In this document: one piece after another, positions 1-64,000 of the stretch
Numbering within the stretch: the stretch's first letter is position 1
Layout of the letters: every line of letters begins with the position of its first letter
Source of the DNA: Nocardia sp. alder85J
Lineage (GTDB): Bacteria > Actinomycetota > Actinomycetes > Mycobacteriales > Mycobacteriaceae
Reading direction: 5' to 3'
Assembly: GCF_020176955.2 (NCBI RefSeq)
Contig: NZ_JAIUCZ020000004.1
Coordinates: 1-64,000, forward strand
DNA: 64,000 nt
Translations under genes and position numbers: made by a program
The notes under the pieces: model-generated
What the model was told of the DNA's origin: nothing
The model's database searches: none
What the model saw: only the letters and a program-made list of their open reading frames with translations

Positions 1-338
1 GGGACGAATGTCCCCGGCGCACGGGCGTTTCCGTGACGGGTGCGCATTGCGCCGGGGCGCTGCCGGATACGGCTACCGGAAGCGGGCGGTCCCGAGGTGT
101 ACTTCCGATATTTCCGGGCATTCCCGGAAGTCCTCGGAGGTCCGGAAATGCGGCGGAGCCGCGGAGAAAACAGATCGCCTGAGGAATATTCGTCGAATCG
201 GGCGGTATTGCCGGGGTATTCGCGCGCATTCCTCCGGGCCGGTGGCGTCCCGCCGCCGGGTCCGGTCGCCGTCGTCCGCGTGGGCCGCGGCGATTCCGGC
301 AGAAGGCTTGTGGCGCATCCGGTGACGAGAGGAGCGGC
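1..338. other. Intergenic region upstream of kup, with a small hairpin
   Basis: No convincing gene lies here; the open frames have poor codon usage and no ribosome site. A perfect inverted repeat occurs at 112-129 (TTCCGGG, 4-base loop, CCCGGAA), flanked by further TTCCG/CGGAA words around 102-150. It could be an operator or the terminator of a gene left of the window. The kup ribosome site (GAGAGGAG) ends the region. No riboswitch was recognised. Confidence 0.4.
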
Positions 339-2303
339 ATGGTCGGCGTGCAGGGGACGGTCGGCGGCGGTCCGGCGTTCGTGGTCCGCCGCTCCGACGA
401 GCCTGCCGTGCGCGACACGGCCCGGTGGGGGCTCGCGGTGGGCGCGCTGGGCGTGGTGTTCGGCGATATCGGCACCAGCCCGATCTATACCCTGAAATCC
501 GTGTTCGATCCCGGTGATTCGCATCCGACGCGGGTGAGCACCGACGCCGTGTTCGGGGTGGTGTCGCTGGTGTTCTGGTCGGTCACGATCATCGTCACGG
601 TCACCTATGTGCTGCTGGCGATGCGGGCCGACAACGACGGTGAGGGCGGCATCATGGCGCTGATCACGCTGGTCCGCCGCTGGGGGGCCGGGCGCGGGCG
701 GCGGCTGGTGGCGGCGCTGGCCGCCCTCGGAATCTTCGGCGCCGCACTGTTCTTCGGCGACAGCATGATCACTCCGGCGATCTCGGTGCTGTCGGCGGTG
801 GAGGGGGTGCAGGTGGTGCAGCCCTCGCTGCGGCCGTTCGTGGTGCCGGTCACGGCGGTGATCATCGTGGCGTTGTTCCTGGTGCAGCAGCGCGGTACCG
901 GTGTGGTGGGGCGGTTGTTCGGCCCGGTCATGATCGTGTGGTTCGCGACGATCGGCGCCTGCGGTATCGCCGGGATCGCCCGGCGGCCGGGCATTCTCGC
1001 GGCCCTGTCACCGGTGTACGCGCTGCGGTTCCTGGCCGGCCACTTCGGTACGGCGTTCTTCGCGCTGGCCGCGATCGTGCTGGCGGTCACCGGCGCCGAG
1101 GCGCTGTACGCGGATATGGGCCACTTCGGGCGGCGGTCGATCACCCGGGCCTGGCTGGTGCTGGTGTTCCCGGCGTGCACGCTGAGTTATCTCGGGCAGG
1201 GCGCGCTGATCCTCGACGATCCCGCACACGCGGCGAGCCCGTTCTTCCTGCTGGCCCCGGTGTGGGCCCGGCTGCCGGTGGTGCTGCTGGCGACGCTGGC
1301 CACCGTGATCGCGGCGCAGGCGGTGATCACCGGCGCGTATTCGGTGGCGTCGCAGGCGGCGCGGCCGGGCTATCTGCCGCGGCTGCGGATCACGCACACC
1401 TCGGCGTCGCGGCCGGGCCGGATCTACGTGCCGTGGGTCAACTGGTTGCTGCTGGTCTCGGTGCTGGCGCTGGTGTTCGCGTTCCGGAGTTCCAGTGCGC
1501 TGTCCTACGCCTTCGGGATGGCGGTGACCGGCACCATCACCATCACCACGCTGCTGTTCTTCTTCCTGGCCCGGGCGCGCTGGAACCTGCCGTGGTGGCT
1601 GACGCTCGCCGGTGCGGCGCCGCTGCTCGCGGTGGATCTGCTGTTCTTCGCCGCCAATATCACCAAGTTCACGCACGGGGCGTGGGTGCCACTGCTGATC
1701 GGCGCGGGCATCTTCGTGGTCATGACCACCTGGCAGCGCGGCCGGGAGATCGTCACCGCCGAGCGGATCGCGCGCGAGGGGCCGCTGCACCGGTTCGTCG
1801 ACCGGCTCGCCGCCGGGACCCCGCCGACGGTGAGCGTGCCCGGTACCGCGGTCTTCCTGGATCGGGACAAGCGGACCGCGCCACTGGCGTTGCGCGCCAA
1901 CGTGGAACACAATCACGTCCGGCACGAGCACATCGTGATCCTGGCCCTCGAGGTGGAACCGGTGCCGCGGGTGCCCGCGACGGAACGGCTGGTGGTCGAG
2001 CATCTGGGCCCGGCGCACGACCGCATCGCGCACGTGACCCTGCACTACGGCTATCTGGAGACCCCGGACGTGCCGCAGGCGCTGGCCGCGGTCGATCCCG
2101 CCGCCACCGACGGCCCGCTGGACCTCGACTCGGCGTCGTATTTCCTGTCCACCATCGAGTTGAGCCCGGGTCCGGCGCGCACCATGATGCGCTGGCGCAA
2201 AAGGCTTTTCATCGCCACCTCGTACCTGGCCGCCGACGCCGCCGGATACTTCGGCCTGCCGCGCGAGCGGACCGTGGTGCTGGCGTACCAGCTCCAGGTG
2301 TAG
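339..2303 (+). CDS. kup: Kup-family potassium uptake permease
   Basis: This is a KUP/HAK/KT family membrane transporter that takes up potassium by proton symport. The 654-residue protein is close to the usual family length. It has the hallmark GDIGTSP motif at residues 42-48, a NDGEGG motif near residue 100, about twelve hydrophobic helices up to roughly residue 460, and a soluble C-terminal domain. The ATG follows GAGAGGAG by a few bases. It is a single gene, closed by a strong hairpin at 2310-2341 and facing the leftward catabolic operon. Family assignment is firm; potassium specificity comes from family knowledge. Confidence 0.93.
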   Translation: MVGVQGTVGGGPAFVVRRSDEPAVRDTARWGLAVGALGVVFGDIGTSPIYTLKSVFDPGDSHPTRVSTDAVFGVVSLVFWSVTIIVTVTYVLLAMRADNDGEGGIMALITLVRRWGAGRGRRLVAALAALGIFGAALFFGDSMITPAISVLSAVEGVQVVQPSLRPFVVPVTAVIIVALFLVQQRGTGVVGRLFGPVMIVWFATIGACGIAGIARRPGILAALSPVYALRFLAGHFGTAFFALAAIVLAVTGAEALYADMGHFGRRSITRAWLVLVFPACTLSYLGQGALILDDPAHAASPFFLLAPVWARLPVVLLATLATVIAAQAVITGAYSVASQAARPGYLPRLRITHTSASRPGRIYVPWVNWLLLVSVLALVFAFRSSSALSYAFGMAVTGTITITTLLFFFLARARWNLPWWLTLAGAAPLLAVDLLFFAANITKFTHGAWVPLLIGAGIFVVMTTWQRGREIVTAERIAREGPLHRFVDRLAAGTPPTVSVPGTAVFLDRDKRTAPLALRANVEHNHVRHEHIVILALEVEPVPRVPATERLVVEHLGPAHDRIAHVTLHYGYLETPDVPQALAAVDPAATDGPLDLDSASYFLSTIELSPGPARTMMRWRKRLFIATSYLAADAAGYFGLPRERTVVLAYQLQV

Positions 2304-2309
2304 CCGGGG

Positions 2310-2341
2310 GTGGAGGGCCCGACGGATTCGGGTCCCTCCAC
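2310..2341. terminator. Bidirectional hairpin terminator between kup and the prpD-like gene
   Basis: GTGGAGGG-CCCGA pairs with TCGGG-TCCCTCCAC around a 5-base loop, with one bulged base. It starts 7 bases after the kup stop codon and lies between two convergent genes. There is no T-tract, as is usual in high-GC actinobacteria. Confidence 0.65.
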
Positions 2342-2382
2342 CTCGGTGCACCGATCGTCGTTGATCGGCGGTCCTGCGCGGA

Positions 2383-3786
2383 TCAGGCGTGCAGCAGGCC
2401 GGTGAGCTCGGCCAGATCCTCGAGTTCCGCGAGACCGTAGGTGACAGTGGTGATCCGGTCGGCGATGTCGGGGGTCACCACGCGGGTGGCGTTGAGCCGG
2501 AACTTCAGCGCCAGCTCGTCGGCGGACAACGGGTTGGCCGCGCCGCCGCGATTGACGTCGACGCGTTCCTCCAGCACCCGGCCGTCGTGCAGCCGGGCCC
2601 GCAGTACCGCGGGGAACTGATGCGGGAAGATCTCGTCGCAGCGCGCGTCCGGGACGCAGGTCACCTTGGCGGCCAACGCGAGTCGCTCGGGGTCGGCGGC
2701 CGCGGCGTCGGTGAAGTCGTCGTGGAACAGGCCCAGTCCGCCGCCGCCGAGCAGGGCCGCCGCGACCGTGTAGGGGCCGGAGAAGGCGGCGTGATAGCCG
2801 GAACCGGGGTGGATCTTGTCCGCGCGCGGTTCGCCGATGGTGCGCAATACCGGTGTCGGCGCGCCCAGTTCCAGCGCTTCGATGTCGGCGGCGGTGATGC
2901 CGCGGGCCCGCAGCGCCCGCGCGGCGTCGATGCCGGCGTGCGTGAAGTGGTTGCAGGGGTACGGCTTGAAGAAGATGCCGGGCAGCTCCCACTGCTCACC
3001 GAGACCCGCCACGATCGCGCCGGGATCGGACTGGTCACCGCAGAACGCTTGCAGCAGGCCGAATCTGCCCTCCAGCACGGTCGGCGGCCCGGTGACGCCG
3101 AAGCGGGCCATGCCCGCGGCGGCCACCGCGGCGTGCGCGGCCCAGCCGCAGTGCACCCGCTTCACCGTGCCGCCGGTCCGATTCGCCTCCAGCAGACCGG
3201 AACCCATGCTCGACGCGATGCCGAGGGTGTCGGCGATACCGGCCTCGTCCACCCCGGACAGCATCGCGGCGGCCACCGCCGCGCCGAGAGCGCCGCAGAT
3301 CGCGGTCGCGTGCAGACCGCGTTCGAAGAAGACCGAATTACCCAGTGCCGCATCGTATCCGGCCATGCCCAGTCGCACGGTGATCTCGACGCCGACGCCG
3401 ATCGCGTCCAGCAGCGCGGCACCGGAGGCCCCGCGTGCCTCGGCCACCGCGAGCGCCGCGGGCACCACCGACGCCGACGGGTGCAGTACCGACGGCAGGT
3501 GGGTGTCGTCGAAATCCAGTGAGTGCGCGAGGGTTCCGTTCACCAGCGCGGCACTGGGCTCGGGCAGCCGATCGCCGGAACCGAGGGCGGTGGCGCGGCC
3601 GGAACCGCCCCACTCGCGGACCAGTTCACCGACCGCCCGACCGGGTTTCTCCGCGGTGGCGGCGAGACTGTTGCCGAGCACGTCCAGCACCCGGCGAGCC
3701 GCGTCGGCCCGCAACTCCGGCGGCAGCCCGTTCTCTCTTACGTCCGAGGCGAATCGGGCCAGCCGCTGCACGATCGTCTGCGTCAT
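2383..3786 (-). CDS. MmgE/PrpD family protein (first copy)
   Basis: The 467-residue protein belongs to the MmgE/PrpD family, which includes 2-methylcitrate dehydratase, cis-aconitate decarboxylase and related enzymes acting on small di- and tricarboxylates. Family features seen are the early LDVLGN segment, LDFDDTHLPSVLHPSA near residue 90, and FFKPYPCNHFTHAG with a conserved Cys-Asn-His cluster in the middle. The ATG at 3786 overlaps the stop of the cyclase-family gene by 4 bp, so the two are probably translationally coupled. It is the last gene of the leftward operon. A second, clearly different family member sits at 11680-13113. The substrate cannot be read from the sequence. Confidence 0.87.
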   Translation of the reverse strand: MTQTIVQRLARFASDVRENGLPPELRADAARRVLDVLGNSLAATAEKPGRAVGELVREWGGSGRATALGSGDRLPEPSAALVNGTLAHSLDFDDTHLPSVLHPSASVVPAALAVAEARGASGAALLDAIGVGVEITVRLGMAGYDAALGNSVFFERGLHATAICGALGAAVAAAMLSGVDEAGIADTLGIASSMGSGLLEANRTGGTVKRVHCGWAAHAAVAAAGMARFGVTGPPTVLEGRFGLLQAFCGDQSDPGAIVAGLGEQWELPGIFFKPYPCNHFTHAGIDAARALRARGITAADIEALELGAPTPVLRTIGEPRADKIHPGSGYHAAFSGPYTVAAALLGGGGLGLFHDDFTDAAAADPERLALAAKVTCVPDARCDEIFPHQFPAVLRARLHDGRVLEERVDVNRGGAANPLSADELALKFRLNATRVVTPDIADRITTVTYGLAELEDLAELTGLLHA

Positions 3787-4604
3787 GCCGATACCGCCGC
3801 GAGCGGACGGATCGGGGAACCGGTGCCGCCGACGATGCGCAGCGGGGCCAGCAGGAAGACGAACTCCCGCACACCGCTGTCCGCGATCTCCTCCAGGTTC
3901 AGGTGCTCCATGATGAAGATGCCCGATTCGACCAGCAGTATCCGGTGCACCGGCAGCACGGCGTGCCCGGCGCCGGCCGGGATCTGCTCGTATGCGGTGG
4001 TGTCCGCGCCGGTGGCGACGATGCCGCGGGACGCCAGCCACTGCGCGGCGTCGACGTTCGCACCCGGCACGCCGGATTCCTTGCCCATGTAGGTGGCCGG
4101 ATCGCCGAAGTTGCGGGCCCAGCCGGTGCGGATCAGCGCCACATCGCCGGGACCCGGTGTGGCTCCGGCCAATTCGGCCGCGGCGTCCAGATCGGCCGCG
4201 GTCACTCCGTATCCGGGTTCCAGGGTGGGCACGCCGTGCACGGCCGCCACGTCCAGCAGCACCGCGCGGCGCAGCAGGCCGGGCAGGTTCTCGGCGCCGT
4301 GGGTCGTGAACACGCCGCCCTGCTGGGCCTGTGCCGCGTCCACCTCGCCGTGCAGCTTGCCGCAGTGGCTGACGTGCGACAGCGCGTCGATGTGGGTGCC
4401 GACGTGCCCGCCGGTCACGATGATCTCGTTGGCCGCGGAACCGCCGTCGGGACGCTGCATGTCGCCGTGCCGGCGGATCAGCGTCATCCGGAAGCCCGGA
4501 TGGTTCGGCGAGCACGGCATACCGGTGAAGAACGGCTGCCCGAGCTCGATCAGCCGGACCCCGCCCGATACCGCCGCCAGCAGCGGGTCCTGGGTGCCTG
4601 TCAT
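3783..4604 (-). CDS. Cyclase-family (kynurenine formamidase-like) metal-dependent hydrolase
   Basis: The 273-residue protein matches the cyclase superfamily (kynurenine formamidase, isatin hydrolase and relatives), which hydrolyse amide or lactam-like bonds using a divalent metal. The signature GGHVGTHIDALSHV, with its H-x-G-T-H-x-D metal ligands, lies near residues 67-80, and LIRTGWARNF follows near residue 140. It overlaps the downstream PrpD-like gene and the upstream CitE-like gene by 4 bp each, so it is an internal operon gene. A hydrolase of this class beside CoA-transferase and lyase genes suggests ring opening or amide removal before carbon-chain cleavage; that role is inferred. Confidence 0.84.
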   Translation of the reverse strand: MTGTQDPLLAAVSGGVRLIELGQPFFTGMPCSPNHPGFRMTLIRRHGDMQRPDGGSAANEIIVTGGHVGTHIDALSHVSHCGKLHGEVDAAQAQQGGVFTTHGAENLPGLLRRAVLLDVAAVHGVPTLEPGYGVTAADLDAAAELAGATPGPGDVALIRTGWARNFGDPATYMGKESGVPGANVDAAQWLASRGIVATGADTTAYEQIPAGAGHAVLPVHRILLVESGIFIMEHLNLEEIADSGVREFVFLLAPLRIVGGTGSPIRPLAAVSA

Positions 4605-5443
4605 GAGTGGTGACCTTCCTCGAATATCTGGTCGTGCTGGTTACCGGCGTCGGCGATCTCGAGCAGCCAGCGGGCGCGCGCGACGATCGCGGCGTCGACG
4701 AACTGCCCGTCGCGGTCGACGAAGGCGGCCCCGGACTCCGCGAGCCCCTCGATCAGCTCACGGGCCCAGGACGTTTCGGCCGGGTCCGGCGCGCACACCT
4801 CGTGCACGACCGGGATCTGCGCGGGGTGGATGACCGACCGGCCGAAGAATCCGGCGGCCCGCCCCGCCGCCGTGCTGCCGCGCAGGCCGTCCAGATCCCG
4901 CACCGCGGTCCACACGCTCTGCACCGGGCTGGGCAGCCCGGCCGCGCGCGCGGCGACCACGATCCGCGATCGCGGCCAGCTCAGCGCCTCGCCGCCGGCC
5001 ACTCGCAGATCGGCGGCCAGATCGGCCTCACCGAGCGAGATGCCGGCGACCAGCGGATGCGCGGTCGCCAGCGCGAGCGCGTGCTCGACGCCGAGCGCCG
5101 ATTCGAGCACCGGGTAGACCGGCACGCCCAGCGTGTCGGCCACCCGGCGCAGCTCGCCGGGGTCCTCGCATTTGGGGACCCGGACCCCGGCGAGCGCTCC
5201 GGGGGCAGCGGCGAGCGCGCGCAGATCCGCCGCGCCCGCCGCACTGTCCGGAGCGTTCATCCGCACGTACGCGGCGGGCCCGGCGGCCAGCGCCGTCAGC
5301 ACGTTGCGCCGCGCGAGGTCCTTGTCCGCCGCCGCCACCGCGTCCTCGAGATCGAGGATCACCGCGTCGGCGGGCCCGGCGAGGGCCTTGCCGATGCGGT
5401 CCGCCCGGTCGCCGGGGACGTAGAGCCAGCTGCGCGGGGTCAC
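4601..5443 (-). CDS. HpcH/HpaI (CitE-like) acyl-CoA lyase
   Basis: The 280-residue protein resembles the CitE beta subunit and the malyl-CoA or citramalyl-CoA lyases, which split CoA thioesters of hydroxy acids in a metal-dependent retro-Claisen reaction. Seen are RSWLYVPGDR at residues 3-12, DAVILDLEDAV near residue 27 with the metal-binding acidic residues, VRVPKCEDP and SLGEADLAADL. The start is a GTG at 5443 that overlaps the CoA-transferase stop by 4 bp; it follows the family's usual N-terminus. No CitD or CitF partner is present, which favours a stand-alone lyase over citrate lyase. Confidence 0.87.
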   Translation of the reverse strand: MTPRSWLYVPGDRADRIGKALAGPADAVILDLEDAVAAADKDLARRNVLTALAAGPAAYVRMNAPDSAAGAADLRALAAAPGALAGVRVPKCEDPGELRRVADTLGVPVYPVLESALGVEHALALATAHPLVAGISLGEADLAADLRVAGGEALSWPRSRIVVAARAAGLPSPVQSVWTAVRDLDGLRGSTAAGRAAGFFGRSVIHPAQIPVVHEVCAPDPAETSWARELIEGLAESGAAFVDRDGQFVDAAIVARARWLLEIADAGNQHDQIFEEGHHS

Positions 5444-6627
5444 TTGACGACGCCCTTGTCCCGCAGCCGGGCCAGTTCCGCCGCGTCCACGCCGTAGCGG
5501 CCGAGGATCTCGGCGGTGTCCGCGCTCAGCGGGGCGCCGGCCGAGGTGATCGCGCCCGGCGTCTCGGACAGCCGGAACAGCACGTTCTGCATCTTGACCG
5601 GGCCCAGCTCGGCGTCCTCGACGGTCGCGATGGTGCCCAGCGCCGCGTACTGCGGGTCGGCCAGCACGTCGGCCGCGTTGTAGATCGGCGCGACGGCGGC
5701 CTGGGCCTCCTCGAAGGCCCGGACCACCTCGTCGCGGTCCCGCGCGGCGATCCAGGAGCCGACGGCCGTGTCGAGTTCGTCGGCGTGCTCGGCCCGTTGC
5801 GCGCCGGTGGCGAACCACGGTTCGTCGATGTACTCCGGGCGGCCGACCAGGCGCATCACCCGTTCCGCGATGGACTGCGCGCTGGTGGAGATGGCGACCC
5901 AGCTGTCGTCGCGGGTGCGGTAGGTGTTGCGCGGGGCGTTGTTGGTGGACCGGTTGCCGGTGCGCGGTTGCAGCTGCCCGAGCTGGTCGTAGGCGATGAT
6001 CTGCGGGCCGAGCAGGGTCAGGATCGGCTCGATGATCGCCAGGTCGACCACCTGGCCGTGGCCGGTCTGTTCCCGGGCGCGCAGGGCCGTCATCACCGCG
6101 AAAGCGGTGGTCAGCGCGGCGATTCCGTCGGCGAGGCCGAACGGCGGCAGCATCGGCGGGCCGTCCGGGTCGCCGGTGATGGCGGCGAAACCGCTCATCG
6201 CCTCGGCGAGGGTGCCGAAGCCGGGGCGCTTGGCGTACGGGCCGATCTGGCCGAATCCGGTGACGCGGGTGAGCACCAGGCCGGGGTTGATCTCCCGTAA
6301 CCGCTCGTAGCCCAGGCCCCAGCGCTCCAGCGTGCCGGGCCGGAAGTTCTCGATCACCACGTCGGCGTCGGCGACCAGCTTGCGGAAGATCTCCTGGCCT
6401 TCCGGCGAGCCGAGGTAGAGGGTGATGGCTTTCTTGTTGCGGCCCAGCATCTTCCACCACAGACCGACGCCGTCGCGCTGGGCGCCGTGGCTGCGGACCG
6501 GATCGCCGTCGGGGTGTTCGATCTTGATCACCTCGGCGCCGTAATCGCCGAGCATCGTCGCCGCCAGCGGACCCGCGAACAGGGTGGCCGTGTCCAGCAC
6601 CCGGATTCCGGACAATGCGCCCGCCAT
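5440..6627 (-). CDS. CaiB/BaiF family (class III) CoA-transferase
   Basis: The 395-residue protein is a class III CoA-transferase, moving CoA between carboxylates. It begins MAGALSGIRVLDTATLFAGP and shows GADVIKIEHPDGDPVR-like and NFRPGTLERWGLGY segments typical of the family; the conserved aspartate region is near residue 165. The ATG at 6627 is preceded by GGAGGAGA. It is the first gene of the leftward operon and diverges from the Liv-type transporter operon across 228 bp. With the CitE-like lyase it forms an activate-then-cleave pair for a dicarboxylic acid, as in itaconate or related C5 acid breakdown. The acid itself is not identified. Confidence 0.88.
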   Translation of the reverse strand: MAGALSGIRVLDTATLFAGPLAATMLGDYGAEVIKIEHPDGDPVRSHGAQRDGVGLWWKMLGRNKKAITLYLGSPEGQEIFRKLVADADVVIENFRPGTLERWGLGYERLREINPGLVLTRVTGFGQIGPYAKRPGFGTLAEAMSGFAAITGDPDGPPMLPPFGLADGIAALTTAFAVMTALRAREQTGHGQVVDLAIIEPILTLLGPQIIAYDQLGQLQPRTGNRSTNNAPRNTYRTRDDSWVAISTSAQSIAERVMRLVGRPEYIDEPWFATGAQRAEHADELDTAVGSWIAARDRDEVVRAFEEAQAAVAPIYNAADVLADPQYAALGTIATVEDAELGPVKMQNVLFRLSETPGAITSAGAPLSADTAEILGRYGVDAAELARLRDKGVVK

Positions 6628-6782
6628 GGGAGTACCTGCCTTTCTCCTCCTGGCGCTCCTCCAGCAATTTCCGCCGTTCCGCCAAGAGGAACGATTGTGA
6701 ACTTCAGGTTTCGGGGCGGCGGTCCCCGGCTGGTCACCAAGTTCGCACTGATTGAGGGGGTACGTCAAGTTACGAGGAGATA

Positions 6783-6811
6783 TTGACCTGAGCCGTGGCG
6801 GGTGTCACGAT
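6783..6811 (+). promoter_or_regulatory. Candidate promoter of the Liv-type transporter operon
   Basis: TTGACC at 6783-6788 is followed by a 17-base spacer and CACGAT at 6806-6811, a good actinobacterial -35/-10 pair. It lies 44 bases before the ATG at 6856, in the divergent region between the two catabolic operons. A regulator site was not resolved here. Confidence 0.5.
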
Positions 6812-6855
6812 AGCCCGGATCAGGCAGAACGTTTCTCTAATCGGAACGAGGTGAC

Positions 6856-8106
6856 ATGTCCGCGCGAAAGCTCGTCGTCGCGCTCGGTGCGTGCGCAGTG
6901 CTCGCGGTCGTGGCCGGATGCGGAGGTTCGGCCCCGATGGGGGCCGCCGGCGCGGCCGGTCAACGCGACCAGGGCCCGGTCAAGATCGGAGCGTTGCATC
7001 CGGTCAGCGGTTCCAATGCGGTGGACGGCCTCCAGATGCGCCGTGGCGCGCAGCTGGCGGTCGACGCGATCAACGCGGCCGGGGGGATCAAATCCCTCGG
7101 CGGCCGCAAGGTCGAACTGGTCACCGGCGACACCCAGGGCAAGGCCGATATCGGGCAGAGCGAGGCGCAGCGGGTGATCTCGGCCGGCGTCGTCGGCCTG
7201 GTGGGCACCTATCAGAGCGCGGTGAGCACGAACGTCTCCGTGGTCGCCGAGCGCAACCGGGTGCCGTTCGTGATGGACGTGACCGCGAGCGACACCATCT
7301 TCGCCCACGGCTATCGGTACGTGTTCCGCGTGCAGCCGGGCAGCAAGGTGATCGCCACCGCCGCCGCGCAGTACCTGAAGCAGGTGTCCGAGCAGAGCGG
7401 CAAGCCGGTGCACAAGGTCGCCTTCCTGCACGAGCAGAGCGATTTCGGCAGCGGCGCGGCCGACGCCTTCGACGCCGCCGCGCGGCAACTCGGCATCGCG
7501 CTGGGCCCGAACATCAGCTACGACGCGGCCAGCGTCAGCGACCTCACCGCGCAGATCACGCAGGTCAAGGCGTCCGGGGCGGATGTGCTCGCGATCGCCG
7601 GGTACTACCGCGACAGCCTGCTGGCGGCCAAGGCGATCGCCTCGGTGAAGCCGGACCTCGCCGCGGTGTGGGGCGTCTCCAACGGCGCCTACGACCAGCC
7701 CAAGTTCGTCTCCGACGCCGGACAGCTCGGCGAGCTGTATTTCAACACGAATTACCATTACGACGCGACCAACCCGGCGACCACCGCCCTGCGCGAGCAG
7801 TACCAGCGCAGCTTCGGCGATCCGATGCGGACCGGCGCGGTGCTCGCCTACGACGCGGTCCAGGTGATCGCGCAGGCGGTCGAGCAGGCCGGCAGCACCG
7901 ATCCGGAGCAGGTGCGCGACGCGATCGCCGCCGCCCACGTCGCACCGCTGACGGTGGGCAAGGGCCCGATCGAATTCGCCGGCAACGGCGACAACAGCAA
8001 CGCCGCACCGGTCCTGATGCAGGTTCAGGCCGGGCAGGTGAAGCAGGTGTATCCCCCCGAGAAGGCCGAATCCCGGCCCGAATACCAGGTGACATGGCGG
8101 CCATGA
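6856..8106 (+). CDS. Liv-type ABC transporter substrate-binding lipoprotein
   Basis: The 416-residue protein is a periplasmic-binding type I protein of the branched-chain amino acid (Liv) class. It has a lipoprotein signal peptide ending in the lipobox VVAGC near residue 22, then IGALHPVSGSNAVDG and GAQLAVDAINAAGG, the usual opening of LivK-like proteins. The start follows GAGGTG. Its stop overlaps the next permease gene. The ligand is unknown; such transporters also carry urea, amides and aromatic acids, and the context of hydrolases favours a nitrogenous or carboxylate ligand. Confidence 0.9.
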   Translation: MSARKLVVALGACAVLAVVAGCGGSAPMGAAGAAGQRDQGPVKIGALHPVSGSNAVDGLQMRRGAQLAVDAINAAGGIKSLGGRKVELVTGDTQGKADIGQSEAQRVISAGVVGLVGTYQSAVSTNVSVVAERNRVPFVMDVTASDTIFAHGYRYVFRVQPGSKVIATAAAQYLKQVSEQSGKPVHKVAFLHEQSDFGSGAADAFDAAARQLGIALGPNISYDAASVSDLTAQITQVKASGADVLAIAGYYRDSLLAAKAIASVKPDLAAVWGVSNGAYDQPKFVSDAGQLGELYFNTNYHYDATNPATTALREQYQRSFGDPMRTGAVLAYDAVQVIAQAVEQAGSTDPEQVRDAIAAAHVAPLTVGKGPIEFAGNGDNSNAAPVLMQVQAGQVKQVYPPEKAESRPEYQVTWRP

Positions 8107-9122
8107 GCAATCTCGACACAGCACAGGCGGTGCTCGATCCCGACACCGCACCCCCGGCCCGCCGCTTCCCGGTGGACCGTTCCTTCCTCGGCCGCGCCGG
8201 CGTGGTCGGCGTCGTCCTCGTGGTCGCCATCGTGGTGGCGCTGCTGCGCTCGGGCAGCGGGCTGGTGGTCTGGCAGTCGGTGGTCACCGGCATCCTGACC
8301 GGCGGTCTGTACGGGCTGATCGCGATGGGCCTCACACTGATCTTCGGTGTGCTCGACATCGTGAACTTCGCGCACGGCGCGCTGCTGGCCGTCGCCATGT
8401 TCATCTCGTTCGGCATGGTGGATGCCACCGGCATGCACCCGTATCTCACGCTGCTGATCGCCACCCCCGCGTTGTTTCTGATCGGCGCGATCGTCTATCG
8501 TGGCCTGCTGTCCGGTAGCGGAGCCCGCTCTCTGGAGAATCAGCTGCTGATCACGCTCGGTCTGTCGCTGTTGCTGGAGAACGGTTTGCTGATGTTCTTC
8601 GGCGCCGAGCCCAAGAGCATCAAGTTGCCCGGCGAGTTCCAGTTCTCGCTGTTCGGCGCGGTCGTCGCGGGTTCGCGGTTGTACGCCTTCCTCGGTGCGA
8701 TCGCACTCGGCGGGGTGCTGTTCTGGCTGCTGCGCAAGACCCGGCTGGGCACCGCGATCCGCGCGGTCGCCGCGAACGGCACGGGTGCGCAGTTGGTGGG
8801 CATCAACGTCCGCCGCATCCACATGGTGACCTTCGCGATCGGCACCGCCTGTGCCGGCGCCGCGGCGGCCCTGGCGGGGCCGCTGGTGACGGTGTCGCCC
8901 ACCCTCGGCGAGCAGTTCAACATCACCGCGTTCGTGGTGGTGGTGCTCGGCGGGATGGGCAACGTGGTCGGCGCGCTCATCGGTGGTCTGCTGATCGGCC
9001 TGGTCGAGCAGCTCACCACCATCTACCTCGGTGGCCAGAGCTCGCTGCTGGGTGTGTTCGTGGTGTTCGTGCTGGTGCTCTTCCTCCGCCCGCAGGGACT
9101 GTTCGGAAGGAAGGCGGCATGA
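8103..9122 (+). CDS. Liv-type ABC transporter permease (LivH-like)
   Basis: This 339-residue membrane protein has about eight hydrophobic helices and the LivH signature around GGLYGLIAMGLTLIFGVLDI and NFAHGALLAVAMF. It forms the channel with the next gene. The ATG at 8103 overlaps the preceding stop (ATGA); an in-frame ATG at 8094 is an alternative. The roughly 50-residue N-terminal tail before the first helix is a little long for the family. Confidence 0.9.
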   Translation: MSNLDTAQAVLDPDTAPPARRFPVDRSFLGRAGVVGVVLVVAIVVALLRSGSGLVVWQSVVTGILTGGLYGLIAMGLTLIFGVLDIVNFAHGALLAVAMFISFGMVDATGMHPYLTLLIATPALFLIGAIVYRGLLSGSGARSLENQLLITLGLSLLLENGLLMFFGAEPKSIKLPGEFQFSLFGAVVAGSRLYAFLGAIALGGVLFWLLRKTRLGTAIRAVAANGTGAQLVGINVRRIHMVTFAIGTACAGAAAALAGPLVTVSPTLGEQFNITAFVVVVLGGMGNVVGALIGGLLIGLVEQLTTIYLGGQSSLLGVFVVFVLVLFLRPQGLFGRKAA

Positions 9123-10168
9123 ACTCGAGCGCCATCACCATCGCCGGTCCGGCGGGCGCGTCGACCAAGGCGCCGCCGCTGCGGCCCGCGAACCGGCAGT
9201 TCGCGATCCTCGCCGTGCTGGTGCTGCTCGCCATTCCGCTGCCGGCGATCCTGCCCTCGGCGCAGGGCGCGGTCGCGGTGCGGATCCTGATCTTCGCGCT
9301 GATGGCCGTGGGCTGGAACATCATGAGCGGCTTCGGCGGCATGTTCAGCTTCGGGCACGCGGCCTACTTCGGGGTCGGCGCGTACACCAGCGCGTATCTA
9401 CTGGTGAAGCACGACGTCTCGCCGTGGCTCGGGATGCTGGCGGGCATGGTCGTGGCCGCCGCGGTGGCGGTGATCATCGGCTACTTCTCCTTCCGCTACA
9501 AGTTGCAGGGCGCGTACTTCGCGCTGGCCACCTTCGCCTTCGCCGAGATGTTGCGGCTGATCGTGACCAGCAGCACATTCGCCAACAAGTCGGTCGGCTT
9601 CAGCGTGCCGCTGATCCAGGGCTCCTCGCTGTGGAAACTCCAGTTCCCCGCCGATTCGCGCGCCTACTTCTGGGTCGCGCTGGTGCTGGCCGGGGCCGCG
9701 GTCGCGATCAGCATCGCCTTCCTGCACTCGCGGGCCGGCCGCTACGTCACCGCGATCCGCGACGACGAACTGGCCGCCGCCGCGCTGGGCACCCCGGTGA
9801 TGCGCTACAAGCTGATGACCGTGGCGCTGTCCGCCGCGATCACCGCGGTCGCGGGCGCTTTCTACACGCAGTACTACCTATTCGTGAACCCGGACCTCGG
9901 TTTCGGTTCGGCGGTCTCGATCCAGGCGATCGTGCCGGTGGTGATCGGCGGTATCGGCACCATCTGGGGTCCGATCGTCGGCGCGATCATCGTCGGCTCG
10001 CTGACCGATGTGACGGCCACGCTGCTGCGCACCCCACCGGATTTCCTGGACTTCCTGAAGGGCCGCAGCGGCCTGGACGTCGTGCTCTACGCGGTGCTGC
10101 TGATCCTCATCGTGCGGCTGTTGCCGAAGGGAATTGTCGGAACGATCGCGGCGAGGTGGCGGCGATGA
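9119..10168 (+). CDS. Liv-type ABC transporter permease (LivM-like)
   Basis: The 349-residue protein is the second permease subunit. It shows the LivM pattern GWNIMSGFGGMFSFGHAAYF followed by GVGAYTSAYL, and the cytoplasmic loop AIRDDELAAAALG that contacts the ATPases. It has around ten hydrophobic helices. The ATG overlaps the LivH-like stop by 4 bp and is preceded by GGAAGGAAGG, so the subunits are coupled. Confidence 0.9.
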   Translation: MNSSAITIAGPAGASTKAPPLRPANRQFAILAVLVLLAIPLPAILPSAQGAVAVRILIFALMAVGWNIMSGFGGMFSFGHAAYFGVGAYTSAYLLVKHDVSPWLGMLAGMVVAAAVAVIIGYFSFRYKLQGAYFALATFAFAEMLRLIVTSSTFANKSVGFSVPLIQGSSLWKLQFPADSRAYFWVALVLAGAAVAISIAFLHSRAGRYVTAIRDDELAAAALGTPVMRYKLMTVALSAAITAVAGAFYTQYYLFVNPDLGFGSAVSIQAIVPVVIGGIGTIWGPIVGAIIVGSLTDVTATLLRTPPDFLDFLKGRSGLDVVLYAVLLILIVRLLPKGIVGTIAARWRR

Positions 10169-10899
10169 GCATCGTGCAGGTCGACGGGGTCGGCAAGGCG
10201 TTCCGCGGGCTGCGGGCGCTGTCGGACGTGGACTTCCACGTCGACGAGGGCGAGATCCTGGGCATCATCGGCCCCAACGGCGCGGGCAAGACCACGCTGT
10301 TCAACGTGGTCGCCGGGGCGATCCGGCCCGACACCGGACAGGTGTCGTTCGCCGGACGCGACGTCACCGGCGCCCGGCCGGAGCAGATCGCGCGGGCCGG
10401 GATGGTCCGCACCTTCCAGCTGATGCGGCCGTTCGGCAGCATGACCGTGCTGGAGAACGTGAGCCTGGCCGCCCAGCACCACCGGCTCGGCGCCCGCGCG
10501 CTGCGCGAACACGCGCTGGACGTGGTGGACCGCGTCGGCCTGGGCCCGTGGGCCTACCGCCGGTCCACCGAACTGCCCACCGCCGGGCTCAAGCGTCTGG
10601 AACTGGCCCGCGCGCTGGCTTCCCGGCCCACGGTGCTGCTGCTGGACGAGGTGCTCGCGGGCCTGGTGCCCGCCGAGCGCGAACCGGTGCTCGACCTGCT
10701 CGCCTCGCTGCGCGAACAGGAGGGCGTGACGCTGCTGTTCATCGAGCACATCATGGCCGCGGTGATGCGGCTGGCCGATCGGGTGCTCGTGCTCGACCAG
10801 GGCCGGGTGCTCGCGGTCGGCTCGCCGGCGGAGGTCACCAGCGACCCCCGGGTCATCGACGCCTACCTCGGTGAGGAGCCGACCCATGCTGACGCTTGA
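10165..10899 (+). CDS. Liv-type ABC transporter ATP-binding protein (LivG-like)
   Basis: This 244-residue ATPase has Walker A GPNGAGKTT at residues 36-44 and Walker B VLLLDEVLAGL near residue 165. The signature loop reads LPTAGLKRLELARAL rather than LSGGQ, a change known in some LivG-like subunits of amide and aromatic acid transporters. It overlaps the upstream permease by 4 bp and the downstream ATPase by 14 bp. It pairs with the LivF-like subunit to power import. Confidence 0.9.
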   Translation: MSIVQVDGVGKAFRGLRALSDVDFHVDEGEILGIIGPNGAGKTTLFNVVAGAIRPDTGQVSFAGRDVTGARPEQIARAGMVRTFQLMRPFGSMTVLENVSLAAQHHRLGARALREHALDVVDRVGLGPWAYRRSTELPTAGLKRLELARALASRPTVLLLDEVLAGLVPAEREPVLDLLASLREQEGVTLLFIEHIMAAVMRLADRVLVLDQGRVLAVGSPAEVTSDPRVIDAYLGEEPTHADA

Positions 10900-11587
10900 G
10901 CGGATGTCCGCCGGCTACGGCCGGATGCAGATCCTGCACGAGATCGACCTGCGCGTCGGCGCGGGCGAGATCGTGGCCCTGGTCGGCGCGAACGGCGCCG
11001 GCAAGACCACCACGCTGCGCAGCATCTGCGGCCAGATCGCACCGCTGTCCGGCGCGATCACCTTCGACGGCACGCCGACCGCCGGCCTGCGCCCCGACCA
11101 GCTGGTCCGCGCCGGTCTGGTGCACGTGCCGGAGGACCGCGCGCTGTTCGGCACGCTCACCGTGGAGGAGAACCTGCGGATGGGCGCCTGGACCCGCACG
11201 GCCGAACAGGCCGAACGGTCGCTGGCCGAGGTGTACGCGCTGTTCGAGATCCTCGCCGAGCGCCGGACCACCGTCGCGGAGACCTTCTCCGGCGGCCAGC
11301 AGCAGATGCTCGCCATCGGCCGCGCGTTGATGGCCGGGCCGAAACTGCTGATGCTCGACGAACCGTCGACGGGCCTGTCGCCCAAGCTGACCTGGCTGAT
11401 GCTCGAGGCCGTCCGCCGCATCCGCGACACCGGGGTGTCGGTGCTGCTGGTCGAGCAGAACGCGAAACAGGCGCTGGCCATTGCCGACCGGGCCTATGTG
11501 CTGGAGAGCGGCTCGATCGTGTTGCAGGGCACCGGCGACGAACTGGCCGCCGACCCCCGGGTCAGGAAGGCGTACCTGGGCCTGTGA
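10886..11587 (+). CDS. Liv-type ABC transporter ATP-binding protein (LivF-like)
   Basis: The 233-residue ATPase starts MLTLERMSAGYGRMQILHEI, contains Walker A GANGAGKTTT, the LivF-typical VPEDRALFGTLTVEENL, a signature FSGGQQQML and Walker B LLMLDEPSTGL. The ATG at 10886 lies within the end of the LivG-like gene. The transporter set is therefore complete: binding protein, two permeases and two ATPases. Confidence 0.91.
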   Translation: MLTLERMSAGYGRMQILHEIDLRVGAGEIVALVGANGAGKTTTLRSICGQIAPLSGAITFDGTPTAGLRPDQLVRAGLVHVPEDRALFGTLTVEENLRMGAWTRTAEQAERSLAEVYALFEILAERRTTVAETFSGGQQQMLAIGRALMAGPKLLMLDEPSTGLSPKLTWLMLEAVRRIRDTGVSVLLVEQNAKQALAIADRAYVLESGSIVLQGTGDELAADPRVRKAYLGL

Positions 11588-11679
11588 ACTCCGAATCCGC
11601 GCGCGCTGCCCGGTGGGGCGGTGACGACGAATCCGCCGGTGCTGCTGATGACGAATCTTCGAGTGAGGCAGAGATATTC

Positions 11680-13113
11680 ATGGACGGTGCGCAGGTGTCG
11701 GAAGCTACCGGGGTCGCGACGTCACGGCCGGACGCCGGGGGCCGGGCCTCGGATCCGGGATCCGTGACGGCAGCGGCCACCGGTGTACTCGGGGCCTGGG
11801 TGTCCGGGCTGGATTTGGCCGCGGTGCCGGACGAGGTCGTCGAACGTCTGTCGCTGGTGCTGCTGGATGTGTTCGGCGTGACCGCCGTCGGTGCGTCGCT
11901 GCCGGACCACCGTGCGCTGCGGGAGGTCTGGCACGCACCGGCCGGGCCCGCGCCCCTGATCGGGGCCGGGCGGTCGGTGGCCACCGATGCGGCGGCCTGG
12001 CTCAACGGCATGGCGCTGGTTTCGCTGGAGCTGGACGAGGGGAACAAGTACGCCAAGGGACATCCTGCGGCGCACGGGTTTCCGGCCGTGCTGGCGCTGG
12101 CGGCCGAACTGGACAGCTCGGGGGCGGACACCGCGGCCGCGCTGCTCGCCGCCTACGAGGTGGCGACCCGGTTCGGGCGGGCCACCAGCGCACGGCCGGG
12201 TGTGCATCCGCACGGGAACTGGGGGGTCGCCGGGTCGGCGGCGGGATGCGCACGGCTGCTGGGACTTTCGGCCGAGGCCACGGCCGCGGCGATCGATGCC
12301 GGCGCGGGGATGGCGATCGCCGGGCACTTCGATTCGGCGACCGACGGCAACCCGGTGCGCAACGCGTGGATGGGCGCCTCGGCGATGTCCGGTCTGGCCG
12401 CCGCGCGGATGGCGGCGGCGGGGATGGCCCGCAACACCGGCACCGCCGCGTTGTCGCTGGGAACCCTGCTCGGACAGTTCGATCCGGCGGAGCTGACCGG
12501 CGAGCTGGGGGAGCGGTGGGACATCACGCGCGGCTATTTCAAGCGGCACGCGTCCTGCTCGTTCACCCATCCGGCCGCCGACGCCGTGCTGGAGCTGCGC
12601 GGTGAGCCCAGGTTCCGGGCCGAGGCCATCACCGAGATCCTGGTGGAGAGCCACGCGCTCGGTGCGGGCCTGACCGGCACCGAATGGTCGAACCGGTTGT
12701 CGGCGATGTTCTCCACCCCGTTCGTGGTCGCCACCGCCGCGCTGACCGGCACGGTCGGCCCGGACAGCGAGCTGGACGATCCCGCGGTGCGACAGCTGGC
12801 CCGGCGGGTCCGGCTGGTCGCCGCCGCCGACCTCACCGCCCGGTTGCCCGCCGAGCGGGCCGTGCGCGCCACCGTCCGGTTCGCCGACGGCGGCACGCTG
12901 GTGCGCGAGGTCCCGAATCCGGTCGGCGACGCCGACCATCACCCGCTGAGCGAGCAGGACGTGATCACGCTGCTGAAGGGCTGGCTGCCCACGCAGCCCG
13001 GCCTGGTGGACCGCGCGGTCGCACTGAGCCACGACCTGCCGGGTCGGCAACGCGTCGGCGACGCGCTGCGCGGCCTGGCCGGTTCGGATGAGGAAGAGAA
13101 GGAGCTGAACTGA
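11680..13113 (+). CDS. MmgE/PrpD family protein (second copy)
   Basis: This 477-residue MmgE/PrpD protein keeps the family features LLDVFGVTAVGA, ALVSLELDEGNKYAKGHPAA, GNWGVAGSAAG and YFKRHASCSFTHPAADA, the last a Cys-containing active-site segment comparable to that in the first copy. The frame is open back to a GTG at 11584 that overlaps the LivF-like stop, but that stretch is acidic, uses rare codons such as ATA and has lower third-position GC. I therefore prefer the ATG at 11680 behind GAGG. It sits between the transporter and the racemase, which ties it to the imported compound. Confidence 0.85.
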   Translation: MDGAQVSEATGVATSRPDAGGRASDPGSVTAAATGVLGAWVSGLDLAAVPDEVVERLSLVLLDVFGVTAVGASLPDHRALREVWHAPAGPAPLIGAGRSVATDAAAWLNGMALVSLELDEGNKYAKGHPAAHGFPAVLALAAELDSSGADTAAALLAAYEVATRFGRATSARPGVHPHGNWGVAGSAAGCARLLGLSAEATAAAIDAGAGMAIAGHFDSATDGNPVRNAWMGASAMSGLAAARMAAAGMARNTGTAALSLGTLLGQFDPAELTGELGERWDITRGYFKRHASCSFTHPAADAVLELRGEPRFRAEAITEILVESHALGAGLTGTEWSNRLSAMFSTPFVVATAALTGTVGPDSELDDPAVRQLARRVRLVAAADLTARLPAERAVRATVRFADGGTLVREVPNPVGDADHHPLSEQDVITLLKGWLPTQPGLVDRAVALSHDLPGRQRVGDALRGLAGSDEEEKELN

Positions 13114-13745
13114 TGCGTGCCTTCGCGGTGACGCCCATCCATCTGCCGCCCGAGGAGATCCGGCGGCGGCAGGACCGCTACGACCGGCTCGCGCCGCCGG
13201 GCCTGCGGATCGAACTCCGCGACGTCGGCGCCGCCGCGCCGACGTCGCTGGACACGGGCGACGCCGTGCGGGCTTCCGAGCGCGAGGTCGCAGCCGTCCT
13301 GGCCACCGCCGGAACGGATTTCGACCTCGCTTTCCCGGATTGCGTGCTGGACCCGGCGGTCCCCGACACCGTCTCCGAGACCGCCCTGCCCGTGCACGGC
13401 CTGCTCAAACTGTCGGCAACACATCTGGCGGGCAAGGGAATCCGCTTCGGCGCGGTGGTCCGCAACGAGGCCATCGCCGCCGAATTCGACCAGCGCATCG
13501 CCGATTACGGCCTGGGCGCCCACTACGCCGGCAGTCGCGTGCTGGACCTCCCGTTCAGCGCGATCGCCGACACCGAGGTCTGGAACAAGGCACTCGGTGC
13601 AGCGGTCCGCGATCTGGCCGAGCAGGGCGCCACCGCCGTCATCAACGGCTGCTCCGCCGTCGACGTCGAACCCGCCGACCTACCCGCCCGCATCGTCGAC
13701 CCGACCGAGCTGGCGCTGCGCGTGCTGGCCGTCGAGGAGGCGTGA
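13113..13745 (+). CDS. Asp/Glu/hydantoin racemase family protein
   Basis: The 210-residue protein belongs to the Asp/Glu racemase superfamily, which includes hydantoin racemase, allantoin racemase and maleate isomerase. The two expected cysteines are present: FPDCVLDP near residue 72 and INGCSAVDV near residue 174, the catalytic acid/base pair of the family. Its ATG overlaps the PrpD-like stop by one base and follows AAGGAG. Next to a hydantoinase gene, hydantoin-type racemisation is the natural guess, but a maleate-type isomerase is equally compatible. Confidence 0.82.
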   Translation: MRAFAVTPIHLPPEEIRRRQDRYDRLAPPGLRIELRDVGAAAPTSLDTGDAVRASEREVAAVLATAGTDFDLAFPDCVLDPAVPDTVSETALPVHGLLKLSATHLAGKGIRFGAVVRNEAIAAEFDQRIADYGLGAHYAGSRVLDLPFSAIADTEVWNKALGAAVRDLAEQGATAVINGCSAVDVEPADLPARIVDPTELALRVLAVEEA

Positions 13746-13785
13746 TGCGCCGGATGTCGCTGTCCCACAAGACGGGTGCGGCCCG

Positions 13786-15150
13786 ATGAGCGACGGACCC
13801 GATCTGATCGTCGCGGGCGCCGGTGGCGGCCTGGCCGGTGCGTTGCGGGCCGCCGAGCTGGGGCTGAGCGTGCTGGTGGTGGAGGCCAGCGAGCATTTCC
13901 GGCGCGGCAACAACACCTCCATGTCGACCGCGATGTTCCCCGGTGCGGGGTCGCGGTGGCAGCGGGAGGCGGGGATCGAGGATTCCCCGGAGACCTTCGT
14001 CGCCGACATCATGGCCAAGACCGAGGGGCAGGCCGAGGCGCGGCTGTCCCGGACGCTGGCCGGGGTGAGCGCGGAACTCGTGGAATGGCTGCACGATTCG
14101 GTCGGCCTGCCGCTGTCGCTGGTCACCGACTTCAACTATCCGGGGCACGCGGTGCCGCGCTGCCATTCGATCGAGGGGCGGCACGGGTCCGGGGTCATCG
14201 ACCACCTGGCCCGCCGGGTCGCCGAGCACGAGAACATCGAGATGCTCGTTCCCGCGAAGCTGGTCGACGTGCTCACCGAGGCCGACGGGGTGCGCGCAGC
14301 GGTGATCCGGTATCCCGACGGCGTGGAGGAAGAGATCCCCACTCGCGCGATCCTGTTGGCCACCAACGGTTTCGGCGCCGATCGCGATCTGGTGCAACGG
14401 TATCTGCCGGAGATCGCGGACGCGCTCTACCAGGGCAGTGACCAGTCGCTCGGCGACGCGCTGCGCATCGGTGAGAAGCTCGGCGCCGCAACGGGATTCC
14501 TGGACGCCTATCAGGGGCACGGCGCGGTCGCCGCGAATGCGGGCACCCTGCTCGGGTGGGCCACGATCATCCACGGCGCGGTCCTGGTCGACACCACCGG
14601 TCACCGCTTCGGCAACGAGACCCGCGGCTACTCCGAGTACGCCGCGGAACTGGCGGCCCGGCCCGGCGCGACCGGCTGGATCGTGTTCGACGAGACCGTC
14701 TTCGAGCAGTGCCAGGCGTTCCAGGACTTCCGGAACGTGGTGGCCTCCGGCGGTGTGGTGTGGGCCGGCGACGCGGCGGGCCTGGCGGCGGCGACCGGGT
14801 TGCCCGCCGACGCGCTGGTCGCGGAACTGGCTGCCGTGCAAGCGATCGCGCGTGGCGAACAGCCGGATCCGCACGGCCGCACCAACTGGGAGCGTCCGCT
14901 GTCCGGCCGCTGGGCCGCGGTGCGGGTGGTGCCCGCGCTGTTCCACACCCAGGGCGGACTGCTCGTGAACGAGCGGGCCGCCGTGGTCGACGCGCAGGAT
15001 CGGGCGATTCCCGGCCTGTATGCCGCGGGCGGCGCCGCGGCGAGCATCTCCGGTCACGGCGCCGCCGGATATTTGCCCGGTAACGGGCTCCTGCCCGCCT
15101 TCGGGCTGGCGTACCTGGCCGCGGGCGACGTTGCTCGCCGGGCGGCCTGA
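13786..15150 (+). CDS. FAD-dependent oxidoreductase of the fumarate reductase/ketosteroid dehydrogenase type
   Basis: The 454-residue flavoprotein begins with an ADP-binding fold, LIVAGAGGGLAGALRAAE, and has RGNNTSMSTAMFPGAG near residue 40 and AAGGAAASISGHGAAGYLPG near the C-terminus, which closes over FAD. This is the FAD_binding_2 family: succinate dehydrogenase/fumarate reductase flavoproteins, tricarballylate and ketosteroid dehydrogenases, which insert or reduce a C=C bond beside a carbonyl. A 14-codon frame (13745-13789) precedes it and overlaps its ATG, possibly for coupling. No iron-sulfur or membrane partner is encoded nearby. Confidence 0.83.
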   Translation: MSDGPDLIVAGAGGGLAGALRAAELGLSVLVVEASEHFRRGNNTSMSTAMFPGAGSRWQREAGIEDSPETFVADIMAKTEGQAEARLSRTLAGVSAELVEWLHDSVGLPLSLVTDFNYPGHAVPRCHSIEGRHGSGVIDHLARRVAEHENIEMLVPAKLVDVLTEADGVRAAVIRYPDGVEEEIPTRAILLATNGFGADRDLVQRYLPEIADALYQGSDQSLGDALRIGEKLGAATGFLDAYQGHGAVAANAGTLLGWATIIHGAVLVDTTGHRFGNETRGYSEYAAELAARPGATGWIVFDETVFEQCQAFQDFRNVVASGGVVWAGDAAGLAAATGLPADALVAELAAVQAIARGEQPDPHGRTNWERPLSGRWAAVRVVPALFHTQGGLLVNERAAVVDAQDRAIPGLYAAGGAAASISGHGAAGYLPGNGLLPAFGLAYLAAGDVARRAA

Positions 15151-15167
15151 ATTTCACGCGAAGGAAT

Positions 15168-16646
15168 ATGACTGACATGGCAACAACGGAACTGCTGATC
15201 AAAAATGTCCGGGTCGTGCGGCCCGAGGATCCCGACACCGCGCAGCCGGCGCTGCTCGACATCGCGGTGAACGACGGCAAGATCGTCCGGGTGGCGGCGG
15301 ACCTGCCCACCGACGACGCGGCCCGGGTGGTCGACGGCCGCGGCCTGCTGGCCTTCCCCGGCGTGGTGGACGCGCACCAGCACTGGGGCATCTAGAACGA
15401 ACTGGCCGAGGACACCCGCAGCGAGAGCCGGGCCAGCGCGCAGGGCGGCGTCACCACCTCGCTGACCTACATGCGCACCGGCCAGTACTACCTGAACAAG
15501 GGCGGTAGCTACCGGGACTTCTTCCCCGAGGTGCTGAGCCTGTCGCAGGGCAACGCCTACGTCGACTACGCCTTCCACCTGGCCCCGATGAGCGCGCAGC
15601 ACATCGAGGAGATCCCGTTCCTGGTCGAGGAATTCGGCGTCACCTCGTTCAAGATCTTCATGTTCTACGGCAGCCACGGCCTGCACGGCCGGTCGACCAG
15701 CCAGAGCGATTTCCTGATGATCCCGCCGGACGAGCGCTACGACATCGCGCACTTCGAATTCGTCATGCGCGGTGTGCAGAAGGCCCGCGAGATCCTCACC
15801 GAGTACGCGCCGCACATCTCGCTGTCGCTGCACTGCGAGACCGCCGAGATCATGACCGCCTACACCAAGCTGGTCGAGCAGGAGGGCACGCTCACCGGCC
15901 TGCGCGCCTACAGCGCCTCGCGCCCGCCGCATTCGGAGGGCCTGGCGGTCACCATCGCCTCGTATCTCGCGCACGAGACCCAGCTGCCGAACATCAACCT
16001 GCTGCACCTGTCGTCGGAGAAGGCGCTGTCGGCGGCGCTGACCATGAAGAACGCCTTCCCGCACATCGACTTCCGCCGCGAGGTGACCATCGGCCACCTG
16101 CTGGCCGACGTGGACACCGCCTCCGGCATCGGCGGCAAGGTGAACCCGCCGCTGCGCGAGCGCGAGGACGTCGAGGCGCTGTGGCGGCACATGCTGGCCG
16201 GCGATATCGACTGGGTGGTCAGCGACCACGCCTGCTGCCGCGACGAACTGAAGTTCGGCGCCGACCGCGGGGACGTGTTCCTCGCCAAGTCGGGTTTCGG
16301 CGGCGCGGAGTACCTGCTGCCGGGCTTGGTCGGTGAGGGGACCAAGCGCGGCCTGTCGTTGCAGCGCATCGCGCAGCTGCTGTCGTGGAACCCGGCCCGG
16401 CGCTACGGTCTGCCGACCAAGGGCACCATCGCCGAGGGCTACGACGCCGACATCGCCCTGGTGGACCCGAACGTGGAATGGACTGTGCGAGCGGCCGATT
16501 CGGAGTCGACCCAGGAGTACACCCCGTTCGAGGGCTTCGATATGACCGCCCGCGTCACCGACACCTTCGTCCGCGGCCACCAGGTGTTCACCGACGGCAA
16601 GGTGGTCGGCGACCCGATCGGCACGTTCCTGCGCCGCGGCCGCTGA
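15168..16646 (+). pseudogene. D-hydantoinase/dihydropyrimidinase-like amidohydrolase interrupted by an in-frame TAG
   Basis: Read through one TAG, this frame gives a full-length cyclic amidohydrolase of about 492 residues. The first 75 residues hold the metal motif DAHQHWG, and the next codon is TAG (15393-15395). The same frame then continues without further stops: SFKIFMFYG with the lysine that is carboxylated in this family, LSLHCETAE, LLHLSSEKA and WVVSDHACC with the catalytic aspartate. Relatives usually have a tyrosine where the TAG falls, so a single TAC/TAT-to-TAG change explains it. The longest downstream start (15471) would lack the HxH metal ligands. It may be a recent nonsense mutation, a sequencing error or readthrough. 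The ATG at 15177 is an alternative start. Confidence 0.85.
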
Positions 16647-16701
16647 TCGCGCCGCGCGCGGCGCCGCTCGGGCAGGCGGTGGCTCAGCCGGCCACCCGGC
16701 C

Positions 16702-17084
16702 GGTGGACGTGGAACTCGGCGAGATCATCGATGAACTCTACGAATTCATCGACCGCAACCGGCATGTCCTGAAACTGGTCGAGTGGTGTGCGGCCGAACT
16801 ACCCGAATTGGCGCGGATGTACTTCGTGCAACGGCGCCGGGCCATTGCTCGAGCATCTGTCCGAATTCTTGCAGGAGCGGATCCGGGCAGGCACGTTGCG
16901 GTCGGTTCCGGATGTACCGGCCGCAGCCAGATTCATCGTGGAGACCATCGCATGGTTCGCCATGCACCGGTACAGCGATCCCGATTCGATGATGCTCGAC
17001 GACGCGACCAGCCGCAGCACGGTCCGGCACCTGCTCATGGCCGCGTTCACGCCGTCCACCGGCCCTGTCGAACCGGGGACGTGA
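16702..17084 (+). pseudogene. Remnant of a TetR-family regulator (C-terminal half, frameshifted)
   Basis: One frame reads ELGEIIDELYEFIDRNRHVL then CAAELPELARMYFVQRR up to about 16837. The continuation GPLLEHLSEFLQERIRAG and PAAARFIVETIAWFAMHRY lies in another frame to the stop at 17082-17084. Together they resemble the ligand-binding half of a TetR regulator with one extra base near 16838-16845. No helix-turn-helix region exists upstream, where the hydantoinase ends at 16646. The fragment is therefore truncated and shifted. The 162 bases after it, up to the IclR stop, show no recognisable gene. Confidence 0.55.
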
Positions 17085-17246
17085 CGACCACGATCGAACT
17101 CGGTGACGCGGCCGCGCAGTCGCACCGTGCCCGGCCGCGCCTGGACAGTGGTGAGATCCGGACCGGCGCGATCCCGCGGTCGACGTCCGGTGCCGCATCG
17201 GCCGTGACGGCTTCGATCCGGTTGCGCCGGAACCGATTTCGCCGGA

Positions 17247-18068
17247 TCAGTCGCGGCCGGGCTGCGCGCGCAACCAGCTCCAGTTGGTCCGGATCTCCTC
17301 GGCGGCCGCGCGGATCAGCGCGCGGTAGTGGTCGATCGCCTCGGGGGTGAAACGGTACTGCGGCCCGCAGATGCTGATCGAGCCCTGCACCTCGCCGCCC
17401 GGCCCGAACAGCGGCGCCGCGACCGAGCCCGCACCGGCCTGGCGCTCACCGAGCGATACGGCCACCCCTTCGCGCACGGCGTCGGCCAGCGCGGCCCGCA
17501 GCCGGGTCTCGTCGGTGATCGTGTTGTCCGTCAACGAGTTCAGCGGCCGGTGCAGCAACGTCTCGCGCCGCTCCTCGGGCAGGAACGCCAGGATCACCTT
17601 GCCGGACGACCCCGCGTGCAGTGGGAACCGCCGCCCGAGCTCGACGGTCATCTTGATCTCGCGCGGGCTCTCGAACTGATCGAGGTAGACCCGCTCGTCA
17701 CCGACCAGCCCGGACAGGGTGGTGGTCTCGCCGGTCTCGTCGCGCAGCCGGCGCAGCACTGGCGTCGCCACCGTGCGCGCGTCGAATCGCCGCAGCGCAC
17801 TGGCCCCCAGCGCCGCCGCGGCCGTCCCCAGCCGATATCCCGACACCCCTTCGTCGGTGGCCAGCACATCGCGCGACACCAGCGATTGCAGGATCCGGTA
17901 CACCACCGCCTTCGACAGCCCCAGTTCCCGGCTGATCGCGCTCACCCCGAGGTAGCGGGGACCGCCGGTGAACAGCAGCAGCACGTCCGCGACCCGGGCC
18001 GCGGCCTCGGTTCCGGCGTTGTCTGCCGCCGGGGCGGGCCGGCGTCCGGCGGTACTCTTGATTGTCAC
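17247..18068 (-). CDS. IclR-family transcriptional regulator
   Basis: The 273-residue protein has an N-terminal winged helix (ARVADVLLLFTGG, then GLSKAVVYRILQSLVSRDVL near residues 50-70) and an IclR effector domain with LHAGSSGKVILAFLP and GAGSVAAPLFGPGGEV. The start is a GTG at 18068. It points back toward the catabolic operon that ends at 16646 and is the best local candidate to control it; IclR proteins often regulate the breakdown of small acids and ureides. A palindrome at 18091-18108 upstream of its start may be its own operator. Confidence 0.91.
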   Translation of the reverse strand: MTIKSTAGRRPAPAADNAGTEAAARVADVLLLFTGGPRYLGVSAISRELGLSKAVVYRILQSLVSRDVLATDEGVSGYRLGTAAAALGASALRRFDARTVATPVLRRLRDETGETTTLSGLVGDERVYLDQFESPREIKMTVELGRRFPLHAGSSGKVILAFLPEERRETLLHRPLNSLTDNTITDETRLRAALADAVREGVAVSLGERQAGAGSVAAPLFGPGGEVQGSISICGPQYRFTPEAIDHYRALIRAAAEEIRTNWSWLRAQPGRD

Positions 18069-18090
18069 AGTCGACAGTCCTCGGGATCTG

Positions 18091-18108
18091 CGTTCCGTTG
18101 AGGGAAAC
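18091..18108. promoter_or_regulatory. Candidate IclR operator
   Basis: A perfect inverted repeat, CGTTCC-GTTGAG-GGAACG, lies 23 bases upstream of the IclR start codon, where autoregulatory sites of this family are commonly found. The assignment rests on position and symmetry only. Confidence 0.4.
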
Positions 18109-18214
18109 GATCATCGTGCGGTTAGCGCTCACTGTACCGTTCTTCTGCCGAATCGTTCCGGTGGGCGGCACGAGATGAGCTCCTCGGTGTCGCGTTCCGG
18201 CCCGGGTCGCGAAC

Positions 18215-18574
18215 TCAGTGGTGAACCAGCTGCTCGGCGTGCGGGAGTTCGTCGTCGCGCAGTCGGCCGGACCGTGCGCTGCGGACATCCCAGTGGGTGA
18301 CGCGGCCGTCCGGTCCGGTGAAGATCGACCGGGCCAGCGCCGCCTCGATCCGGCCGCGAACCTCCGCCTCGGCATCGGGTTCCGCGGCGAACAGCACCCG
18401 CAGGCGCACCTCGTCGCCGCTGCGCCGGGTGTCGGTGTGGTGTGGCGCGAGCGGACAGGGCGGCTCGTGCTCCCAGTGCCCGCACAGCGCGACCGTGACG
18501 GCGGCACCCGGTGCCCGCACGTCGTCGTCGGCCGTCATGGTCAGGACCGCATCGTGGACGAAGGCTCGGCGCAC
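18215..18574 (-). CDS. Conserved hypothetical protein, last gene of the MerR-HEAT operon
   Basis: The 119-residue protein is not recognised. It contains VTVALCGHWEHEPPCPLAPH with a Cys/His-rich stretch, then an alpha/beta-looking half ending RSGRLRDDELPHAEQLVHH. Residues such as C-x2-H-x2-H and C-P-L-A-P-H-H could bind a metal, but no known motif fits. A GTG at 18574 is used here; the ATG at 18538 would shorten it by 12 residues. It is 26 bases downstream of the MerR-HEAT gene in the same direction, so it probably belongs to that operon. Confidence 0.62.
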   Translation of the reverse strand: MRRAFVHDAVLTMTADDDVRAPGAAVTVALCGHWEHEPPCPLAPHHTDTRRSGDEVRLRVLFAAEPDAEAEVRGRIEAALARSIFTGPDGRVTHWDVRSARSGRLRDDELPHAEQLVHH

Positions 18575-18600
18575 CGGACCAGTATGGCCCGGGGCACGCC

Positions 18601-19602
18601 CTATCGGGTGCGGCGATCGGGTGCGCGCAGGATCGCCGCCGCGGTCGCCGCGATGGTCCGGTCGCCGTCGGTGGTGAGCCGGGTCAACGCGTCCCGCGCG
18701 GCGGTGCCGGGAATCTCGGCGAGCGCCTGGGTGATTCGCAGCCGGGTCGGCGTGTCGGCACTGGTGTCCAGCGAGTCGCACATGGCCCCGACGATGGCGG
18801 CCGGGTCGTCCGCGGCCAGCAGGCCCAGGGTCTCGGCGGCTTCGACGTCGGAGCGGCCCGCGTGGACCATCGCGAGCAGGGTGGGTATCGCCGCGGCGTC
18901 GCGGCGGGCACCGAGGGCCAGGGCCGCGTGGTCGCGCACGACGGTGTCGGGATCGCCGACGGCCGTGTGCAACAGGGTCGCCGCCGCGGCGGTGGGTACC
19001 GCCGCGATCGCGTCGACCGCGCGGCGCCGCACCCGGACATCCGGCGATTCGAGCCCGACGGCCAGCTCCGCCAGGCCCGCACCGGCGGCCCGCGCCAGCG
19101 ACCAGCGCAGGGCGCCGGCGACGTTGGGGTCGTCCTCCGCCAGTGCGGCTTCGACGAGCGCCGCGATGGGTAGCGACGCGACCTCGTGCTGCGCCAGCAC
19201 GGCCTGCTGACGGTGTGGCGCGGAGTCGGATTCCAGTGCGCGCAACAGGGTGACGATGCCCATCACGTCCTCCCATTGCGCGGGGGCGGCCGCGTCGACG
19301 CGTTCGAGTCTGCGCAGCAACTCCTGTTCGGCGGCGATCCGGGTGCGAGTGTGCCGAATGAGGTCGCCGACCAGGTCGGCGGGGGCGAAGATCGGATCGT
19401 CCAGTGCGCGTTTGGCATCGTGCAGCGACAGGCCCAGGGTGCGCAGGCATTCGACGTCGAAGAGGCGGCGGATGTCGGCGGGGGAGTACTCGCGGTAGCC
19501 GCCGGAGGTGCGGCCGGTGGGCTGCACCAGGCCGAGCGCGTCGTAGTGACGCAGCATGCGGGTGCTGACGCCGGAGCGCCGCGAGACCTCGCCGATCAAC
19601 AT
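18601..19602 (-). CDS. MerR-family regulator fused to HEAT repeats
   Basis: The 333-residue protein opens with a MerR winged helix (MLIGEVSRRSGVSTRMLRHY, then GYREYSPADIRRL) and a short coiled linker to about residue 110. The remainder is a run of roughly 30-residue alpha-helical repeats (for example SPDVRVRRRAVDAIAAVP and DPDTVVRDHAALALGAR) of the HEAT/PBS-lyase type. Ordinary MerR proteins are half this size and end in a small effector domain, so HEAT repeats here probably serve as a protein-binding sensor. The upstream neighbour is another HEAT protein, a plausible binding partner. Confidence 0.85.
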   Translation of the reverse strand: MLIGEVSRRSGVSTRMLRHYDALGLVQPTGRTSGGYREYSPADIRRLFDVECLRTLGLSLHDAKRALDDPIFAPADLVGDLIRHTRTRIAAEQELLRRLERVDAAAPAQWEDVMGIVTLLRALESDSAPHRQQAVLAQHEVASLPIAALVEAALAEDDPNVAGALRWSLARAAGAGLAELAVGLESPDVRVRRRAVDAIAAVPTAAAATLLHTAVGDPDTVVRDHAALALGARRDAAAIPTLLAMVHAGRSDVEAAETLGLLAADDPAAIVGAMCDSLDTSADTPTRLRITQALAEIPGTAARDALTRLTTDGDRTIAATAAAILRAPDRRTR

Positions 19603-19617
19603 CGTGCCGCCTCCTCT

Positions 19618-20274
19618 TCAGGCGTCCGGGCCGGTCACCGCGACCCGTTTGGCCAGCTCGACCGAGAAGGTGAACGCGCTGTCCGGATCCTGCCGCAGCC
19701 GCTCGGTGGCCGCCGCGTGCGCGCGCACCTGCGGGTCGGCGGCGGTCAGGGCCACGGCCAGGGCCGGTGCGGCGGCCTCGCCGAGTGCCGCCAGTGTACG
19801 GGCGAGGCCCCGGCGCATCGTGTCGTCGCCGCGGCCGAGTTCGGCCGCCAGTTCGCCGGCCAGCGCGCTCTCGGCCTCGGGTGGGACGAGTGCGGCGGCG
19901 GCTCGCCATGCGCTGAGGGCGACGTCGTCGTGCGCGTCGTGCAGCCGGGCCGACACCGCGGGCCAGGCGCCGCGGTCGCCGATCTTCGACAGGGTGTGCA
20001 GGGCCTGGCTGCGGGCCTGGGGTGTCGCGGAATCGAGTTCGGCCAGCAGCCGCGCCAGCGTGATCTCCGCCGGTAACCGGCACAGTGCCCAGGTCAGCAT
20101 GTCGCGGACGAAGAAGTCCGGTTCGACGGCGCAGCGGGCGATCAGCGTGGCCGCGAGGCGGGGATCGCCCTGCGTGCCCGCCGACAGGGCCGCGCGCAGC
20201 CGGGTCGACGAGTCGGGGGCGGCGAGGGCGTCGATGAGGCGAGCGTCGGGCTCGCCGTGGATGGTCGTGTTCAC
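19618..20274 (-). CDS. HEAT-repeat protein
   Basis: The 218-residue protein consists almost wholly of HEAT-like helical repeats, such as SSTRLRAALSAG, EPDFFVRDMLTWALCRLP, TPQARSQALHTLSKIGD and DPQVRAHAAATERLRQDP. The GTG at 20274 was chosen because AAGGAGGT lies 8 bases upstream; an in-frame TTG at 20280 would be too close to that site. It is the first gene of an operon with the MerR-HEAT regulator 15 bases downstream, and it is driven by the promoter at 20299-20329. No catalytic residues are seen; a binding or scaffold role is likely. Confidence 0.82.
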   Translation of the reverse strand: MNTTIHGEPDARLIDALAAPDSSTRLRAALSAGTQGDPRLAATLIARCAVEPDFFVRDMLTWALCRLPAEITLARLLAELDSATPQARSQALHTLSKIGDRGAWPAVSARLHDAHDDVALSAWRAAAALVPPEAESALAGELAAELGRGDDTMRRGLARTLAALGEAAAPALAVALTAADPQVRAHAAATERLRQDPDSAFTFSVELAKRVAVTGPDA

Positions 20275-20298
20275 GAGCAACCACCTCCTTCGAGTGCC

Positions 20299-20329
20299 AC
20301 TGAACGCCTTGTCACCGTGTCAAGGTCAA
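20299..20329 (-). promoter_or_regulatory. MerR-type promoter with dyad in a 19-base spacer
   Basis: On the minus strand, TTGACC (20329-20324) is followed by a 19-base spacer and TTCAGT (20304-20299). The spacer region overlaps a dyad at 20307-20325, CCTTGACAC-G-GTGACAAGG, with 8 of 9 arm positions matching. A lengthened spacer carrying a dyad is the hallmark of promoters untwisted by MerR proteins. The downstream operon encodes a MerR-HEAT protein, which fits autoregulation. Confidence 0.65.
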
Positions 20330-20856
20330 CTCCGGTGCTGCGGGCGGACCGGATCGGATGTGCCGTGGCGAGGTGCGGCGCGGGGTGCATCTTCAGGTGA
20401 AACGAGCGGCGCGGGTGCTTCTTCAGGCGAAATGAGCAGCACGGCAACGATATTCGAGTGCAGTGCGGTGTACCCGGTGTGCGGCGGGGGTGGACGGTCG
20501 TCGGATCCGGGCAAGCGCCGCGCATCCGGCGGGCTACAGTGATATGCACCCATCGGGCCGAATGCGATGCAGATCACAGCATCGCGGGGCGCACAGTGCT
20601 GTCGCGGTGGGTAATCCACGCGTGGCATCGCCCCGCCCTGGCGCGTCATCCGTTAACGAATGGCACACTGAGGGTCCGCGCCGGGCGAATATGTCCCGAA
20701 ACTTCCGGCCGGACGGTCTCGACATCCGGCGTTTCGAACCGCTCGGTCGGCAATCGTCCCAGGCCGGCGCACGTGCAGCGCCCGCACTTCCGGCTTAACT
20801 ACGGCGTTACCGGTGCAGGCTTTCGATCGATTATTTGCCAGCGCACCCTTCTTGTC
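20330..20856. other. Divergent intergenic region between the HEAT operon and GntR
   Basis: No gene is supported in these 527 bases; the open frames have poor codon usage and no ribosome site. The region holds a 30-bp tandem duplication at 20383-20442. Toward GntR it becomes less GC-rich, with GATTAT around 20828 as a weak -10 candidate. No terminator or RNA gene was recognised. Confidence 0.4.
20383..20442. repeat. Two tandem 30-bp direct repeats
   Basis: Two adjacent copies of exactly 30 bases share GGGTGC-TCTTCAGG-GAAA and GAGC, differing at 5 positions. They lie about 60 bases upstream of the MerR-type promoter. They may be a regulatory duplication or a relic of coding sequence (each unit is ten codons), but neither is shown. 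Confidence 0.6.
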
Positions 20857-21621
20857 ATGAAGCAGGTCAGGATGGATCCTCGGACGAGACGCCGTTTGAA
20901 CTCGGCCCGCCGGGTGCGAGATCTGCTCCGCGCGGCGATCGTTCACGAGGAGTTCCCCGCGGGTGCGCTGCCGGGTGAAGCCGAACTCATGTTGTCGTTC
21001 TGCGCGAGCCGGCAGGTGATCCGCGACGCGCTGGGTCTGTTGCGCGAAGAAGGGCTCATCAAGCGGGTGCAGGGGACGGGAACGTTCTCGGTCGCCTCCA
21101 AGGTGCGGCACGCGTTCAGTCATCTGCACGGTCCCGAGCCCGCGCTGGAACGGGTCTCGCATCGGATCCTGACGGTCACCCGGGAGGTCGCCGCGCCGCG
21201 CGTCACCGACCGGCTGGGCCTGCCGCGCGGCAGCGAGTGCGGGGTCATCGAATATCTGGCCGTCTTCGGCGACGAGCCGTACTACGTGTGCACCGCCTAC
21301 GTGCCGCTGCCGCTGATCCGGGTGGTGGAGCGCGGCCGGTCGGTCACCGAGTGGTATCAGGTCTACGAGGCAGCGGGTTTCGAGATCGGCGTCACCGATC
21401 AGGCGGTGGAGGCGATCCTCGCCGACGACGAGGTGGCCGGTCTGCTCGACGTGCTGCCCGGCGCCCCGCTGATGCTGTTCGAGCGGCTGGTCCGCGACCG
21501 GACCGGACAGCCGCTGGAATACGCCTTCGCCCGGGTGCGCGGCGATCGCATCGCACTGCTGGCACAACTTCCCCGTCACAGCCGGCAGCGTCGCCCGCAT
21601 CCATCGGCCCAGGAGACGTGA
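20857..21621 (+). CDS. GntR-family (HutC/UTRA) transcriptional regulator
   Basis: The 254-residue protein has an N-terminal GntR winged helix (RRVRDLLRAAIVHEEFPAG, ASRQVIRDALGLLREEGLI, VQGTGTFS) and a C-terminal UTRA effector domain (CGVIEYLAVFGDEPYYV to PLEYAFARVRGDRIAL). The ATG at 20857 is chosen; ATG 20872 is possible. Its stop overlaps the DppB-like start by one base, so the regulator is co-transcribed with the transporter it most likely controls, with a ligand related to the transported compound. Confidence 0.88.
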   Translation: MKQVRMDPRTRRRLNSARRVRDLLRAAIVHEEFPAGALPGEAELMLSFCASRQVIRDALGLLREEGLIKRVQGTGTFSVASKVRHAFSHLHGPEPALERVSHRILTVTREVAAPRVTDRLGLPRGSECGVIEYLAVFGDEPYYVCTAYVPLPLIRVVERGRSVTEWYQVYEAAGFEIGVTDQAVEAILADDEVAGLLDVLPGAPLMLFERLVRDRTGQPLEYAFARVRGDRIALLAQLPRHSRQRRPHPSAQET

Positions 21622-22565
21622 TGCTCGGATATTTCGGACGACGACTGCTGATGACGATTCCGATTCTGATCGGTGTCTCGATCGTCATCTTCATCACCAT
21701 CAAGATCATTCCCGGCGATCCGGTCGCCTCGATGCTGGGACCCACCGGCAGTCCCGAGGCCCGCGCCGCGCTGCACGCCCGGCTCGGCCTCGACAAACCG
21801 GTGCCGGTGCAATACGTGTCCTGGTTCTGGCACAGTCTCACCGGCGATTTCGGCACCAGCATGACCCGGCACACCGCGGTCGCGCCGATCGTGCTGGACG
21901 CGTTGAAGAACACGCTGGTGCTCACCGTCGCCGCCGCCGTGCTGGCGCTGGTGCTGGGGCTGGCGGTCGGAGCGCTGACCGGTCTGCGCCGCAACGGGAT
22001 CGCGGCCCGGATCGGCAATGCGCTGGCCCTGTTCTCGATCTCGGTGCCGCAGTACTCGATCGGGCTGCTGCTGATCATCTACCTGGCCTCACAGGCGGGC
22101 CTGTTCCCGGTCGCCGGCATGCACAATCCCAACGGCGACGGCGGTTTCGGTGATCTGTTCAACCATCTGATCCTGCCCGCGATCACCGCGGCGCTGGTAC
22201 CCGCCGGGATCATCGCGCGCATGTTCCGCTCGGCGGTGCTCGACGTGATGAGCATGGATTTCATCGAGGCGCTGCGAGCGCGCGGGCTGTCCCGGAACCG
22301 GGTGATGCTGCACGCCTTCCACAACACCGTACCCTCGCTGCTGACGGTGGCGGGCTTGCAGATCGGCTATCTGCTCGGCGGCGTGGTGTTCGTCGAGGCC
22401 GTATTCGCCTGGCCCGGAATCGGATTGCTGGTCTACCAGTCGATCACCCAGCGGGACCTGCCGGTGATCCAGGCCGGGGTGCTGGTCTCCGCCTTCGCCT
22501 TCGTGCTGGTCAACCTGGTGGTCGATGCGCTGCACGGCGTCATCGACCCTCGCATCCGCGCCTGA
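21621..22565 (+). CDS. Dpp/Opp-type ABC transporter permease (DppB-like)
   Basis: The 314-residue permease starts MLGYFGRRLLMTIPILIGVS, a typical DppB opening, and has six hydrophobic helices. The EAA coupling loop is EALRARGLSRNRVMLHAFHN, and the C-terminus has VEAVFAWPGIGLL. It begins inside the GntR stop codon (TGATG). With the following genes it forms a complete peptide/nickel-class importer, which in this setting may carry amides or other small nitrogen compounds. Confidence 0.91.
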   Translation: MLGYFGRRLLMTIPILIGVSIVIFITIKIIPGDPVASMLGPTGSPEARAALHARLGLDKPVPVQYVSWFWHSLTGDFGTSMTRHTAVAPIVLDALKNTLVLTVAAAVLALVLGLAVGALTGLRRNGIAARIGNALALFSISVPQYSIGLLLIIYLASQAGLFPVAGMHNPNGDGGFGDLFNHLILPAITAALVPAGIIARMFRSAVLDVMSMDFIEALRARGLSRNRVMLHAFHNTVPSLLTVAGLQIGYLLGGVVFVEAVFAWPGIGLLVYQSITQRDLPVIQAGVLVSAFAFVLVNLVVDALHGVIDPRIRA

Positions 22566-22651
22566 CCACCCTTCGCGCTCACCTCTGACGGCAGTGTCGC
22601 CGGTTCCCTTCCCACCGACTCCTTCCGACCCGAACTGCCGAGGAGTGTTCG

Positions 22652-23530
22652 ATGACAGTACTGGCCGAGGCCGTGACCCTGCCCGAAGCCCCCGCACGCC
22701 CCACCTCCCGTCGCCGCCGAATGCCGGTGAGCGCCACCATCGCCGCGGTGGTGATCCTGCTGATCATGCTGGCCGCCCTGATCGGGCCGCTGTGGGTCGG
22801 CGACCCGATCGCCGGTGACACCTCGCAGCGCCTGCTGCCCTTCGGTGCGCCCGGCCACCTACTCGGCACCGACGGCCAAGGCCGGGATGTGTTGTCCCGC
22901 TTGGTCAACGGTGGCCGGCTGTCGCTGCTGGCCGGTCTGATCCCGGTCGCGTTCGCCGCGCTCGTGGGCACCGGGCTCGGCGTCACCGCGGGCCTGTCCG
23001 GCAGATGGGGGCAGCGGCTGATCATGCGCACCCTGGACGTGTTCTACGCCTTCCCCGCGGTGCTGCTGGCGGTGGCGATCGCCGCCGCACTGGGATCGGG
23101 CCTGTCGAACGCGATCATCGCGCTCGCGGTGATCCTGGTGCCGCCGGTGGCCCGGGTCGCCGAGACCGAGACCCGCAAACTGGTGGATCTGGACTACATG
23201 GAGGCCGCACGGGCCAGCGGGGCGCGCCGCTCGGCGATCGCGCTGTGGCAGGTGCTGCCGAATGTGGCGCCGCCCGTGGTGGTCTACTGCACCGCCCTGA
23301 TCGGCCTGTCCATCGTGTACGCCGCCGGCCTGAGCTTCCTGGGCCTGGGCATCTCGCCGCCGAAGGCCGAATGGGGCCTGATGGTCAGCGAGCACACCCA
23401 GTACATCTATTCCGCGCCGCTGCTGGCCGCGATTCCGGCGCTGGCCATCCTGATCACCTCGGTCGCCTTCAACGTCCTCGGCGACGGCCTGCGCGACCTG
23501 CTCGACGTGCGAGGGGAGATGCGGGCATGA
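22652..23530 (+). CDS. Dpp/Opp-type ABC transporter permease (DppC-like)
   Basis: The 292-residue second permease has the DppC features HLLGTDGQGRDVLSRLVNGG and the coupling loop YMEAARASGARRSAIALWQV, then SFLGLGISPPKAEWG. It follows DppB by 86 bases with GAGGAGTG before the ATG. Its end overlaps the next ATPase gene by 4 bp. Confidence 0.91.
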   Translation: MTVLAEAVTLPEAPARPTSRRRRMPVSATIAAVVILLIMLAALIGPLWVGDPIAGDTSQRLLPFGAPGHLLGTDGQGRDVLSRLVNGGRLSLLAGLIPVAFAALVGTGLGVTAGLSGRWGQRLIMRTLDVFYAFPAVLLAVAIAAALGSGLSNAIIALAVILVPPVARVAETETRKLVDLDYMEAARASGARRSAIALWQVLPNVAPPVVVYCTALIGLSIVYAAGLSFLGLGISPPKAEWGLMVSEHTQYIYSAPLLAAIPALAILITSVAFNVLGDGLRDLLDVRGEMRA

Positions 23531-24594
23531 ACGGTCAGGAGCCGGCGGCGGCAGCGGAGCGTGACCACGGAGGCTCCCCGAGCATGCCCCGGGAATACCG
23601 CATGATGACCGAAGCGCCACCGCCGCTCGAAATCACCGATCTGACAACGACTTTCGTCTCCCGTAACCGCCGCACCGAGGTGGTCCGCGGCGTCTCGTTC
23701 ACCGTCCGCCGCGGCGAGACCATGATGCTGCTCGGTGAGAGCGGCAGCGGCAAATCCGTCACGGCCCGCTCGATCATGCGGCTGTACGGCCCCTCCGCCG
23801 AGATCGGCGGCAGTGTCAAGCTCCTGGGCCGCGAACTGCTGGATCTGGCCGAGCCGCAACTGCGGGCGATCCGCGGCGCCCAGATCGCGCTGGTGCCACA
23901 GGATCCCACCGGCGCACTGGATCCGTTGCGCCGCATCGGTTCCCAGCTCACCGAGGTGCTCGCCGCGCACGGGGTGGAGCGGGTGCGCGGCGCCGCCCGC
24001 CGCCGGGCCGAGGAATTGCTGGCGCTGGTCGGCATCCCCGATCCGAAACGGGTGGCCGACAGCTATCCGCACGAACTGTCCGGCGGCATGCGCCAGCGCG
24101 CCGTGATCGCGATCGCGGTCAGCTGCGATCCGCAGGTGCTGATCGCCGACGAACCCACCACCGCGCTGGATGTCACCGTGCAGGCTCAGATCCTGGAACT
24201 GATCGCGGAATTGCAGCAGCGCCTGGGCATGGCGGTGCTGATGGTCACCCACGATGTCGGTGTCGCCGCGGAATTCGGCGGCCGGGTCGGCGTCATGTAC
24301 GCGGGCAAATTGGTCGAGGAGGGCCCGGCCCGGCAGGTGCTGTCGTCGCCGCGGCATCCCTATACCGCGGGCCTGCTCGATTCGCTGCCCACGCCCGGAA
24401 TTGCCCGCGGCGCACTGCGTTCCATCGTCGGCTCCCCGCCCTCGGTCGGCGCGTTCCCGCTCGGCTGCGCCTTCGCGGCCCGCTGCCCGCACGCACGGCG
24501 CTCGTGCGGCGAGGCGGATCCGCCGCTGGTCGCCGTCGGCGCGGACCGGGTGGCCGCGTGCCCCGTGGTCAATACCGAAGCGGCGGTGGCGTGA
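23527..24594 (+). CDS. Dpp/Opp-type ABC transporter ATP-binding protein (DppD-like)
   Basis: The 355-residue ATPase has Walker [10 protein letters not shown], signature [12 protein letters not shown], Walker [13 protein letters not shown] and the C-terminal oligopeptide-transporter extension with Cys-rich [14 protein letters not shown]. The ATG at 23527 overlaps DppC by 4 bp. In-frame ATGs at 23584 and 23605 lie nearer to the conserved core, so the first 20-30 residues may be an extension or mis-start. Confidence 0.9.
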
Positions 24595-25535
24595 TGACCA
24601 CCGAACTGCTCCGCGCCGAGGGGCTCACCAAGACCTTCGGCAACGGCGTGCGCGCGGTCTCCGACGTGTCGCTGAGTGTCGCCCGCGGCGAAACCCTGGG
24701 TGTGGTGGGCGAATCCGGCTGCGGCAAGTCCACCACCGGCAAGATGCTGCTCGGACTGCTGGCCCCCGACAGCGGCTCGGTGACCTTCGACGGCGAACCG
24801 CTGGCCGGGCTGGGCAATGCCGAGTTGCGGGCATTGCGGGCCCGGTTGCAGGTGGTGCCACAGAATCCGCAGACCTCGCTGAATCCGCGGCTGCGGGTCC
24901 GGCAGTCGATCGAATTCAACCTGCGCGCCCACGGTGTCGACCGCGCGGCCCGTCGGCCGCGAGTATTGGAACTGCTGGAACGGGTGGGGCTGACCGCCGC
25001 GCACGCCGAACGGTTCCCGCACGAACTGTCCGGCGGCCAGTTGCAGCGGGTCGCGATCGCGCGGGCGCTGGCCACCTCGCCGGATCTGGTGGTCTGCGAC
25101 GAGGCGGTGTCGGCGCTGGACAAGAGCGTGCAGGCGCAGGTGCTGAATCTGCTCGCCGACCTCCAGGCCGAGACCGGCGTCGCGTTCCTGTTCATCTCGC
25201 ACGATCTGGCGGTGGTGGAACACATCTCCGATCGGGTCGCCGTGATGTATCTGGGCCGGGTGGTGGAAATTGCTCCGGCACAACAGCTCTGGTCGAATCC
25301 GCAACACCCGTACACGCAGGCGCTGCTGTCCGCGACGCCGGGCCGCGAGCGCGAGCGCATCGTGCTCTCCGGTGATCTGCCCAATCCGGCGAATCCGCCG
25401 TCGGGCTGCGGTTTCCGCACCCGCTGCCCGGTCGCCGAGGACGTCTGCGCCGACAGCTGGCCGCCGTTGACCGAGGCCGCACCCGGCCACCGGGCCGCCT
25501 GCATCCACGTCGGTCCGGTCGCCGTCCCGGGCTGA
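24594..25535 (+). CDS. Dpp/Opp-type ABC transporter ATP-binding protein (DppF-like)
   Basis: The 313-residue partner ATPase shows Walker A GESGCGKST, LSGGQLQRVAIARAL and VVCDEAVSALDKSVQAQV, then the family tail CGFRTRCPVAEDVC with paired cysteines. Its ATG overlaps the DppD-like stop by one base. The two ATPases would form the heterodimeric motor for the DppBC-like channel. Confidence 0.91.
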   Translation: MTTELLRAEGLTKTFGNGVRAVSDVSLSVARGETLGVVGESGCGKSTTGKMLLGLLAPDSGSVTFDGEPLAGLGNAELRALRARLQVVPQNPQTSLNPRLRVRQSIEFNLRAHGVDRAARRPRVLELLERVGLTAAHAERFPHELSGGQLQRVAIARALATSPDLVVCDEAVSALDKSVQAQVLNLLADLQAETGVAFLFISHDLAVVEHISDRVAVMYLGRVVEIAPAQQLWSNPQHPYTQALLSATPGRERERIVLSGDLPNPANPPSGCGFRTRCPVAEDVCADSWPPLTEAAPGHRAACIHVGPVAVPG

Positions 25536-25636
25536 CCCACCCCGCACCCACCAGCCACCGATGACCGCCCGATGGTCACCGGACGATCCCCCACGCCCCG
25601 GCCCGGTCCGGTAACCCCATCCCGAGAGGAAATGCC

Positions 25637-27250
25637 GTGTTCACGCCTCGCCATCTCACTCGCCGCCGAAAGCGGTCCCTGCTGCTCGGCGCCCTCGCCG
25701 CCGTTCTCGCGCTCATGCCGGCCGCCTGTGGCGGCAGCGCCACCAACGGCGGTGGCGGCGGCGGGAATACGCTGATCATCGGCATGACCGCCTCCGACAT
25801 CCCGGTGCTGGACACCGGTCTCGCGCAGGGGCAGGGGTACGAGGGCCTGCGCTTCGTCGGCAACCAGCTCTACGACGGCTTGACGAAATTCGATCTGACC
25901 AAGGGTGACCAGATCCCGAAGATCATTCCCGATCTCGCCGAATCCTGGTCGCCCAACGCCGATCTCACCAGCTGGACGTTCAAGCTGCGGCCCGGCGTCA
26001 CCTTCCACGACGGCACGCCGTGGAACGCCGACGCCGCCATCTTCAATCTGGATCGCTACGACAACAAGACCAGCCCGAACTACTACCAGGAACTCAACGC
26101 GCAGGGTGGCCTGTCCATCGCCGGGGTGAAGAGTTTCGAGAAGATCGACGATCTGACCATCCAGATCGACACCAACGGTCCGTGGGCCTATCTGCCCAGC
26201 GACCTGGCGACGGTGTACTTCGCCAGCCCCACCGCGGTGAAGGCGGAGGGGAACCAGGGGTTCGCCGAGAAGCCGGTCGGTACGGGGCCGTTCAAGTTCG
26301 ATTCGATGGTCCGCGGCCAGCGCCTGGTGCTGGTGGCCAACGACAAGTACTGGGCCGGTGCGCCGAAGGTGTCGAAGGTGATCCTGCGGCCGATCCCGGA
26401 TCCGACCGCCCGGGTGGCCGCGCTGCGCTCCGGTGAGGTCAACTGGATCGAGGTGCCGCCGCCGGACGACGTGCCGAACCTGAAGTCGCAGAACTTCCAG
26501 GTGCTCACCAATTCCTACGACCACATCTGGCCCTGGGTCTACAACATGACCAAGGCGCCGTTCGACAACCCGAAGGTGCGCGAGGCGCTGAACTGGGCGA
26601 TCAACCGGCAGGCGCTGGTGGACAACATCCTCAAGGGCACCGCGGAACCCGCGCTCGGCTTCGTGCCGCACGCCAACGCCGCCTACCGCCCCGCCGACGA
26701 CGGCTACGGCTACGACCCCGCGAAGGCGAAAGCGCTGCTCGCCGAGGCCGGTTACCCCAACGGCTTCTCGATGACGCTGTCGTATCCGACCAGCGGTTCC
26801 GGCAACATGGTGCCCACCCCGATGAACACCGCGTTGCAGACCGATCTGGCCGCGGTCGGGGTCAAGGTGGAGCTGAAGCCCATCGAATGGGCGGCGATGC
26901 TCAACGACTACTTCGCCGGCAAGATCCCGGACAACGCCGACGCGCTGAACATCTCGCTGAGCTATCAGCAGGAAGGCTTCTGGCGCAGCTGGTTCGGCAC
27001 CGATTCGGCGATCAACGCGGGCAAGTACTCCAACCCGCAGGTGGACGCCCTGCTGGCCAAGGCCCGCACGGTGCTCGACGACACCGCGCGCTCGGATCTG
27101 TATTCGCAGGCCGGGCAGCTACTGCTGAAGGATTCCCCCTGGCTGGTGGTGGTCAACGACCGCAACCCGCGCGTACTGGCGGCGAATGTGCACGGCTTCG
27201 TGCAGCCCCAGTCCTGGTTCGCCGACCTGACCCAGCTCTCGGTCGGCTGA
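25637..27250 (+). CDS. Dpp/Opp-type substrate-binding lipoprotein (family 5)
   Basis: The 537-residue extracellular solute-binding protein has a basic-hydrophobic signal peptide with lipobox MPAAC near residue 31 and a glycine-rich linker. Family-5 landmarks follow: PDLAESWSPNADLTSWTF, LRPGVTFHDGTPWNA and GTGPFKFDSMVRGQ. The GTG start follows GAGAGGA by 6 bases. It completes the importer and immediately precedes the amidase genes, so its ligand is probably an amidase substrate or precursor. Confidence 0.91.
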   Translation: MFTPRHLTRRRKRSLLLGALAAVLALMPAACGGSATNGGGGGGNTLIIGMTASDIPVLDTGLAQGQGYEGLRFVGNQLYDGLTKFDLTKGDQIPKIIPDLAESWSPNADLTSWTFKLRPGVTFHDGTPWNADAAIFNLDRYDNKTSPNYYQELNAQGGLSIAGVKSFEKIDDLTIQIDTNGPWAYLPSDLATVYFASPTAVKAEGNQGFAEKPVGTGPFKFDSMVRGQRLVLVANDKYWAGAPKVSKVILRPIPDPTARVAALRSGEVNWIEVPPPDDVPNLKSQNFQVLTNSYDHIWPWVYNMTKAPFDNPKVREALNWAINRQALVDNILKGTAEPALGFVPHANAAYRPADDGYGYDPAKAKALLAEAGYPNGFSMTLSYPTSGSGNMVPTPMNTALQTDLAAVGVKVELKPIEWAAMLNDYFAGKIPDNADALNISLSYQQEGFWRSWFGTDSAINAGKYSNPQVDALLAKARTVLDDTARSDLYSQAGQLLLKDSPWLVVVNDRNPRVLAANVHGFVQPQSWFADLTQLSVG

Positions 27251-27285
27251 ACCGATTCCGTCACCCACTCGAAAGGAAGACCGTC

Positions 27286-28869
27286 ATGGCGATCCCCCGT
27301 GGACGCATCCGTGGCTTCGTGCGCCGCCCCACGCCGGCCGAGATGACCGAACTCGGCGCGGCCGAACATCTCTCGCTGACCCCGCGGGAGGCCGAGCAGT
27401 ACGCCGAGATCCTCGACCAGATCCTCACCAATGTGGACCGGCTCGATGAACTGCACGCTCCCACACCGCCGTTGCAGTACACCGACCGTGATCCGGGCGG
27501 GCCGGTGTGCGACGCCGAGGACCCGTTCCACGCCTTCATCCGGCGCTGCCTGGTCCGCGGCGCCGCCGACGGCCCCCTGCACGGGCTCACCGTCGGGGTC
27601 AAGGACAACCTCGCGGTCGCGGGCATCCCGATCACCAATTCCTCACGGACGCTGAGCTATACGCCGACCACCGACGCGGTGGTGGTGGCCCGGTTGCTGG
27701 CCGCCGGGGCCGATGTCGTCGGCAAGACCAACCTCGACGACTTCTCCACCTCCGGCACCGGCGAATCCAGCTGGTACGGCCCGGCCCGCAACGCCGTCGA
27801 CCCGGCACGCTCCTCCGGCGGCTCCTCGGGCGGCTCGGGTTCGGCGGTGCGTTCCGGCGCGGTCGATCTCGCGATCGGTGTCGACGAGGGTGGCTCGGCG
27901 CGAATTCCGGCCTCCTTCAACGGGATCGTGTCCATCAAGCCCAGCCAGGGCCTGGTGCCCTCGCACGGGCTGACCTACATGGACCACACCATCGACGCGG
28001 TCTGCCCGATGGCGGCCACGGTCGAGCTGACCGCGCGCATGCTCGACGTGATGAGCGGTCACTCCGACCGCGATCCGCAGTGGGTGCGAGCGCTGCCCGC
28101 CCCGACCACCGCCGCCGCCGAACTCGGCGGCGGCGTGGCGGGCCTGCGGATCGGGGTGGTCACCGAGGCCCGGGATCCGGCGCTGTGCGAGCCCGGCGTG
28201 CTCGCGGCCTTCGAAAGTTGCTGTGCGACATTGGAAGCCGCGGGCGCCACGGTGGTCCCGGTCTCGGTGCCGCTGTGGTCGGACGCGTGGGCGGTGGAGA
28301 CCACGTTGCTGCTGCACCTGGCCTGGCTCAACACCCAGGCCGACGGCGCGGGCTACTCGCATCTGGGCGAGGTCGACGTGGAACGCACGCACGCCTTCGG
28401 CATGGTCCGCCGGCTGGAGGCCGATTCGTTCCCGCCGTTCTTCAAGGTGTGGCTGCTGGGCGGAAGGTACCTGCACGACAAGTACTTCTCCACCTACTTC
28501 GCCAAGGCCGCGAACCTGCGCCGCGCGCTGATCGCCCAGATCGACGCGGTGTTCGGCAGCTGCGATCTGCTGGTCACCCCGACCACGCCGCAGGTGGCCC
28601 CGGTACTGCTGGACCGGCCCGCCGAGGATCCGGAGCTGTTGTCGCGCGGTACCACCATGGTCGCCAACACCTGCGTGCTCAACCTGTCCGGGCATCCGGC
28701 GCTGGCGGTGCCCAGCGGCACCGATCCGGAGACCTCGATGCCCACCTCGATCCAGATCATCGCGCCGCTGTGGCAGGACGCGCTGACCTTCCGCGCCGGT
28801 GCGGTGATCGAGGCGGCGGTGGGGGTCATGCCCGGCGGAACGGCCACGGAACCGGCCGGGTCGCGATGA
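27286..28869 (+). CDS. Amidase-signature family hydrolase (first of three)
   Basis: The 527-residue enzyme has the amidase Ser-cisSer-Lys triad: lysine in TVGVKDNLAVAG near residue 106, the glycine/serine loop SSGGSSGGSG, and nucleophile serine in VDEGGSARIP, a variant of the usual TDTGGSIR. It is longer than its two neighbours because of a roughly 95-residue N-terminal extension. The ATG follows AAAGGAAG and lies 35 bases after the binding-protein stop. It hydrolyses a C-N amide bond; the substrate is unknown. Confidence 0.88.
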   Translation: MAIPRGRIRGFVRRPTPAEMTELGAAEHLSLTPREAEQYAEILDQILTNVDRLDELHAPTPPLQYTDRDPGGPVCDAEDPFHAFIRRCLVRGAADGPLHGLTVGVKDNLAVAGIPITNSSRTLSYTPTTDAVVVARLLAAGADVVGKTNLDDFSTSGTGESSWYGPARNAVDPARSSGGSSGGSGSAVRSGAVDLAIGVDEGGSARIPASFNGIVSIKPSQGLVPSHGLTYMDHTIDAVCPMAATVELTARMLDVMSGHSDRDPQWVRALPAPTTAAAELGGGVAGLRIGVVTEARDPALCEPGVLAAFESCCATLEAAGATVVPVSVPLWSDAWAVETTLLLHLAWLNTQADGAGYSHLGEVDVERTHAFGMVRRLEADSFPPFFKVWLLGGRYLHDKYFSTYFAKAANLRRALIAQIDAVFGSCDLLVTPTTPQVAPVLLDRPAEDPELLSRGTTMVANTCVLNLSGHPALAVPSGTDPETSMPTSIQIIAPLWQDALTFRAGAVIEAAVGVMPGGTATEPAGSR

Positions 28870-30305
28870 CCGGCGCCGCGGCCGCGCGGCATGTCCTTCC
28901 CGATTCGGTGGAACCGGGGGCGCGCCGCCGGTTCCACCTGGTCGTCCTCGTCGCCGGGGTCGGGTTCGGGCTGACCGCACCGTTCACCGCCCTGCTCGTG
29001 GTGGGGCTCGGCGGCTCGCCGGAATGGGCGGCCGTCGTGGTCTCCTCCATCGGATTGTCGCTGCTGCTGGTCGATTTCGTCGGCACCCGGTTCGTGCCGC
29101 GGGTGCCGTCGCGGACCGCGCTGACGGTGTCGCTGCTGGTGTTCGGCGCCGGCTGCCTGCTGTCGGCGGCGACCGGCAGCTGGGAGGTCGTCGGAATCGC
29201 CCGGGTGCTCCAGGGTTTCGGGTCGGCGCTGTTCCTCGGCGGCGGGGTCGCGCTCGCGATCCGCCTGGTGGGCAGCGAAACCCGCGGGCGGGCGATCGGG
29301 ACGTTCAACGCGTTCTGGTTCCTCGGCGTGGCCACCGGGCCGCTGGGCGGCGGTCTGATCGCCACCGTCGCGCCCGGTCCGGACGGGCTGCGCTGGCTGT
29401 TCGCGGTCTGCGGCGTGGTCAACCTGGTCGGCGCCGTGGCCGCCTGGTACCTCACCCCGCGCTGGGTGTCGCCACAGCCGCCGCGGTTCGGGCTGCCGTC
29501 CGGGCTCGGCGTGCGCGGCCGCCGGATGTGGTCGGCGCTGGTCCTGGCCGGACTCGGTCAGGCCGTGCGATCCGGGCTGGCCCTGACCCTGGTGCCGCTG
29601 CTCGGCGACAAGCTCGGGATGAGCTGGATCGCGTTGGGCGCCGGGCTGTTCGCGCTGGCGCTCACCGATATCGGCACCATGCACTTCGGCGGCGGGCTCA
29701 GCGACCGGTTCGGCCGGCAACTGCCGCTGGCGCTCGCGCTGGCCTGGGGGACGGTGGCCGTCGGCGTCCTCGCCATCGTCGTGCACAGCCCGGCCGGATT
29801 CTTCGTCGGCGCGCTGGCCACCGGGGTCACCGTCGGCGCCACCTGGGTGGTCCCGGCCGCGATGACCATCGACCTCGCCGAGAATCCGGAGGGCGCGCTC
29901 GCGGTCTACCGGATCGCCTGCGACATCGGGATGCTGGCCGGCGGCCTGTTCGCCGCCGCCGGGATCGCCGCGGGCGGGGTGCGCGCCGCCCTCGCGGCCA
30001 CCTCCGTCCTGTTGTTCGGCGGCCTGCTGCTCACCCTCACCGTGCGCGAGACCCTGCCCCGGCCGTCGCGCCCGATCCTGTTGAAGGAGAAGATCATGCC
30101 CCTGCCCCCACCCGAGGAATTCGCCGTACTGGCGACGAATTCCGACATCACGCTCACCCCCGAGCGATTCGCCCAGGCCTACGCCACCCACGTGCGGTAC
30201 CGCGCGGAACTGGAACGGCTGCGCGCGATTCCGCTGCCGTTCGTCGAGACCGTCAGCGAGCCCGCCACCGCGCTGGCCTGGATCGAGGACGGGGGCAAGC
30301 CGTGA
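28866..30305 (+). CDS. MFS transporter with a C-terminal AtzG-like extension
   Basis: Residues 1-410 form a complete major facilitator carrier of about twelve hydrophobic helices, with the loop-2/3 type motif GGGLSDRFGRQLPLAL near the middle. Instead of stopping, the frame runs on through a perfect ribosome site (AAGGAG at 30084-30089) and an ATG at 30096 into a 69-residue soluble tail. That tail looks like a stand-alone small protein. The MFS gene overlaps both amidase neighbours by 4 bp. Either the transporter carries a fused amidase-docking domain, or the small protein is also made from the internal start. Confidence 0.83.
   Translation: MTGAAAARHVLPDSVEPGARRRFHLVVLVAGVGFGLTAPFTALLVVGLGGSPEWAAVVVSSIGLSLLLVDFVGTRFVPRVPSRTALTVSLLVFGAGCLLSAATGSWEVVGIARVLQGFGSALFLGGGVALAIRLVGSETRGRAIGTFNAFWFLGVATGPLGGGLIATVAPGPDGLRWLFAVCGVVNLVGAVAAWYLTPRWVSPQPPRFGLPSGLGVRGRRMWSALVLAGLGQAVRSGLALTLVPLLGDKLGMSWIALGAGLFALALTDIGTMHFGGGLSDRFGRQLPLALALAWGTVAVGVLAIVVHSPAGFFVGALATGVTVGATWVVPAAMTIDLAENPEGALAVYRIACDIGMLAGGLFAAAGIAAGGVRAALAATSVLLFGGLLLTLTVRETLPRPSRPILLKEKIMPLPPPEEFAVLATNSDITLTPERFAQAYATHVRYRAELERLRAIPLPFVETVSEPATALAWIEDGGKP
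30096..30305 (+). CDS. Possible internal AtzG-like small protein in frame with the MFS gene
   Basis: An ATG preceded by AAGGAG with 6-base spacing would give a 69-residue protein from MPLPPPEEFAVL to WIEDGGKP. Its plan, helices containing ERFAQAYATHVRYRAEL then LRAIPLPFVETVSEPATAL, resembles AtzG/DUF4089-type accessory peptides, which bind amidase-signature enzymes such as AtzE. Its stop overlaps the second amidase start by 4 bp. There is no stop codon between it and the MFS domain, so it may exist only as a fusion. The family link is tentative. Confidence 0.45.
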   Translation: MPLPPPEEFAVLATNSDITLTPERFAQAYATHVRYRAELERLRAIPLPFVETVSEPATALAWIEDGGKP

Positions 30306-31711
30306 GCGACCTCGCCGACCTCACCGCCACCGAACTGCTCGACGCGTTCGGCGCCGGCACCGCCACCCCGAGCGACGCCGTGGCGGCCTGCCTGGCCCGC
30401 ATCGAGGCCACCGAACCGGCCGTGAACGCGGTGATCACCCTGCTGGCCGACCGCGCACTGGACGCCGCGGCCGAATCCGATGCCCGCTGGCGGGCCGGCA
30501 CCGCCCGGCCGCTGGAGGGAATTCCCTTCGGCCTCAAGGACATCGTGGCCACCGCGGGCATCCGCACCACCGGCGGCTCGGCCCTCTACCGGGACTGGGT
30601 GCCCGAGGCCGACGCGGTGCTGGCGTCCCGATTGTCCACCGCCGGAGGGGTGTTGGTGGCCAAGCTCGCGACGTTCGAATTCGCCTGCGGCGGTGCGGTG
30701 AACAAGACCTTCGGCCCGACCCGCAATCCGTGGGATCCGCGCCGCACCACCGGCGGCTCCTCGTCGGGCTCCGGCGCGGCGGTCGCCTTGGGCCAGGTGC
30801 CGCTGGCGATCGGCACCGACACCGGCGGCTCGATCCGCATCCCCAGCTCCTTCTGCGGCATCACCGGCATCAAGGCCACCTACGGCCGGGTGCCCCGGCA
30901 CGGGGTGATGGGATTGTCCTGGACGATGGACCACGCCGGGCCGATGACCCGCAGCGTGGCCGACGCCGCCCTCATGCTCGACGTGATCGCCGGGCCCGAT
31001 CCGCTCGACCCGACCACACTGCCCGTCGAGGAGACCCCGTTCGCCGCCGCCCTCGGCGCCGACGTCGCCGGGCTGCGGGTCGCCCGCAACCGCGGCTTCC
31101 TGGAGGCCGAGATGCATCCGGAGGTCGCCGCGAGTTACGAAGCGGCACTGGCGGAACTGACCGCACTCGGGGTCGAGATCGTGGATGTCGAGCTGCCGAC
31201 CTTCGATCTGGCGGCGGTGGCCGGCTGGTGGATCATCTATGCCGAGATGCTGTCGCTGCACGAGGGCCACGTCGGCAAGATCGAGGACCGCGACGAGATG
31301 GGCGCCTCGCTGCTGGGCGCGGCGCCGTTCGTCAGCGCCGCGGATTACCTGCGCGCCTTGCGGTTACGGCCACTGTTCCAGCAGGAACTGGCCGCCGCGA
31401 TGACCGGCTGCGCGGCCCTGGTCACCCCCGCGATGACCGCGCTGCCGCCGTTCATCGCCGACGAGATGACCTCGGACCTGGGCGGCCGCGAGGTGCCGTG
31501 GCTGGACGCGGCGTGCCGGGTGTCGGTGCCGTTCAACCTGACCGGCAGCCCGGCCCTGGTGCTGCCCTCGGGCGAGGTCGGCGGGCTGCCGACCAGCCTC
31601 CAGTTCGTCGGCCGCCCCCGCGACGAGGCCACCCTGTTCGCCCTCGGCAGCGCCTACCAGGCCGCCACCACCCATCATCTGCGCCGCCCCACCCTGCCCG
31701 CGGCGATCTGA
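30302..31711 (+). CDS. Amidase-signature family hydrolase (second of three)
   Basis: The 469-residue enzyme has an intact amidase triad: lysine in PFGLKDIVATAG, cis-serine in TTGGSSSGSG, and nucleophile in GTDTGGSIRIPSSF. It resembles GatA-like amidases in length but no GatB is present. The GTG start at 30302 overlaps the AtzG-like tail of the preceding frame by 4 bp, the arrangement expected for a small-subunit/amidase pair. Confidence 0.89.
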   Translation: MSDLADLTATELLDAFGAGTATPSDAVAACLARIEATEPAVNAVITLLADRALDAAAESDARWRAGTARPLEGIPFGLKDIVATAGIRTTGGSALYRDWVPEADAVLASRLSTAGGVLVAKLATFEFACGGAVNKTFGPTRNPWDPRRTTGGSSSGSGAAVALGQVPLAIGTDTGGSIRIPSSFCGITGIKATYGRVPRHGVMGLSWTMDHAGPMTRSVADAALMLDVIAGPDPLDPTTLPVEETPFAAALGADVAGLRVARNRGFLEAEMHPEVAASYEAALAELTALGVEIVDVELPTFDLAAVAGWWIIYAEMLSLHEGHVGKIEDRDEMGASLLGAAPFVSAADYLRALRLRPLFQQELAAAMTGCAALVTPAMTALPPFIADEMTSDLGGREVPWLDAACRVSVPFNLTGSPALVLPSGEVGGLPTSLQFVGRPRDEATLFALGSAYQAATTHHLRRPTLPAAI

Positions 31712-31722
31712 GGAGTACTCCG

Positions 31723-33099
31723 ATGTATCTCACCATCACCGACGCCGCCGCCGCCCTGCGCGCGGGCGAGACCACCTCGGTGGCGCTCACCGAGACCGCC
31801 TACGCCGCCGCCGACGCGCACGACGCGGCGCTGGGGGTCTACCTGGCCCGCTACGACGAGACCGCGCTGGCCGCCGCCGCCAAGGCGGACGCCGAACTGG
31901 CCGCGGGCAACGACCGCGGGCCACTGCACGGAATTCCCTTGGGTATCAAGGACATCATCACCACCGAGGAGGGGGAGACGACGGCGCAGAGCCTGATCCT
32001 CGACCGCTCCTGGGGCAGGAATGTGGACGCGCCGGTGGTGGCCCGGCTGCGCGCCGCCGGTGCGGTGATCACCGGCAAGACCACCACCATGGAATACGCC
32101 ATCGGCACCCCGGATCCGGACAAGCCGTTCCCGATCCCGCGCAATCCCTGGAACACCGCGCACTATCCCGGCGGCTCCAGTTCGGGCACCGGCAACGGGG
32201 TGGCCGCGGGCCTGTTCCTCGGCGGTCTCGGCACCGACACCGGCGGCAGCATCCGCTACCCCGCGACCAGTTGCGGCATCACCGGTTTGAAGCAGACCTT
32301 CGGCCGGGTGCCCAAAGCCGGTTGTGTCCCACTGGGTTACAGCTACGACCATATCGGCCCGATGGCCCGCAGCGCGGCCGACTGCGCGGTGATGCTGGCC
32401 GTGCTCGCCGGGCACGACGGCCGGGACGCGACCTCGGTCGACCGCCCCGTCGACGACTACACCGGCGGCCTGACCGGATCATTGGCCGGGCTGCGGATCG
32501 GATTCGATCCGCTGCTGGGCAATTCGCCGATGACCGTGCCGGAACTGGAACCCGCGCTGCGCGCGGCGGTGGCCGAACTGGTCGCCGCCGGCGCCGAGAT
32601 CGTCGACGTGCGGTTGCCGCTGTACGACGAGCTCACCGCCACCACGATGGTCGGCATGACCGCCGAGGCATTCGCCTACCACCGGCCGGATCTGCGCGAC
32701 CGCTGGCTGGACTACGGCGCCGGCACCCGGATGGCCGTCGCCACCGGCGCCCTGGTGGCCTCCGGCGACTACGTCCAGGCGCAGCGGGTCCGCCGGGTCG
32801 GTCAGCGCAAGGTGGCGGAGCTGTTCGCGGAGGTGGATCTGATCGTCACGCCGACGAGCGCCTGTGGTGCACCGGAAGTGGAGAAGCTGTCGCTGGAGAG
32901 CATCGTCGACGCGCTGCACACGCCGTACTGGAACGCCCTGGGCAATCCGGCGATGTCGGTCCCGATGGGTTTCACCGACGACGGCCTGCCGCTGGGCCTG
33001 CAGATTATCGGCAAACCCTTCGACGAGGCCACCGTGCTCGCCGCCGGATACGCCTACCAGCAGCGGACGTCCTGGCACCGCCGGCTGCCGCCGCTGTGA
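31723..33099 (+). CDS. Amidase-signature family hydrolase (third of three)
   Basis: This 458-residue paralogue again has the full triad: LGIKDIITTEEG, PGGSSSGTGNG and GTDTGGSIRYPATS. The ATG at 31723 is preceded by AGGAG, which overlaps the previous stop. It is followed 27 bases later by a 61-residue AtzG-like gene. Three tandem amidases of differing sequence suggest sequential hydrolysis of a compound with several amide bonds, or a range of substrates. Confidence 0.89.
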   Translation: MYLTITDAAAALRAGETTSVALTETAYAAADAHDAALGVYLARYDETALAAAAKADAELAAGNDRGPLHGIPLGIKDIITTEEGETTAQSLILDRSWGRNVDAPVVARLRAAGAVITGKTTTMEYAIGTPDPDKPFPIPRNPWNTAHYPGGSSSGTGNGVAAGLFLGGLGTDTGGSIRYPATSCGITGLKQTFGRVPKAGCVPLGYSYDHIGPMARSAADCAVMLAVLAGHDGRDATSVDRPVDDYTGGLTGSLAGLRIGFDPLLGNSPMTVPELEPALRAAVAELVAAGAEIVDVRLPLYDELTATTMVGMTAEAFAYHRPDLRDRWLDYGAGTRMAVATGALVASGDYVQAQRVRRVGQRKVAELFAEVDLIVTPTSACGAPEVEKLSLESIVDALHTPYWNALGNPAMSVPMGFTDDGLPLGLQIIGKPFDEATVLAAGYAYQQRTSWHRRLPPL

Positions 33100-33126
33100 A
33101 ATTCGTTGCTGTAGAGAGGAATACCC

Positions 33127-33312
33127 ATGTCCGCAGATCCCGCCGTCGTCGTCCCGGCCATGCTGGCCGCGGCCGGTCTGGAACCCCGTGAGGAGGAGGT
33201 GGCGCACATGATCGCCGAATTCCCGGCCCGCGCCGCCTCGATCGAGAAGCTCTACGCCGTGGCGGAGGCCCGCTACGAGGAACCCTGCCTCGTCTTCCAC
33301 GCCGAACTCTGA
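33127..33312 (+). CDS. AtzG/DUF4089-like small amidase accessory protein
   Basis: The 61-residue protein begins MSADPAVVVPAMLAAAGLEP and continues as two helices ending ARYEEPCLVFHAEL. Size, helical plan and the closing EP-x2-LVF pattern resemble the small AtzG-like peptides found next to amidase-signature enzymes. The similar tail SEPATALAW occurs in the MFS-fused copy. GAGAGGA precedes the ATG. It is the last gene of the operon. It has no catalytic residues of its own, and the family assignment is by resemblance only. Confidence 0.6.
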   Translation: MSADPAVVVPAMLAAAGLEPREEEVAHMIAEFPARAASIEKLYAVAEARYEEPCLVFHAEL

Positions 33313-33323
33313 ACGAGACCACC

Positions 33324-33376
33324 CCGGCCGCTGCCGTTGCGCCGCAACCCTGTGAGTGCGGGACGGCAGTGGCCGG
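33324..33376. terminator. Long-loop inverted repeat between convergent operons
   Basis: CCGGCCGCTGCCGT (33324-33337) pairs with ACGGCAGTGGCCGG (33363-33376), 13 of 14 positions, around a 25-base loop. It begins 11 bases after the amidase operon ends and lies before the response-regulator stop, so it can serve both directions. Confidence 0.5.
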
Positions 33377-33410
33377 TCGGCGATGACCAGTGCGGCGGCC
33401 GGTGTCACTG

Positions 33411-33851
33411 CTACCCGCGCGGCAATCGCACGACGCGGATGAAGAAATTGTCGATCTGCCGGATCGCGGACAGGAACTGCGGCAGGTCGACCGGTTTGGT
33501 GACATACGCGTTCGCGTGCAGCCGGTAGGAGCGGAGGATGTCCTCCTCCGCCGAGGACGTGGTGAGCACGACCACCGGGATGGGCGCCAGGTCCGGGTCG
33601 GACTTGATCTTCTCCAGCACCTCCCGGCCGTCGTATTTGGGCAGGTTCAGATCCAGCAGGATCAGATCCGGCCGCGGCGCGTCGATGTGCTCGCGGCGGC
33701 GGTAGAGGAAGTCCAGCGCCTGCTCGCCATCGTGACAGACGTACAGCTCGTTGCGGATCTTGTTGTCCTCGAACGCTTCCCGGGTGATGAGCTCGTCGGC
33801 GGGGTCGTCCTCGACCAGCAGGATCGCGATCGCGGCGGCGGGGTCGGTCAT
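33411..33851 (-). CDS. Single-domain response regulator
   Basis: The 146-residue protein is a receiver domain without an output domain. The acidic pocket is VEDDP at residues 13-17, the phosphoacceptor is Asp67 in LILLDLNLP, and Thr97/98 and Lys119 (VTKP) complete the switch. It belongs to the Rcp1-like group found beside phytochrome-like or CHASE3 kinases. Its ATG overlaps the kinase stop by 4 bp, so it is almost surely phosphorylated by that kinase. How the signal is passed on is not visible. Confidence 0.9.
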
Positions 33852-35494
33852 GCGTGGGCTCCTTCGACGGTGTCGGCGGCGTCGGTGCCGCCGGCGCCGT
33901 CCTCGTCCGGGGTGGCGGGTGTGGACACGGGCAGGGTGAAACAGAGGCGGGCGCCGTCGGGATAGTCGGTGTCCACCCGGATCTTGCCGCCGTGATACTC
34001 GACGATCTTGCGGCACAGGGCCAATCCGACCCCGGTGCCGGTGTAGGCGTCCCGGGAGTGCAGGCGCTGGAAGATCACGAACACCTTCTCCGCGAATTCG
34101 GGCTGGATCCCGATCCCGTTGTCGCTCACCGTGAACAGCCACATCCCCGGCTGCTCGTCGGGCCGGCGTTCGACGGTGACCACCGGGCTGCGGTCGGCGT
34201 GCCGGAATTTCAGGGCGTTGCCGAGCAGGTTCTGCCACAACATCACCAGCGCCGGCGGATCGCCGCTGACCTCGGGCAGATCGTCCGGATAGTCGATGCG
34301 GCCGCCGCTGTCCTCCAGGGCGACAGCCAGATTCGCCACCGCCTCGGTCACCACCGGGGTGAGCGCGACCGATTCGCGGCTGTCGTGCACCCGCCCGACC
34401 CGGGAGAAGGCGAGCAGATCGTTGATCAGCGTCTGCATACGTTTCGCGCCGTCGACGGCGTAGAAGATGTACTGGCGGCCGCGGTCGTCGATCTTGTCGT
34501 TGTAGCGCTTCTCCAGCATCTGGCAGAACGCCGCCACCTTCCGCAGCGGCTCCTGGAGATCGTGCGACGCCACATAGGCGAACTGCTCCAATTCGCCGTT
34601 GGAGCGCTGCAATTCGGCCGCGCGGGCATCGAGTTCCCGGGCCTGGCGGCTCAGCTCGTCCCGCTGCTCCCGCACGGCCGCCAGCGCCTCCACCATGCGC
34701 TGCCGCATGTTCTCCACGTCCTCGGCGACACTCGCCAGATCGGCGGGCCCCCGGACCGGGATCCGGCTGTCGTAGTCGCCGCCGGCCACCCGCCGCGACG
34801 CGCTCGCCAGCCCGGTCATCGGCCCGGTCACCAGCACCCGCACCAGCGCCACCAGCGCCAGCCCGGTCAGCAGATACACCACCACCAGGCCGATCAGCAC
34901 CACATCGCGGACCGCCCGCGTGTGCGTCAGATCGGCGCGTCCCGCCGTGACCGCCCGCCCCAGATCGGCATCCAGACGCACCCAGCTCGCCCGCACGTCG
35001 TCGAAGGACTTCTTACCGGCATCGGTCCCGGTCTTGTCCTGGGCGCGCGGGCTGCCCGGGGTGACGGCGGCGATCACCGGATCGGCGTAGCCGTGCTGCC
35101 ACACCGCCGCGGCCGCCTGCGCGGCATCGAGATCGGTGACCAGGTCATCGCGCCCGGCGACCAGCGCCCGCAGCCGCGCCGCGGCCCGATCCTGATCCTG
35201 ACGCCCCTGCTCGTAGGGTTGCAGGAACTGCCGATCCGCGGCGATGGCATAGCCACGCACCCCGGTCTCCTGGTCCACCACCGCGGCCTGCAACCGATAC
35301 GATTCGGTGCGCGCGGGCTGGATCTGCTGGAGCAACTGATCGGAGACCTGCGCCGTGCGCGCGAGCATCTGCGCGCCCACCGCCGTCCCGATCATCACCA
35401 GCAACGCCATCAGCGCCACCACCAGCACGAACCACCCCTGCACCGTGATCCGCCGCCACCACGGCCCCGGCTGCCTCCGCGCCCACACGGCCAC
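33848..35494 (-). CDS. CHASE3-HAMP sensor histidine kinase
   Basis: The 548-residue kinase has a membrane helix at about 20-42, an extracytoplasmic CHASE3-like domain ([20 protein letters not shown] near residue 74), a second helix at about 198-220, HAMP to residue 275 and a coiled coil. The phosphorylated His311 is in [14 protein letters not shown]. ATPase motifs include [10 protein letters not shown] and [15 protein letters not shown], then GTGVGLALC. The start is GTG at 35494. It is co-transcribed with the receiver protein downstream. The ligand of CHASE3 domains is generally unknown. Confidence 0.9.
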
Positions 35495-35628
35495 CGTTCA
35501 CCATCCTCGATCCGGCCACCACTGCCCCGCAGGTCTCGAGGGATATCGATGGAGTCGTCCCACCCTAACCGTCGCGGCCCGGCCCGGAAGCGCCGCAGGG
35601 GCAATCGTATCCGCCGCCCGTGGGCGGA

Positions 35629-36549
35629 TCACCCGAGATCGAGGACGGCCTTGCCCGCCAGCGTGCGACCGGCCAGCGCGGACACCGCCTCGCCGACGCG
35701 TTCCCAGCTGCCGCGCCAGCCGATCGCGGGCCGCAGTCGCCCCGCCTCCATCAGATCCAGCAGTATCCGGAAATGCTTGCCGCGGTCGGTGAGCCCGCCC
35801 CCGTTGTACACGGAGACGAGACTGATCGGCTGCCGCCGCCCCAGGGTCGATGCGACGGGAAAGACCGCGGCCTGCCCGGAGGCCCAGCCCACGCTCTGCA
35901 CGCTGCCGCCCTCGGCCAGCAGTGCGTAGGCCCGCACCAAGGCGGACCCGCCCACCTGATCGATCACCAGGTCGACCGGCCGATCGATGTCGTCGAGCCC
36001 GACCACCACCTCGTCCGCGCCCAACTCCCGCAACCCTGCCCCGCGTTCCACCGCGCCGACCGAGGCGATGACATGCGCCCCGGAGATCTTCGCCAGCTGC
36101 ACCGCGAAGGTCCCGACACCCCCCGAGGCGCCGGTGACCAGCACCCGCAGCCCGGCGACCGGCCCGGCCTGCCGCAACGCCCGCAGCGCGGTCCCCGCCG
36201 CCACGGGCAGCGTCGCCGCCACCCCGAGTTCGATCGAATCCGGCACCACCGCGACATCGATGCTGTCGACCGCCCGCAACCGGGCCCAGCCCCCGTGGTC
36301 GGCATAGGACACGACCCGGCTCCCGACCGGCGGCCCGCTCCCGTCGGCCGCCGCCGCGACGACGATCCCGGTCGCGTCGAACCCGAGCACCGTGCCCGGC
36401 TCCAGCACCCCGGCCAGGAACGGTTCGGCGGAATTGAGCGAGGTGTGCCGCACATCGATGAGCACCTGTCCCGGACCGGGTTCCGGCTCCGGGGCCTCGG
36501 CGAAACCGACCCCGGACGCAGCCGCTGGATCGACGACGATCGCTCTCAT
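35629..36549 (-). CDS. Zinc-independent quinone oxidoreductase-like MDR dehydrogenase
   Basis: The 306-residue medium-chain dehydrogenase has the N-terminal GroES-like fold (GQVLIDVRHTSLNSAEPFLA) and the NADPH-binding segment VLVTGASGGVGTFAVQLAK. The catalytic zinc cysteine and the structural zinc loop are absent, as in quinone oxidoreductases. It is divergent from a LysR regulator 92 bases away, the usual arrangement when the LysR protein controls the enzyme gene. Confidence 0.88.
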   Translation of the reverse strand: MRAIVVDPAAASGVGFAEAPEPEPGPGQVLIDVRHTSLNSAEPFLAGVLEPGTVLGFDATGIVVAAAADGSGPPVGSRVVSYADHGGWARLRAVDSIDVAVVPDSIELGVAATLPVAAGTALRALRQAGPVAGLRVLVTGASGGVGTFAVQLAKISGAHVIASVGAVERGAGLRELGADEVVVGLDDIDRPVDLVIDQVGGSALVRAYALLAEGGSVQSVGWASGQAAVFPVASTLGRRQPISLVSVYNGGGLTDRGKHFRILLDLMEAGRLRPAIGWRGSWERVGEAVSALAGRTLAGKAVLDLG

Positions 36550-36641
36550 ACCCACAACCTTCCGACACCCTGTACCCGACCGTGTCAGTCTGCGGCGCGA
36601 CGACCGGACCGGTCCAAGGCCTTCTGGCATAGCCTGTGGTT

Positions 36642-37556
36642 ATGGATGTTCATATTCGGGACCTGCGCTATTTCGTGGCGGTCGCGGAAGAACTCAACTT
36701 CACCAAGGCCGCCGCCCGGGTCTTCGTCTCCCAGCCCGCCCTGAGCAAACAGATCGGCCAACTCGAAACACATCTGCGCACAGAGCTTTTCCATCGCGAC
36801 CGCCGCGGCGTCACCCTCACCCCGGACGGCGAGGTGCTACTACCGAGCGCGCGCGGCATCCTCGCCGAATGGGATACCGCCAACCGCACCCTGGCCGACG
36901 CCCTGCGGCAACGGAGCCGGACCCTGACGGTGGGTTTCCATACCCGGATCGGCCGCGGCCTGATCCCCGGCGTCACCGCGGACATGGCCCGGACGGAACC
37001 GGACCGGCGCCTGCACTTCCGCCAGATCAGCTGGGCCGACCCCACCGTCGGCCTCGCCGACGACACGGTCGACATCGCCGTCGCCTGGCTACCCCTGCCG
37101 GACACCACGCGGTTCGGCTTCCAGGTCGTCGCCCGGGAGGACCGCTGGGTGGCCCTGCCGCTCCACCACCGCCTCGCCGCCCGCCCGAGCATCCCGTTCG
37201 CCGAACTCGCCGCCGAACCCGTCGTCGCCCTGCCTGCCACCGCGGGCCCCCTGCGCGACTTCTGGCTGGCCACCGACCACCGCACCGTCGCGCCCGTGAT
37301 CGCCGCCGAAACCGAAACGGCCGAGGAGACTTTCGAGGCCATCGCCGCCGGCCTCGGCATCGCCCTGGTCGCCGAGGGCAACACCCACATCTACGATTCC
37401 CCCGATGTGGTCTTCCGCCCCGTCACCGGAATCGCCCCGAGCGAACTGGCGGTGGTCTGGCGCGCCGACGACCACCGCCCGATCCTGCGCACCTTCGTCT
37501 CCGCCTGCACCCGCTGCCTGTGCGGGCCGTCGGCGCAATCCGCCGCCACCTCATAG
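36642..37556 (+). CDS. LysR-family transcriptional regulator
   Basis: The 304-residue protein starts MDVHIRDLRYFVAVAEELNF and has the LysR helix-turn-helix TKAAARVFVSQPALSKQIGQ, then a periplasmic-binding-like effector domain. I chose ATG 36642 over GTG 36636. TAGCCT at 36630-36635 fits a -10 box 7 bases upstream, so the mRNA may be leaderless. It diverges from the quinone oxidoreductase-like gene, its probable target. Confidence 0.9.
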   Translation: MDVHIRDLRYFVAVAEELNFTKAAARVFVSQPALSKQIGQLETHLRTELFHRDRRGVTLTPDGEVLLPSARGILAEWDTANRTLADALRQRSRTLTVGFHTRIGRGLIPGVTADMARTEPDRRLHFRQISWADPTVGLADDTVDIAVAWLPLPDTTRFGFQVVAREDRWVALPLHHRLAARPSIPFAELAAEPVVALPATAGPLRDFWLATDHRTVAPVIAAETETAEETFEAIAAGLGIALVAEGNTHIYDSPDVVFRPVTGIAPSELAVVWRADDHRPILRTFVSACTRCLCGPSAQSAATS

Positions 37557-37702
37557 CCCCGATTGTCTGAATCACCTGCGGTACAACATCTTTCCGACAG
37601 CACGCCCTACCGCGGCCGGCGGTGGAAATTCGAGGTCCCGCCGAGACCCCGGGGCTCTACGATGGTGGTGGGCGCTCGGCGAACGATCAGGGGGTTGTAT
37701 TC

Positions 37703-38254
37703 GTGGATCCTGTTGTAGTGGAGGCCGGGACGACGTTGGTGAAGCTGATGGCCACCGACGCCTGGCCCGATGCGAAGGCCGCCGTCACCGGCTGGTGGCA
37801 GCAACACCACCCCGGCCAGGCCGGGCAGCTCGGCGCCGATCTGGACCTGCTCCGCGCCGAAGTCGTCGAAGCCGGCGCCGACCGCCCGATCCTGGACGCC
37901 CTCACCGGCGAGTGGCAGCTCCGCCTCCGCCGCCTGGTCGCCACGAATCCCGCACTACTGGAGCAACTCCGGCGCCTGGTCACCGACCACCTCACCCCGC
38001 TGCTGCGCACCCCGGCCGACACCACGGTCACCCAGACCGCCACGGTGACCGGCGACGGCAACACGACCATCCAGGCGGGCCGCGACGTCTCGGTCTCCCG
38101 CAACCGATCGATCACGATCGACACCGGCGGCGGCGATTTCCACGGCACCGCCGTCAGTGGCGACCACAACCGCGTGGTGCACGCCCCCGGCGCGGTGATC
38201 GGCGCGATCGGCGACAACAACACCCAGGTCAACCACTTCCATCGGCCCCGGTAG
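37703..38254 (+). CDS. Helical-bundle protein with G-D-x-N repeat tail, possible amyloid-signalling motif
   Basis: The 183-residue protein has a helical N-terminal half (about residues 4-100). Its tail carries three spaced repeats: VTGDGNTTIQ (115-124), VSGDHNRVVH (151-160) and AIGDNNTQVN (168-177). The pattern resembles the (I/V)G-x-x-N core of RHIM/PP-like bacterial amyloid signalling sequences seen in actinobacterial proteins linked to NLR-type immunity. A beta-solenoid reading is also possible. The GTG start follows AGGGGG; neighbours are unrelated regulators, and no NLR or nuclease partner lies in the window. Confidence 0.72.
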   Translation: MDPVVVEAGTTLVKLMATDAWPDAKAAVTGWWQQHHPGQAGQLGADLDLLRAEVVEAGADRPILDALTGEWQLRLRRLVATNPALLEQLRRLVTDHLTPLLRTPADTTVTQTATVTGDGNTTIQAGRDVSVSRNRSITIDTGGGDFHGTAVSGDHNRVVHAPGAVIGAIGDNNTQVNHFHRPR

Positions 38255-38504
38255 GGCTGCCGCGCGAGGTCCGCACGGCGCGGTGACGATGGATCGCCGC
38301 ATGCGGCCCGGCGGTGGCAGCGGCCGCCGGCGCTGCCGGAAGCGCTGCGCGGCACCGACTTCGAGGCCCCATTCCAATGGCGGTCCATCGCATTGCCGTG
38401 GATGTCGCACTGCGAGAGAGCAGTTCGGAAACCGTCGCCGGAAGCCGGGCGGCCGACGCGAAAACCACTCGAACAGACGCCGATCCACCGCGCACAATGC
38501 GATC

Positions 38505-39359
38505 GTGATCCTGCTCGTTCCCGCCGATGTCCTCCGCCCGCGCCGCGTCGACGAGCATTTCGCCGCCGAGGCGGAGGCCGCTCGTTCCGCCGGAATGGTG
38601 GTCGCACTGATCGATCACGATGCGCTGACCGGATCCGGCGGCGCCGAGCAGGCGGTGCGCGCGGTCCGGACCGCAGGGCAGGCGTGGTACCGCGGCTGGA
38701 TGCTGCGCAGTGCGGACTATGCCGCGCTCGCGCAGGCCCTGCGGCCGCGCGGCGTCACCCTGCGGACCGCTCCCGAGCAGTACCGGCGAGCGCACGAGCT
38801 ACCCGGTTGGTACGCAGCGCTGTCCGGCCTGACGCCGCGGACGGTGTGGACCGCGGGTGACGGCGACGCGCAATTCGACCGGGCGCGTGACGAACTCGGC
38901 TCCGGTCCTGCCGTGCTGCGCGACTACACCAAGTCGATGAAGCACTACTGGCGCGAGGCGGTGTACATCCCCGAACTGGCCGACGCCCCCGCCGCCCGGC
39001 AGGTCGCGCACCGCTTCCGGGAACTGCGCGGCGAGGACATGACCGGCGGGTTCGTGCTCCGGCAGTTCGAGCACTTCACCACGGCCGAGGTCCGCACCTG
39101 GTGGATCGACGGCCACTGCGCGCTGATCGGCCCGCACCCCGACACTCCCGACGTACTACCGGCGCCCGAGGTCGATTTCGCGGCACTCGGCGGGCCGATC
39201 GCGACTCTGTCCCTCCCGTTCGTCACAGCCGACTTCGCGCGGCGGTCCGACGGCGCCTGGCGCGTGATCGAACTCGGTGACGGGCAGGTCAGCGACCGGC
39301 CGCGAACCGTCCCGCCCGAGGCGCTGATCACGGCCCTCCGCAAGGGTTCTCACGGCTGA
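38505..39359 (+). CDS. ATP-grasp domain protein (DUF4343-like)
   Basis: The 284-residue protein resembles actinobacterial ATP-grasp family proteins: ILLVPADVLRPRRVDEHFAA at the start, YRGWMLRSADYAALAQAL, then the ATP-grasp core VLRDYTKSMKHYW, GGFVLRQFEHF and the closing RVIELGDGQVSDRP. The frame is open further upstream, but GTG 38505 begins the recognisable fold and the preceding codons are unlike the gene. Such enzymes usually ligate a carboxylate to an amine; here no partner gene indicates a substrate. Confidence 0.78.
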   Translation: MILLVPADVLRPRRVDEHFAAEAEAARSAGMVVALIDHDALTGSGGAEQAVRAVRTAGQAWYRGWMLRSADYAALAQALRPRGVTLRTAPEQYRRAHELPGWYAALSGLTPRTVWTAGDGDAQFDRARDELGSGPAVLRDYTKSMKHYWREAVYIPELADAPAARQVAHRFRELRGEDMTGGFVLRQFEHFTTAEVRTWWIDGHCALIGPHPDTPDVLPAPEVDFAALGGPIATLSLPFVTADFARRSDGAWRVIELGDGQVSDRPRTVPPEALITALRKGSHG

Positions 39360-39447
39360 CCGCGCCGGATCCCGGTTCCATATGGGCACGCTGGGGGTCA
39401 CCGATGCGCCGCGGCAACGGAATTCGGTCTCCGCGCGGCGGGCCGCC

Positions 39448-39888
39448 TCACGGGACCGGATCCGCCACCGGCTCCCGCAGTTCGGTCAGCAGCGCGCGCA
39501 GGGTCTCGCGCTGGGCGGGGGACAGCGGGGCGAACACCTCGGCGGCCGCGAGCCGGCGGGCCTCCGACAGCCGGTCGCGGGCGGCGCGGCCCGCGTCGGT
39601 CGGCTCGAGCAGGGTGGAGCGGCGGTTGGCCGGGTCGGCGACGCGGCGGACCAGCCCGGCCGCCTCCAGGGCGTCGGCCAGCGTGGTGACCGTGCGCGGC
39701 ACCACGTCGAGGCGGGCGGCCAGATCGACCATGCGCATCGGCTCGTCGGCCCGGGCGATCACGCGCAGTGCGCGGGCCTGCGCGGGGGTCAGGCCGAGCG
39801 GGGCCAGATGCGCGGCCTGGTTGCGCCGCATCCGCTTGGAGACCTCGAAGAACAGGTCGGGCAGTTCGTTCTCGGAGGGGGCTGTCAC
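39448..39888 (-). CDS. MarR-family transcriptional regulator
   Basis: The 146-residue protein has the MarR winged helix: LGLTPAQARALRVIARADEP, RMVDLAARLDVVPRTVTTLADAL and the wing VADPANRRSTLLEPTDAG. It starts with GTG at 39888. It diverges from an ABC exporter, and a perfect palindrome lies between them at 39906-39923. Repression of the exporter and itself, relieved by a drug-like ligand, is the standard model for this arrangement. Confidence 0.9.
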   Translation of the reverse strand: MTAPSENELPDLFFEVSKRMRRNQAAHLAPLGLTPAQARALRVIARADEPMRMVDLAARLDVVPRTVTTLADALEAAGLVRRVADPANRRSTLLEPTDAGRAARDRLSEARRLAAAEVFAPLSPAQRETLRALLTELREPVADPVP

Positions 39889-39905
39889 GCCGCTGAGCTT
39901 ACCTC

Positions 39906-39923
39906 ATTGTTCGAGGGAACAAT
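39906..39923. promoter_or_regulatory. MarR operator palindrome
   Basis: ATTGTTC-GAGG-GAACAAT is a perfect inverted repeat with 7-base arms, 18 bases upstream of the marR-like start and 51 bases upstream of the exporter start. Size, AT-rich arms and position suit a MarR dimer. Confidence 0.65.
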
Positions 39924-39973
39924 TATGAGCCATGCTCAGTTGGAGCAAGTGTTGATCGTCGAAGGAGTACCAC

Positions 39974-41731
39974 GTGCCACGTTCGCAACTGCGCCGGATA
40001 CTCCGGCTGTTCACCCCGTATCGAGGGCAACTCACCGTGATGGCGCTGCTGGTGGCGCTGTCCGCCGTCGTCTCGCTGGCCTCACCGTTCCTGCTGCGCG
40101 CCGTCCTGGACGTGGCGCTGCCGCAGGGCCGCACCGGTCTGCTCACCCTGCTCGCCGCGGGCATGATCGTGGTCTCGGTGGCGACCAGCGTGTTCGGCGT
40201 TTCGCAGACCTACATCTCCACCGCGGTCGGCCAGCGGGTCATGCACGACCTGCGCACCGCCGTCTACGCCCGGTTGCAGCAGATGCCGCTGGCCTTCTTC
40301 ACCACCACCCGCACCGGTGAGGTGCAGTCCCGCATCGCCAACGACATCGGCGGCATGCAGTCCACGGTCACCTCCACGGCGACCTCCCTGGTCTCCAACT
40401 TCACCGCGGTGACCGCGAGCGTCATCGCGATGATCGCGCTGGACTGGCGGCTGACGCTGGTCTCGCTGATCATGCTGCCGTTCTTCGTGTGGGTCTCGCG
40501 GCGCGTCGGCAACGAACGCCGCCGCCTCACCGCGCGCCGGCAGAAGCAACTCGCCTCGATGTCCGCGATCGTGGAGGAGTCGCTGTCGGTCAGCGGAATC
40601 CTGCTGGGCCGCACCATGGGTCGCGCACCCGCCCTGACCCGGAACTTCGCGGCCGAATCCCACGAGCTGGCGGATCTCGAACTGCGCGCGAGCATGGCGG
40701 GCCGGTGGCGGCAGTCCACCATCCAGATGGTCATGTCCGCGATGCCCGCGGTGATCTACTGGGCCGCGGGACTGACCGTCTCGCACGGACATTCGCTGGT
40801 GTCGATCGGCACCCTGGTCGCGTTCACCACCCTCCAGGGCGGCCTGCTGCGGCCGCTCGTGATGCTGTTGCAGACCGGCGTCGACGTGCAGAGTTCGCTG
40901 GCCCTGTTCACACGCATCTTCGAATACCTCGACCTGACCCCCGACATCACCGAATCCGCCACCCCCGCGAGCCTGCCGCGACCCACCGGAACGGTGGACT
41001 TCGAGCACGTCGGATTCGCCTACGACGGCGCCGAGACCCCGGCGCTGCGCGATATCGACCTGCACGTCCCCGCCGGCTCCAGCCTGGCCGTCGTCGGCGC
41101 CACCGGCTCCGGCAAGACCACGCTCAGCTACCTGGTGCCGCGCCTCTACGACGTGACCGCGGGCCGGGTGCTCATCGACGGCACCGATGTGCGCGACCTG
41201 TCGTTCGCGGACCTGGCCCGCGCCGTCGGTGTGGTGTCCCAGGAGACCTACCTGTTCCACGCCTCCGTCGCCGACAACCTGCGCTTCGCCAAACCGGACG
41301 CCACCGACGAGGAACTGCACCGCGCGGCCCGCGCCGCCCAGATCCACGACCACATCGCGAGCCTGCCCGACGGCTACGACACCGTCGTGGGGGAGCGGGG
41401 CTACCGCTTCTCCGGCGGCGAGAAGCAGCGCCTGGCACTGGCCCGGACCATCCTGCGGGACCCGCCGATCCTGGTGCTGGACGAGGCGACCAGCGCCCTC
41501 GACACCCGCACCGAGCGCGCGGTCCAGGACGCGATCGACACCCTGGCGGCGGGCCGCACCACCATCACCATCGCCCACCGCCTCTCCACGGTCCGCGACG
41601 CGGACCAGATCGTGGTCCTGGACCACGGCCGGATCGCCGAACGCGGCACCCACGACGAACTGGTCGCCGCGCGCGGCGCCTACGCCGCCCTGCTGGCCCG
41701 CGCCGGCGAGTCGGTACCCGCCGCCGCCTGA
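39974..41731 (+). CDS. ABC exporter, fused permease-ATPase (half transporter)
   Basis: The 585-residue protein has six hydrophobic helices in its first 310 residues (GQRVMHDLRTAVYARLQQMP, FFTTTRTGEVQSRIANDIGG) and then an ATPase: Walker A VGATGSGKTT, Q-loop VSQETYLFHASVADNL, signature YRFSGGEKQRLALAR and Walker B ILVLDEATSALD. It would act as a homodimer exporting lipids or drugs. The GTG start follows GAAGGAG. It is divergent from and probably controlled by the MarR gene. Confidence 0.92.
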   Translation: MPRSQLRRILRLFTPYRGQLTVMALLVALSAVVSLASPFLLRAVLDVALPQGRTGLLTLLAAGMIVVSVATSVFGVSQTYISTAVGQRVMHDLRTAVYARLQQMPLAFFTTTRTGEVQSRIANDIGGMQSTVTSTATSLVSNFTAVTASVIAMIALDWRLTLVSLIMLPFFVWVSRRVGNERRRLTARRQKQLASMSAIVEESLSVSGILLGRTMGRAPALTRNFAAESHELADLELRASMAGRWRQSTIQMVMSAMPAVIYWAAGLTVSHGHSLVSIGTLVAFTTLQGGLLRPLVMLLQTGVDVQSSLALFTRIFEYLDLTPDITESATPASLPRPTGTVDFEHVGFAYDGAETPALRDIDLHVPAGSSLAVVGATGSGKTTLSYLVPRLYDVTAGRVLIDGTDVRDLSFADLARAVGVVSQETYLFHASVADNLRFAKPDATDEELHRAARAAQIHDHIASLPDGYDTVVGERGYRFSGGEKQRLALARTILRDPPILVLDEATSALDTRTERAVQDAIDTLAAGRTTITIAHRLSTVRDADQIVVLDHGRIAERGTHDELVAARGAYAALLARAGESVPAAA

Positions 41732-41881
41732 TCGCCCGTTGCACCCCTCCGGCCGGTGATCGGTCGACATGCCACCGGCGCGGTGCGGTCGGACAGGCGG
41801 CAGGAAGGCCGACGGCGCCGGCGCGGGCAGATCAGCCGACGCGGGCCGCAGTTGCTGGTCGGGCGTGCGATCGCCCGCCGC

Positions 41882-41913
41882 GCGGCACGGGAACCTGTAC
41901 CGGTCCGTGCCGC
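41882..41913. terminator. Hairpin between the ABC exporter and the DinB-family gene
   Basis: GCGGCACGG (41882-41890) and CCGTGCCGC (41905-41913) pair perfectly around a 14-base loop. It lies between convergent genes, 25 bases past the DinB-like stop codon. The rest of the 207-base gap shows no gene. Confidence 0.5.
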
Positions 41914-41938
41914 ACCCTGTCGGCCGAATTCCGCTGCG

Positions 41939-42472
41939 TCACATCGTCTTCGCGCCGTCGATCGCCTCGCGGAGGATGTCGGCGTGCCCGGCGTGCTGGG
42001 CGGTCTCGGCGATGATGTGCAGCAGGACGCGGCGAGCGGAGCGCCGGCCACCGGGTTCGAGCCACGGGGCCGCCGGCAGGGGGTGGGAGGCGTCGAGGTC
42101 GGGCAGTGTCGCCACCAACTCGTCGGTGCGCTCGGCGACCTCGTCGTAGGCGGCGAGCACCCCGGCCAGGGTTTCCCCGGGCAGCATGCGGAACTCGTCC
42201 GCGCGCCGGGCGTAGTCCTCCTCGGTCCAGTCGGAGAACGACTTGCCGCCGCCGAGTGCGTCCGGCCCGTGCAGGATGAAGTCGACCCAGCCCCGCTCAC
42301 CGCCGGTCACGTGCTTGATCAGCCCGCCCAGGCACAGTTCGCTGACCGTGGTGCGGGCGGCCGCCTGCTCGTCGGTCAGGCCCCGGGTGGTGAAGCGCAG
42401 GAAGGCGCGGTGGGTGCGCAGTGCGTCGAGCAGGTCGGCGCGCTCGCCGGTGCGGATCTCGGTGCCGGTCAT
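41939..42472 (-). CDS. DinB-like (TIGR03083-type) metal-binding protein
   Basis: The 177-residue protein is a four-helix DinB/maleylpyruvate isomerase-like fold. The metal-binding histidines are visible in GGLIKHVTGGERGW and HIIAETAQHAGHADILREAI. Such actinobacterial proteins are often mycothiol- or bacillithiol-dependent transferases, but the present one cannot be assigned a reaction. It diverges from a WYL-domain regulator across 91 bases. Confidence 0.82.
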   Translation of the reverse strand: MTGTEIRTGERADLLDALRTHRAFLRFTTRGLTDEQAAARTTVSELCLGGLIKHVTGGERGWVDFILHGPDALGGGKSFSDWTEEDYARRADEFRMLPGETLAGVLAAYDEVAERTDELVATLPDLDASHPLPAAPWLEPGGRRSARRVLLHIIAETAQHAGHADILREAIDGAKTM

Positions 42473-42563
42473 GGATGTGGTTCCTCTCGTCGTTCCGATG
42501 TCGTCGCCTACGCTAGGAGCCATTGGTGCCAGTTTCTGTCCTGAATGCACGAGGTGTCGGAAG

Positions 42564-43538
42564 ATGTCCGGAACAAGTGTGCGGATGTTGCGCTTGCTGT
42601 CGCTGTTGCAGACGCATCGCTTCTGGCCGGGGGAGGAACTGGCCGAGCGGCTGGGTGTCTCGGTCCGCACGCTGCGCCGCGATGTCGATCGGCTGCGCGA
42701 ACTGGGTTATCCGGTGCGCGCACAGCGCGGGGTCGCCGGCGGATATCAGCTCACCGCGGGCGCGGCCCTGCCGCCGCTGGTCCTCGACGACGACGAGGCC
42801 GTCGCCCTCGCCCTCGGATTGCAGTCCACCGCGCAGTCGACCGTGGCCGGCATCGCGGAGTCCTCGGTGCGCACCCTGGCCACACTGCTGCCGGTGATGC
42901 CGCCGCGCCTGCGCCGCCGGATCGACGCGGTGCGCGCGATGACGCTGTCCGCGGAAACGCCCGGCCCCGAGCCGATTCCGGAAACCGATCCGGATGTGCT
43001 CGTGGTCCTCGCCCAGGCCTGCCGCGACACCGAACGCCTGGAATTCGACTACTGCGACGCCGACGGCCGCGCCTCGGCCCGCCGCGTCGAGCCGCTACGG
43101 CTGGTCTCGGCCCGCCGCCGCTGGTATCTGGTCTGCTACGACCTGGACCGGCACGATTGGCGCAGCTTCCGGCTCGACCGGCTGAGCCGCCCGCACCCCA
43201 CCGGAATCCGATTCCGCCCCCGGGACCTGCCCGCCGAGGACGCCGCCGCCTTCATCCGCCGCCAACTGGACAACGTGCCGCGCCCCTACGAGATCGAGGT
43301 CCTGCTGCACACCGACGCCGACACCGCCGCCCGCCGCATCGGCCGCTGGGCGACCCTGGAACCGGTCGACGACGAGCATTGCGTACTCCGCATGAGTGTC
43401 GACCAGATGCACTGGCCCGCAACAGCTCTGGGCCTGGCCGGGGTCGAGTTCACGATCCGCTCCGCCCCGGAACTGACGGCGATGCTGGCCGAATGGAGCG
43501 AACGCTTCGCGCGGGCGGTCGCGCGCGGACGGCCGTGA
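42564..43538 (+). CDS. HTH-WYL transcriptional regulator
   Basis: The 324-residue protein has a DeoR-like winged helix (MLRLLSLLQTHRFWPGEELA, LGVSVRTLRRDVDRLREL) and a WYL domain with RRVEPLRLVSARRRWYLVCY and WRSFRLDRLSRP, followed by a WCX-like C-terminus. WYL domains sense nucleotides or nucleic acid in several known cases. It is divergent from the DinB-like gene, a frequent pairing in actinobacteria, and may control it. The ATG at 42564 is preceded by a GGAAG-like site. Confidence 0.88.
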   Translation: MSGTSVRMLRLLSLLQTHRFWPGEELAERLGVSVRTLRRDVDRLRELGYPVRAQRGVAGGYQLTAGAALPPLVLDDDEAVALALGLQSTAQSTVAGIAESSVRTLATLLPVMPPRLRRRIDAVRAMTLSAETPGPEPIPETDPDVLVVLAQACRDTERLEFDYCDADGRASARRVEPLRLVSARRRWYLVCYDLDRHDWRSFRLDRLSRPHPTGIRFRPRDLPAEDAAAFIRRQLDNVPRPYEIEVLLHTDADTAARRIGRWATLEPVDDEHCVLRMSVDQMHWPATALGLAGVEFTIRSAPELTAMLAEWSERFARAVARGRP

Positions 43539-43583
43539 TCACGGCGATCTCCGACCGGCGTTGTCCGGCAAGGCATTACCCTG

Positions 43584-43802
43584 ATGCCCATGTCCGGGTT
43601 CAGGAAGGGCGAGCGACTCGCGGTGTTCGGGGGCGGCGCCGTGTTCGGTGGATTGGTGCTCGTCGTCGCCCCTGTCTGGCTGGGCTGGGCGCTCGGCGGC
43701 GGATTCGGGCTCGCCTGTGGAATCTGTGTGGGGGTCGTGGGTCTGCTCGCCCTGCTCACCGGAGGCGGCCTGTTGTGGGCGATGTCCCACGACAGCGATT
43801 GA
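43584..43802 (+). CDS. Small two-helix membrane protein
   Basis: The 72-residue protein has a short basic N-terminus and two hydrophobic helices (LAVFGGGAVFGGLVLVVAPV and CGICVGVVGLLALLTGGGLL). No family is recognised. TACCCT at 43576-43581 suggests a -10 box immediately before the start, so translation may be leaderless; ATG 43590 is an alternative start. It is 45 bases downstream of the WYL regulator. Confidence 0.6.
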   Translation: MPMSGFRKGERLAVFGGGAVFGGLVLVVAPVWLGWALGGGFGLACGICVGVVGLLALLTGGGLLWAMSHDSD

Positions 43803-43810
43803 CGGCGTGT

Positions 43811-44530
43811 TCACACGGCCGCGCGACGGTTCGGTGAACCGGTCAGGAATCTCGGGGTCGCCCGGCCGGTGACCGCCCGGGGCGACAATGCGGTCAGGAC
43901 GTGACCCACTGCGGCCTCCAGATCCCACCACCCGTCGAGCAGCACATGCTCGGGCAGGGCGGGGCTGACCGACGCTGCACCGTCGCGAGTGGCGGCCTGC
44001 CGCTGCAAGGCCGCGGTGAGCAGCGGGACCAGCATCTGCCGGCGTCGCCAGGGCAGCGGCCGGGGCCAGGCGACCGCCAGGATCTTCGCGGGCCTCGCGA
44101 GATCGAACCAGCCTCGCAACAGGATGTCGTCGGGCAGGTCCGGCCCGACATAGGGCGTGTCGTGATGCGAATCGGATTGTGCCCGTAGCGCTTCGGTGAG
44201 CAATCGCGCCAACCTCTGCTCCGCCGGTTCCGGCACCGGCCGCACGGCGCCCGCGGTGGCCGCCGCGCGCACCCGCATCCACTCCCGCAACAGATCCGCC
44301 ATGTGCTGCCCCCACCGTCCCTCCGGCTCGTCGTCGGCCGGGCGCGGCGGCACCTGCGGAGGGTCGGCCGCAGGCCGCCGCGGCTCGACCGTGTCCGGAC
44401 ATCCGGTCGCCGCGGAATCGGCGGGCGCCATGGCATATTCGTTGTCACCGGAGATCTCGCGCGTCGCGTCGGCATCGTGCGGCGGCCGCCCTCGTCGTGT
44501 GCGGTATGCCGTCAGCCGGAATACATCCAT
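43811..44530 (-). CDS. Hypothetical protein with an internally repeated LP-LL-GW-DL motif
   Basis: The 239-residue protein is not recognised. Its C-terminal half contains two similar segments, DLPDDILLRGWFDLARPAKI and ALPEHVLLDGWWDLEAAVGH, about 65 residues apart, each following a helical RLLTEALRAQ or PLLTAALQRQ stretch. This indicates an internal duplication. The N-terminal 75 residues are proline/aspartate-rich and probably disordered. ATG 44530 follows AAAGGGG; a GTG lies just upstream at 44533. It faces away from the MBL-fold gene. Confidence 0.6.
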   Translation of the reverse strand: MDVFRLTAYRTRRGRPPHDADATREISGDNEYAMAPADSAATGCPDTVEPRRPAADPPQVPPRPADDEPEGRWGQHMADLLREWMRVRAAATAGAVRPVPEPAEQRLARLLTEALRAQSDSHHDTPYVGPDLPDDILLRGWFDLARPAKILAVAWPRPLPWRRRQMLVPLLTAALQRQAATRDGAASVSPALPEHVLLDGWWDLEAAVGHVLTALSPRAVTGRATPRFLTGSPNRRAAV

Positions 44531-45054
44531 CACGTGCCCCTTTCTCGCGTTGTGACGGAGGCGGGTGATACCTCGCACGACCAGCAAGCATTGCGACAAT
44601 TGCACCGGGATGCAACCCTTTCCGGGCTCGTATCTTGCAGGCGTCCGTGAATTCCGTTCGAAACTCCGCCGATTCGTAGGCCCTGTGGCGGGTGGACCCC
44701 GAACCCGTGGGAATGCGGGTGCGGACACCTTGTTTTCGTAGGACAGCCGGGCTCTTCGAGCCGTCCCACCAGCGCGAAGTGCGATATCGGCCCGGATCGC
44801 GTAGGACTGGGCATCCCGATCCCTACAAATTGTAGGACCGCCGCCGCGAACTCCCATACTCTGTGGGTCCCGGCTCGAAAATCCGCGACATGAAGGCGTT
44901 TTCGGTAGTGCGGGACCGTCCTCGGCGCGATATCCTCGGACATGCCCGAATTCGAACAATCGGCCCTCCGGCTCGACGGAATTGCGTGGGTTGTACGGAA
45001 CGGCAGACTTCCGGACGAGGAAAAGTGAGCCCCACTCGTGAAAGGACATCACCG
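44531..45054. other. Divergent regulatory region with GTAGGAC boxes
   Basis: These 524 bases are less GC-rich than the flanks and hold no convincing full gene. GTAGG occurs at 44676 and GTAGGAC at 44738, 44801 and 44832, with spacings of 62, 63 and 31 bases, close to whole helical turns. TTGCA-CCGGGA-TGCAA at 44600-44615 is a further inverted repeat. A 28-codon frame at 44942-45028 (MPEFEQSALRLDGIAWVVRN and eight more) ends near the MBL start, but its codon usage is ambiguous. Confidence 0.45.
44822..44836. promoter_or_regulatory. Palindrome over a putative -35 of the MBL-fold gene
   Basis: CCTACAA-A-TTGTAGG is a perfect 15-base palindrome. Its right arm overlaps TTGTAG (44830-44835), a possible -35 box 19 bases before CATACT (44855-44860). 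It also contains one of the GTAGGAC words repeated upstream. A repressor site is inferred. Confidence 0.45.
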
Positions 45055-45954
45055 TTGCTGACCAAGTCACGCCGGGCCAGTGTCGCCGGTATCCGCAGCA
45101 TCCGGGTCGGCGGCCTGATCCTCACCTATCTCGTCGACGGCCGGACCTCGCTGCCCGCGCGCCACTGGCTGCCGGGTACCACCGCCGAATTCTGGGACGA
45201 CTACGCGCACGACCGGTATCTCGACGATTGCCGCGCGCTGCCCGCCGGTGTCGGCGCGCTGCTGATCGAAGACGATGCCACCGGCGAGGCGATGTTGATC
45301 GACGCCGGCGTCGGCCCCGTGTCCATCGAGACACCGTCGGGCCTGATCGCCGGGGGTGCGCTGCTGGACAGTCTGCGCGGTGTCGACCGATCCGGCAGTG
45401 GCGGAACCGATCTGCTGTCGCGGATCACCACCGTCGCGCTCACCCATCTGCATCTCGATCAGATCGGCTGGCTGTGCCGCGCCGTGCCCGGAACCGATCG
45501 GCGGCCTTTCGCGCACGCCGCGGTGGTGGTCGGCCGGGAGGAGTGGGCGCATCGGCACCTGCTCGCGGTGGACGGCGTCGGCCCCGACCTGCTGGCGGCG
45601 TTCGAGCCGCAGGTTCGCCTCGCCGACCCCGGACAGGACATCGGCCTGGGTGTGACGGTGGTCCCACTGCCCGGTCACACGCCCGGCCACACCGGCTATC
45701 GGATCACCTCCCAGGGAGCCACTCTCGTGGTTCTCGGCGACGCGCTGCACACCGCGTTGCAGGTCGCCGATCCACAGCTGTCCTCGGTCGCCGATATGGA
45801 CCCGCGACAGGCCGCCGACGTCCGCGGCTCCCTCGTCCGTATGCTCGCCGACGACGAGATCCCCGCATTCGGTATGCACTTCGCGGACGAGCAGTTCGGT
45901 CTCTGCGCCCGCGACAGCGCCGGTGTCATCCAGTGGCGGCCGATGCCCACCTAG
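45055..45954 (+). CDS. MBL-fold metallo-hydrolase, lactonase-like
   Basis: The 299-residue protein is a metallo-beta-lactamase-fold hydrolase. Metal motifs are THLHLDQIGW near residue 140, PLPGHTPGHTG near 205, LGDALH near 227 and FGMHF near 275. The first motif is H-x-H-x-D-Q instead of H-x-H-x-D-H, so one zinc ligand is replaced. The start is taken as TTG 45055 behind AAAGGA; GTG 45025 is possible but the ten codons between use rare triplets. It is convergent with the XRE gene 10 bases away. Confidence 0.8.
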   Translation: MLTKSRRASVAGIRSIRVGGLILTYLVDGRTSLPARHWLPGTTAEFWDDYAHDRYLDDCRALPAGVGALLIEDDATGEAMLIDAGVGPVSIETPSGLIAGGALLDSLRGVDRSGSGGTDLLSRITTVALTHLHLDQIGWLCRAVPGTDRRPFAHAAVVVGREEWAHRHLLAVDGVGPDLLAAFEPQVRLADPGQDIGLGVTVVPLPGHTPGHTGYRITSQGATLVVLGDALHTALQVADPQLSSVADMDPRQAADVRGSLVRMLADDEIPAFGMHFADEQFGLCARDSAGVIQWRPMPT

Positions 45955-45964
45955 CCCGCGCCGC

Positions 45965-46759
45965 TCACACGCGCCAGAAAACCAGCTGCTGCCAGTCCGG
46001 CCTGCGCGGCGGGAAGAACGATCGCCAGCTCCCGAAATAGAAGTCGGCCGTCTCGCCGGTACCTGGATTGCGCAGGGTGAAGATCTCCGGCACCACCTCG
46101 TCGATCGGCGTCCGCTTCGTGGAGAGCCTCTTGTATTCCGGGGCCTGACTGACCGCCCCGATGAGCGCTCGCCGCCGGTCCTCCCCGACCAATTCGATGG
46201 ACAGATGTTCGAGCGCCAGCAGCAGCAGATAGGCGAACGGCTCCCACCCCTGCGGCCCGAAGACGTCCTTGGCGCGCCGGTCCAGCATCATCCACACGAT
46301 CAGATTCCGGTACTCGCCGACACCCTGAAGCCATTCCCGGCCTTGTTCGTTGCAATATCCCAGATCGAACGACCCCTGCGCGATCACCATCGCCGGACCC
46401 GGCTGCCGGTCGCAGAAGGCGATCTCGCGGGCGGTCGGCGGCGGCAGATCGTCCATCAGCCGCGCTCGCCCGGTGAGCACTTCGATCACGTGGTCGAGCA
46501 TGGGTTCGACGATGACCGGTTCCGCTGTGTTGAAGTATTTCCACAGCATCTCGATCTTCACGCCGCGATCCCCGCGCTCCAGGGCCTCGACGGATTTGTC
46601 ACTGTTCCCCAGCAGCGCCGCCAATTGCGCCCGCGTCAGCCCCGCCCGCTCCCGCAGATGCCGCATGACCCGCGCCAGCCGATACCGACTCTCGAGCTCC
46701 AGACTCTTCTCCGGCGCCCGCTTCCCACCGTGACCCGCGTCGTCCTGTGGTGGCGTCAT
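45965..46759 (-). CDS. XRE-family regulator with a large C-terminal sensor domain
   Basis: The 264-residue protein has an N-terminal helix-turn-helix (RHLRERAGLTRAQLAALLGN, SDKSVEALERGDRGVKIEML). A C-terminal region of about 170 residues resembles the MmyB-like ligand-binding domain of actinobacterial XRE regulators (VIAQGSFDLGYCNEQGREWL, SQAPEYKRLSTKR). The sensor assignment is tentative. No divergent partner gene is intact: the next sequence upstream is a degraded kinase fragment. Confidence 0.8.
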   Translation of the reverse strand: MTPPQDDAGHGGKRAPEKSLELESRYRLARVMRHLRERAGLTRAQLAALLGNSDKSVEALERGDRGVKIEMLWKYFNTAEPVIVEPMLDHVIEVLTGRARLMDDLPPPTAREIAFCDRQPGPAMVIAQGSFDLGYCNEQGREWLQGVGEYRNLIVWMMLDRRAKDVFGPQGWEPFAYLLLLALEHLSIELVGEDRRRALIGAVSQAPEYKRLSTKRTPIDEVVPEIFTLRNPGTGETADFYFGSWRSFFPPRRPDWQQLVFWRV

Positions 46760-46849
46760 GGCACGTGCTACTCCTCCTGGCGGCTCCGGGAAACGCTACC
46801 CGGCCGGCCAGGAACGCCCGACACACCAGAATGCCAGCTGAACTGCGAA

Positions 46850-47093
46850 GAGTCCAGCCGGTGGCAGCGTCACCACGACGATGCCGGCGCGCTCCCAGGG
46901 CCGCGCGCGCGAAATACCGACGCTGCCCGTCGGCATATCGCCGCATCGTCTCGTGCGCCGGATCCGGTTGCGTACCATCGCGTTCGGCCGTCCGAGCGGC
47001 TGTCACCTCGAACGGGACATCGAGGAATACCGATGTATCCCGGATCTCCCGGGAGAGCGCTGATATCACCCGCCCGCGTAACGCGTCGATCGC
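46850..47093 (-). pseudogene. Degraded uridine kinase-like fragment
   Basis: On the minus strand, IDALRGRVISALSREIRD, SVFLDVPFEVTAARTAERDG and PDPAHETMRRYADGQRRYF resemble the C-terminal half of actinobacterial uridine kinase-like P-loop proteins. The expected continuation ARPWERAGIVV is in another frame. The shift falls in a CG-dinucleotide run at 46901-46911, consistent with loss of one CG unit. No P-loop region is found upstream. The remainder of the 46760-47266 gap shows nothing identifiable. Confidence 0.5.
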
Positions 47094-47266
47094 ATGGAGT
47101 CGATGCAGTCGGGTGCAGGGAGGTGCGCGGTATGGACACAGGTGACCGATGTCCCAGCCGTGACGGTCCCGTTGACTACCGACCACTGGCCGGGCCCGTC
47201 GAACAACCTCATTGCGCTCGTAGTCAGCGAGGGCTTGCACCAGCCGGCTGCCGGAGATCGCGGGCT

Positions 47267-48187
47267 CTACGGTGTGCCGGCTCGTCGTGCCGTGACGAAC
47301 AGGCCCGCGCGGATCGGGAGCATCGCCTGTTCCGCGAGAGGGCGACCGTACCGCCTGGCTACATCGTCCGCGCGCTCGCTGGTGACCGTCCACCCGTGCT
47401 CGGCCAACCAGGTGCCGACGGGAAAGTTCTCCTCGTCCGGCCACAGCCGCGTGATATCGAGGTTCATTCGCTCGGCCATGCGGGCCTGCTGCTCCCGCAA
47501 TCGCGGATCGCGGCGCAGACCGGCCAGATCGTCGATGTGTTCCAGCTCGACGCTGCTGCCCGTGACGGTGAGTTCGTTCACCGCGGACAGCAGTCGTCGC
47601 TTCGCCGCGTTCGGCAGGAAAGGCAGCAGCCCCTCGGCCAGCCAGGCCGAGGGCCGGGACGGATCGAAACCCGCCTGCTGTAGCGGCTGGGTCCACTCTT
47701 CCCGCAAATCCACCGCGACCACTTGCCGCCGTGCGCGCGCCTGCGCACCCTGCTCGGTGAGCACGCGGTCCTTGAAGTCCAGGACCTTCGGTGCGTCCAG
47801 CTCGTAGACCGTGGTTCCCTCCGGCCAGCCCATCCGGAACGCGCGGGTGTCCAACCCCGCGGCGAGCAGCACCACCTGGGGCACCCCGGCCGTGGCCGCT
47901 GTCGCCAGGTACTCGTCGAAATACCGCGACCGCACCCCCATGTACCGGGCCATCGCCGTCCACGGAATGTCCGGGTCGTCCCCGGCCGCCTCCAGCCGGG
48001 TCGGCAAGGCGATCGGCGGTGCGGCCGCCCGCACGAAGGCCTCCGCGTACGGGTCCGAGACCAGGCCGCCGTCGCGGTGGGTCTCCATGGCCCGGCCCGC
48101 GGCCACGGCGAGTGCCGTCAACCCGACGTCGGTGACGATGTCCCAGTTGGCCGACGCTCCTGCTACAGGCACGCTTCGTCTGGTCAT
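47267..48187 (-). CDS. SAM-dependent methyltransferase, TIGR00027/leucine carboxyl methyltransferase family
   Basis: The 306-residue enzyme matches the large mycobacterial/nocardial family of putative S-adenosylmethionine methyltransferases. Seen are DIVTDVGLTALAVAAGRAME, MGVRSRYFDEYLATAATAGV, the SAM site VVLLAAGLDTRAFRM and VYELDAPKVLDFKDRVL with the acidic ribose-binding residue, then WLAEGLLPFLP. O-methylation of a carboxylate is the family's expected chemistry; the substrate is unknown. It is a single gene with a 463-base upstream region. Confidence 0.9.
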   Translation of the reverse strand: MTRRSVPVAGASANWDIVTDVGLTALAVAAGRAMETHRDGGLVSDPYAEAFVRAAAPPIALPTRLEAAGDDPDIPWTAMARYMGVRSRYFDEYLATAATAGVPQVVLLAAGLDTRAFRMGWPEGTTVYELDAPKVLDFKDRVLTEQGAQARARRQVVAVDLREEWTQPLQQAGFDPSRPSAWLAEGLLPFLPNAAKRRLLSAVNELTVTGSSVELEHIDDLAGLRRDPRLREQQARMAERMNLDITRLWPDEENFPVGTWLAEHGWTVTSERADDVARRYGRPLAEQAMLPIRAGLFVTARRAGTP

Positions 48188-48650
48188 GTCTACGCAACCT
48201 ACCCGACCGCCGGACAGTGCAGATAACATCCAGCAACCGAATTGGGTGTGGTGCCGACGGATGAATCACGTCCCCACCGCGAGCCCGTGCTGTTATCCTC
48301 GAACGTAGCGCATGATCACGGTGCGCATCCCTATTCTTACTGTCCTTGACCCCGGCAGTCGAACGCTACCCGCGACGACAGAGGGTGTCATCATCAGCGA
48401 CAGTTCGAGTCTCATTTCGTTGCCATCGTCGCGGTATTCGTCCGCGCTCCTCCGAGGTTCCCGCCGCAAGGACGCGGTGGAGCACCCTCTCGGTGCGGAG
48501 AATCGGAGCTACCGCTGCCCGATACGCACGGCACGGATCCGACCTCGGTCGTCGCAGTATCCGACAGTCGCGGTGAATCCGCCCCGGCCGGCCGTAACCG
48601 CCACCGCAATCGTTGCCTCTGACCCCTCACAACACCGGGAAGGCCGGTCG
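48188..48650. other. Divergent intergenic region before the sigma-factor gene
   Basis: The frame of the sigma factor is open back to 48312, but those codons have low third-position GC and the translation is unlike any sigma domain, so it is treated as untranslated leader. TTGACC occurs at 48346-48351 without a convincing -10 partner. No GTTT/GGGTA-type sigma-F promoter was found. Nothing else is recognised. Confidence 0.4.
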
Positions 48651-49490
48651 ATGAATCCGACTGTCCATTTCACCCTGCCTCGAATCACTCCACCGCGGTC
48701 GACGCGCATACGCCGGCGGCGCCGCGACGACGACAACTACGACCGCATCCCACCTCTTCTCGCCGAACTCGCCGGCCTCGCCCTCCATGACCCTCGGCGA
48801 GATCGCCTGCGCAAGAAGGCGATCGGACTGGGGCTACCGCTGGCCGAGCACATCGCGCGCAGGTTCACCGGTCGCGGAGAAGCCTTCGACGACCTGCTAC
48901 AGGTCGCACGACTCGGCCTGGTGCAAGCGGTCGACCGATTCGAACCCGGCCACGGTACGCCGTTCATCGCCTTCGCGGTACCGACCATCATGGGCGAGGT
49001 CCGCCGCCACTTCCGCGACCACACCTGGGGGGTGCGCGTCCCGCGGCGAACCAAGGACATCCATCAACTGCTCGGCCCGACCACCGAACGCCTGACCCAC
49101 CGGCTCGGGCGATCTCCCAGAGCCCGTGAGATCGCCGAAGAACTCGATGTCGAAACCGCCGAGGTCACCCTGGCGCTGATCGCTCAGAACGCCTACCGGG
49201 CGGATCCGATCGAAGCGGCCACCGACGACGAGGACGGCGTGGCGCCGACTGTGATCCCGGGCGTACTCGCCGTGGACGAGCCGGGTTACCGCTTGGTGGA
49301 GGACTACCTCGCGGTGCGGCCGTTGATCGCCGCATTGCCGGCACGGGATCAGCGCGTGCTGGTGCTGCGTTTCTTCGAATTCCGGACCCAGGTGCAGATC
49401 GCCGAAGCCCTCGGCATCTCCCAGATGCAGGTCTCGCGCATCCTGGCCGGAACTCTGAACACCCTGCGCGAGCAGGCATTACGGCCCTAA
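48651..49490 (+). CDS. SigB/SigF/SigG-type (group 3) RNA polymerase sigma factor
   Basis: The 279-residue sigma-70 family protein has region 2 (DDLLQVARLGLVQAVDRFEP, then FAVPTIMGEVRRHFRDHTWG), region 3 with LGRSPRAREIAEELDV, and region 4 (QRVLVLRFFEFRTQVQIAEA, LGISQMQVSRIL). This is the stress/sporulation group usually held by an RsbW-like anti-sigma factor, yet none is encoded here. The basic N-terminus (RIRRRRRDDDNYD) is a typical family tail. GGAAGG precedes the ATG. It ends 6 bases from a convergent GAF-ANTAR gene. Confidence 0.92.
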   Translation: MNPTVHFTLPRITPPRSTRIRRRRRDDDNYDRIPPLLAELAGLALHDPRRDRLRKKAIGLGLPLAEHIARRFTGRGEAFDDLLQVARLGLVQAVDRFEPGHGTPFIAFAVPTIMGEVRRHFRDHTWGVRVPRRTKDIHQLLGPTTERLTHRLGRSPRAREIAEELDVETAEVTLALIAQNAYRADPIEAATDDEDGVAPTVIPGVLAVDEPGYRLVEDYLAVRPLIAALPARDQRVLVLRFFEFRTQVQIAEALGISQMQVSRILAGTLNTLREQALRP

Positions 49491-49496
49491 TGGGCA

Positions 49497-50258
49497 TCAT
49501 CCGGCGGGGTGCTGCTGCGGTGCACCATCCGGTGCGGAGGTACGTAGCAGGGCAGTGGTGTCGAAGGAGCCCTCGACGATCGCGCGGGCCAGTACCGCGA
49601 GGCGAGTGCTGGTGCTGCGGGCGTATGCGCGAAGCGTCGCGAACGCCTGTGCCGTGTCGAGGCCGCTTCGTTCGGCGAGAACACCTTTGGCCTGTTCGAT
49701 GATGATGCGGTTGTTGAGCGCGGTCTGTAGTTGCTCGTTGACGATCGCCTGCCGTGCGACCACGCGCTGATGCAGGATCCCGATCGTGGCCACATCCGCC
49801 AGCGCCTGCCCGACGGACACGTCCGCGGGCCGCAGCGCACCCGGCTGTTCGCAGAACAGGTTCAGCGCGCCGATCCGCTGTTCGCGCAACCGCAGCGGCA
49901 CCGCGTAGACCGCACGGAACCCCTCGGCGAGCATTCGGTGGCCGAACACCGGCCATCGCGAAGCCTGCTCGGTCAGGTCGTCGACGACGATCCGGGTACC
50001 GGTGCGGTACGCGTCCAGACACGGTCCGGCATCGGCTTGTAGCTGGAACAGCTCCATCAGGCGGGTCTGTTCGCTGCTGGCGGCCAGCACGCGCAGGCTG
50101 GTGCTGTCACTGAGCAGCAGCCCGGCCGCGCTCGCGCTCAGTAGTTCCACGCAGTCGTCGACCAACTGCTGGCACAGATCCATCGTGTCGTAGTCCGCGA
50201 CCAGGGTGTCGATCAGTCGGACGAACGCCCGGGTGAGTGGGCCTTCCCGAGCAACCAT
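49497..50258 (-). CDS. GAF-ANTAR RNA-binding regulator (first of three)
   Basis: The 253-residue protein has a GAF domain (residues about 25-165: FQLQADAGPCLDAYRTGTRI, RAVYAVPLRLREQRIGALNL) and a C-terminal ANTAR domain (NRIIIEQAKGVLAERSGLDT, FATLRAYARSTSTRL). ANTAR domains bind paired hairpins in mRNA leaders and prevent termination. The ATG at 50258 is preceded by AAGGAG. It is about three-quarters identical by eye to the gene at 51789-52547, and diverges from a DevS-like GAF sensor. Confidence 0.9.
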   Translation of the reverse strand: MVAREGPLTRAFVRLIDTLVADYDTMDLCQQLVDDCVELLSASAAGLLLSDSTSLRVLAASSEQTRLMELFQLQADAGPCLDAYRTGTRIVVDDLTEQASRWPVFGHRMLAEGFRAVYAVPLRLREQRIGALNLFCEQPGALRPADVSVGQALADVATIGILHQRVVARQAIVNEQLQTALNNRIIIEQAKGVLAERSGLDTAQAFATLRAYARSTSTRLAVLARAIVEGSFDTTALLRTSAPDGAPQQHPAG

Positions 50259-50546
50259 GATGTTCTCCTTCCTCGTTTTCCCGTTTCCGATGTCGTGCCA
50301 CGACAGCCGGGGCCGATGCGCGACCGTATCTTCGGCGACATCGTTACGCGAAGCTTTCACCACCGCCACTCCCGCCGAGACCGAATCGGTGCGCGCCGAC
50401 CTCCGACACGCTGCCGGGACTCGCGGCTCTCGCCGAATTCGACGGCGGCTCGGCCGATCTCGCGGAGGGTCGTATTTCGGCGCCCGCGCAGCCGGAGGCG
50501 TGCGGTGCGTGCGGTGGCTCGTGCTGCCGTTCCAGGAGTCGTCCGG

Positions 50547-50582
50547 TAAGGTGAGGGCCGTTGCTCCAGACCTCGGCGACGC
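50547..50582 (+). promoter_or_regulatory. Candidate -10 and conserved leader of the first GAF sensor gene
   Basis: TAAGGT at 50547-50552 is followed 11 bases later by GCTCCAGACCTCGGCGACGC (50563-50582). The paralogous sensor gene has TAAGCT and GCTCCAGATCCCGGTGACGC at the same distance from its ATG (54130-54164). Conservation of a leader outside the coding region suggests a shared regulatory role. The rest of the 359-base divergent gap shows no gene. Confidence 0.5.
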
Positions 50583-50617
50583 ATCAGCGTTCGGCTTCCG
50601 GTGGAAGAGGTTGGGGT

Positions 50618-51799
50618 ATGCGTTTTCATTCGAAGGCATTCCAGTCGCAGGCCCGGCTGCGGGAGGCGGTCGCCGAAATTCGGCAGCGAGCCGAACGCAT
50701 CACGGAAATCCGTGGCCGGACCGAAGAACTGGTCACGACGATCCTGGTGCAAACCTCGGGTTTCGAGCTGGATCAAATCCTCTGTGTGATCGCCCATACC
50801 GCCGCCGAGCTCGTGGGTGCCCGCAACGCCGGACTGGGAGTGTATCGACACGACTACCAGCTCATCGCATCTCGCTATCACGATGTGCGTTACGAGGGCG
50901 CCCGCGAGATCGGGCGGGTGACGATCCATCCGATCCCCGACCTTCACCCGCGACCGGGTTCGATCCGTCGGCAGCCCGAATCCGTCCCTGTCACGACCTC
51001 GGCCGTTCGTCATCCGGCCCGAGCGGACGGAACCGTTCTCGAGGTGGCGATCCGAGTCCACGACCAGGTATTCGGCAGCCTCTGTCTCGCGGACAAAGCA
51101 GACGGCAGGCCATTCGGCGGCGACGACGAGATGCTCATCCTCACCCTGGCCACAGCGGCCGGCATCGCGATCGATAATGCGCGCAAAGTCGAACAACACC
51201 GGCTACGTCAGGCATGGACCGAGGCTGCCCGTGCCATCGGCGCCGAATTGCGGGCGGGCATCGACACCACTACGGCATTGCGGTTGATCGCGGACACGGC
51301 CACGAGCCTGACTGCCGTCGGGCATTGTCTGCTGGTGGTCCCCGGTGAGTCCGGGACAGCGACGCCGGAGGTCGCCGAATTGGTGATCGTCGATTCGGCC
51401 GGGTCCCGTCGCAGCGGTGCCGAGGAGGTTCTCGCCGTCGTGGATGCCACTGTCAGAGCGGTGTTCAGAGCGGGTTCGCCACTGCGCTCGGCCGCACCCG
51501 AGATCGACCACACGGCCGGGTCCGGTGCGCCGATCGGCCCGGTGATGATGCTGCCGCTACCCGGGACCGATTCTCCTGCCGCCGTGCTGATCAGTATTCG
51601 ACCGGTCGGGGCTCCCGCTTTTCCGGACGAGCAGTTCGAGGCGATGTCGGTGTTCACCGATCAGGTCGCGGAGGGGCTGCGGTCGGCCGGTGCGCGCCGG
51701 CAGCTGGAGCTGGATGAGCGTGCCGAGCGCGACCGCGTTGCCCGCGTGATCTCGCAACCGCCGCGGGAAATCGACGACGTCGGGGCGGCTACCCGCTGA
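50618..51799 (+). CDS. DevS-like tandem GAF sensor lacking H-box and ATPase domain
   Basis: The 393-residue protein resembles the sensory half of DevS/DosT redox kinases: a helical start (RTEELVTTILVQTSGFELDQ), a first GAF domain ending IRVHDQVFGSLCLADK and DNARKVEQHRLRQAWTEAAR, then a second GAF domain. Where the dimerisation H-box should be, it reads RDRVARVISQPPREIDDV and stops, so neither the phosphorylated histidine nor an ATPase is present. It may act as a signal-binding partner. Its 3' end overlaps the convergent ANTAR gene by 11 bases. Confidence 0.82.
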   Translation: MRFHSKAFQSQARLREAVAEIRQRAERITEIRGRTEELVTTILVQTSGFELDQILCVIAHTAAELVGARNAGLGVYRHDYQLIASRYHDVRYEGAREIGRVTIHPIPDLHPRPGSIRRQPESVPVTTSAVRHPARADGTVLEVAIRVHDQVFGSLCLADKADGRPFGGDDEMLILTLATAAGIAIDNARKVEQHRLRQAWTEAARAIGAELRAGIDTTTALRLIADTATSLTAVGHCLLVVPGESGTATPEVAELVIVDSAGSRRSGAEEVLAVVDATVRAVFRAGSPLRSAAPEIDHTAGSGAPIGPVMMLPLPGTDSPAAVLISIRPVGAPAFPDEQFEAMSVFTDQVAEGLRSAGARRQLELDERAERDRVARVISQPPREIDDVGAATR

Positions 51800-52547
51800 G
51801 ACCCGGGGGGTCCGCTTGGGGCGCGTGCAGGAAGTCGGCCGTGTCGACCGTGCCGTCCACGATGGCACGAGCTGCCTCGGCCAGACGGGTGTTGGTGTTG
51901 CGGGCATACGCACGGAGCATCACGAAGGCCTGGTCCATGTCCAGACCGCCGCGTTCGGCGAGAACACCTTTGGCCTGCTCGAGGATGATGCGACTGTTGA
52001 GCGCGCTCTGTAATTGCTCGTTGATGATCTCGTGCCGGGCAACCACACGTTGATGCAGGATCCCGATCGTCGCCACATCGGCCAGCGCCTGCCCGACAGC
52101 CACGTCCTCGGGCGACAGCGCACCGACCTGGGTACTGAACAGGTTCAGCGCGCCGATTCGCTGTTCTCGCAGCCGCAGTGGCACCGCGTAGACGGCGCGG
52201 AATCCCTCGGCGAGCATCCGGTCGCCGAATACCGGCCATTGCGCCGCTCGGGCAGCGGTCAGCTCACCGACGATGACCTGGCTGCCGGTGCGATAGGCGT
52301 CCAGGCACGGCCCGGCATCGGCCTGCAGCTGGAACAACTCCATCAGTCGAGTCTGTTCACTGGTGGAGGCCAGCACCCGCAGACTGTCGTGATGATCGCC
52401 CAGCAACAGTCCCGCCGCGGTGGCGTTCAGCAGCTCGACGCAATCGTCGACGAGTTGCTGGCACAACTCGATCGCGTCGTAGTCGGCGACCAGTGTGTCG
52501 ACCAACCGAACGAACGCCCGCGTGAGCGGACCTTCCCGAGCGTCCAT
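51789..52547 (-). CDS. GAF-ANTAR RNA-binding regulator (second of three)
   Basis: The 252-residue paralogue of the 49497-50258 gene has the same GAF core (FQLQADAGPCLDAYRTGSQV, AVYAVPLRLREQRIGALNLF) and ANTAR tail (NSRIILEQAKGVLAERGGLD, FVMLRAYARNTNTRL). The ATG at 52547 was chosen because the MDAREGPLTRAFVRL start aligns with the paralogue's MVAREGPLTRAFVRL. It is 48 bases downstream of a third GAF-ANTAR gene, forming a two-gene operon. Confidence 0.9.
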   Translation of the reverse strand: MDAREGPLTRAFVRLVDTLVADYDAIELCQQLVDDCVELLNATAAGLLLGDHHDSLRVLASTSEQTRLMELFQLQADAGPCLDAYRTGSQVIVGELTAARAAQWPVFGDRMLAEGFRAVYAVPLRLREQRIGALNLFSTQVGALSPEDVAVGQALADVATIGILHQRVVARHEIINEQLQSALNSRIILEQAKGVLAERGGLDMDQAFVMLRAYARNTNTRLAEAARAIVDGTVDTADFLHAPQADPPGLSG

Positions 52548-52595
52548 GGTGTCCGTTTTCCCTTCGTTCCTGTTCTCGGTCCTCGGCATGGGGCG

Positions 52596-53297
52596 TCAAC
52601 GTGTGTCGTGTCCGTCCGATGTCAGTCGCAGCCGCCGCGCGACGACATCGGCGGCGACTTCGCCGAGAAGCAGGCCGTGGGCGAACGCGTGCCCTTGTAG
52701 CCGTACATAGGCTTCCCGGGCGGGCACCCCGAGCTGCGCCACCACCATTCCGGTGGCTTGATGGATGGTTTGCGCGTCCGGCGACAGTTCCCACCCCGGA
52801 TCCCCGTCTCGGCCGGCATCGTTCAACAAGGTCATGGTAACCAGATGGGCCACCAGGGTCATCGACGTCATGTCCTGGCTCGACAGTACTTGCGGTGCTT
52901 CGCGATACAGATCCAGCACCCCCAGCCGGATGGCCCCGATCTGCAGTGGGAACGCGAACACCGCGCTCGGGGCGTCGTGATCGAGGGTATCGAGCAGCGC
53001 CGGCCAGCGCGCGAATCCGGTCGCGGTGAGATCCGGGACCAGAACCGGTGCGCCGCCGGTGATCGCGTCGATGGCGGGACCGTCGCCGACAGTGGCCTGG
53101 ATCGCCTCGATTCTGGCCGCGACCTCGTCGCTGGCGCACAACAACTCCCACCCGTCGGCGCTGTGCACCACGATAGCCGCACGTGCCACCGGCAGTACCG
53201 ACACACACGCACGGCACAACCCGGCCGGTGTCGTCTCTCCCGCCGATTCCGCCAGCACGGCCAGGAACTCGGCGACAAGGGGATGCGGGGGCGTCAC
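52596..53297 (-). CDS. GAF-ANTAR regulator (third, divergent member)
   Basis: The 233-residue protein has a GAF domain (GDGPAIDAITGGAPVLVPDL, AVFAFPLQIGAIRLGVLDLY) and a C-terminal ANTAR domain (IHQATGMVVAQLGVPAREAY, RLQGHAFAHGLLLGEVAADV). It differs clearly from the two near-identical paralogues and looks like the common actinobacterial GAF-ANTAR type. It starts with GTG at 53297 and leads the operon with the 51789-52547 gene. Confidence 0.88.
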   Translation of the reverse strand: MTPPHPLVAEFLAVLAESAGETTPAGLCRACVSVLPVARAAIVVHSADGWELLCASDEVAARIEAIQATVGDGPAIDAITGGAPVLVPDLTATGFARWPALLDTLDHDAPSAVFAFPLQIGAIRLGVLDLYREAPQVLSSQDMTSMTLVAHLVTMTLLNDAGRDGDPGWELSPDAQTIHQATGMVVAQLGVPAREAYVRLQGHAFAHGLLLGEVAADVVARRLRLTSDGHDTR

Positions 53298-53665
53298 CGC
53301 ACCTGACCGCCACCAGGCTCACGGAGTGTCTCGACCATCGGCCAACGCCCCTTCCGGCGGCAATCGCATATCCACTTCCGGTACGCATCCCGAGCTTCAG
53401 CAGGCAATCCGAGTCGCCGCGCCGGAGGCGACGCGGGCCTACGGTGACGCCTGCGACACTACCGAAGAACTGCTCGAAGGTTCCGGTCCGGCGACGGGGA
53501 TGCCCGCGGTGCGGCCGGGTGCTCGCGGCTATCCAGCTCGCAGCGACCGTGACGTACGGGCACGGCCGAGCGATGTCGAACGAAACCGCAAGGGGGGCAA
53601 CGGGACAGCTGCGGTCGTGCCCGCTCCGGGCACGACCGCAGCTGTCGCAGTGTGAGGACGTTCCG
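53298..53665. other. Intergenic region between the ANTAR operon and CsbD
   Basis: No gene is supported in these 368 bases; the open frames lack ribosome sites and typical codon usage. The promoter of the GAF-ANTAR operon should lie at the left end, but no box is clear. The right end holds a very strong hairpin, listed separately. Confidence 0.4.
53604..53646. terminator. Perfect 20-bp stem hairpin downstream of csbD
   Basis: The arms 53604-53623 and 53627-53646 are perfectly complementary, reading ACAGCTGCGGTCGTGCC in the left arm, around a CTC loop. It lies 20 bases past the CsbD-like stop. A long GC-rich stem without a T-run is a typical actinobacterial terminator. Confidence 0.75.
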
Positions 53666-53839
53666 CTACTTCCGGAACGCGTCCTTCACCTTTTCGCCGG
53701 CATCCTTCAGGTTGGACTTCGCCTGGTCGGCCTTGCCTTCGTTTTCGGTGGACTTGTCATCGGTGGCCCGGCCGACCGCCTCTTTCGCCTTGCCGGCCAT
53801 CTCGTCGACCTTGTTTCCCGCTTTGTCGGCTGCACTCAT
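53666..53839 (-). CDS. CsbD-family stress protein
   Basis: The 57-residue hydrophilic protein reads MSAADKAGNKVDEMAGKAKE and continues with alternating lysine, glutamate and alanine to VKDAFRK, the standard CsbD pattern. CsbD proteins are general-stress proteins under SigB-type control in other bacteria; their biochemical role is unknown. The ATG is preceded by GGAGGA. The nearby SigB/SigF-type sigma gene makes that link plausible here. Confidence 0.88.
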   Translation of the reverse strand: MSAADKAGNKVDEMAGKAKEAVGRATDDKSTENEGKADQAKSNLKDAGEKVKDAFRK

Positions 53840-54202
53840 GGGTCGTCCTCCAATTCGGAGACTCCGCCGAGGCGGCGAAGCTCCACCACTGACGCTACAC
53901 CGAATATTGAATGTAGACCTACAGTGTTGACATAAGGGTGCGATGCGACGTCCGGGTCCGGTGGCGATGCTCGACCGCGTGCGATCACCATTGCCGACCG
54001 CCGGCCCGACGCCCGGAACCATCGCCGGACAACGCCGGAAACGCCGGCGAGACAGACCCGTTCGCTGTGCGCGGTGGGCTCCTCTCCGGTGGTCGTGGTC
54101 GATGCGCTGCCGATCGATAGGTGGGCGAGTAAGCTGTGTTCGTCGCTCCAGATCCCGGTGACGCCGTGCAGCATTCCAGCCACTGGCGAGAGGGTTCTGG
54201 TC
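53840..54202. other. Divergent region between csbD and the second GAF sensor gene
   Basis: No gene is supported here. A short palindrome, TGTAG-AC-CTACA, lies at 53912-53923; its GTAGAC core recurs in the 33-bp palindrome at 55662-55694. TTGACA is at 53927-53932 without a clear partner. The right end carries the TAAGCT box and conserved leader (54130-54164) shared with the first sensor gene. Confidence 0.45.
54130..54164 (+). promoter_or_regulatory. Candidate -10 and conserved leader of the second GAF sensor gene
   Basis: TAAGCT at 54130-54135 is followed by GCTCCAGATCCCGGTGACGC at 54145-54164, matching 17 of 20 bases of the leader of the paralogous gene at 50563-50582 and placed at nearly the same distance from the ATG (39 versus 36 bases). 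Confidence 0.5.
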
Positions 54203-55657
54203 ATGACCTTTCAATCGAGGGCAGCTAAATCGCAGGTACGACTGCAGGAGTTGCTCGGCGAAGTTCAGTCCCGGCTCGAGGGCATCGTCGAATCCCGCAG
54301 TCGGAGCGAGGAACTGGTCACGACCATCTTGATCCGGACTGCCGGACTCGACCTGGATCGGACGCTGTGCGTGGTCGCGCATGCCGCCGCCGAGATGGTG
54401 GATGCCCTTGACGTCGGTATGCGGGTCTACGACGACCAACTCGAGGCATCGTCCTGCCGGGATGCGCGATATGAGGACGTCTGCGATGGCGTCCGAGTGG
54501 AGATCCGCTCGGTCCCCGGCGGTTACCCGGGACCGAGTCCGGTCGATGATCGGCCCGGCCCGGTCCGGGCGAACATGTCGATCGTTCGCCTCGGGCCGGT
54601 CGACAGGTCCGTTCTCGAGGTTCCGATCCGGGTGCGGAATCAGGTTTTCGGCAACCTGTCGCTGACCGGGAAGGCCGGGGGCGGACAGTTCGGCGACGGC
54701 GACGAGGCGGTCATCGTGGTACTGGCCATCGCGGCGGGCTTCGCGATCGACAACGCCCTGCGGGCCGAACAGGCGCGCATGCGCCGGGCGTGGACGGCCG
54801 CGGCCGGCGACATCGCGACCGAACTGCTGGCCGATATCGACATCGGCGTGGCATTGCGGCTGATCGCCGACACGGCGACCAGCCTGAGTGACCCCGGCCA
54901 CTGTCTGCTGATCGTCCCGCGCGATCCCGGGACGTCGATGCCCGCGGTGGCGGAACTGGCCGTCGTCGACTCGATCGGATCTCGCCGTGACGACCTGGAC
55001 GAGGCGCTGGCGCTGCTGGATGCAGCGGTCAGGACGGTGTTCCTCGAGCGGGCCCCACTGCGGTTGGCGGCGCGGGACATCGAGAAGGCAAGCGGGCCGG
55101 CATTATTCGGCTCGGTAGTGGCGCTGCCACTGCGCGGGATCGACAGCCCGCTGGGTGTGCTGGTCGCTGTCCGGCCGGTGGGGACGCCCCGGTTTTCCGA
55201 CGAGCAATTCGACCTGATGACCGTATTCGCCGATCGGGTCGCGGCGGCGTTGCGGTCGGTGCGGGCGCGCAGGCAATGGGAACTCGACGAGCTCGCCGAG
55301 CGTGAGCGCCTCGCCGATGAACTTCACGATCAGATGATGCAGCGCTTGTTCGCGGTGCGTGAGTTCCTGCGCGACGCGCTGCCGGCCACCGCGGCGCCCG
55401 AGGCGCTGCGTCTGGGCGGGGCGATCGACGAACTGGAACACGTGGTGCAGTGGGCCTGGACCGCGATGGTCGACGGCCCGCCGATCGACGTCGCGGCCGC
55501 CCGGCTCGACCGTGCGCCCGCCGCCGGGATCGCCGCGGCGGCGCGGGTCGGCGGGACGCGCACACCGTCGCCACTCGTGAGGGCGCCGATCGTGACGTCG
55601 GCACCGGTCGAGCACCGTGCCGCCGGCCTCGGCGCCGATGCCTCGGCCGCCGGCTAG
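54203..55657 (+). CDS. DevS-like tandem GAF sensor with H-box but no ATPase domain
   Basis: The 484-residue paralogue of the 50618 gene has the same helical start (RSEELVTTILIRTAGLDLDR), two GAF domains (VRNQVFGNLSLTGK ends the first) and then a real HisKA_3-type H-box, ERERLADELHDQMMQRLFAV, with a second DHp helix (GAIDELEHVVQWAWTAM). No ATPase domain follows; the last 70 residues are alanine/arginine-rich and unlike any catalytic fold. It could be phosphorylated in trans or act as a signalling scaffold. The ATG follows GAGAGGG. Confidence 0.83.
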   Translation: MTFQSRAAKSQVRLQELLGEVQSRLEGIVESRSRSEELVTTILIRTAGLDLDRTLCVVAHAAAEMVDALDVGMRVYDDQLEASSCRDARYEDVCDGVRVEIRSVPGGYPGPSPVDDRPGPVRANMSIVRLGPVDRSVLEVPIRVRNQVFGNLSLTGKAGGGQFGDGDEAVIVVLAIAAGFAIDNALRAEQARMRRAWTAAAGDIATELLADIDIGVALRLIADTATSLSDPGHCLLIVPRDPGTSMPAVAELAVVDSIGSRRDDLDEALALLDAAVRTVFLERAPLRLAARDIEKASGPALFGSVVALPLRGIDSPLGVLVAVRPVGTPRFSDEQFDLMTVFADRVAAALRSVRARRQWELDELAERERLADELHDQMMQRLFAVREFLRDALPATAAPEALRLGGAIDELEHVVQWAWTAMVDGPPIDVAAARLDRAPAAGIAAAARVGGTRTPSPLVRAPIVTSAPVEHRAAGLGADASAAG

Positions 55658-55661
55658 GAAG

Positions 55662-55694
55662 ACGATGTATGTCTACGTTGTAGACATACATCGT
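55662..55694. repeat. Perfect 33-bp palindrome overlapping a -35 box
   Basis: ACGATGTATGTCTAC (55662-55676), a 3-base centre GTT, and the exact complement GTAGACATACATCGT (55680-55694). It begins 5 bases after the GAF sensor stop and its right arm contains the -35 box TAGACA of the next operon. It may be a repressor operator, the terminator of the sensor gene, or both. Confidence 0.7.
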
Positions 55695-55709
55695 TGATGC
55701 TCCTACACT
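55681..55709 (+). promoter_or_regulatory. Promoter of the slipin operon
   Basis: TAGACA (55681-55686), a 17-base spacer and TACACT (55704-55709) form a good -35/-10 pair 30 bases before the ATG at 55739. The -35 box lies inside the right arm of the palindrome, so a bound protein would block polymerase. Confidence 0.6.
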
Positions 55710-55738
55710 CGGAGGTAACGCAAGCGACTGGAGTTGTC

Positions 55739-55999
55739 ATGATCGTCCTCATCGGGCTGATCGTCTTGGTCATAGGTGCCACCGGGCTGGGTCTGTTGCT
55801 GGTAGCGCAGCGCGGCACCGCCCGTCGTGGCACCACCGCACGCCGGGCACTCGAACAGTCCCCGTGGGACGCGACCGTATCGGCCCGGGATTGCGATGAA
55901 CATGCCGGCGGCTCGCGTCATGTCCGCACGACGCCGAGTCGGCGGGACCACCTCGAGCGCTGGACGGCTGCGGCACCGGAGAAGGAGGCTACGAAATGA
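55739..55999 (+). CDS. Small single-helix membrane protein, first gene of the slipin operon
   Basis: The 86-residue protein begins MIVLIGLIVLVIGATGLGLL, a signal-anchor helix, followed by an arginine-rich soluble tail. No family is recognised. ATG 55739 is chosen because the helix starts there and GGAG lies upstream. Its end overlaps the next gene by 4 bp. Being led by this membrane protein, the operon probably assembles something at the cytoplasmic membrane together with the slipin. Confidence 0.6.
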   Translation: MIVLIGLIVLVIGATGLGLLLVAQRGTARRGTTARRALEQSPWDATVSARDCDEHAGGSRHVRTTPSRRDHLERWTAAAPEKEATK

Positions 56000-56256
56000 G
56001 CACGGGACCGGCGGTCGTGCACCGCGCAGTCGGGGCAGTGACCGGAAAACTCTTCGGCACGAAGGCGGGCGGGAGTGCTCGCTTGCCCACTCAGGCTCGT
56101 CTCGATCGGGCGGCGGCCGATATCCGGCGGGCGCAACGCCGAGCGACCGATGCGGTCGAGAGGCTTGCGCACGTGATGCGCGAGTCCCCGCCGCCCGTCG
56201 AGAACCTATCCAGCACAACGAATTCGAGGACAGAGTCGTGCAAGCACTCATCGTGA
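55996..56256 (+). CDS. Small hypothetical protein upstream of slipin
   Basis: The 86-residue basic protein contains a helical segment (RLDRAAADIRRAQRRATDAV) and is otherwise unrecognised. Its ATG overlaps the preceding stop by 4 bp, and its end overlaps the slipin start by 19 bases. The ribosome site GAAGGAGG before the ATG supports translation. Confidence 0.6.
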   Translation: MSTGPAVVHRAVGAVTGKLFGTKAGGSARLPTQARLDRAAADIRRAQRRATDAVERLAHVMRESPPPVENLSSTTNSRTESCKHSS

Positions 56257-57083
56257 CCGTCGTGGTCGTCGCCGTCGTCGCGCTGATCCTGCTGGCCCTG
56301 TCGATCAAGGTCGTCACGCAGTACGAGAGGGGGGTGCTGTTCCGCTTGGGGCGGGTGGTCGCGGTGAAGGAACCCGGGTTGCGGTTCATCGTTCCCGTCA
56401 TCGACCGGCTGTCGAGAGTGTCGCTGCGGATCATCACGATGCCGATCCAGTCGCAGGGCATCATCACCCGGGACAACGTCAGCGTCGATATTTCCGCGGT
56501 CTCCTATTTCCGGGTCATCGATGCCGTGAAATCGGTGGTGGCGATTCAGGACGTCTACTCCGCCATCAATCAGATCGCGCAGACGACCCTGCGCAAGGTT
56601 GTCGGACGCCACACCCTGGACGAAGCGTTGTCGGACACCGACGACCTCAATGCCGGCATCCGGGAGATTCTCGACACCACCACGCTCGAATGGGGCATCG
56701 AGGTGACCCTGGTCGAATTGAAGGATATTCAGCTGCCCGACAGCATGAAACGAGCGATGGCCCGGCAGGCCGAGGCCGAACGGGAGAAGCGAGCCAAAAT
56801 CATTGCCGCCGAGGGCGAATCGCTTGCCGCCGCCGCGCTCGGGGACGCGTCCGACACCATGATGGCGCATCCGCTGGCGTTGCAGTTGCGCAACTTGCAG
56901 ACCTTGATCGAGCTCGGCGTCGACAAGAACACCACCGTCGTGTTCCCCGCACCGCTGATGAGCGCGATCGGCGAACTCGGCGCCTTCCTCGCCCGCGAAT
57001 CCGCGGCCGCCACCACGTTCGCCCCGGTATCCCAACCCGGATCCACCCTCGATCCCGTCGACTCCGAGGCGGTGCCGAATTGA
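56238..57083 (+). CDS. Slipin (SPFH/stomatin-like) membrane protein
   Basis: The 281-residue protein has a membrane anchor (residues about 3-25) and an SPFH domain: QYERGVLFRLGRVVAVKEPG, ISAVSYFRVIDAVKSV, TLRKVVGRHTLDEALSD and LPDSMKRAMARQAEAEREKR. A coiled coil follows. Slipins form rings in lipid microdomains and often work with an NfeD protease-like partner, which is not found here. The GTG start follows GAGGA by 7 bases. It is the main recognisable gene of this operon. Confidence 0.9.
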   Translation: MQALIVTVVVVAVVALILLALSIKVVTQYERGVLFRLGRVVAVKEPGLRFIVPVIDRLSRVSLRIITMPIQSQGIITRDNVSVDISAVSYFRVIDAVKSVVAIQDVYSAINQIAQTTLRKVVGRHTLDEALSDTDDLNAGIREILDTTTLEWGIEVTLVELKDIQLPDSMKRAMARQAEAEREKRAKIIAAEGESLAAAALGDASDTMMAHPLALQLRNLQTLIELGVDKNTTVVFPAPLMSAIGELGAFLARESAAATTFAPVSQPGSTLDPVDSEAVPN

Positions 57084-57100
57084 CTTCCTTGCCCATCGCC

Positions 57101-57256
57101 ATGCTCGAATTCGATTGTCCGGCATGCGACCACACTCGTGCGGCGCACGGGCACATCGGATTCCGGTACTGTGCCGCGACCATGAGCCGCGGATTGCTGC
57201 GCGAATGCGCCTGTGCCCGTGACACCGCCGACCAGATCACCTACTACCGCCGATAG
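57101..57256 (+). CDS. Small cysteine-rich protein
   Basis: The 51-residue protein has CPACDHTRAAHGH near its start and a later CAATMSRGLLRECAC, giving five cysteines and several histidines that could form a zinc ribbon. No family is recognised. A TTG at 57080 overlapping the slipin stop is an alternative coupled start adding seven residues. Confidence 0.5.
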   Translation: MLEFDCPACDHTRAAHGHIGFRYCAATMSRGLLRECACARDTADQITYYRR

Positions 57257-57264
57257 GAACCACA

Positions 57265-57411
57265 ATGACCATCGAAACACCGTACGAACGTCGAGTCGGA
57301 CGTGTCCGGGACGCCGTGCGCGCACATTCCGAACTCGACGACCGCTCGGCATCCGAACTCGCCGTCCACGTGCTGCACGCCCTCGACACCATCCCGGAGA
57401 AGATACGCTGA
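57265..57411 (+). CDS. Very small helical protein at the end of the slipin operon
   Basis: A 48-codon frame, MTIETPYERRVGRVRDAVRA through SASELAVHVLHALDTIPEKI, follows AGGAA and starts 8 bases after the preceding stop. Codon usage has the G/C-rich third positions of the neighbours. The sequence predicts two amphipathic helices. No family is recognised. Confidence 0.5.
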   Translation: MTIETPYERRVGRVRDAVRAHSELDDRSASELAVHVLHALDTIPEKIR

Positions 57412-57722
57412 CCTGTGATGTAGCAGTCACGAATCGCCTGCCGCACCCTGCGCGGCCCTCGGGATTCCGACACCGGAGCCGGTCCCACTCCCTTGGCCGG
57501 CCGAGCCGATCCCCCTGGGGACGGACGGTCGGCGTGAACCGGCTGCCGACGGCCGGCGCATCGGCCCTCGATCCGGGGCGGTCCCCTGGCCCGGGGGTCT
57601 GCGGGGAATACCTCGCGCCCGTCACTGCTTGCATCCGTTGCTGTCGGATCGTAGAGCGATCGTAGGCAGCGGTGGGATACCCGAGGAACACGCAGGTCAC
57701 GATGGGATAGAGTTCACTGGTC
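57412..57722. other. Intergenic region before the cysteine desulfurase operon
   Basis: No gene is supported in these 311 bases. GATCGTAG occurs twice, at 57647 and 57658, and GATCG-TAGAG-CGATC forms a small dyad there. TAGAGT at 57708-57713 could be the -10 box of the cysteine desulfurase operon, leaving only a very short leader. No regulator site is identified. Confidence 0.4.
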
Positions 57723-58997
57723 ATGAAGTCGGCTTTCCCGGGTCCGGTCGGTGCGGTGCCCCAGACTGTCTACCTCGATCACGCGGCCACGACACCGATG
57801 TACCCTGCCGCGGTCGAGGCGATGACGGATGCCCTGCGTATTGCCGGTAATGCGTCGTCGCTGCACGGATCGGGGCGTACCGCGCGCCGGATGCTGGAGG
57901 AGGCGCGTGAGTCCATCGCCGCCGATCTCGGGGCGCGGCCCTCGGAGGTGATCTTCACCTCGGGCGGCACCGAGAGCGACAATCTCGCCGTCAAGGGCAT
58001 CTACTGGGCTCGGCGCGACGCGGATCCCCGGTGTACCCGCATCCTCGTCAGCGGGGTCGAGCATCACGCGGTGCTGGATGCGGTGGAGTGGCTGGAGCAG
58101 CACGAGGGCGCCCGGGTGACGTTGCTCGAGGTGGATCGGGACGGGATGGTGTCGCCGCGCGTGCTGCGGGCGGCGCTGGCCGCGCATCCCGGTGAGATCG
58201 CGCTGGTCACCGTCATGTGGGCCAACAACGAGGTCGGCTCGGTGCAGCCGATCGGTGAATTGGCCGCCGTGGCACAGGAATTCGGTGTGCCGATGCACAG
58301 TGACGCGGTGCAGGCCGCGGCGCAGCTGCCCATCGATTTCGCGGGCAGCGGGCTGGCGGCGGCGAGTTTCGCCGGGCACAAGGTCGGTGGGCCGCACGGG
58401 GTCGGGGTGCTGTTGCTGGGGCGGCAGGTGGGATGCCTGCCGTTGCTGCATGGTGGCGGTCACGAGCGGGATCTGCGGTCCGGTACCTCCGATGTGCCCG
58501 CGGCGGTCGGGCTGGCGGCCGCGCTGCGCAAGACGATCACCGAGATGCCCACGCGCACGGGTGAATTGCTGCGACTGCGGGACGCGCTGATCGCCGGGGT
58601 GCGGGCCGATGTGCCGGATGCGGTGCTGAACGGGCCCGCGGGCGCGGACCGGCTGCCGGGCAACGTGCACTTCACTTTCCCTGGCTGCGAGGGTGATTCG
58701 CTGCTGATGCTGCTCGACGCCGCCGGTGTCGAGTGCTCCACCGGGTCGGCCTGCACGGCCGGGGTCGCGGCGCCCAGTCACGTACTGCTGGCGATGGGCG
58801 TGGATGCTCGTACCGCCCGGGGTTCGCTGCGATTCTCGTTGGGCCACACCTCGAATCGGGCCGATGTCGATCGGCTGCTGGAGGTGCTGCCCGCGGTGGT
58901 CGAGCGGGCCCGCGCGGCGGGACTGGCCGGGGCCGGCAGCGGCCGCGGGCGGAAGCAGGAAGGAACCAACCGACTGACACAGGAGGGATCCCGGTGA
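57723..58997 (+). CDS. Cysteine desulfurase (NifS/IscS-like)
   Basis: The 424-residue PLP enzyme removes sulfur from cysteine for iron-sulfur clusters and tRNA thiolation. Seen are [11 protein letters not shown] at the start, the PLP lysine Lys220 in [12 protein letters not shown], the aspartate/histidine segment [10 protein letters not shown], and the sulfur-accepting cysteine in [11 protein letters not shown] (Cys344). It is coupled to MnmA by a 4-bp overlap, matching the iscS-trmU order known in mycobacteria. The sulfur is probably relayed to MnmA. Confidence 0.93.
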
Positions 58998-60091
58998 GAG
59001 TGCTCGCTGCGATGAGCGGCGGCGTCGATTCCGCCGTCGCGGCCGCACGTGCGGTCGACGCGGGCCACGAGGTGGTCGGCGTGCATCTGGCGTTGTCGGC
59101 GACGCCGGGGACGCTGCGCACCGGATCGCGCGGCTGTTGTTCCAAGGAGGACGCCGGTGATGCCCGCCGGGCCGCCGACGTGCTCGGAATCCCGTTCTAC
59201 GTCTGGGATTTCGCCGACCGGTTCAAGGAGGACGTGATCGACGATTTCGTCGCCTCCTACGCCGCGGGCGAGACCCCGAATCCGTGCCTGCGCTGCAACG
59301 AGAAGATCAAGTTCTCGGCGCTGGCCGATCGCGCGGTGGCGCTCGGCTTCGACGCCGTGGCCACCGGTCACTACGCGCGGCTGGCCGACGGTGTGCTGCG
59401 CCGGGCGGTCGACGCCGACAAGGACCAGTCCTATGTGCTGGCCGTGCTGACCGCCGACCAGCTGTCCCGCGCGATGTTCCCGGTCGGCGACACCCCGAAG
59501 CCGCAGATCCGCGCGGAGGCCGCCGAGCGCGGCCTGGCGGTGGCGGACAAACCGGATTCGCACGACATCTGTTTCATCCCGTCCGGCGACACCCGCGCCT
59601 TCCTCGGCGCCAAGATCGGCATCCGGCCGGGGGCCATCCTCGACTCGGCCGGGCAGCAGCTCGGTGTGCACGAGGGTGTGCACGGTTTCACCATCGGTCA
59701 GCGCAAGGGGCTGGGCCTGCCCGGTCCGGCCGCCGACGGCCGGCCGCGTTACGTCACCGGTATCGATCCGGGGACCGGCACCGTGCACGTCGGTACCGCC
59801 GAGGAGTTGCAGGTCGCGACCGTGCTCGCGGATCGCGCGATCTGGACTTCGGGGGCGACCCCGGCCGGTTCGATCGACTGTGTCGCGCAGGTGCGCGCGC
59901 ACGGCGGCACCGCGCCCGCGGCGGCCGAGCCGGTCGACGGCGGCCTGGTGGTGCGGCTGCGCGAACCGCTGACCGGCGTCGCGCGCGGGCAGGCCGTGGT
60001 GTTGTACCGTCCGGATCCCGCCGGCGACGAGGTGATCGGCAGTGGGACCATCAGCGGCACCGAGCGGGCGCTGACGGACAGCTCGCGGTGA
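58994..60091 (+). CDS. mnmA: tRNA 2-thiouridine(34) synthase MnmA
   Basis: The 365-residue enzyme thiolates the wobble uridine of Lys, Glu and Gln tRNAs using ATP. It has the PP-loop SGGVDSAV at residues 8-15, the sulfur-carrying cysteines Cys101 ([13 protein letters not shown]) and Cys193 ([11 protein letters not shown]), and ATGHYARL and [15 protein letters not shown] segments. The GTG start at 58994 follows AGGAGG by 7 bases and overlaps the desulfurase stop. Confidence 0.95.
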
Positions 60092-60738
60092 CGGCCCCGG
60101 CGATCGGCTTCGATCTCGATCTGACGCTGGCCGACAGCCGGGCGGGCATCGCCGCGGTGTATCGGCTGCTGTCCGCCGAGACCGGGGTGCCGATCGACAC
60201 CACCGCGGTGGTGTCGCGGATCGGCCCGCCGCTGGAGGTCGAGATCGGCTACTGGTTCCCGCCGGAGCGGGTCGTCGAGATGGCGAACCGGTACCGCGCG
60301 ATGTACCAGGACGTGGCGATTCCGGTGACCACCGCGATGCCGGGGGCCGCCGCGGCGATCGCGGCGATCCGGGCCGCCGGCGGGCGGGTGATCGTCGTCT
60401 CCGGGAAGAATCAGGCCGACACCGAACGGACCGTCCGGTTTCTGGAGCTGCCGGTCGAGGAGGTCGTGGGTGGCGTGTTCGGCGCGGGCAAGGGTGCGGC
60501 GCTGCGCCGGTTCGGCGCCGCGGCCTACGTCGGCGATCACACCGGCGACGTGGATGCCGCCCGGGCCGCCGGCGCGGTGTCCGTCGGCGTCGCCACCGGC
60601 CCCTTCGACCTGGTGACGCTGAGCGCCTACGGCGCCGACGTGACGCTGCCGGATCTGGTGTCGTTCCCGGGCTGGTACGCGGATTTCTCCGAGAGCCGCT
60701 GCCCGGCAGTGCCTTCCGGACAGGGTGAATACCGATGA
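60088..60738 (+). CDS. HAD-superfamily hydrolase
   Basis: The 216-residue protein has the HAD motifs in order: [11 protein letters not shown] (nucleophile and acid aspartates near residues 9-11), VVSGKNQ (motif II serine), a lysine in [10 protein letters not shown] and [18 protein letters not shown] (motif IV). Cap I type suggests a phosphoglycolate phosphatase-like enzyme. It overlaps both neighbours by 4 bp in the mnmA operon; its substrate is unknown. Confidence 0.88.
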
Positions 60739-61790
60739 GTGAGGGCGACAGTGTGACAACGGAATCCGCGGTACTGCGCGGTGGGATCGTGACCGGGGTC
60801 GGGTCCTGGCCGGGCACCGATGCCCGGGAGGCCGCCGCGACCATCGTGGGCGAGCTCGGCGCGCTGCCGCACCTGGTCGAATTGCCCGCGCGCGGACCGG
60901 GTTCGGACATGATCGGCCGGGCCTCCGCGCTGCTGGTCGATCTGCGCTTCGACACCTCCGCGCGTGGTTACCGGCTGGCCGCCCGGCCCGGTGGCGTCTC
61001 GCGCCGCGCCCACGACCTGCTGCGCACCGATCTGGACGCGCTCGAAGAAGCTTGGGAGACAGCCGGTCTCGGCGGTTCCGGCCGGCCGGTGAAGGTGCAG
61101 GTGGCGGGCCCGCTGACGCTGGCCGCCCAGGTCGAGCTGGTCAACGGGCACCGCCTGCTCACCGATCCCGGTGCGGTGCGTGATCTTTCGGAATCGCTGG
61201 CGGAAGGGCTCGCCCGGCACGCCGCCGAGGTGGCCAAGCGCCTGGACACCACCGTCGTCGTCCAGGTGGACGAACCGGCGCTGACGGCCGTGCTGACCGG
61301 ATCGCTGAGCGGCGCCAGCATGCTCAACACCGTGCGGCCGGTGCCCGAACCCGAGGCCCTGCACATCCTGGACACCGTGGTGACCGCGCAGACCGGCCCG
61401 GTGCTGGTGCACACCTGCGCCGACCGGCCCGCGCTGCGCTTCCTGCACGGCAGCGCCGCCGCCGCGATCGGATTCGATCTGGCCACCGTCGGCACCGCCG
61501 ATCTGGACGGCGTCGGCGAACTGCTGGACAGCGGAAAGTATCTGGCGCTGGGGCTGATTCCCACCACCGCCCCGGCCGGGCAACTCGGCTGGCGCGACGT
61601 CGCCGAACCCGGCGTCCGGCTGCTCGACCGCCTCGGGTTCCCGCGCCGCCTGCTCGCCGAGCGCATCCTGGTCACCCCCGCCTGCGGCCTGGCCGGTGCG
61701 CCGCTGAGCTGGGCCCGCCGCACGCTGTCGCTGGCCGCCGACGTCGCCCGCGCCTACACCGAGGAGCCGGAGGCGCTGACCTTCGAATAG
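60735..61790 (+). CDS. MetE-like (cobalamin-independent methionine synthase family) protein
   Basis: The 351-residue protein is a short relative of the MetE C-terminal barrel, like the conserved mycobacterial protein encoded between trmU and ligA (Rv3015c type). It shows GVGSWPGTDAREAA at the start, VQVAGPLTLAAQVEL, QVDEPALTAVL and VLVHTCADRP, the Cys-containing zinc segment, with VTPACGLAG near the end. Full MetE enzymes are about twice this length, so a methionine synthase function is not assured. The ATG overlaps the HAD stop by 4 bp. Confidence 0.85.
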   Translation: MSEGDSVTTESAVLRGGIVTGVGSWPGTDAREAAATIVGELGALPHLVELPARGPGSDMIGRASALLVDLRFDTSARGYRLAARPGGVSRRAHDLLRTDLDALEEAWETAGLGGSGRPVKVQVAGPLTLAAQVELVNGHRLLTDPGAVRDLSESLAEGLARHAAEVAKRLDTTVVVQVDEPALTAVLTGSLSGASMLNTVRPVPEPEALHILDTVVTAQTGPVLVHTCADRPALRFLHGSAAAAIGFDLATVGTADLDGVGELLDSGKYLALGLIPTTAPAGQLGWRDVAEPGVRLLDRLGFPRRLLAERILVTPACGLAGAPLSWARRTLSLAADVARAYTEEPEALTFE

Positions 61791-61871
61791 TCCGGCGGCG
61801 GACGTGCCGTATCCCGCTCCGGATGTGATGATGGGACGAATCGAATTCCGAATTCGGAAGGAGTGGAACCG

Positions 61872-62819
61872 ATGTCGTTGCGCCCGCTGGGAACGTCGTC
61901 GCTCGAGGTGTCGCCGATCGTGTTCGGTGGCAACGTGTTCGGCTGGACGGTGGACGAGAGTGCCTCGTTCGCCCTGCTGGACGCGCTCGCCGACGTGGGC
62001 ATCAACTCCGTGGACTCCGCCGACGGCTATTCGGTCTGGGTGCCGGGCAATTCCGGCGGCGAGTCGGAGACGATCATCGGCCGCTGGCTGCAACGCTCCG
62101 GCAAACGCGACAGTGTCGTGGTCGCCACCAAGGTCGGGATGCTGCCGACCCGTCCGGGCCTGTCGCGGGACAACATCCTGCGCGCCGCCGAGGATTCGCT
62201 GCGGCGGCTACAGACCGATTACATCGACCTCTACTACTCGCACCGCGATGACGCCGAGGTCCCGCAGGAGGAGACGCTCGGCGCCTATCAGACCCTGATC
62301 GAGCAGGGCAAGGTGCGCGTCATCGGCGCCTCCAACTTCAGCGCCGACCGGTTGCGGTCGGCGGCGGCGATCAGCGCCGATTCCGGTCTGCCCGCCTACC
62401 AGGTGATCCAGCCCGAATACAGCCTGTACGCCCGCGCCGACTACGAGACCGGGCTGGAGCAGGTGGTGACCGACCTGAAGCTCGGCGTCGTCACCTATCG
62501 TCCGCTGGCCTCGGGCTTCCTCACCGGCAAGTACCGCTCCGAGGCCGACCTGGGCAAGAGCCCGCGCGGGCAGCGCGGTGTGGCGAAATACCTCGAGCCG
62601 CGCGGCCTGCGCATCCTGTCCGCCCTGGACGCGGTCGCCGACAAGCATCGGGTGTCGCAGGCGGCCGTCGCCATCGGCTGGCAGCTGACCCGGCCCGGTA
62701 TCACCGCGCCGATCGCGTCGGCGACCTCGGTGGAGCAGCTGCGCGAGCTGGGCGTGGCCGCCCAGCTGACCTTGGACGTGGCCGACCTGAGCCTGCTCGC
62801 CGAGGCCAGCGCGGGCTGA
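61872..62819 (+). CDS. Aldo/keto reductase
   Basis: The 315-residue NADPH-dependent reductase has the family pattern: a catalytic aspartate and tyrosine (NSVDSADGYSVWVPG), lysine (VVVATKVGMLP), histidine in YIDLYYSHRDD, and the cofactor loop TAPIASATSVEQLREL. It starts at ATG 61872 behind AAGGAG. It is a single gene after the mnmA operon, with substrates unknown. Confidence 0.9.
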   Translation: MSLRPLGTSSLEVSPIVFGGNVFGWTVDESASFALLDALADVGINSVDSADGYSVWVPGNSGGESETIIGRWLQRSGKRDSVVVATKVGMLPTRPGLSRDNILRAAEDSLRRLQTDYIDLYYSHRDDAEVPQEETLGAYQTLIEQGKVRVIGASNFSADRLRSAAAISADSGLPAYQVIQPEYSLYARADYETGLEQVVTDLKLGVVTYRPLASGFLTGKYRSEADLGKSPRGQRGVAKYLEPRGLRILSALDAVADKHRVSQAAVAIGWQLTRPGITAPIASATSVEQLRELGVAAQLTLDVADLSLLAEASAG

Positions 62820-62865
62820 ACGAGTCCGGCGTCCCGGTCGAGCAGGCTCAGGTCGGTGCGAGGTC

Positions 62866-63007
62866 GAACAGCACCCGGGCGGCTCGGAGGCGAACAGCCC
62901 TGGGCAGCTCAGCCGAACAGCATCTGGGCAGTTCGGCCTGGCAGCCGCTGGGCAGTCCGGTCGAACAGCCCTGGGCAGCTCGGCTGAGTAAAGCTCAGCC
63001 GAACAGC
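62866..63007. repeat. Degenerate tandem repeat of a 23-26-bp unit between convergent genes
   Basis: Units resembling GAACAGCCCTGGGCAGCTCG begin at 62866, 62892, 62915, about 62940, 62963 and 63001. The last unit is the C-terminal coding end of the leftward gene (stop at 62995-62997), so the array seems to have grown from that gene's tail into the intergenic region. Confidence 0.65.
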
Positions 63008-63366
63008 GGCCGGGCGCCGGGATGCTCGATCTGCCAGCGGTCGGGCTTGCCCGGCGGGTAGACGACCGGGAACTGGTCGCCGGGGGAGGGCCACTGGCCG
63101 ACATCCCAGACGAATCGGCCGTAGACGGTCTCCCCGGCCACACTGGGCCCCGACACCGTGCCGGTCAGGGTGACGAACTGCTCACCCTGAGCGGCCGGTC
63201 GCGGGCTCACGCCGGTCACGTACAGGGTGCCGCTCTCCACGGCCGGCGGATTCCGCCACGATCTCCCGGCGCCCCGCCCGCCGCCGGTCCGGCCGCGGCG
63301 GTACTGGGTGATCAACGCGACCACCACGCCTGCGAGCACCACGATGAAACCGATCTGCAGCAGCAT
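62995..63366 (-). CDS. Membrane-anchored small hypothetical protein
   Basis: The 123-residue protein begins MLLQIGFIVVLAGVVVALIT, a membrane anchor, followed by a basic glycine-rich linker and a soluble beta-rich domain (ESGTLYVTGVSPRP, EQFVTLTGTVSGPS, ETVYGRFVWDVGQWPSPGDQ). No enzyme motif is visible and the family is not recognised. Its coding end contains the first unit of the repeat array. Confidence 0.7.
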   Translation of the reverse strand: MLLQIGFIVVLAGVVVALITQYRRGRTGGGRGAGRSWRNPPAVESGTLYVTGVSPRPAAQGEQFVTLTGTVSGPSVAGETVYGRFVWDVGQWPSPGDQFPVVYPPGKPDRWQIEHPGARPLFG

Positions 63367-63543
63367 GTTTCCATGCTAGTGCGGCATCCGAACGGGCCGG
63401 TGCGGCGATCGGGGCGGTGGGTCCGTACCGCCGAAAGCCGCACACCCACCCCGTTCGCGGAGTTGTCGTTCGCGGAGGAGGCATTCCGAATCCACCTCGA
63501 ACTCCTCGCGGGCGAACGGTCGGCGGTTCGGTCGCGCCGGACA

Positions 63544-64000
63544 TCAGCACGCGGTGAGCTCGCCGACACCGAGTGGGGTACGTCGCAACTCCCAGCCCGA
63601 GGTGTGCCGGGCCGCCGCCGGCTCGCCGCGACCGGTGTAGATCAGTTGGGCCCCACGGGGATTGGTGTCCGGATCGGTGAACATCGCGGTGAGCCGCGCG
63701 GCGACGCCGGGGGTGAGCTGGGTGTCGAGATCGTCGACGACCAGCACCCGGCCGATGTCCAGCGCGTCCAGGACGGCGGGCAGCAGCCGCAGCAGCGCCA
63801 GCGTCGCGGTGGACTCGTCGGCCACGTCGATCGCCGCCGTCATGCCGGTGTGCACCAGGCCCAGGCCCACCCCGCAGCGCGCCGCCATCCGGGTGTAGAG
63901 GGTGTCGCGGGCGGCCCGCAGATCGGCCAGTTCGCGGTCCAGAGCCGCCGGGGTCAGGCCGTGGCTGTGGGCCAGTTCGGCGGCGTGCCCGGGGGAGATC
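63544..64000 (-). CDS. AAA-type ATP-binding protein, C-terminal part (runs off the window)
   Basis: The frame is open from the right window edge to the stop at 63544, giving 151 residues of a larger protein. It shows a Walker B-like segment, RVLVVDDLDTQLTP, followed by FTDPDTNPRGAQLIYTGRG, resembling the AAA_21/AAA_15 ATPases of abortive-infection and OLD-like proteins (usual form: DEIDASLHP, then LIFTTHD). Here the second acidic residue and the TTHD segment are altered and the protein ends soon after. The N-terminal Walker A would lie outside the window. Confidence 0.65.
   Translation of the reverse strand, partial: ISPGHAAELAHSHGLTPAALDRELADLRAARDTLYTRMAARCGVGLGLVHTGMTAAIDVADESTATLALLRLLPAVLDALDIGRVLVVDDLDTQLTPGVAARLTAMFTDPDTNPRGAQLIYTGRGEPAAARHTSGWELRRTPLGVGELTAC

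Follow-up and report, generated by a model that had tools for sequence, protein, structure and literature searches.

A single in-frame TAG in an amidohydrolase gene of Nocardia sp. alder85J, probably a recent nonsense mutation

In a stretch of 64,000 nucleotides from Nocardia sp. alder85J (contig NZ_JAIUCZ020000004.1, positions 1 to 64,000; here called the window) the gene of a hydantoinase/allantoinase-like amidohydrolase is interrupted by one TAG codon. This stop is probably a recent nonsense mutation of the ordinary kind, specific to the strain or species, in the only copy of the gene that was found. An earlier note on the same DNA had named mutation, sequencing error and readthrough as possible explanations. 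This list was right, and its members can now be ranked with mutation first, error second and readthrough as a distant third. The weights given to mutation and error are a matter of judgement and not of calculation.

The plus-strand frame from 15168 to 16646 comprises 492 codons, and its translation contains one internal stop, the TAG at 15393-15395; apart from this codon it is open as far as the TGA at 16644-16646. Thus, the description of an otherwise open frame split by a lone in-frame TAG is borne out, and a conserved frame of this length with a single stop is not a product of chance. The TAG lies shortly 3' of HQHW (local translation DAHQHWGI*NEL), just past the DAHQHWG motif as had been stated. 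However, the start claimed at ATG 15168 has to be revised. At this position the genomes G022 and G102 carry TCG and TTG, respectively, whereas the ATG at 15177 is common to all three genomes and is therefore probably the true start. The principal features of the gene are the following:

15177..16646, plus strand: interrupted gene of the hydantoinase/allantoinase-like amidohydrolase, with ATG 15177 as likely start and 15168 as a possible alternative
15375..15383, plus strand: presumed metal motif HxH, here HQH, directly ahead of the stop; in the alignment of the G022 relative with allantoinase 3e74 this place is matched by HTH of the latter
15393..15395, plus strand: in-frame TAG; tyrosine in 99 of 99 distinct relatives
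15471..16646, plus strand: frame of 391 residues that opens with ATG 15471, the first in-frame ATG past the stop, and lacks the HxH part

Relatives of the gene had been expected to carry tyrosine at the site of the stop, and this expectation was confirmed throughout. In a first alignment 112 of 114 loci covered the site. Tyrosine was encoded at 109 orthologous loci (102 TAC, 7 TAT), and of the remaining three, two are duplicates of the window and one is a paralog of 29% identity with proline. A larger set of 136 loci, consisting of the genus matches and 80 loci from named genomes, was reduced to 99 distinct gene sequences, all of which encode tyrosine (92 TAC, 7 TAT). The site aligns with a proline of allantoinase 3e74, four residues beyond the HxH motif; the tyrosine is therefore a trait of the subfamily and not a presumed metal ligand. 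The nearest relatives are those of G022 and G102 with 95-96% identity, followed by Amycolatopsis with up to 91%; identity drops to 70-79% for the remaining near-full-length copies from the genus.

A search of 150 genomes of the genus with the full-length G022 relative as query (E <= 1e-60) yielded 61 matches in 60 genomes. Only one of these, the copy of the window, contains an in-frame stop, which is missing from all 60 other matches. Besides the genome of the window, 58 genomes possess a near-full-length copy free of stops, and one of them (G024) carries in addition a partial copy at the end of a contig. The other 90 of the 150 genomes gave no match at 1e-60. The copy in G087 (L252:4285-4902; residues 5-208) stops short at about 210 residues, within a contig of 90 kb, and appears to represent a separate loss in the genus. 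With 90 genomes lacking a match and a short copy in G087, the gene is dispensable in the genus.

A backup copy elsewhere in the genome of the strain was considered and rejected. The other DNA matches to the gene in this genome are 29 to 99 bases long, and in a protein search of the own genome the best other sequence among the matches listed is 36% identical over part of the length.

Apart from the stop, the gene is well preserved, as the earlier note had held. The dN/dS values are 0.119 in comparison to G022 and 0.116 in comparison to G102, and at 160 invariant columns the stop is the sole departure in the copy of the window. Seven further replacements on its own branch are all located at variable columns and lead to residues also found in relatives. 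Beside the stop, the own branch counts seven replacements to 12 silent changes, and this 7:12 stands against 7:20 on the sister branches including their stem (Fisher p 0.52). If only the terminal sister branches are considered, the ratio is 7:12 against 2:15 (Fisher p 0.13), or 8:12 with the stop included (p 0.07). From this last contrast a slight relaxation of selection before or after the appearance of the stop is possible. Exchanges of C and G account for six of the eight changes listed for the own branch, and the C-to-G change of the stop thus belongs to a type that is common there. Altogether, these patterns suggest that the gene was under purifying selection until lately, and the remainder of it still looks selected. 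The change is hence young or an error, and the sequence evidence fits both alike.

A single inactivating change of this kind has a close counterpart in the pseudogenes of Salmonella. In the portion of the study by Kuo and Ochman (2010, PMC2916853) drawn on here, most pseudogenes are strain-specific; 346 of 378 carry a single inactivating mutation, which is a premature stop in 131 of the 346. The likeness to the cases in that portion extends to one inactivating premature stop in one genome with intact relatives, as well as to a divergence that is accelerated little or not at all. Judged by its sequence, the gene of the window fits this pattern of strain-specific pseudogenes with a single inactivating mutation. 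However, several Salmonella strains were compared in the part of the study used, and here one genome represents the species.

The second explanation, that the gene is intact in the strain and the TAG is a base-call or assembly error present in the assembly only, is unlikely but has several points in its favour. It would account for a single substitution in a gene that is otherwise free of defects and shows no clear relaxation of selection. However, a brand-new true mutation would leave an identical sequence, and the absence of decay therefore gives error no advantage over mutation. The TAG also creates the tetranucleotide CTAG, which is rare here, and the cause of this rarity, whatever it is, does not act on an error. 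CTAG is strongly avoided in the window: 5 occurrences were observed against 47.9 expected from dinucleotide shuffles, and the stop forms one of these five (15392-15395) as well as the only TCTAGA of the window, an XbaI site. A scarcity of CTAG was also seen in a 300-kb stretch of contig C39 (48 against 834 expected from base composition alone). More generally, many putative bacterial pseudogenes are assembly errors according to the sections of Cooley and Wright (PMC11017572) consulted, where near-identical genomes are reported to differ on average in 8.2% of the pseudogenes with internal stops.

Against an error stand the position of the gene and the quality of the surrounding assembly. The genome has a size of 9.74 Mb in 40 contigs, and the gene lies about 15 kb inside a contig of 843 kb, with no near-identical second copy to which it could have been mis-merged. 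An error of the indel type was rejected, as the alignment of the three genomes is free of gaps within the gene. Furthermore, the base rate of false stops was determined by comparison of one 300-kb stretch of contig C39 with G102. From 223 called genes of G102, 156 were comparable and 67 were dropped for low identity or coverage. Three genes were flagged with internal stops and two were split, one appearing in both lists, and in all four genes the stop or break is located in an over-long, apparently non-coding N-terminal extension. The reverse comparison, which tests G102, comprised 157 of 185 genes, with five flagged and four split; four of the five flagged genes were inspected and read as N-terminal over-extensions. 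There is thus no genuine internal stop in the 156 comparable genes of this one stretch. Over these 300 kb false stops are not a frequent fault of the assembly, although one base is not cleared thereby.

The third explanation assumes that UAG is decoded often enough to make the enzyme at a low or regulated level, and it has very little probability. In its favour the frame past the stop is conserved, and insertion of tyrosine at UAG would restore the residue of the family. In the part of the cited work that was used (PMC5289835), UAG is misread by Gln, Tyr and Lys tRNAs in yeast and by a Gln tRNA in E. coli, and readthrough follows the order UGA > UAG > UAA. A tyrosine or glutamine tRNA might perhaps read UAG in this strain, so that the stop would act as a dial and not as a kill switch, an idea to which hardly any credence is given. 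However, conservation past the stop is equally expected for a recent mutation. None of the 55 tRNA matches, all of them covered by ARAGORN, has a CUA anticodon, and the single tRNA-Tyr carries the anticodon GUA. The release factor RF1 is present (483.7 bits against a cut-off of 423.25), and the best match to PylS reaches 23.8 bits against a cut-off of 178.15. TAG is an everyday terminator in this genome, closing 33 of the 185 called genes within the 300 kb compared; in the window it closes 9 of 36. Moreover, none of the 99 distinct relatives has a stop at the site and none of the 60 other genus matches has one in frame, so there is no conserved recoding. On the strength of the tRNA, RF1 and PylS searches and of the use of TAG as terminator, reassignment of the code or suppression was rejected as a general explanation, and the stop gives no reason to suspect a change of the genetic code or recoding. 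The base that follows the UAG is an A. Traces of the enzyme could still arise by low natural readthrough.

The designation of the protein as a hydantoinase is valid at the level of the superfamily only. The piece past the stop scores 46.3 bits with Pfam Amidohydro_1 (cut-off 25; 49.8 bits for the G022 relative), and for the intact G022 relative an alignment with allantoinase 3e74 spans residues 8-488 (E 2.6e-42). The positions HxH, Lys, His, His and Asp, which we take to be those of the metal site, are present in this alignment, and the frame of the window has the same residues, distributed over both sides of the stop. In these positions and in the Amidohydro_1 score over the cut-off the protein resembles the amidohydrolases of the AllB/D-hydantoinase/dihydroorotase type (PDB 3e74, 8hfd, 1k1d). 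The piece past the stop, on which alone these models were scored, remains far under the NCBIfam cut-offs, with 185.7 bits against 357.85 for the AllB equivalog and 169.5 against 650 for ErtD. The flanking genes for a CaiB CoA-transferase, a flavoprotein and an IclR regulator are not known as members of the allantoin pathway.

For the nonsense mutation, the following course is proposed. A single C-to-G substitution would very recently have converted a tyrosine codon, invariant among the compared relatives, into TAG. Translation would halt after 72 or 75 residues, and the stub would end three codons past the HxH motif. Among the presumed metal ligands only the HxH pair would be translated, and most of the barrel would also be missing; an active enzyme is therefore not expected. 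A restart at ATG 15471 is possible in principle; no strong ribosome-binding site was recognised there by eye, and this route was set aside since its product of 391 residues would lack the HxH part. We infer the loss of the enzyme and of the pathway step, as well as the structure of the operon and the correctness of the base call. If the base call is right, the strain should lack the presumed ring-opening step in a catabolic operon that is open elsewhere, which calls for caution in metabolic reconstruction from the genome.

The gene is the last of a presumed operon composed of an ABC transporter, a PrpD-like protein, a racemase-like protein, a flavoprotein and the amidohydrolase. The neighbouring genes are:

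5440..6768, minus strand: class III (CaiB) CoA-transferase, conserved neighbour
6856..8106, plus strand: periplasmic-binding-protein-like substrate-binding protein of the ABC transporter
9119..10168, plus strand: ABC permease of the branched-chain-amino-acid/urea type
10871..11587, plus strand: LivF-like ABC transporter ATPase
11584..13113, plus strand: MmgE/PrpD family protein, open, with variable N-terminus
13113..13745, plus strand: Asp/Glu/hydantoin racemase family protein, open
13597..15150, plus strand: FAD_binding_2/flavocytochrome c-like protein, open; its gene precedes that of the amidohydrolase in the operon and probably has a more internal start
16700..17084, plus strand: TetR C-terminal-half-like remnant, apparently frameshifted, directly after the amidohydrolase gene; weak, below the Pfam cut-off
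17247..18068, minus strand: IclR family regulator, conserved neighbour

Because of the last position of the amidohydrolase gene in the presumed operon, no polar effect on the operon genes is expected. Production of the remaining proteins would continue, and the loss would be confined to the presumed ring-opening step. The comparison with G022 and G102 comprised nine genes, eight of which had been taken as open frames beforehand. For the genes other than that of the amidohydrolase, dN/dS ranges from 0.04 to 0.25, the alignments with G022 and G102 contain no stop and no Fisher test falls below 0.1; the range and the Fisher tests leave out the LivG frame 10134-10874, evidently a wrong frame with dN/dS >2. 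Decay of the whole operon was rejected on these values. Likewise, a disruption of the PrpD gene (82% identity, gaps) was rejected, as the difference is confined to the variable N-terminus.

From the families it may be guessed that the operon serves to take up a cyclic ureide or imide, to convert it and to open its ring. Literature searches gave no substrate for this operon with ABC transporter, CaiB CoA-transferase, flavoprotein, amidohydrolase and IclR regulator. The operon itself is of more interest than the stop. Among the 80 named loci, some of which are ended by contig ends, a relative of CaiB is found at 72, of IclR at 71, of the flavoprotein at 63, of PrpD at 33, of the racemase at 29 and of binding protein plus permease at 19. 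In DNA, the region 5440-18068 and its counterparts in G022 and G102 are about 87-91% identical. All the neighbours together occur at loci of Amycolatopsis, Actinomadura and Prauserella rather than at the Nocardia loci fetched, which suggests lateral transfer.

Downstream, the amidohydrolase gene is followed by the remnant and then by the IclR gene on the other strand. The gap between amidohydrolase and IclR genes (16650-17246) comprises about 600 bases in the window and contains the TetR-like remnant, whose match to TetR_C_7 has an E value of 0.0095, under the cut-off. For its second piece, none of the 149 other genus genomes contains a relative at 1e-6. In G022 (L116:868-2430) and at the matching place in G102, a gene for a pyridine-nucleotide-disulphide oxidoreductase is located between the amidohydrolase and IclR genes. 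None of the 80 named loci showed this gene at the threshold used. It is missing from the window at that place, and was either lost there or gained in G022 and G102.
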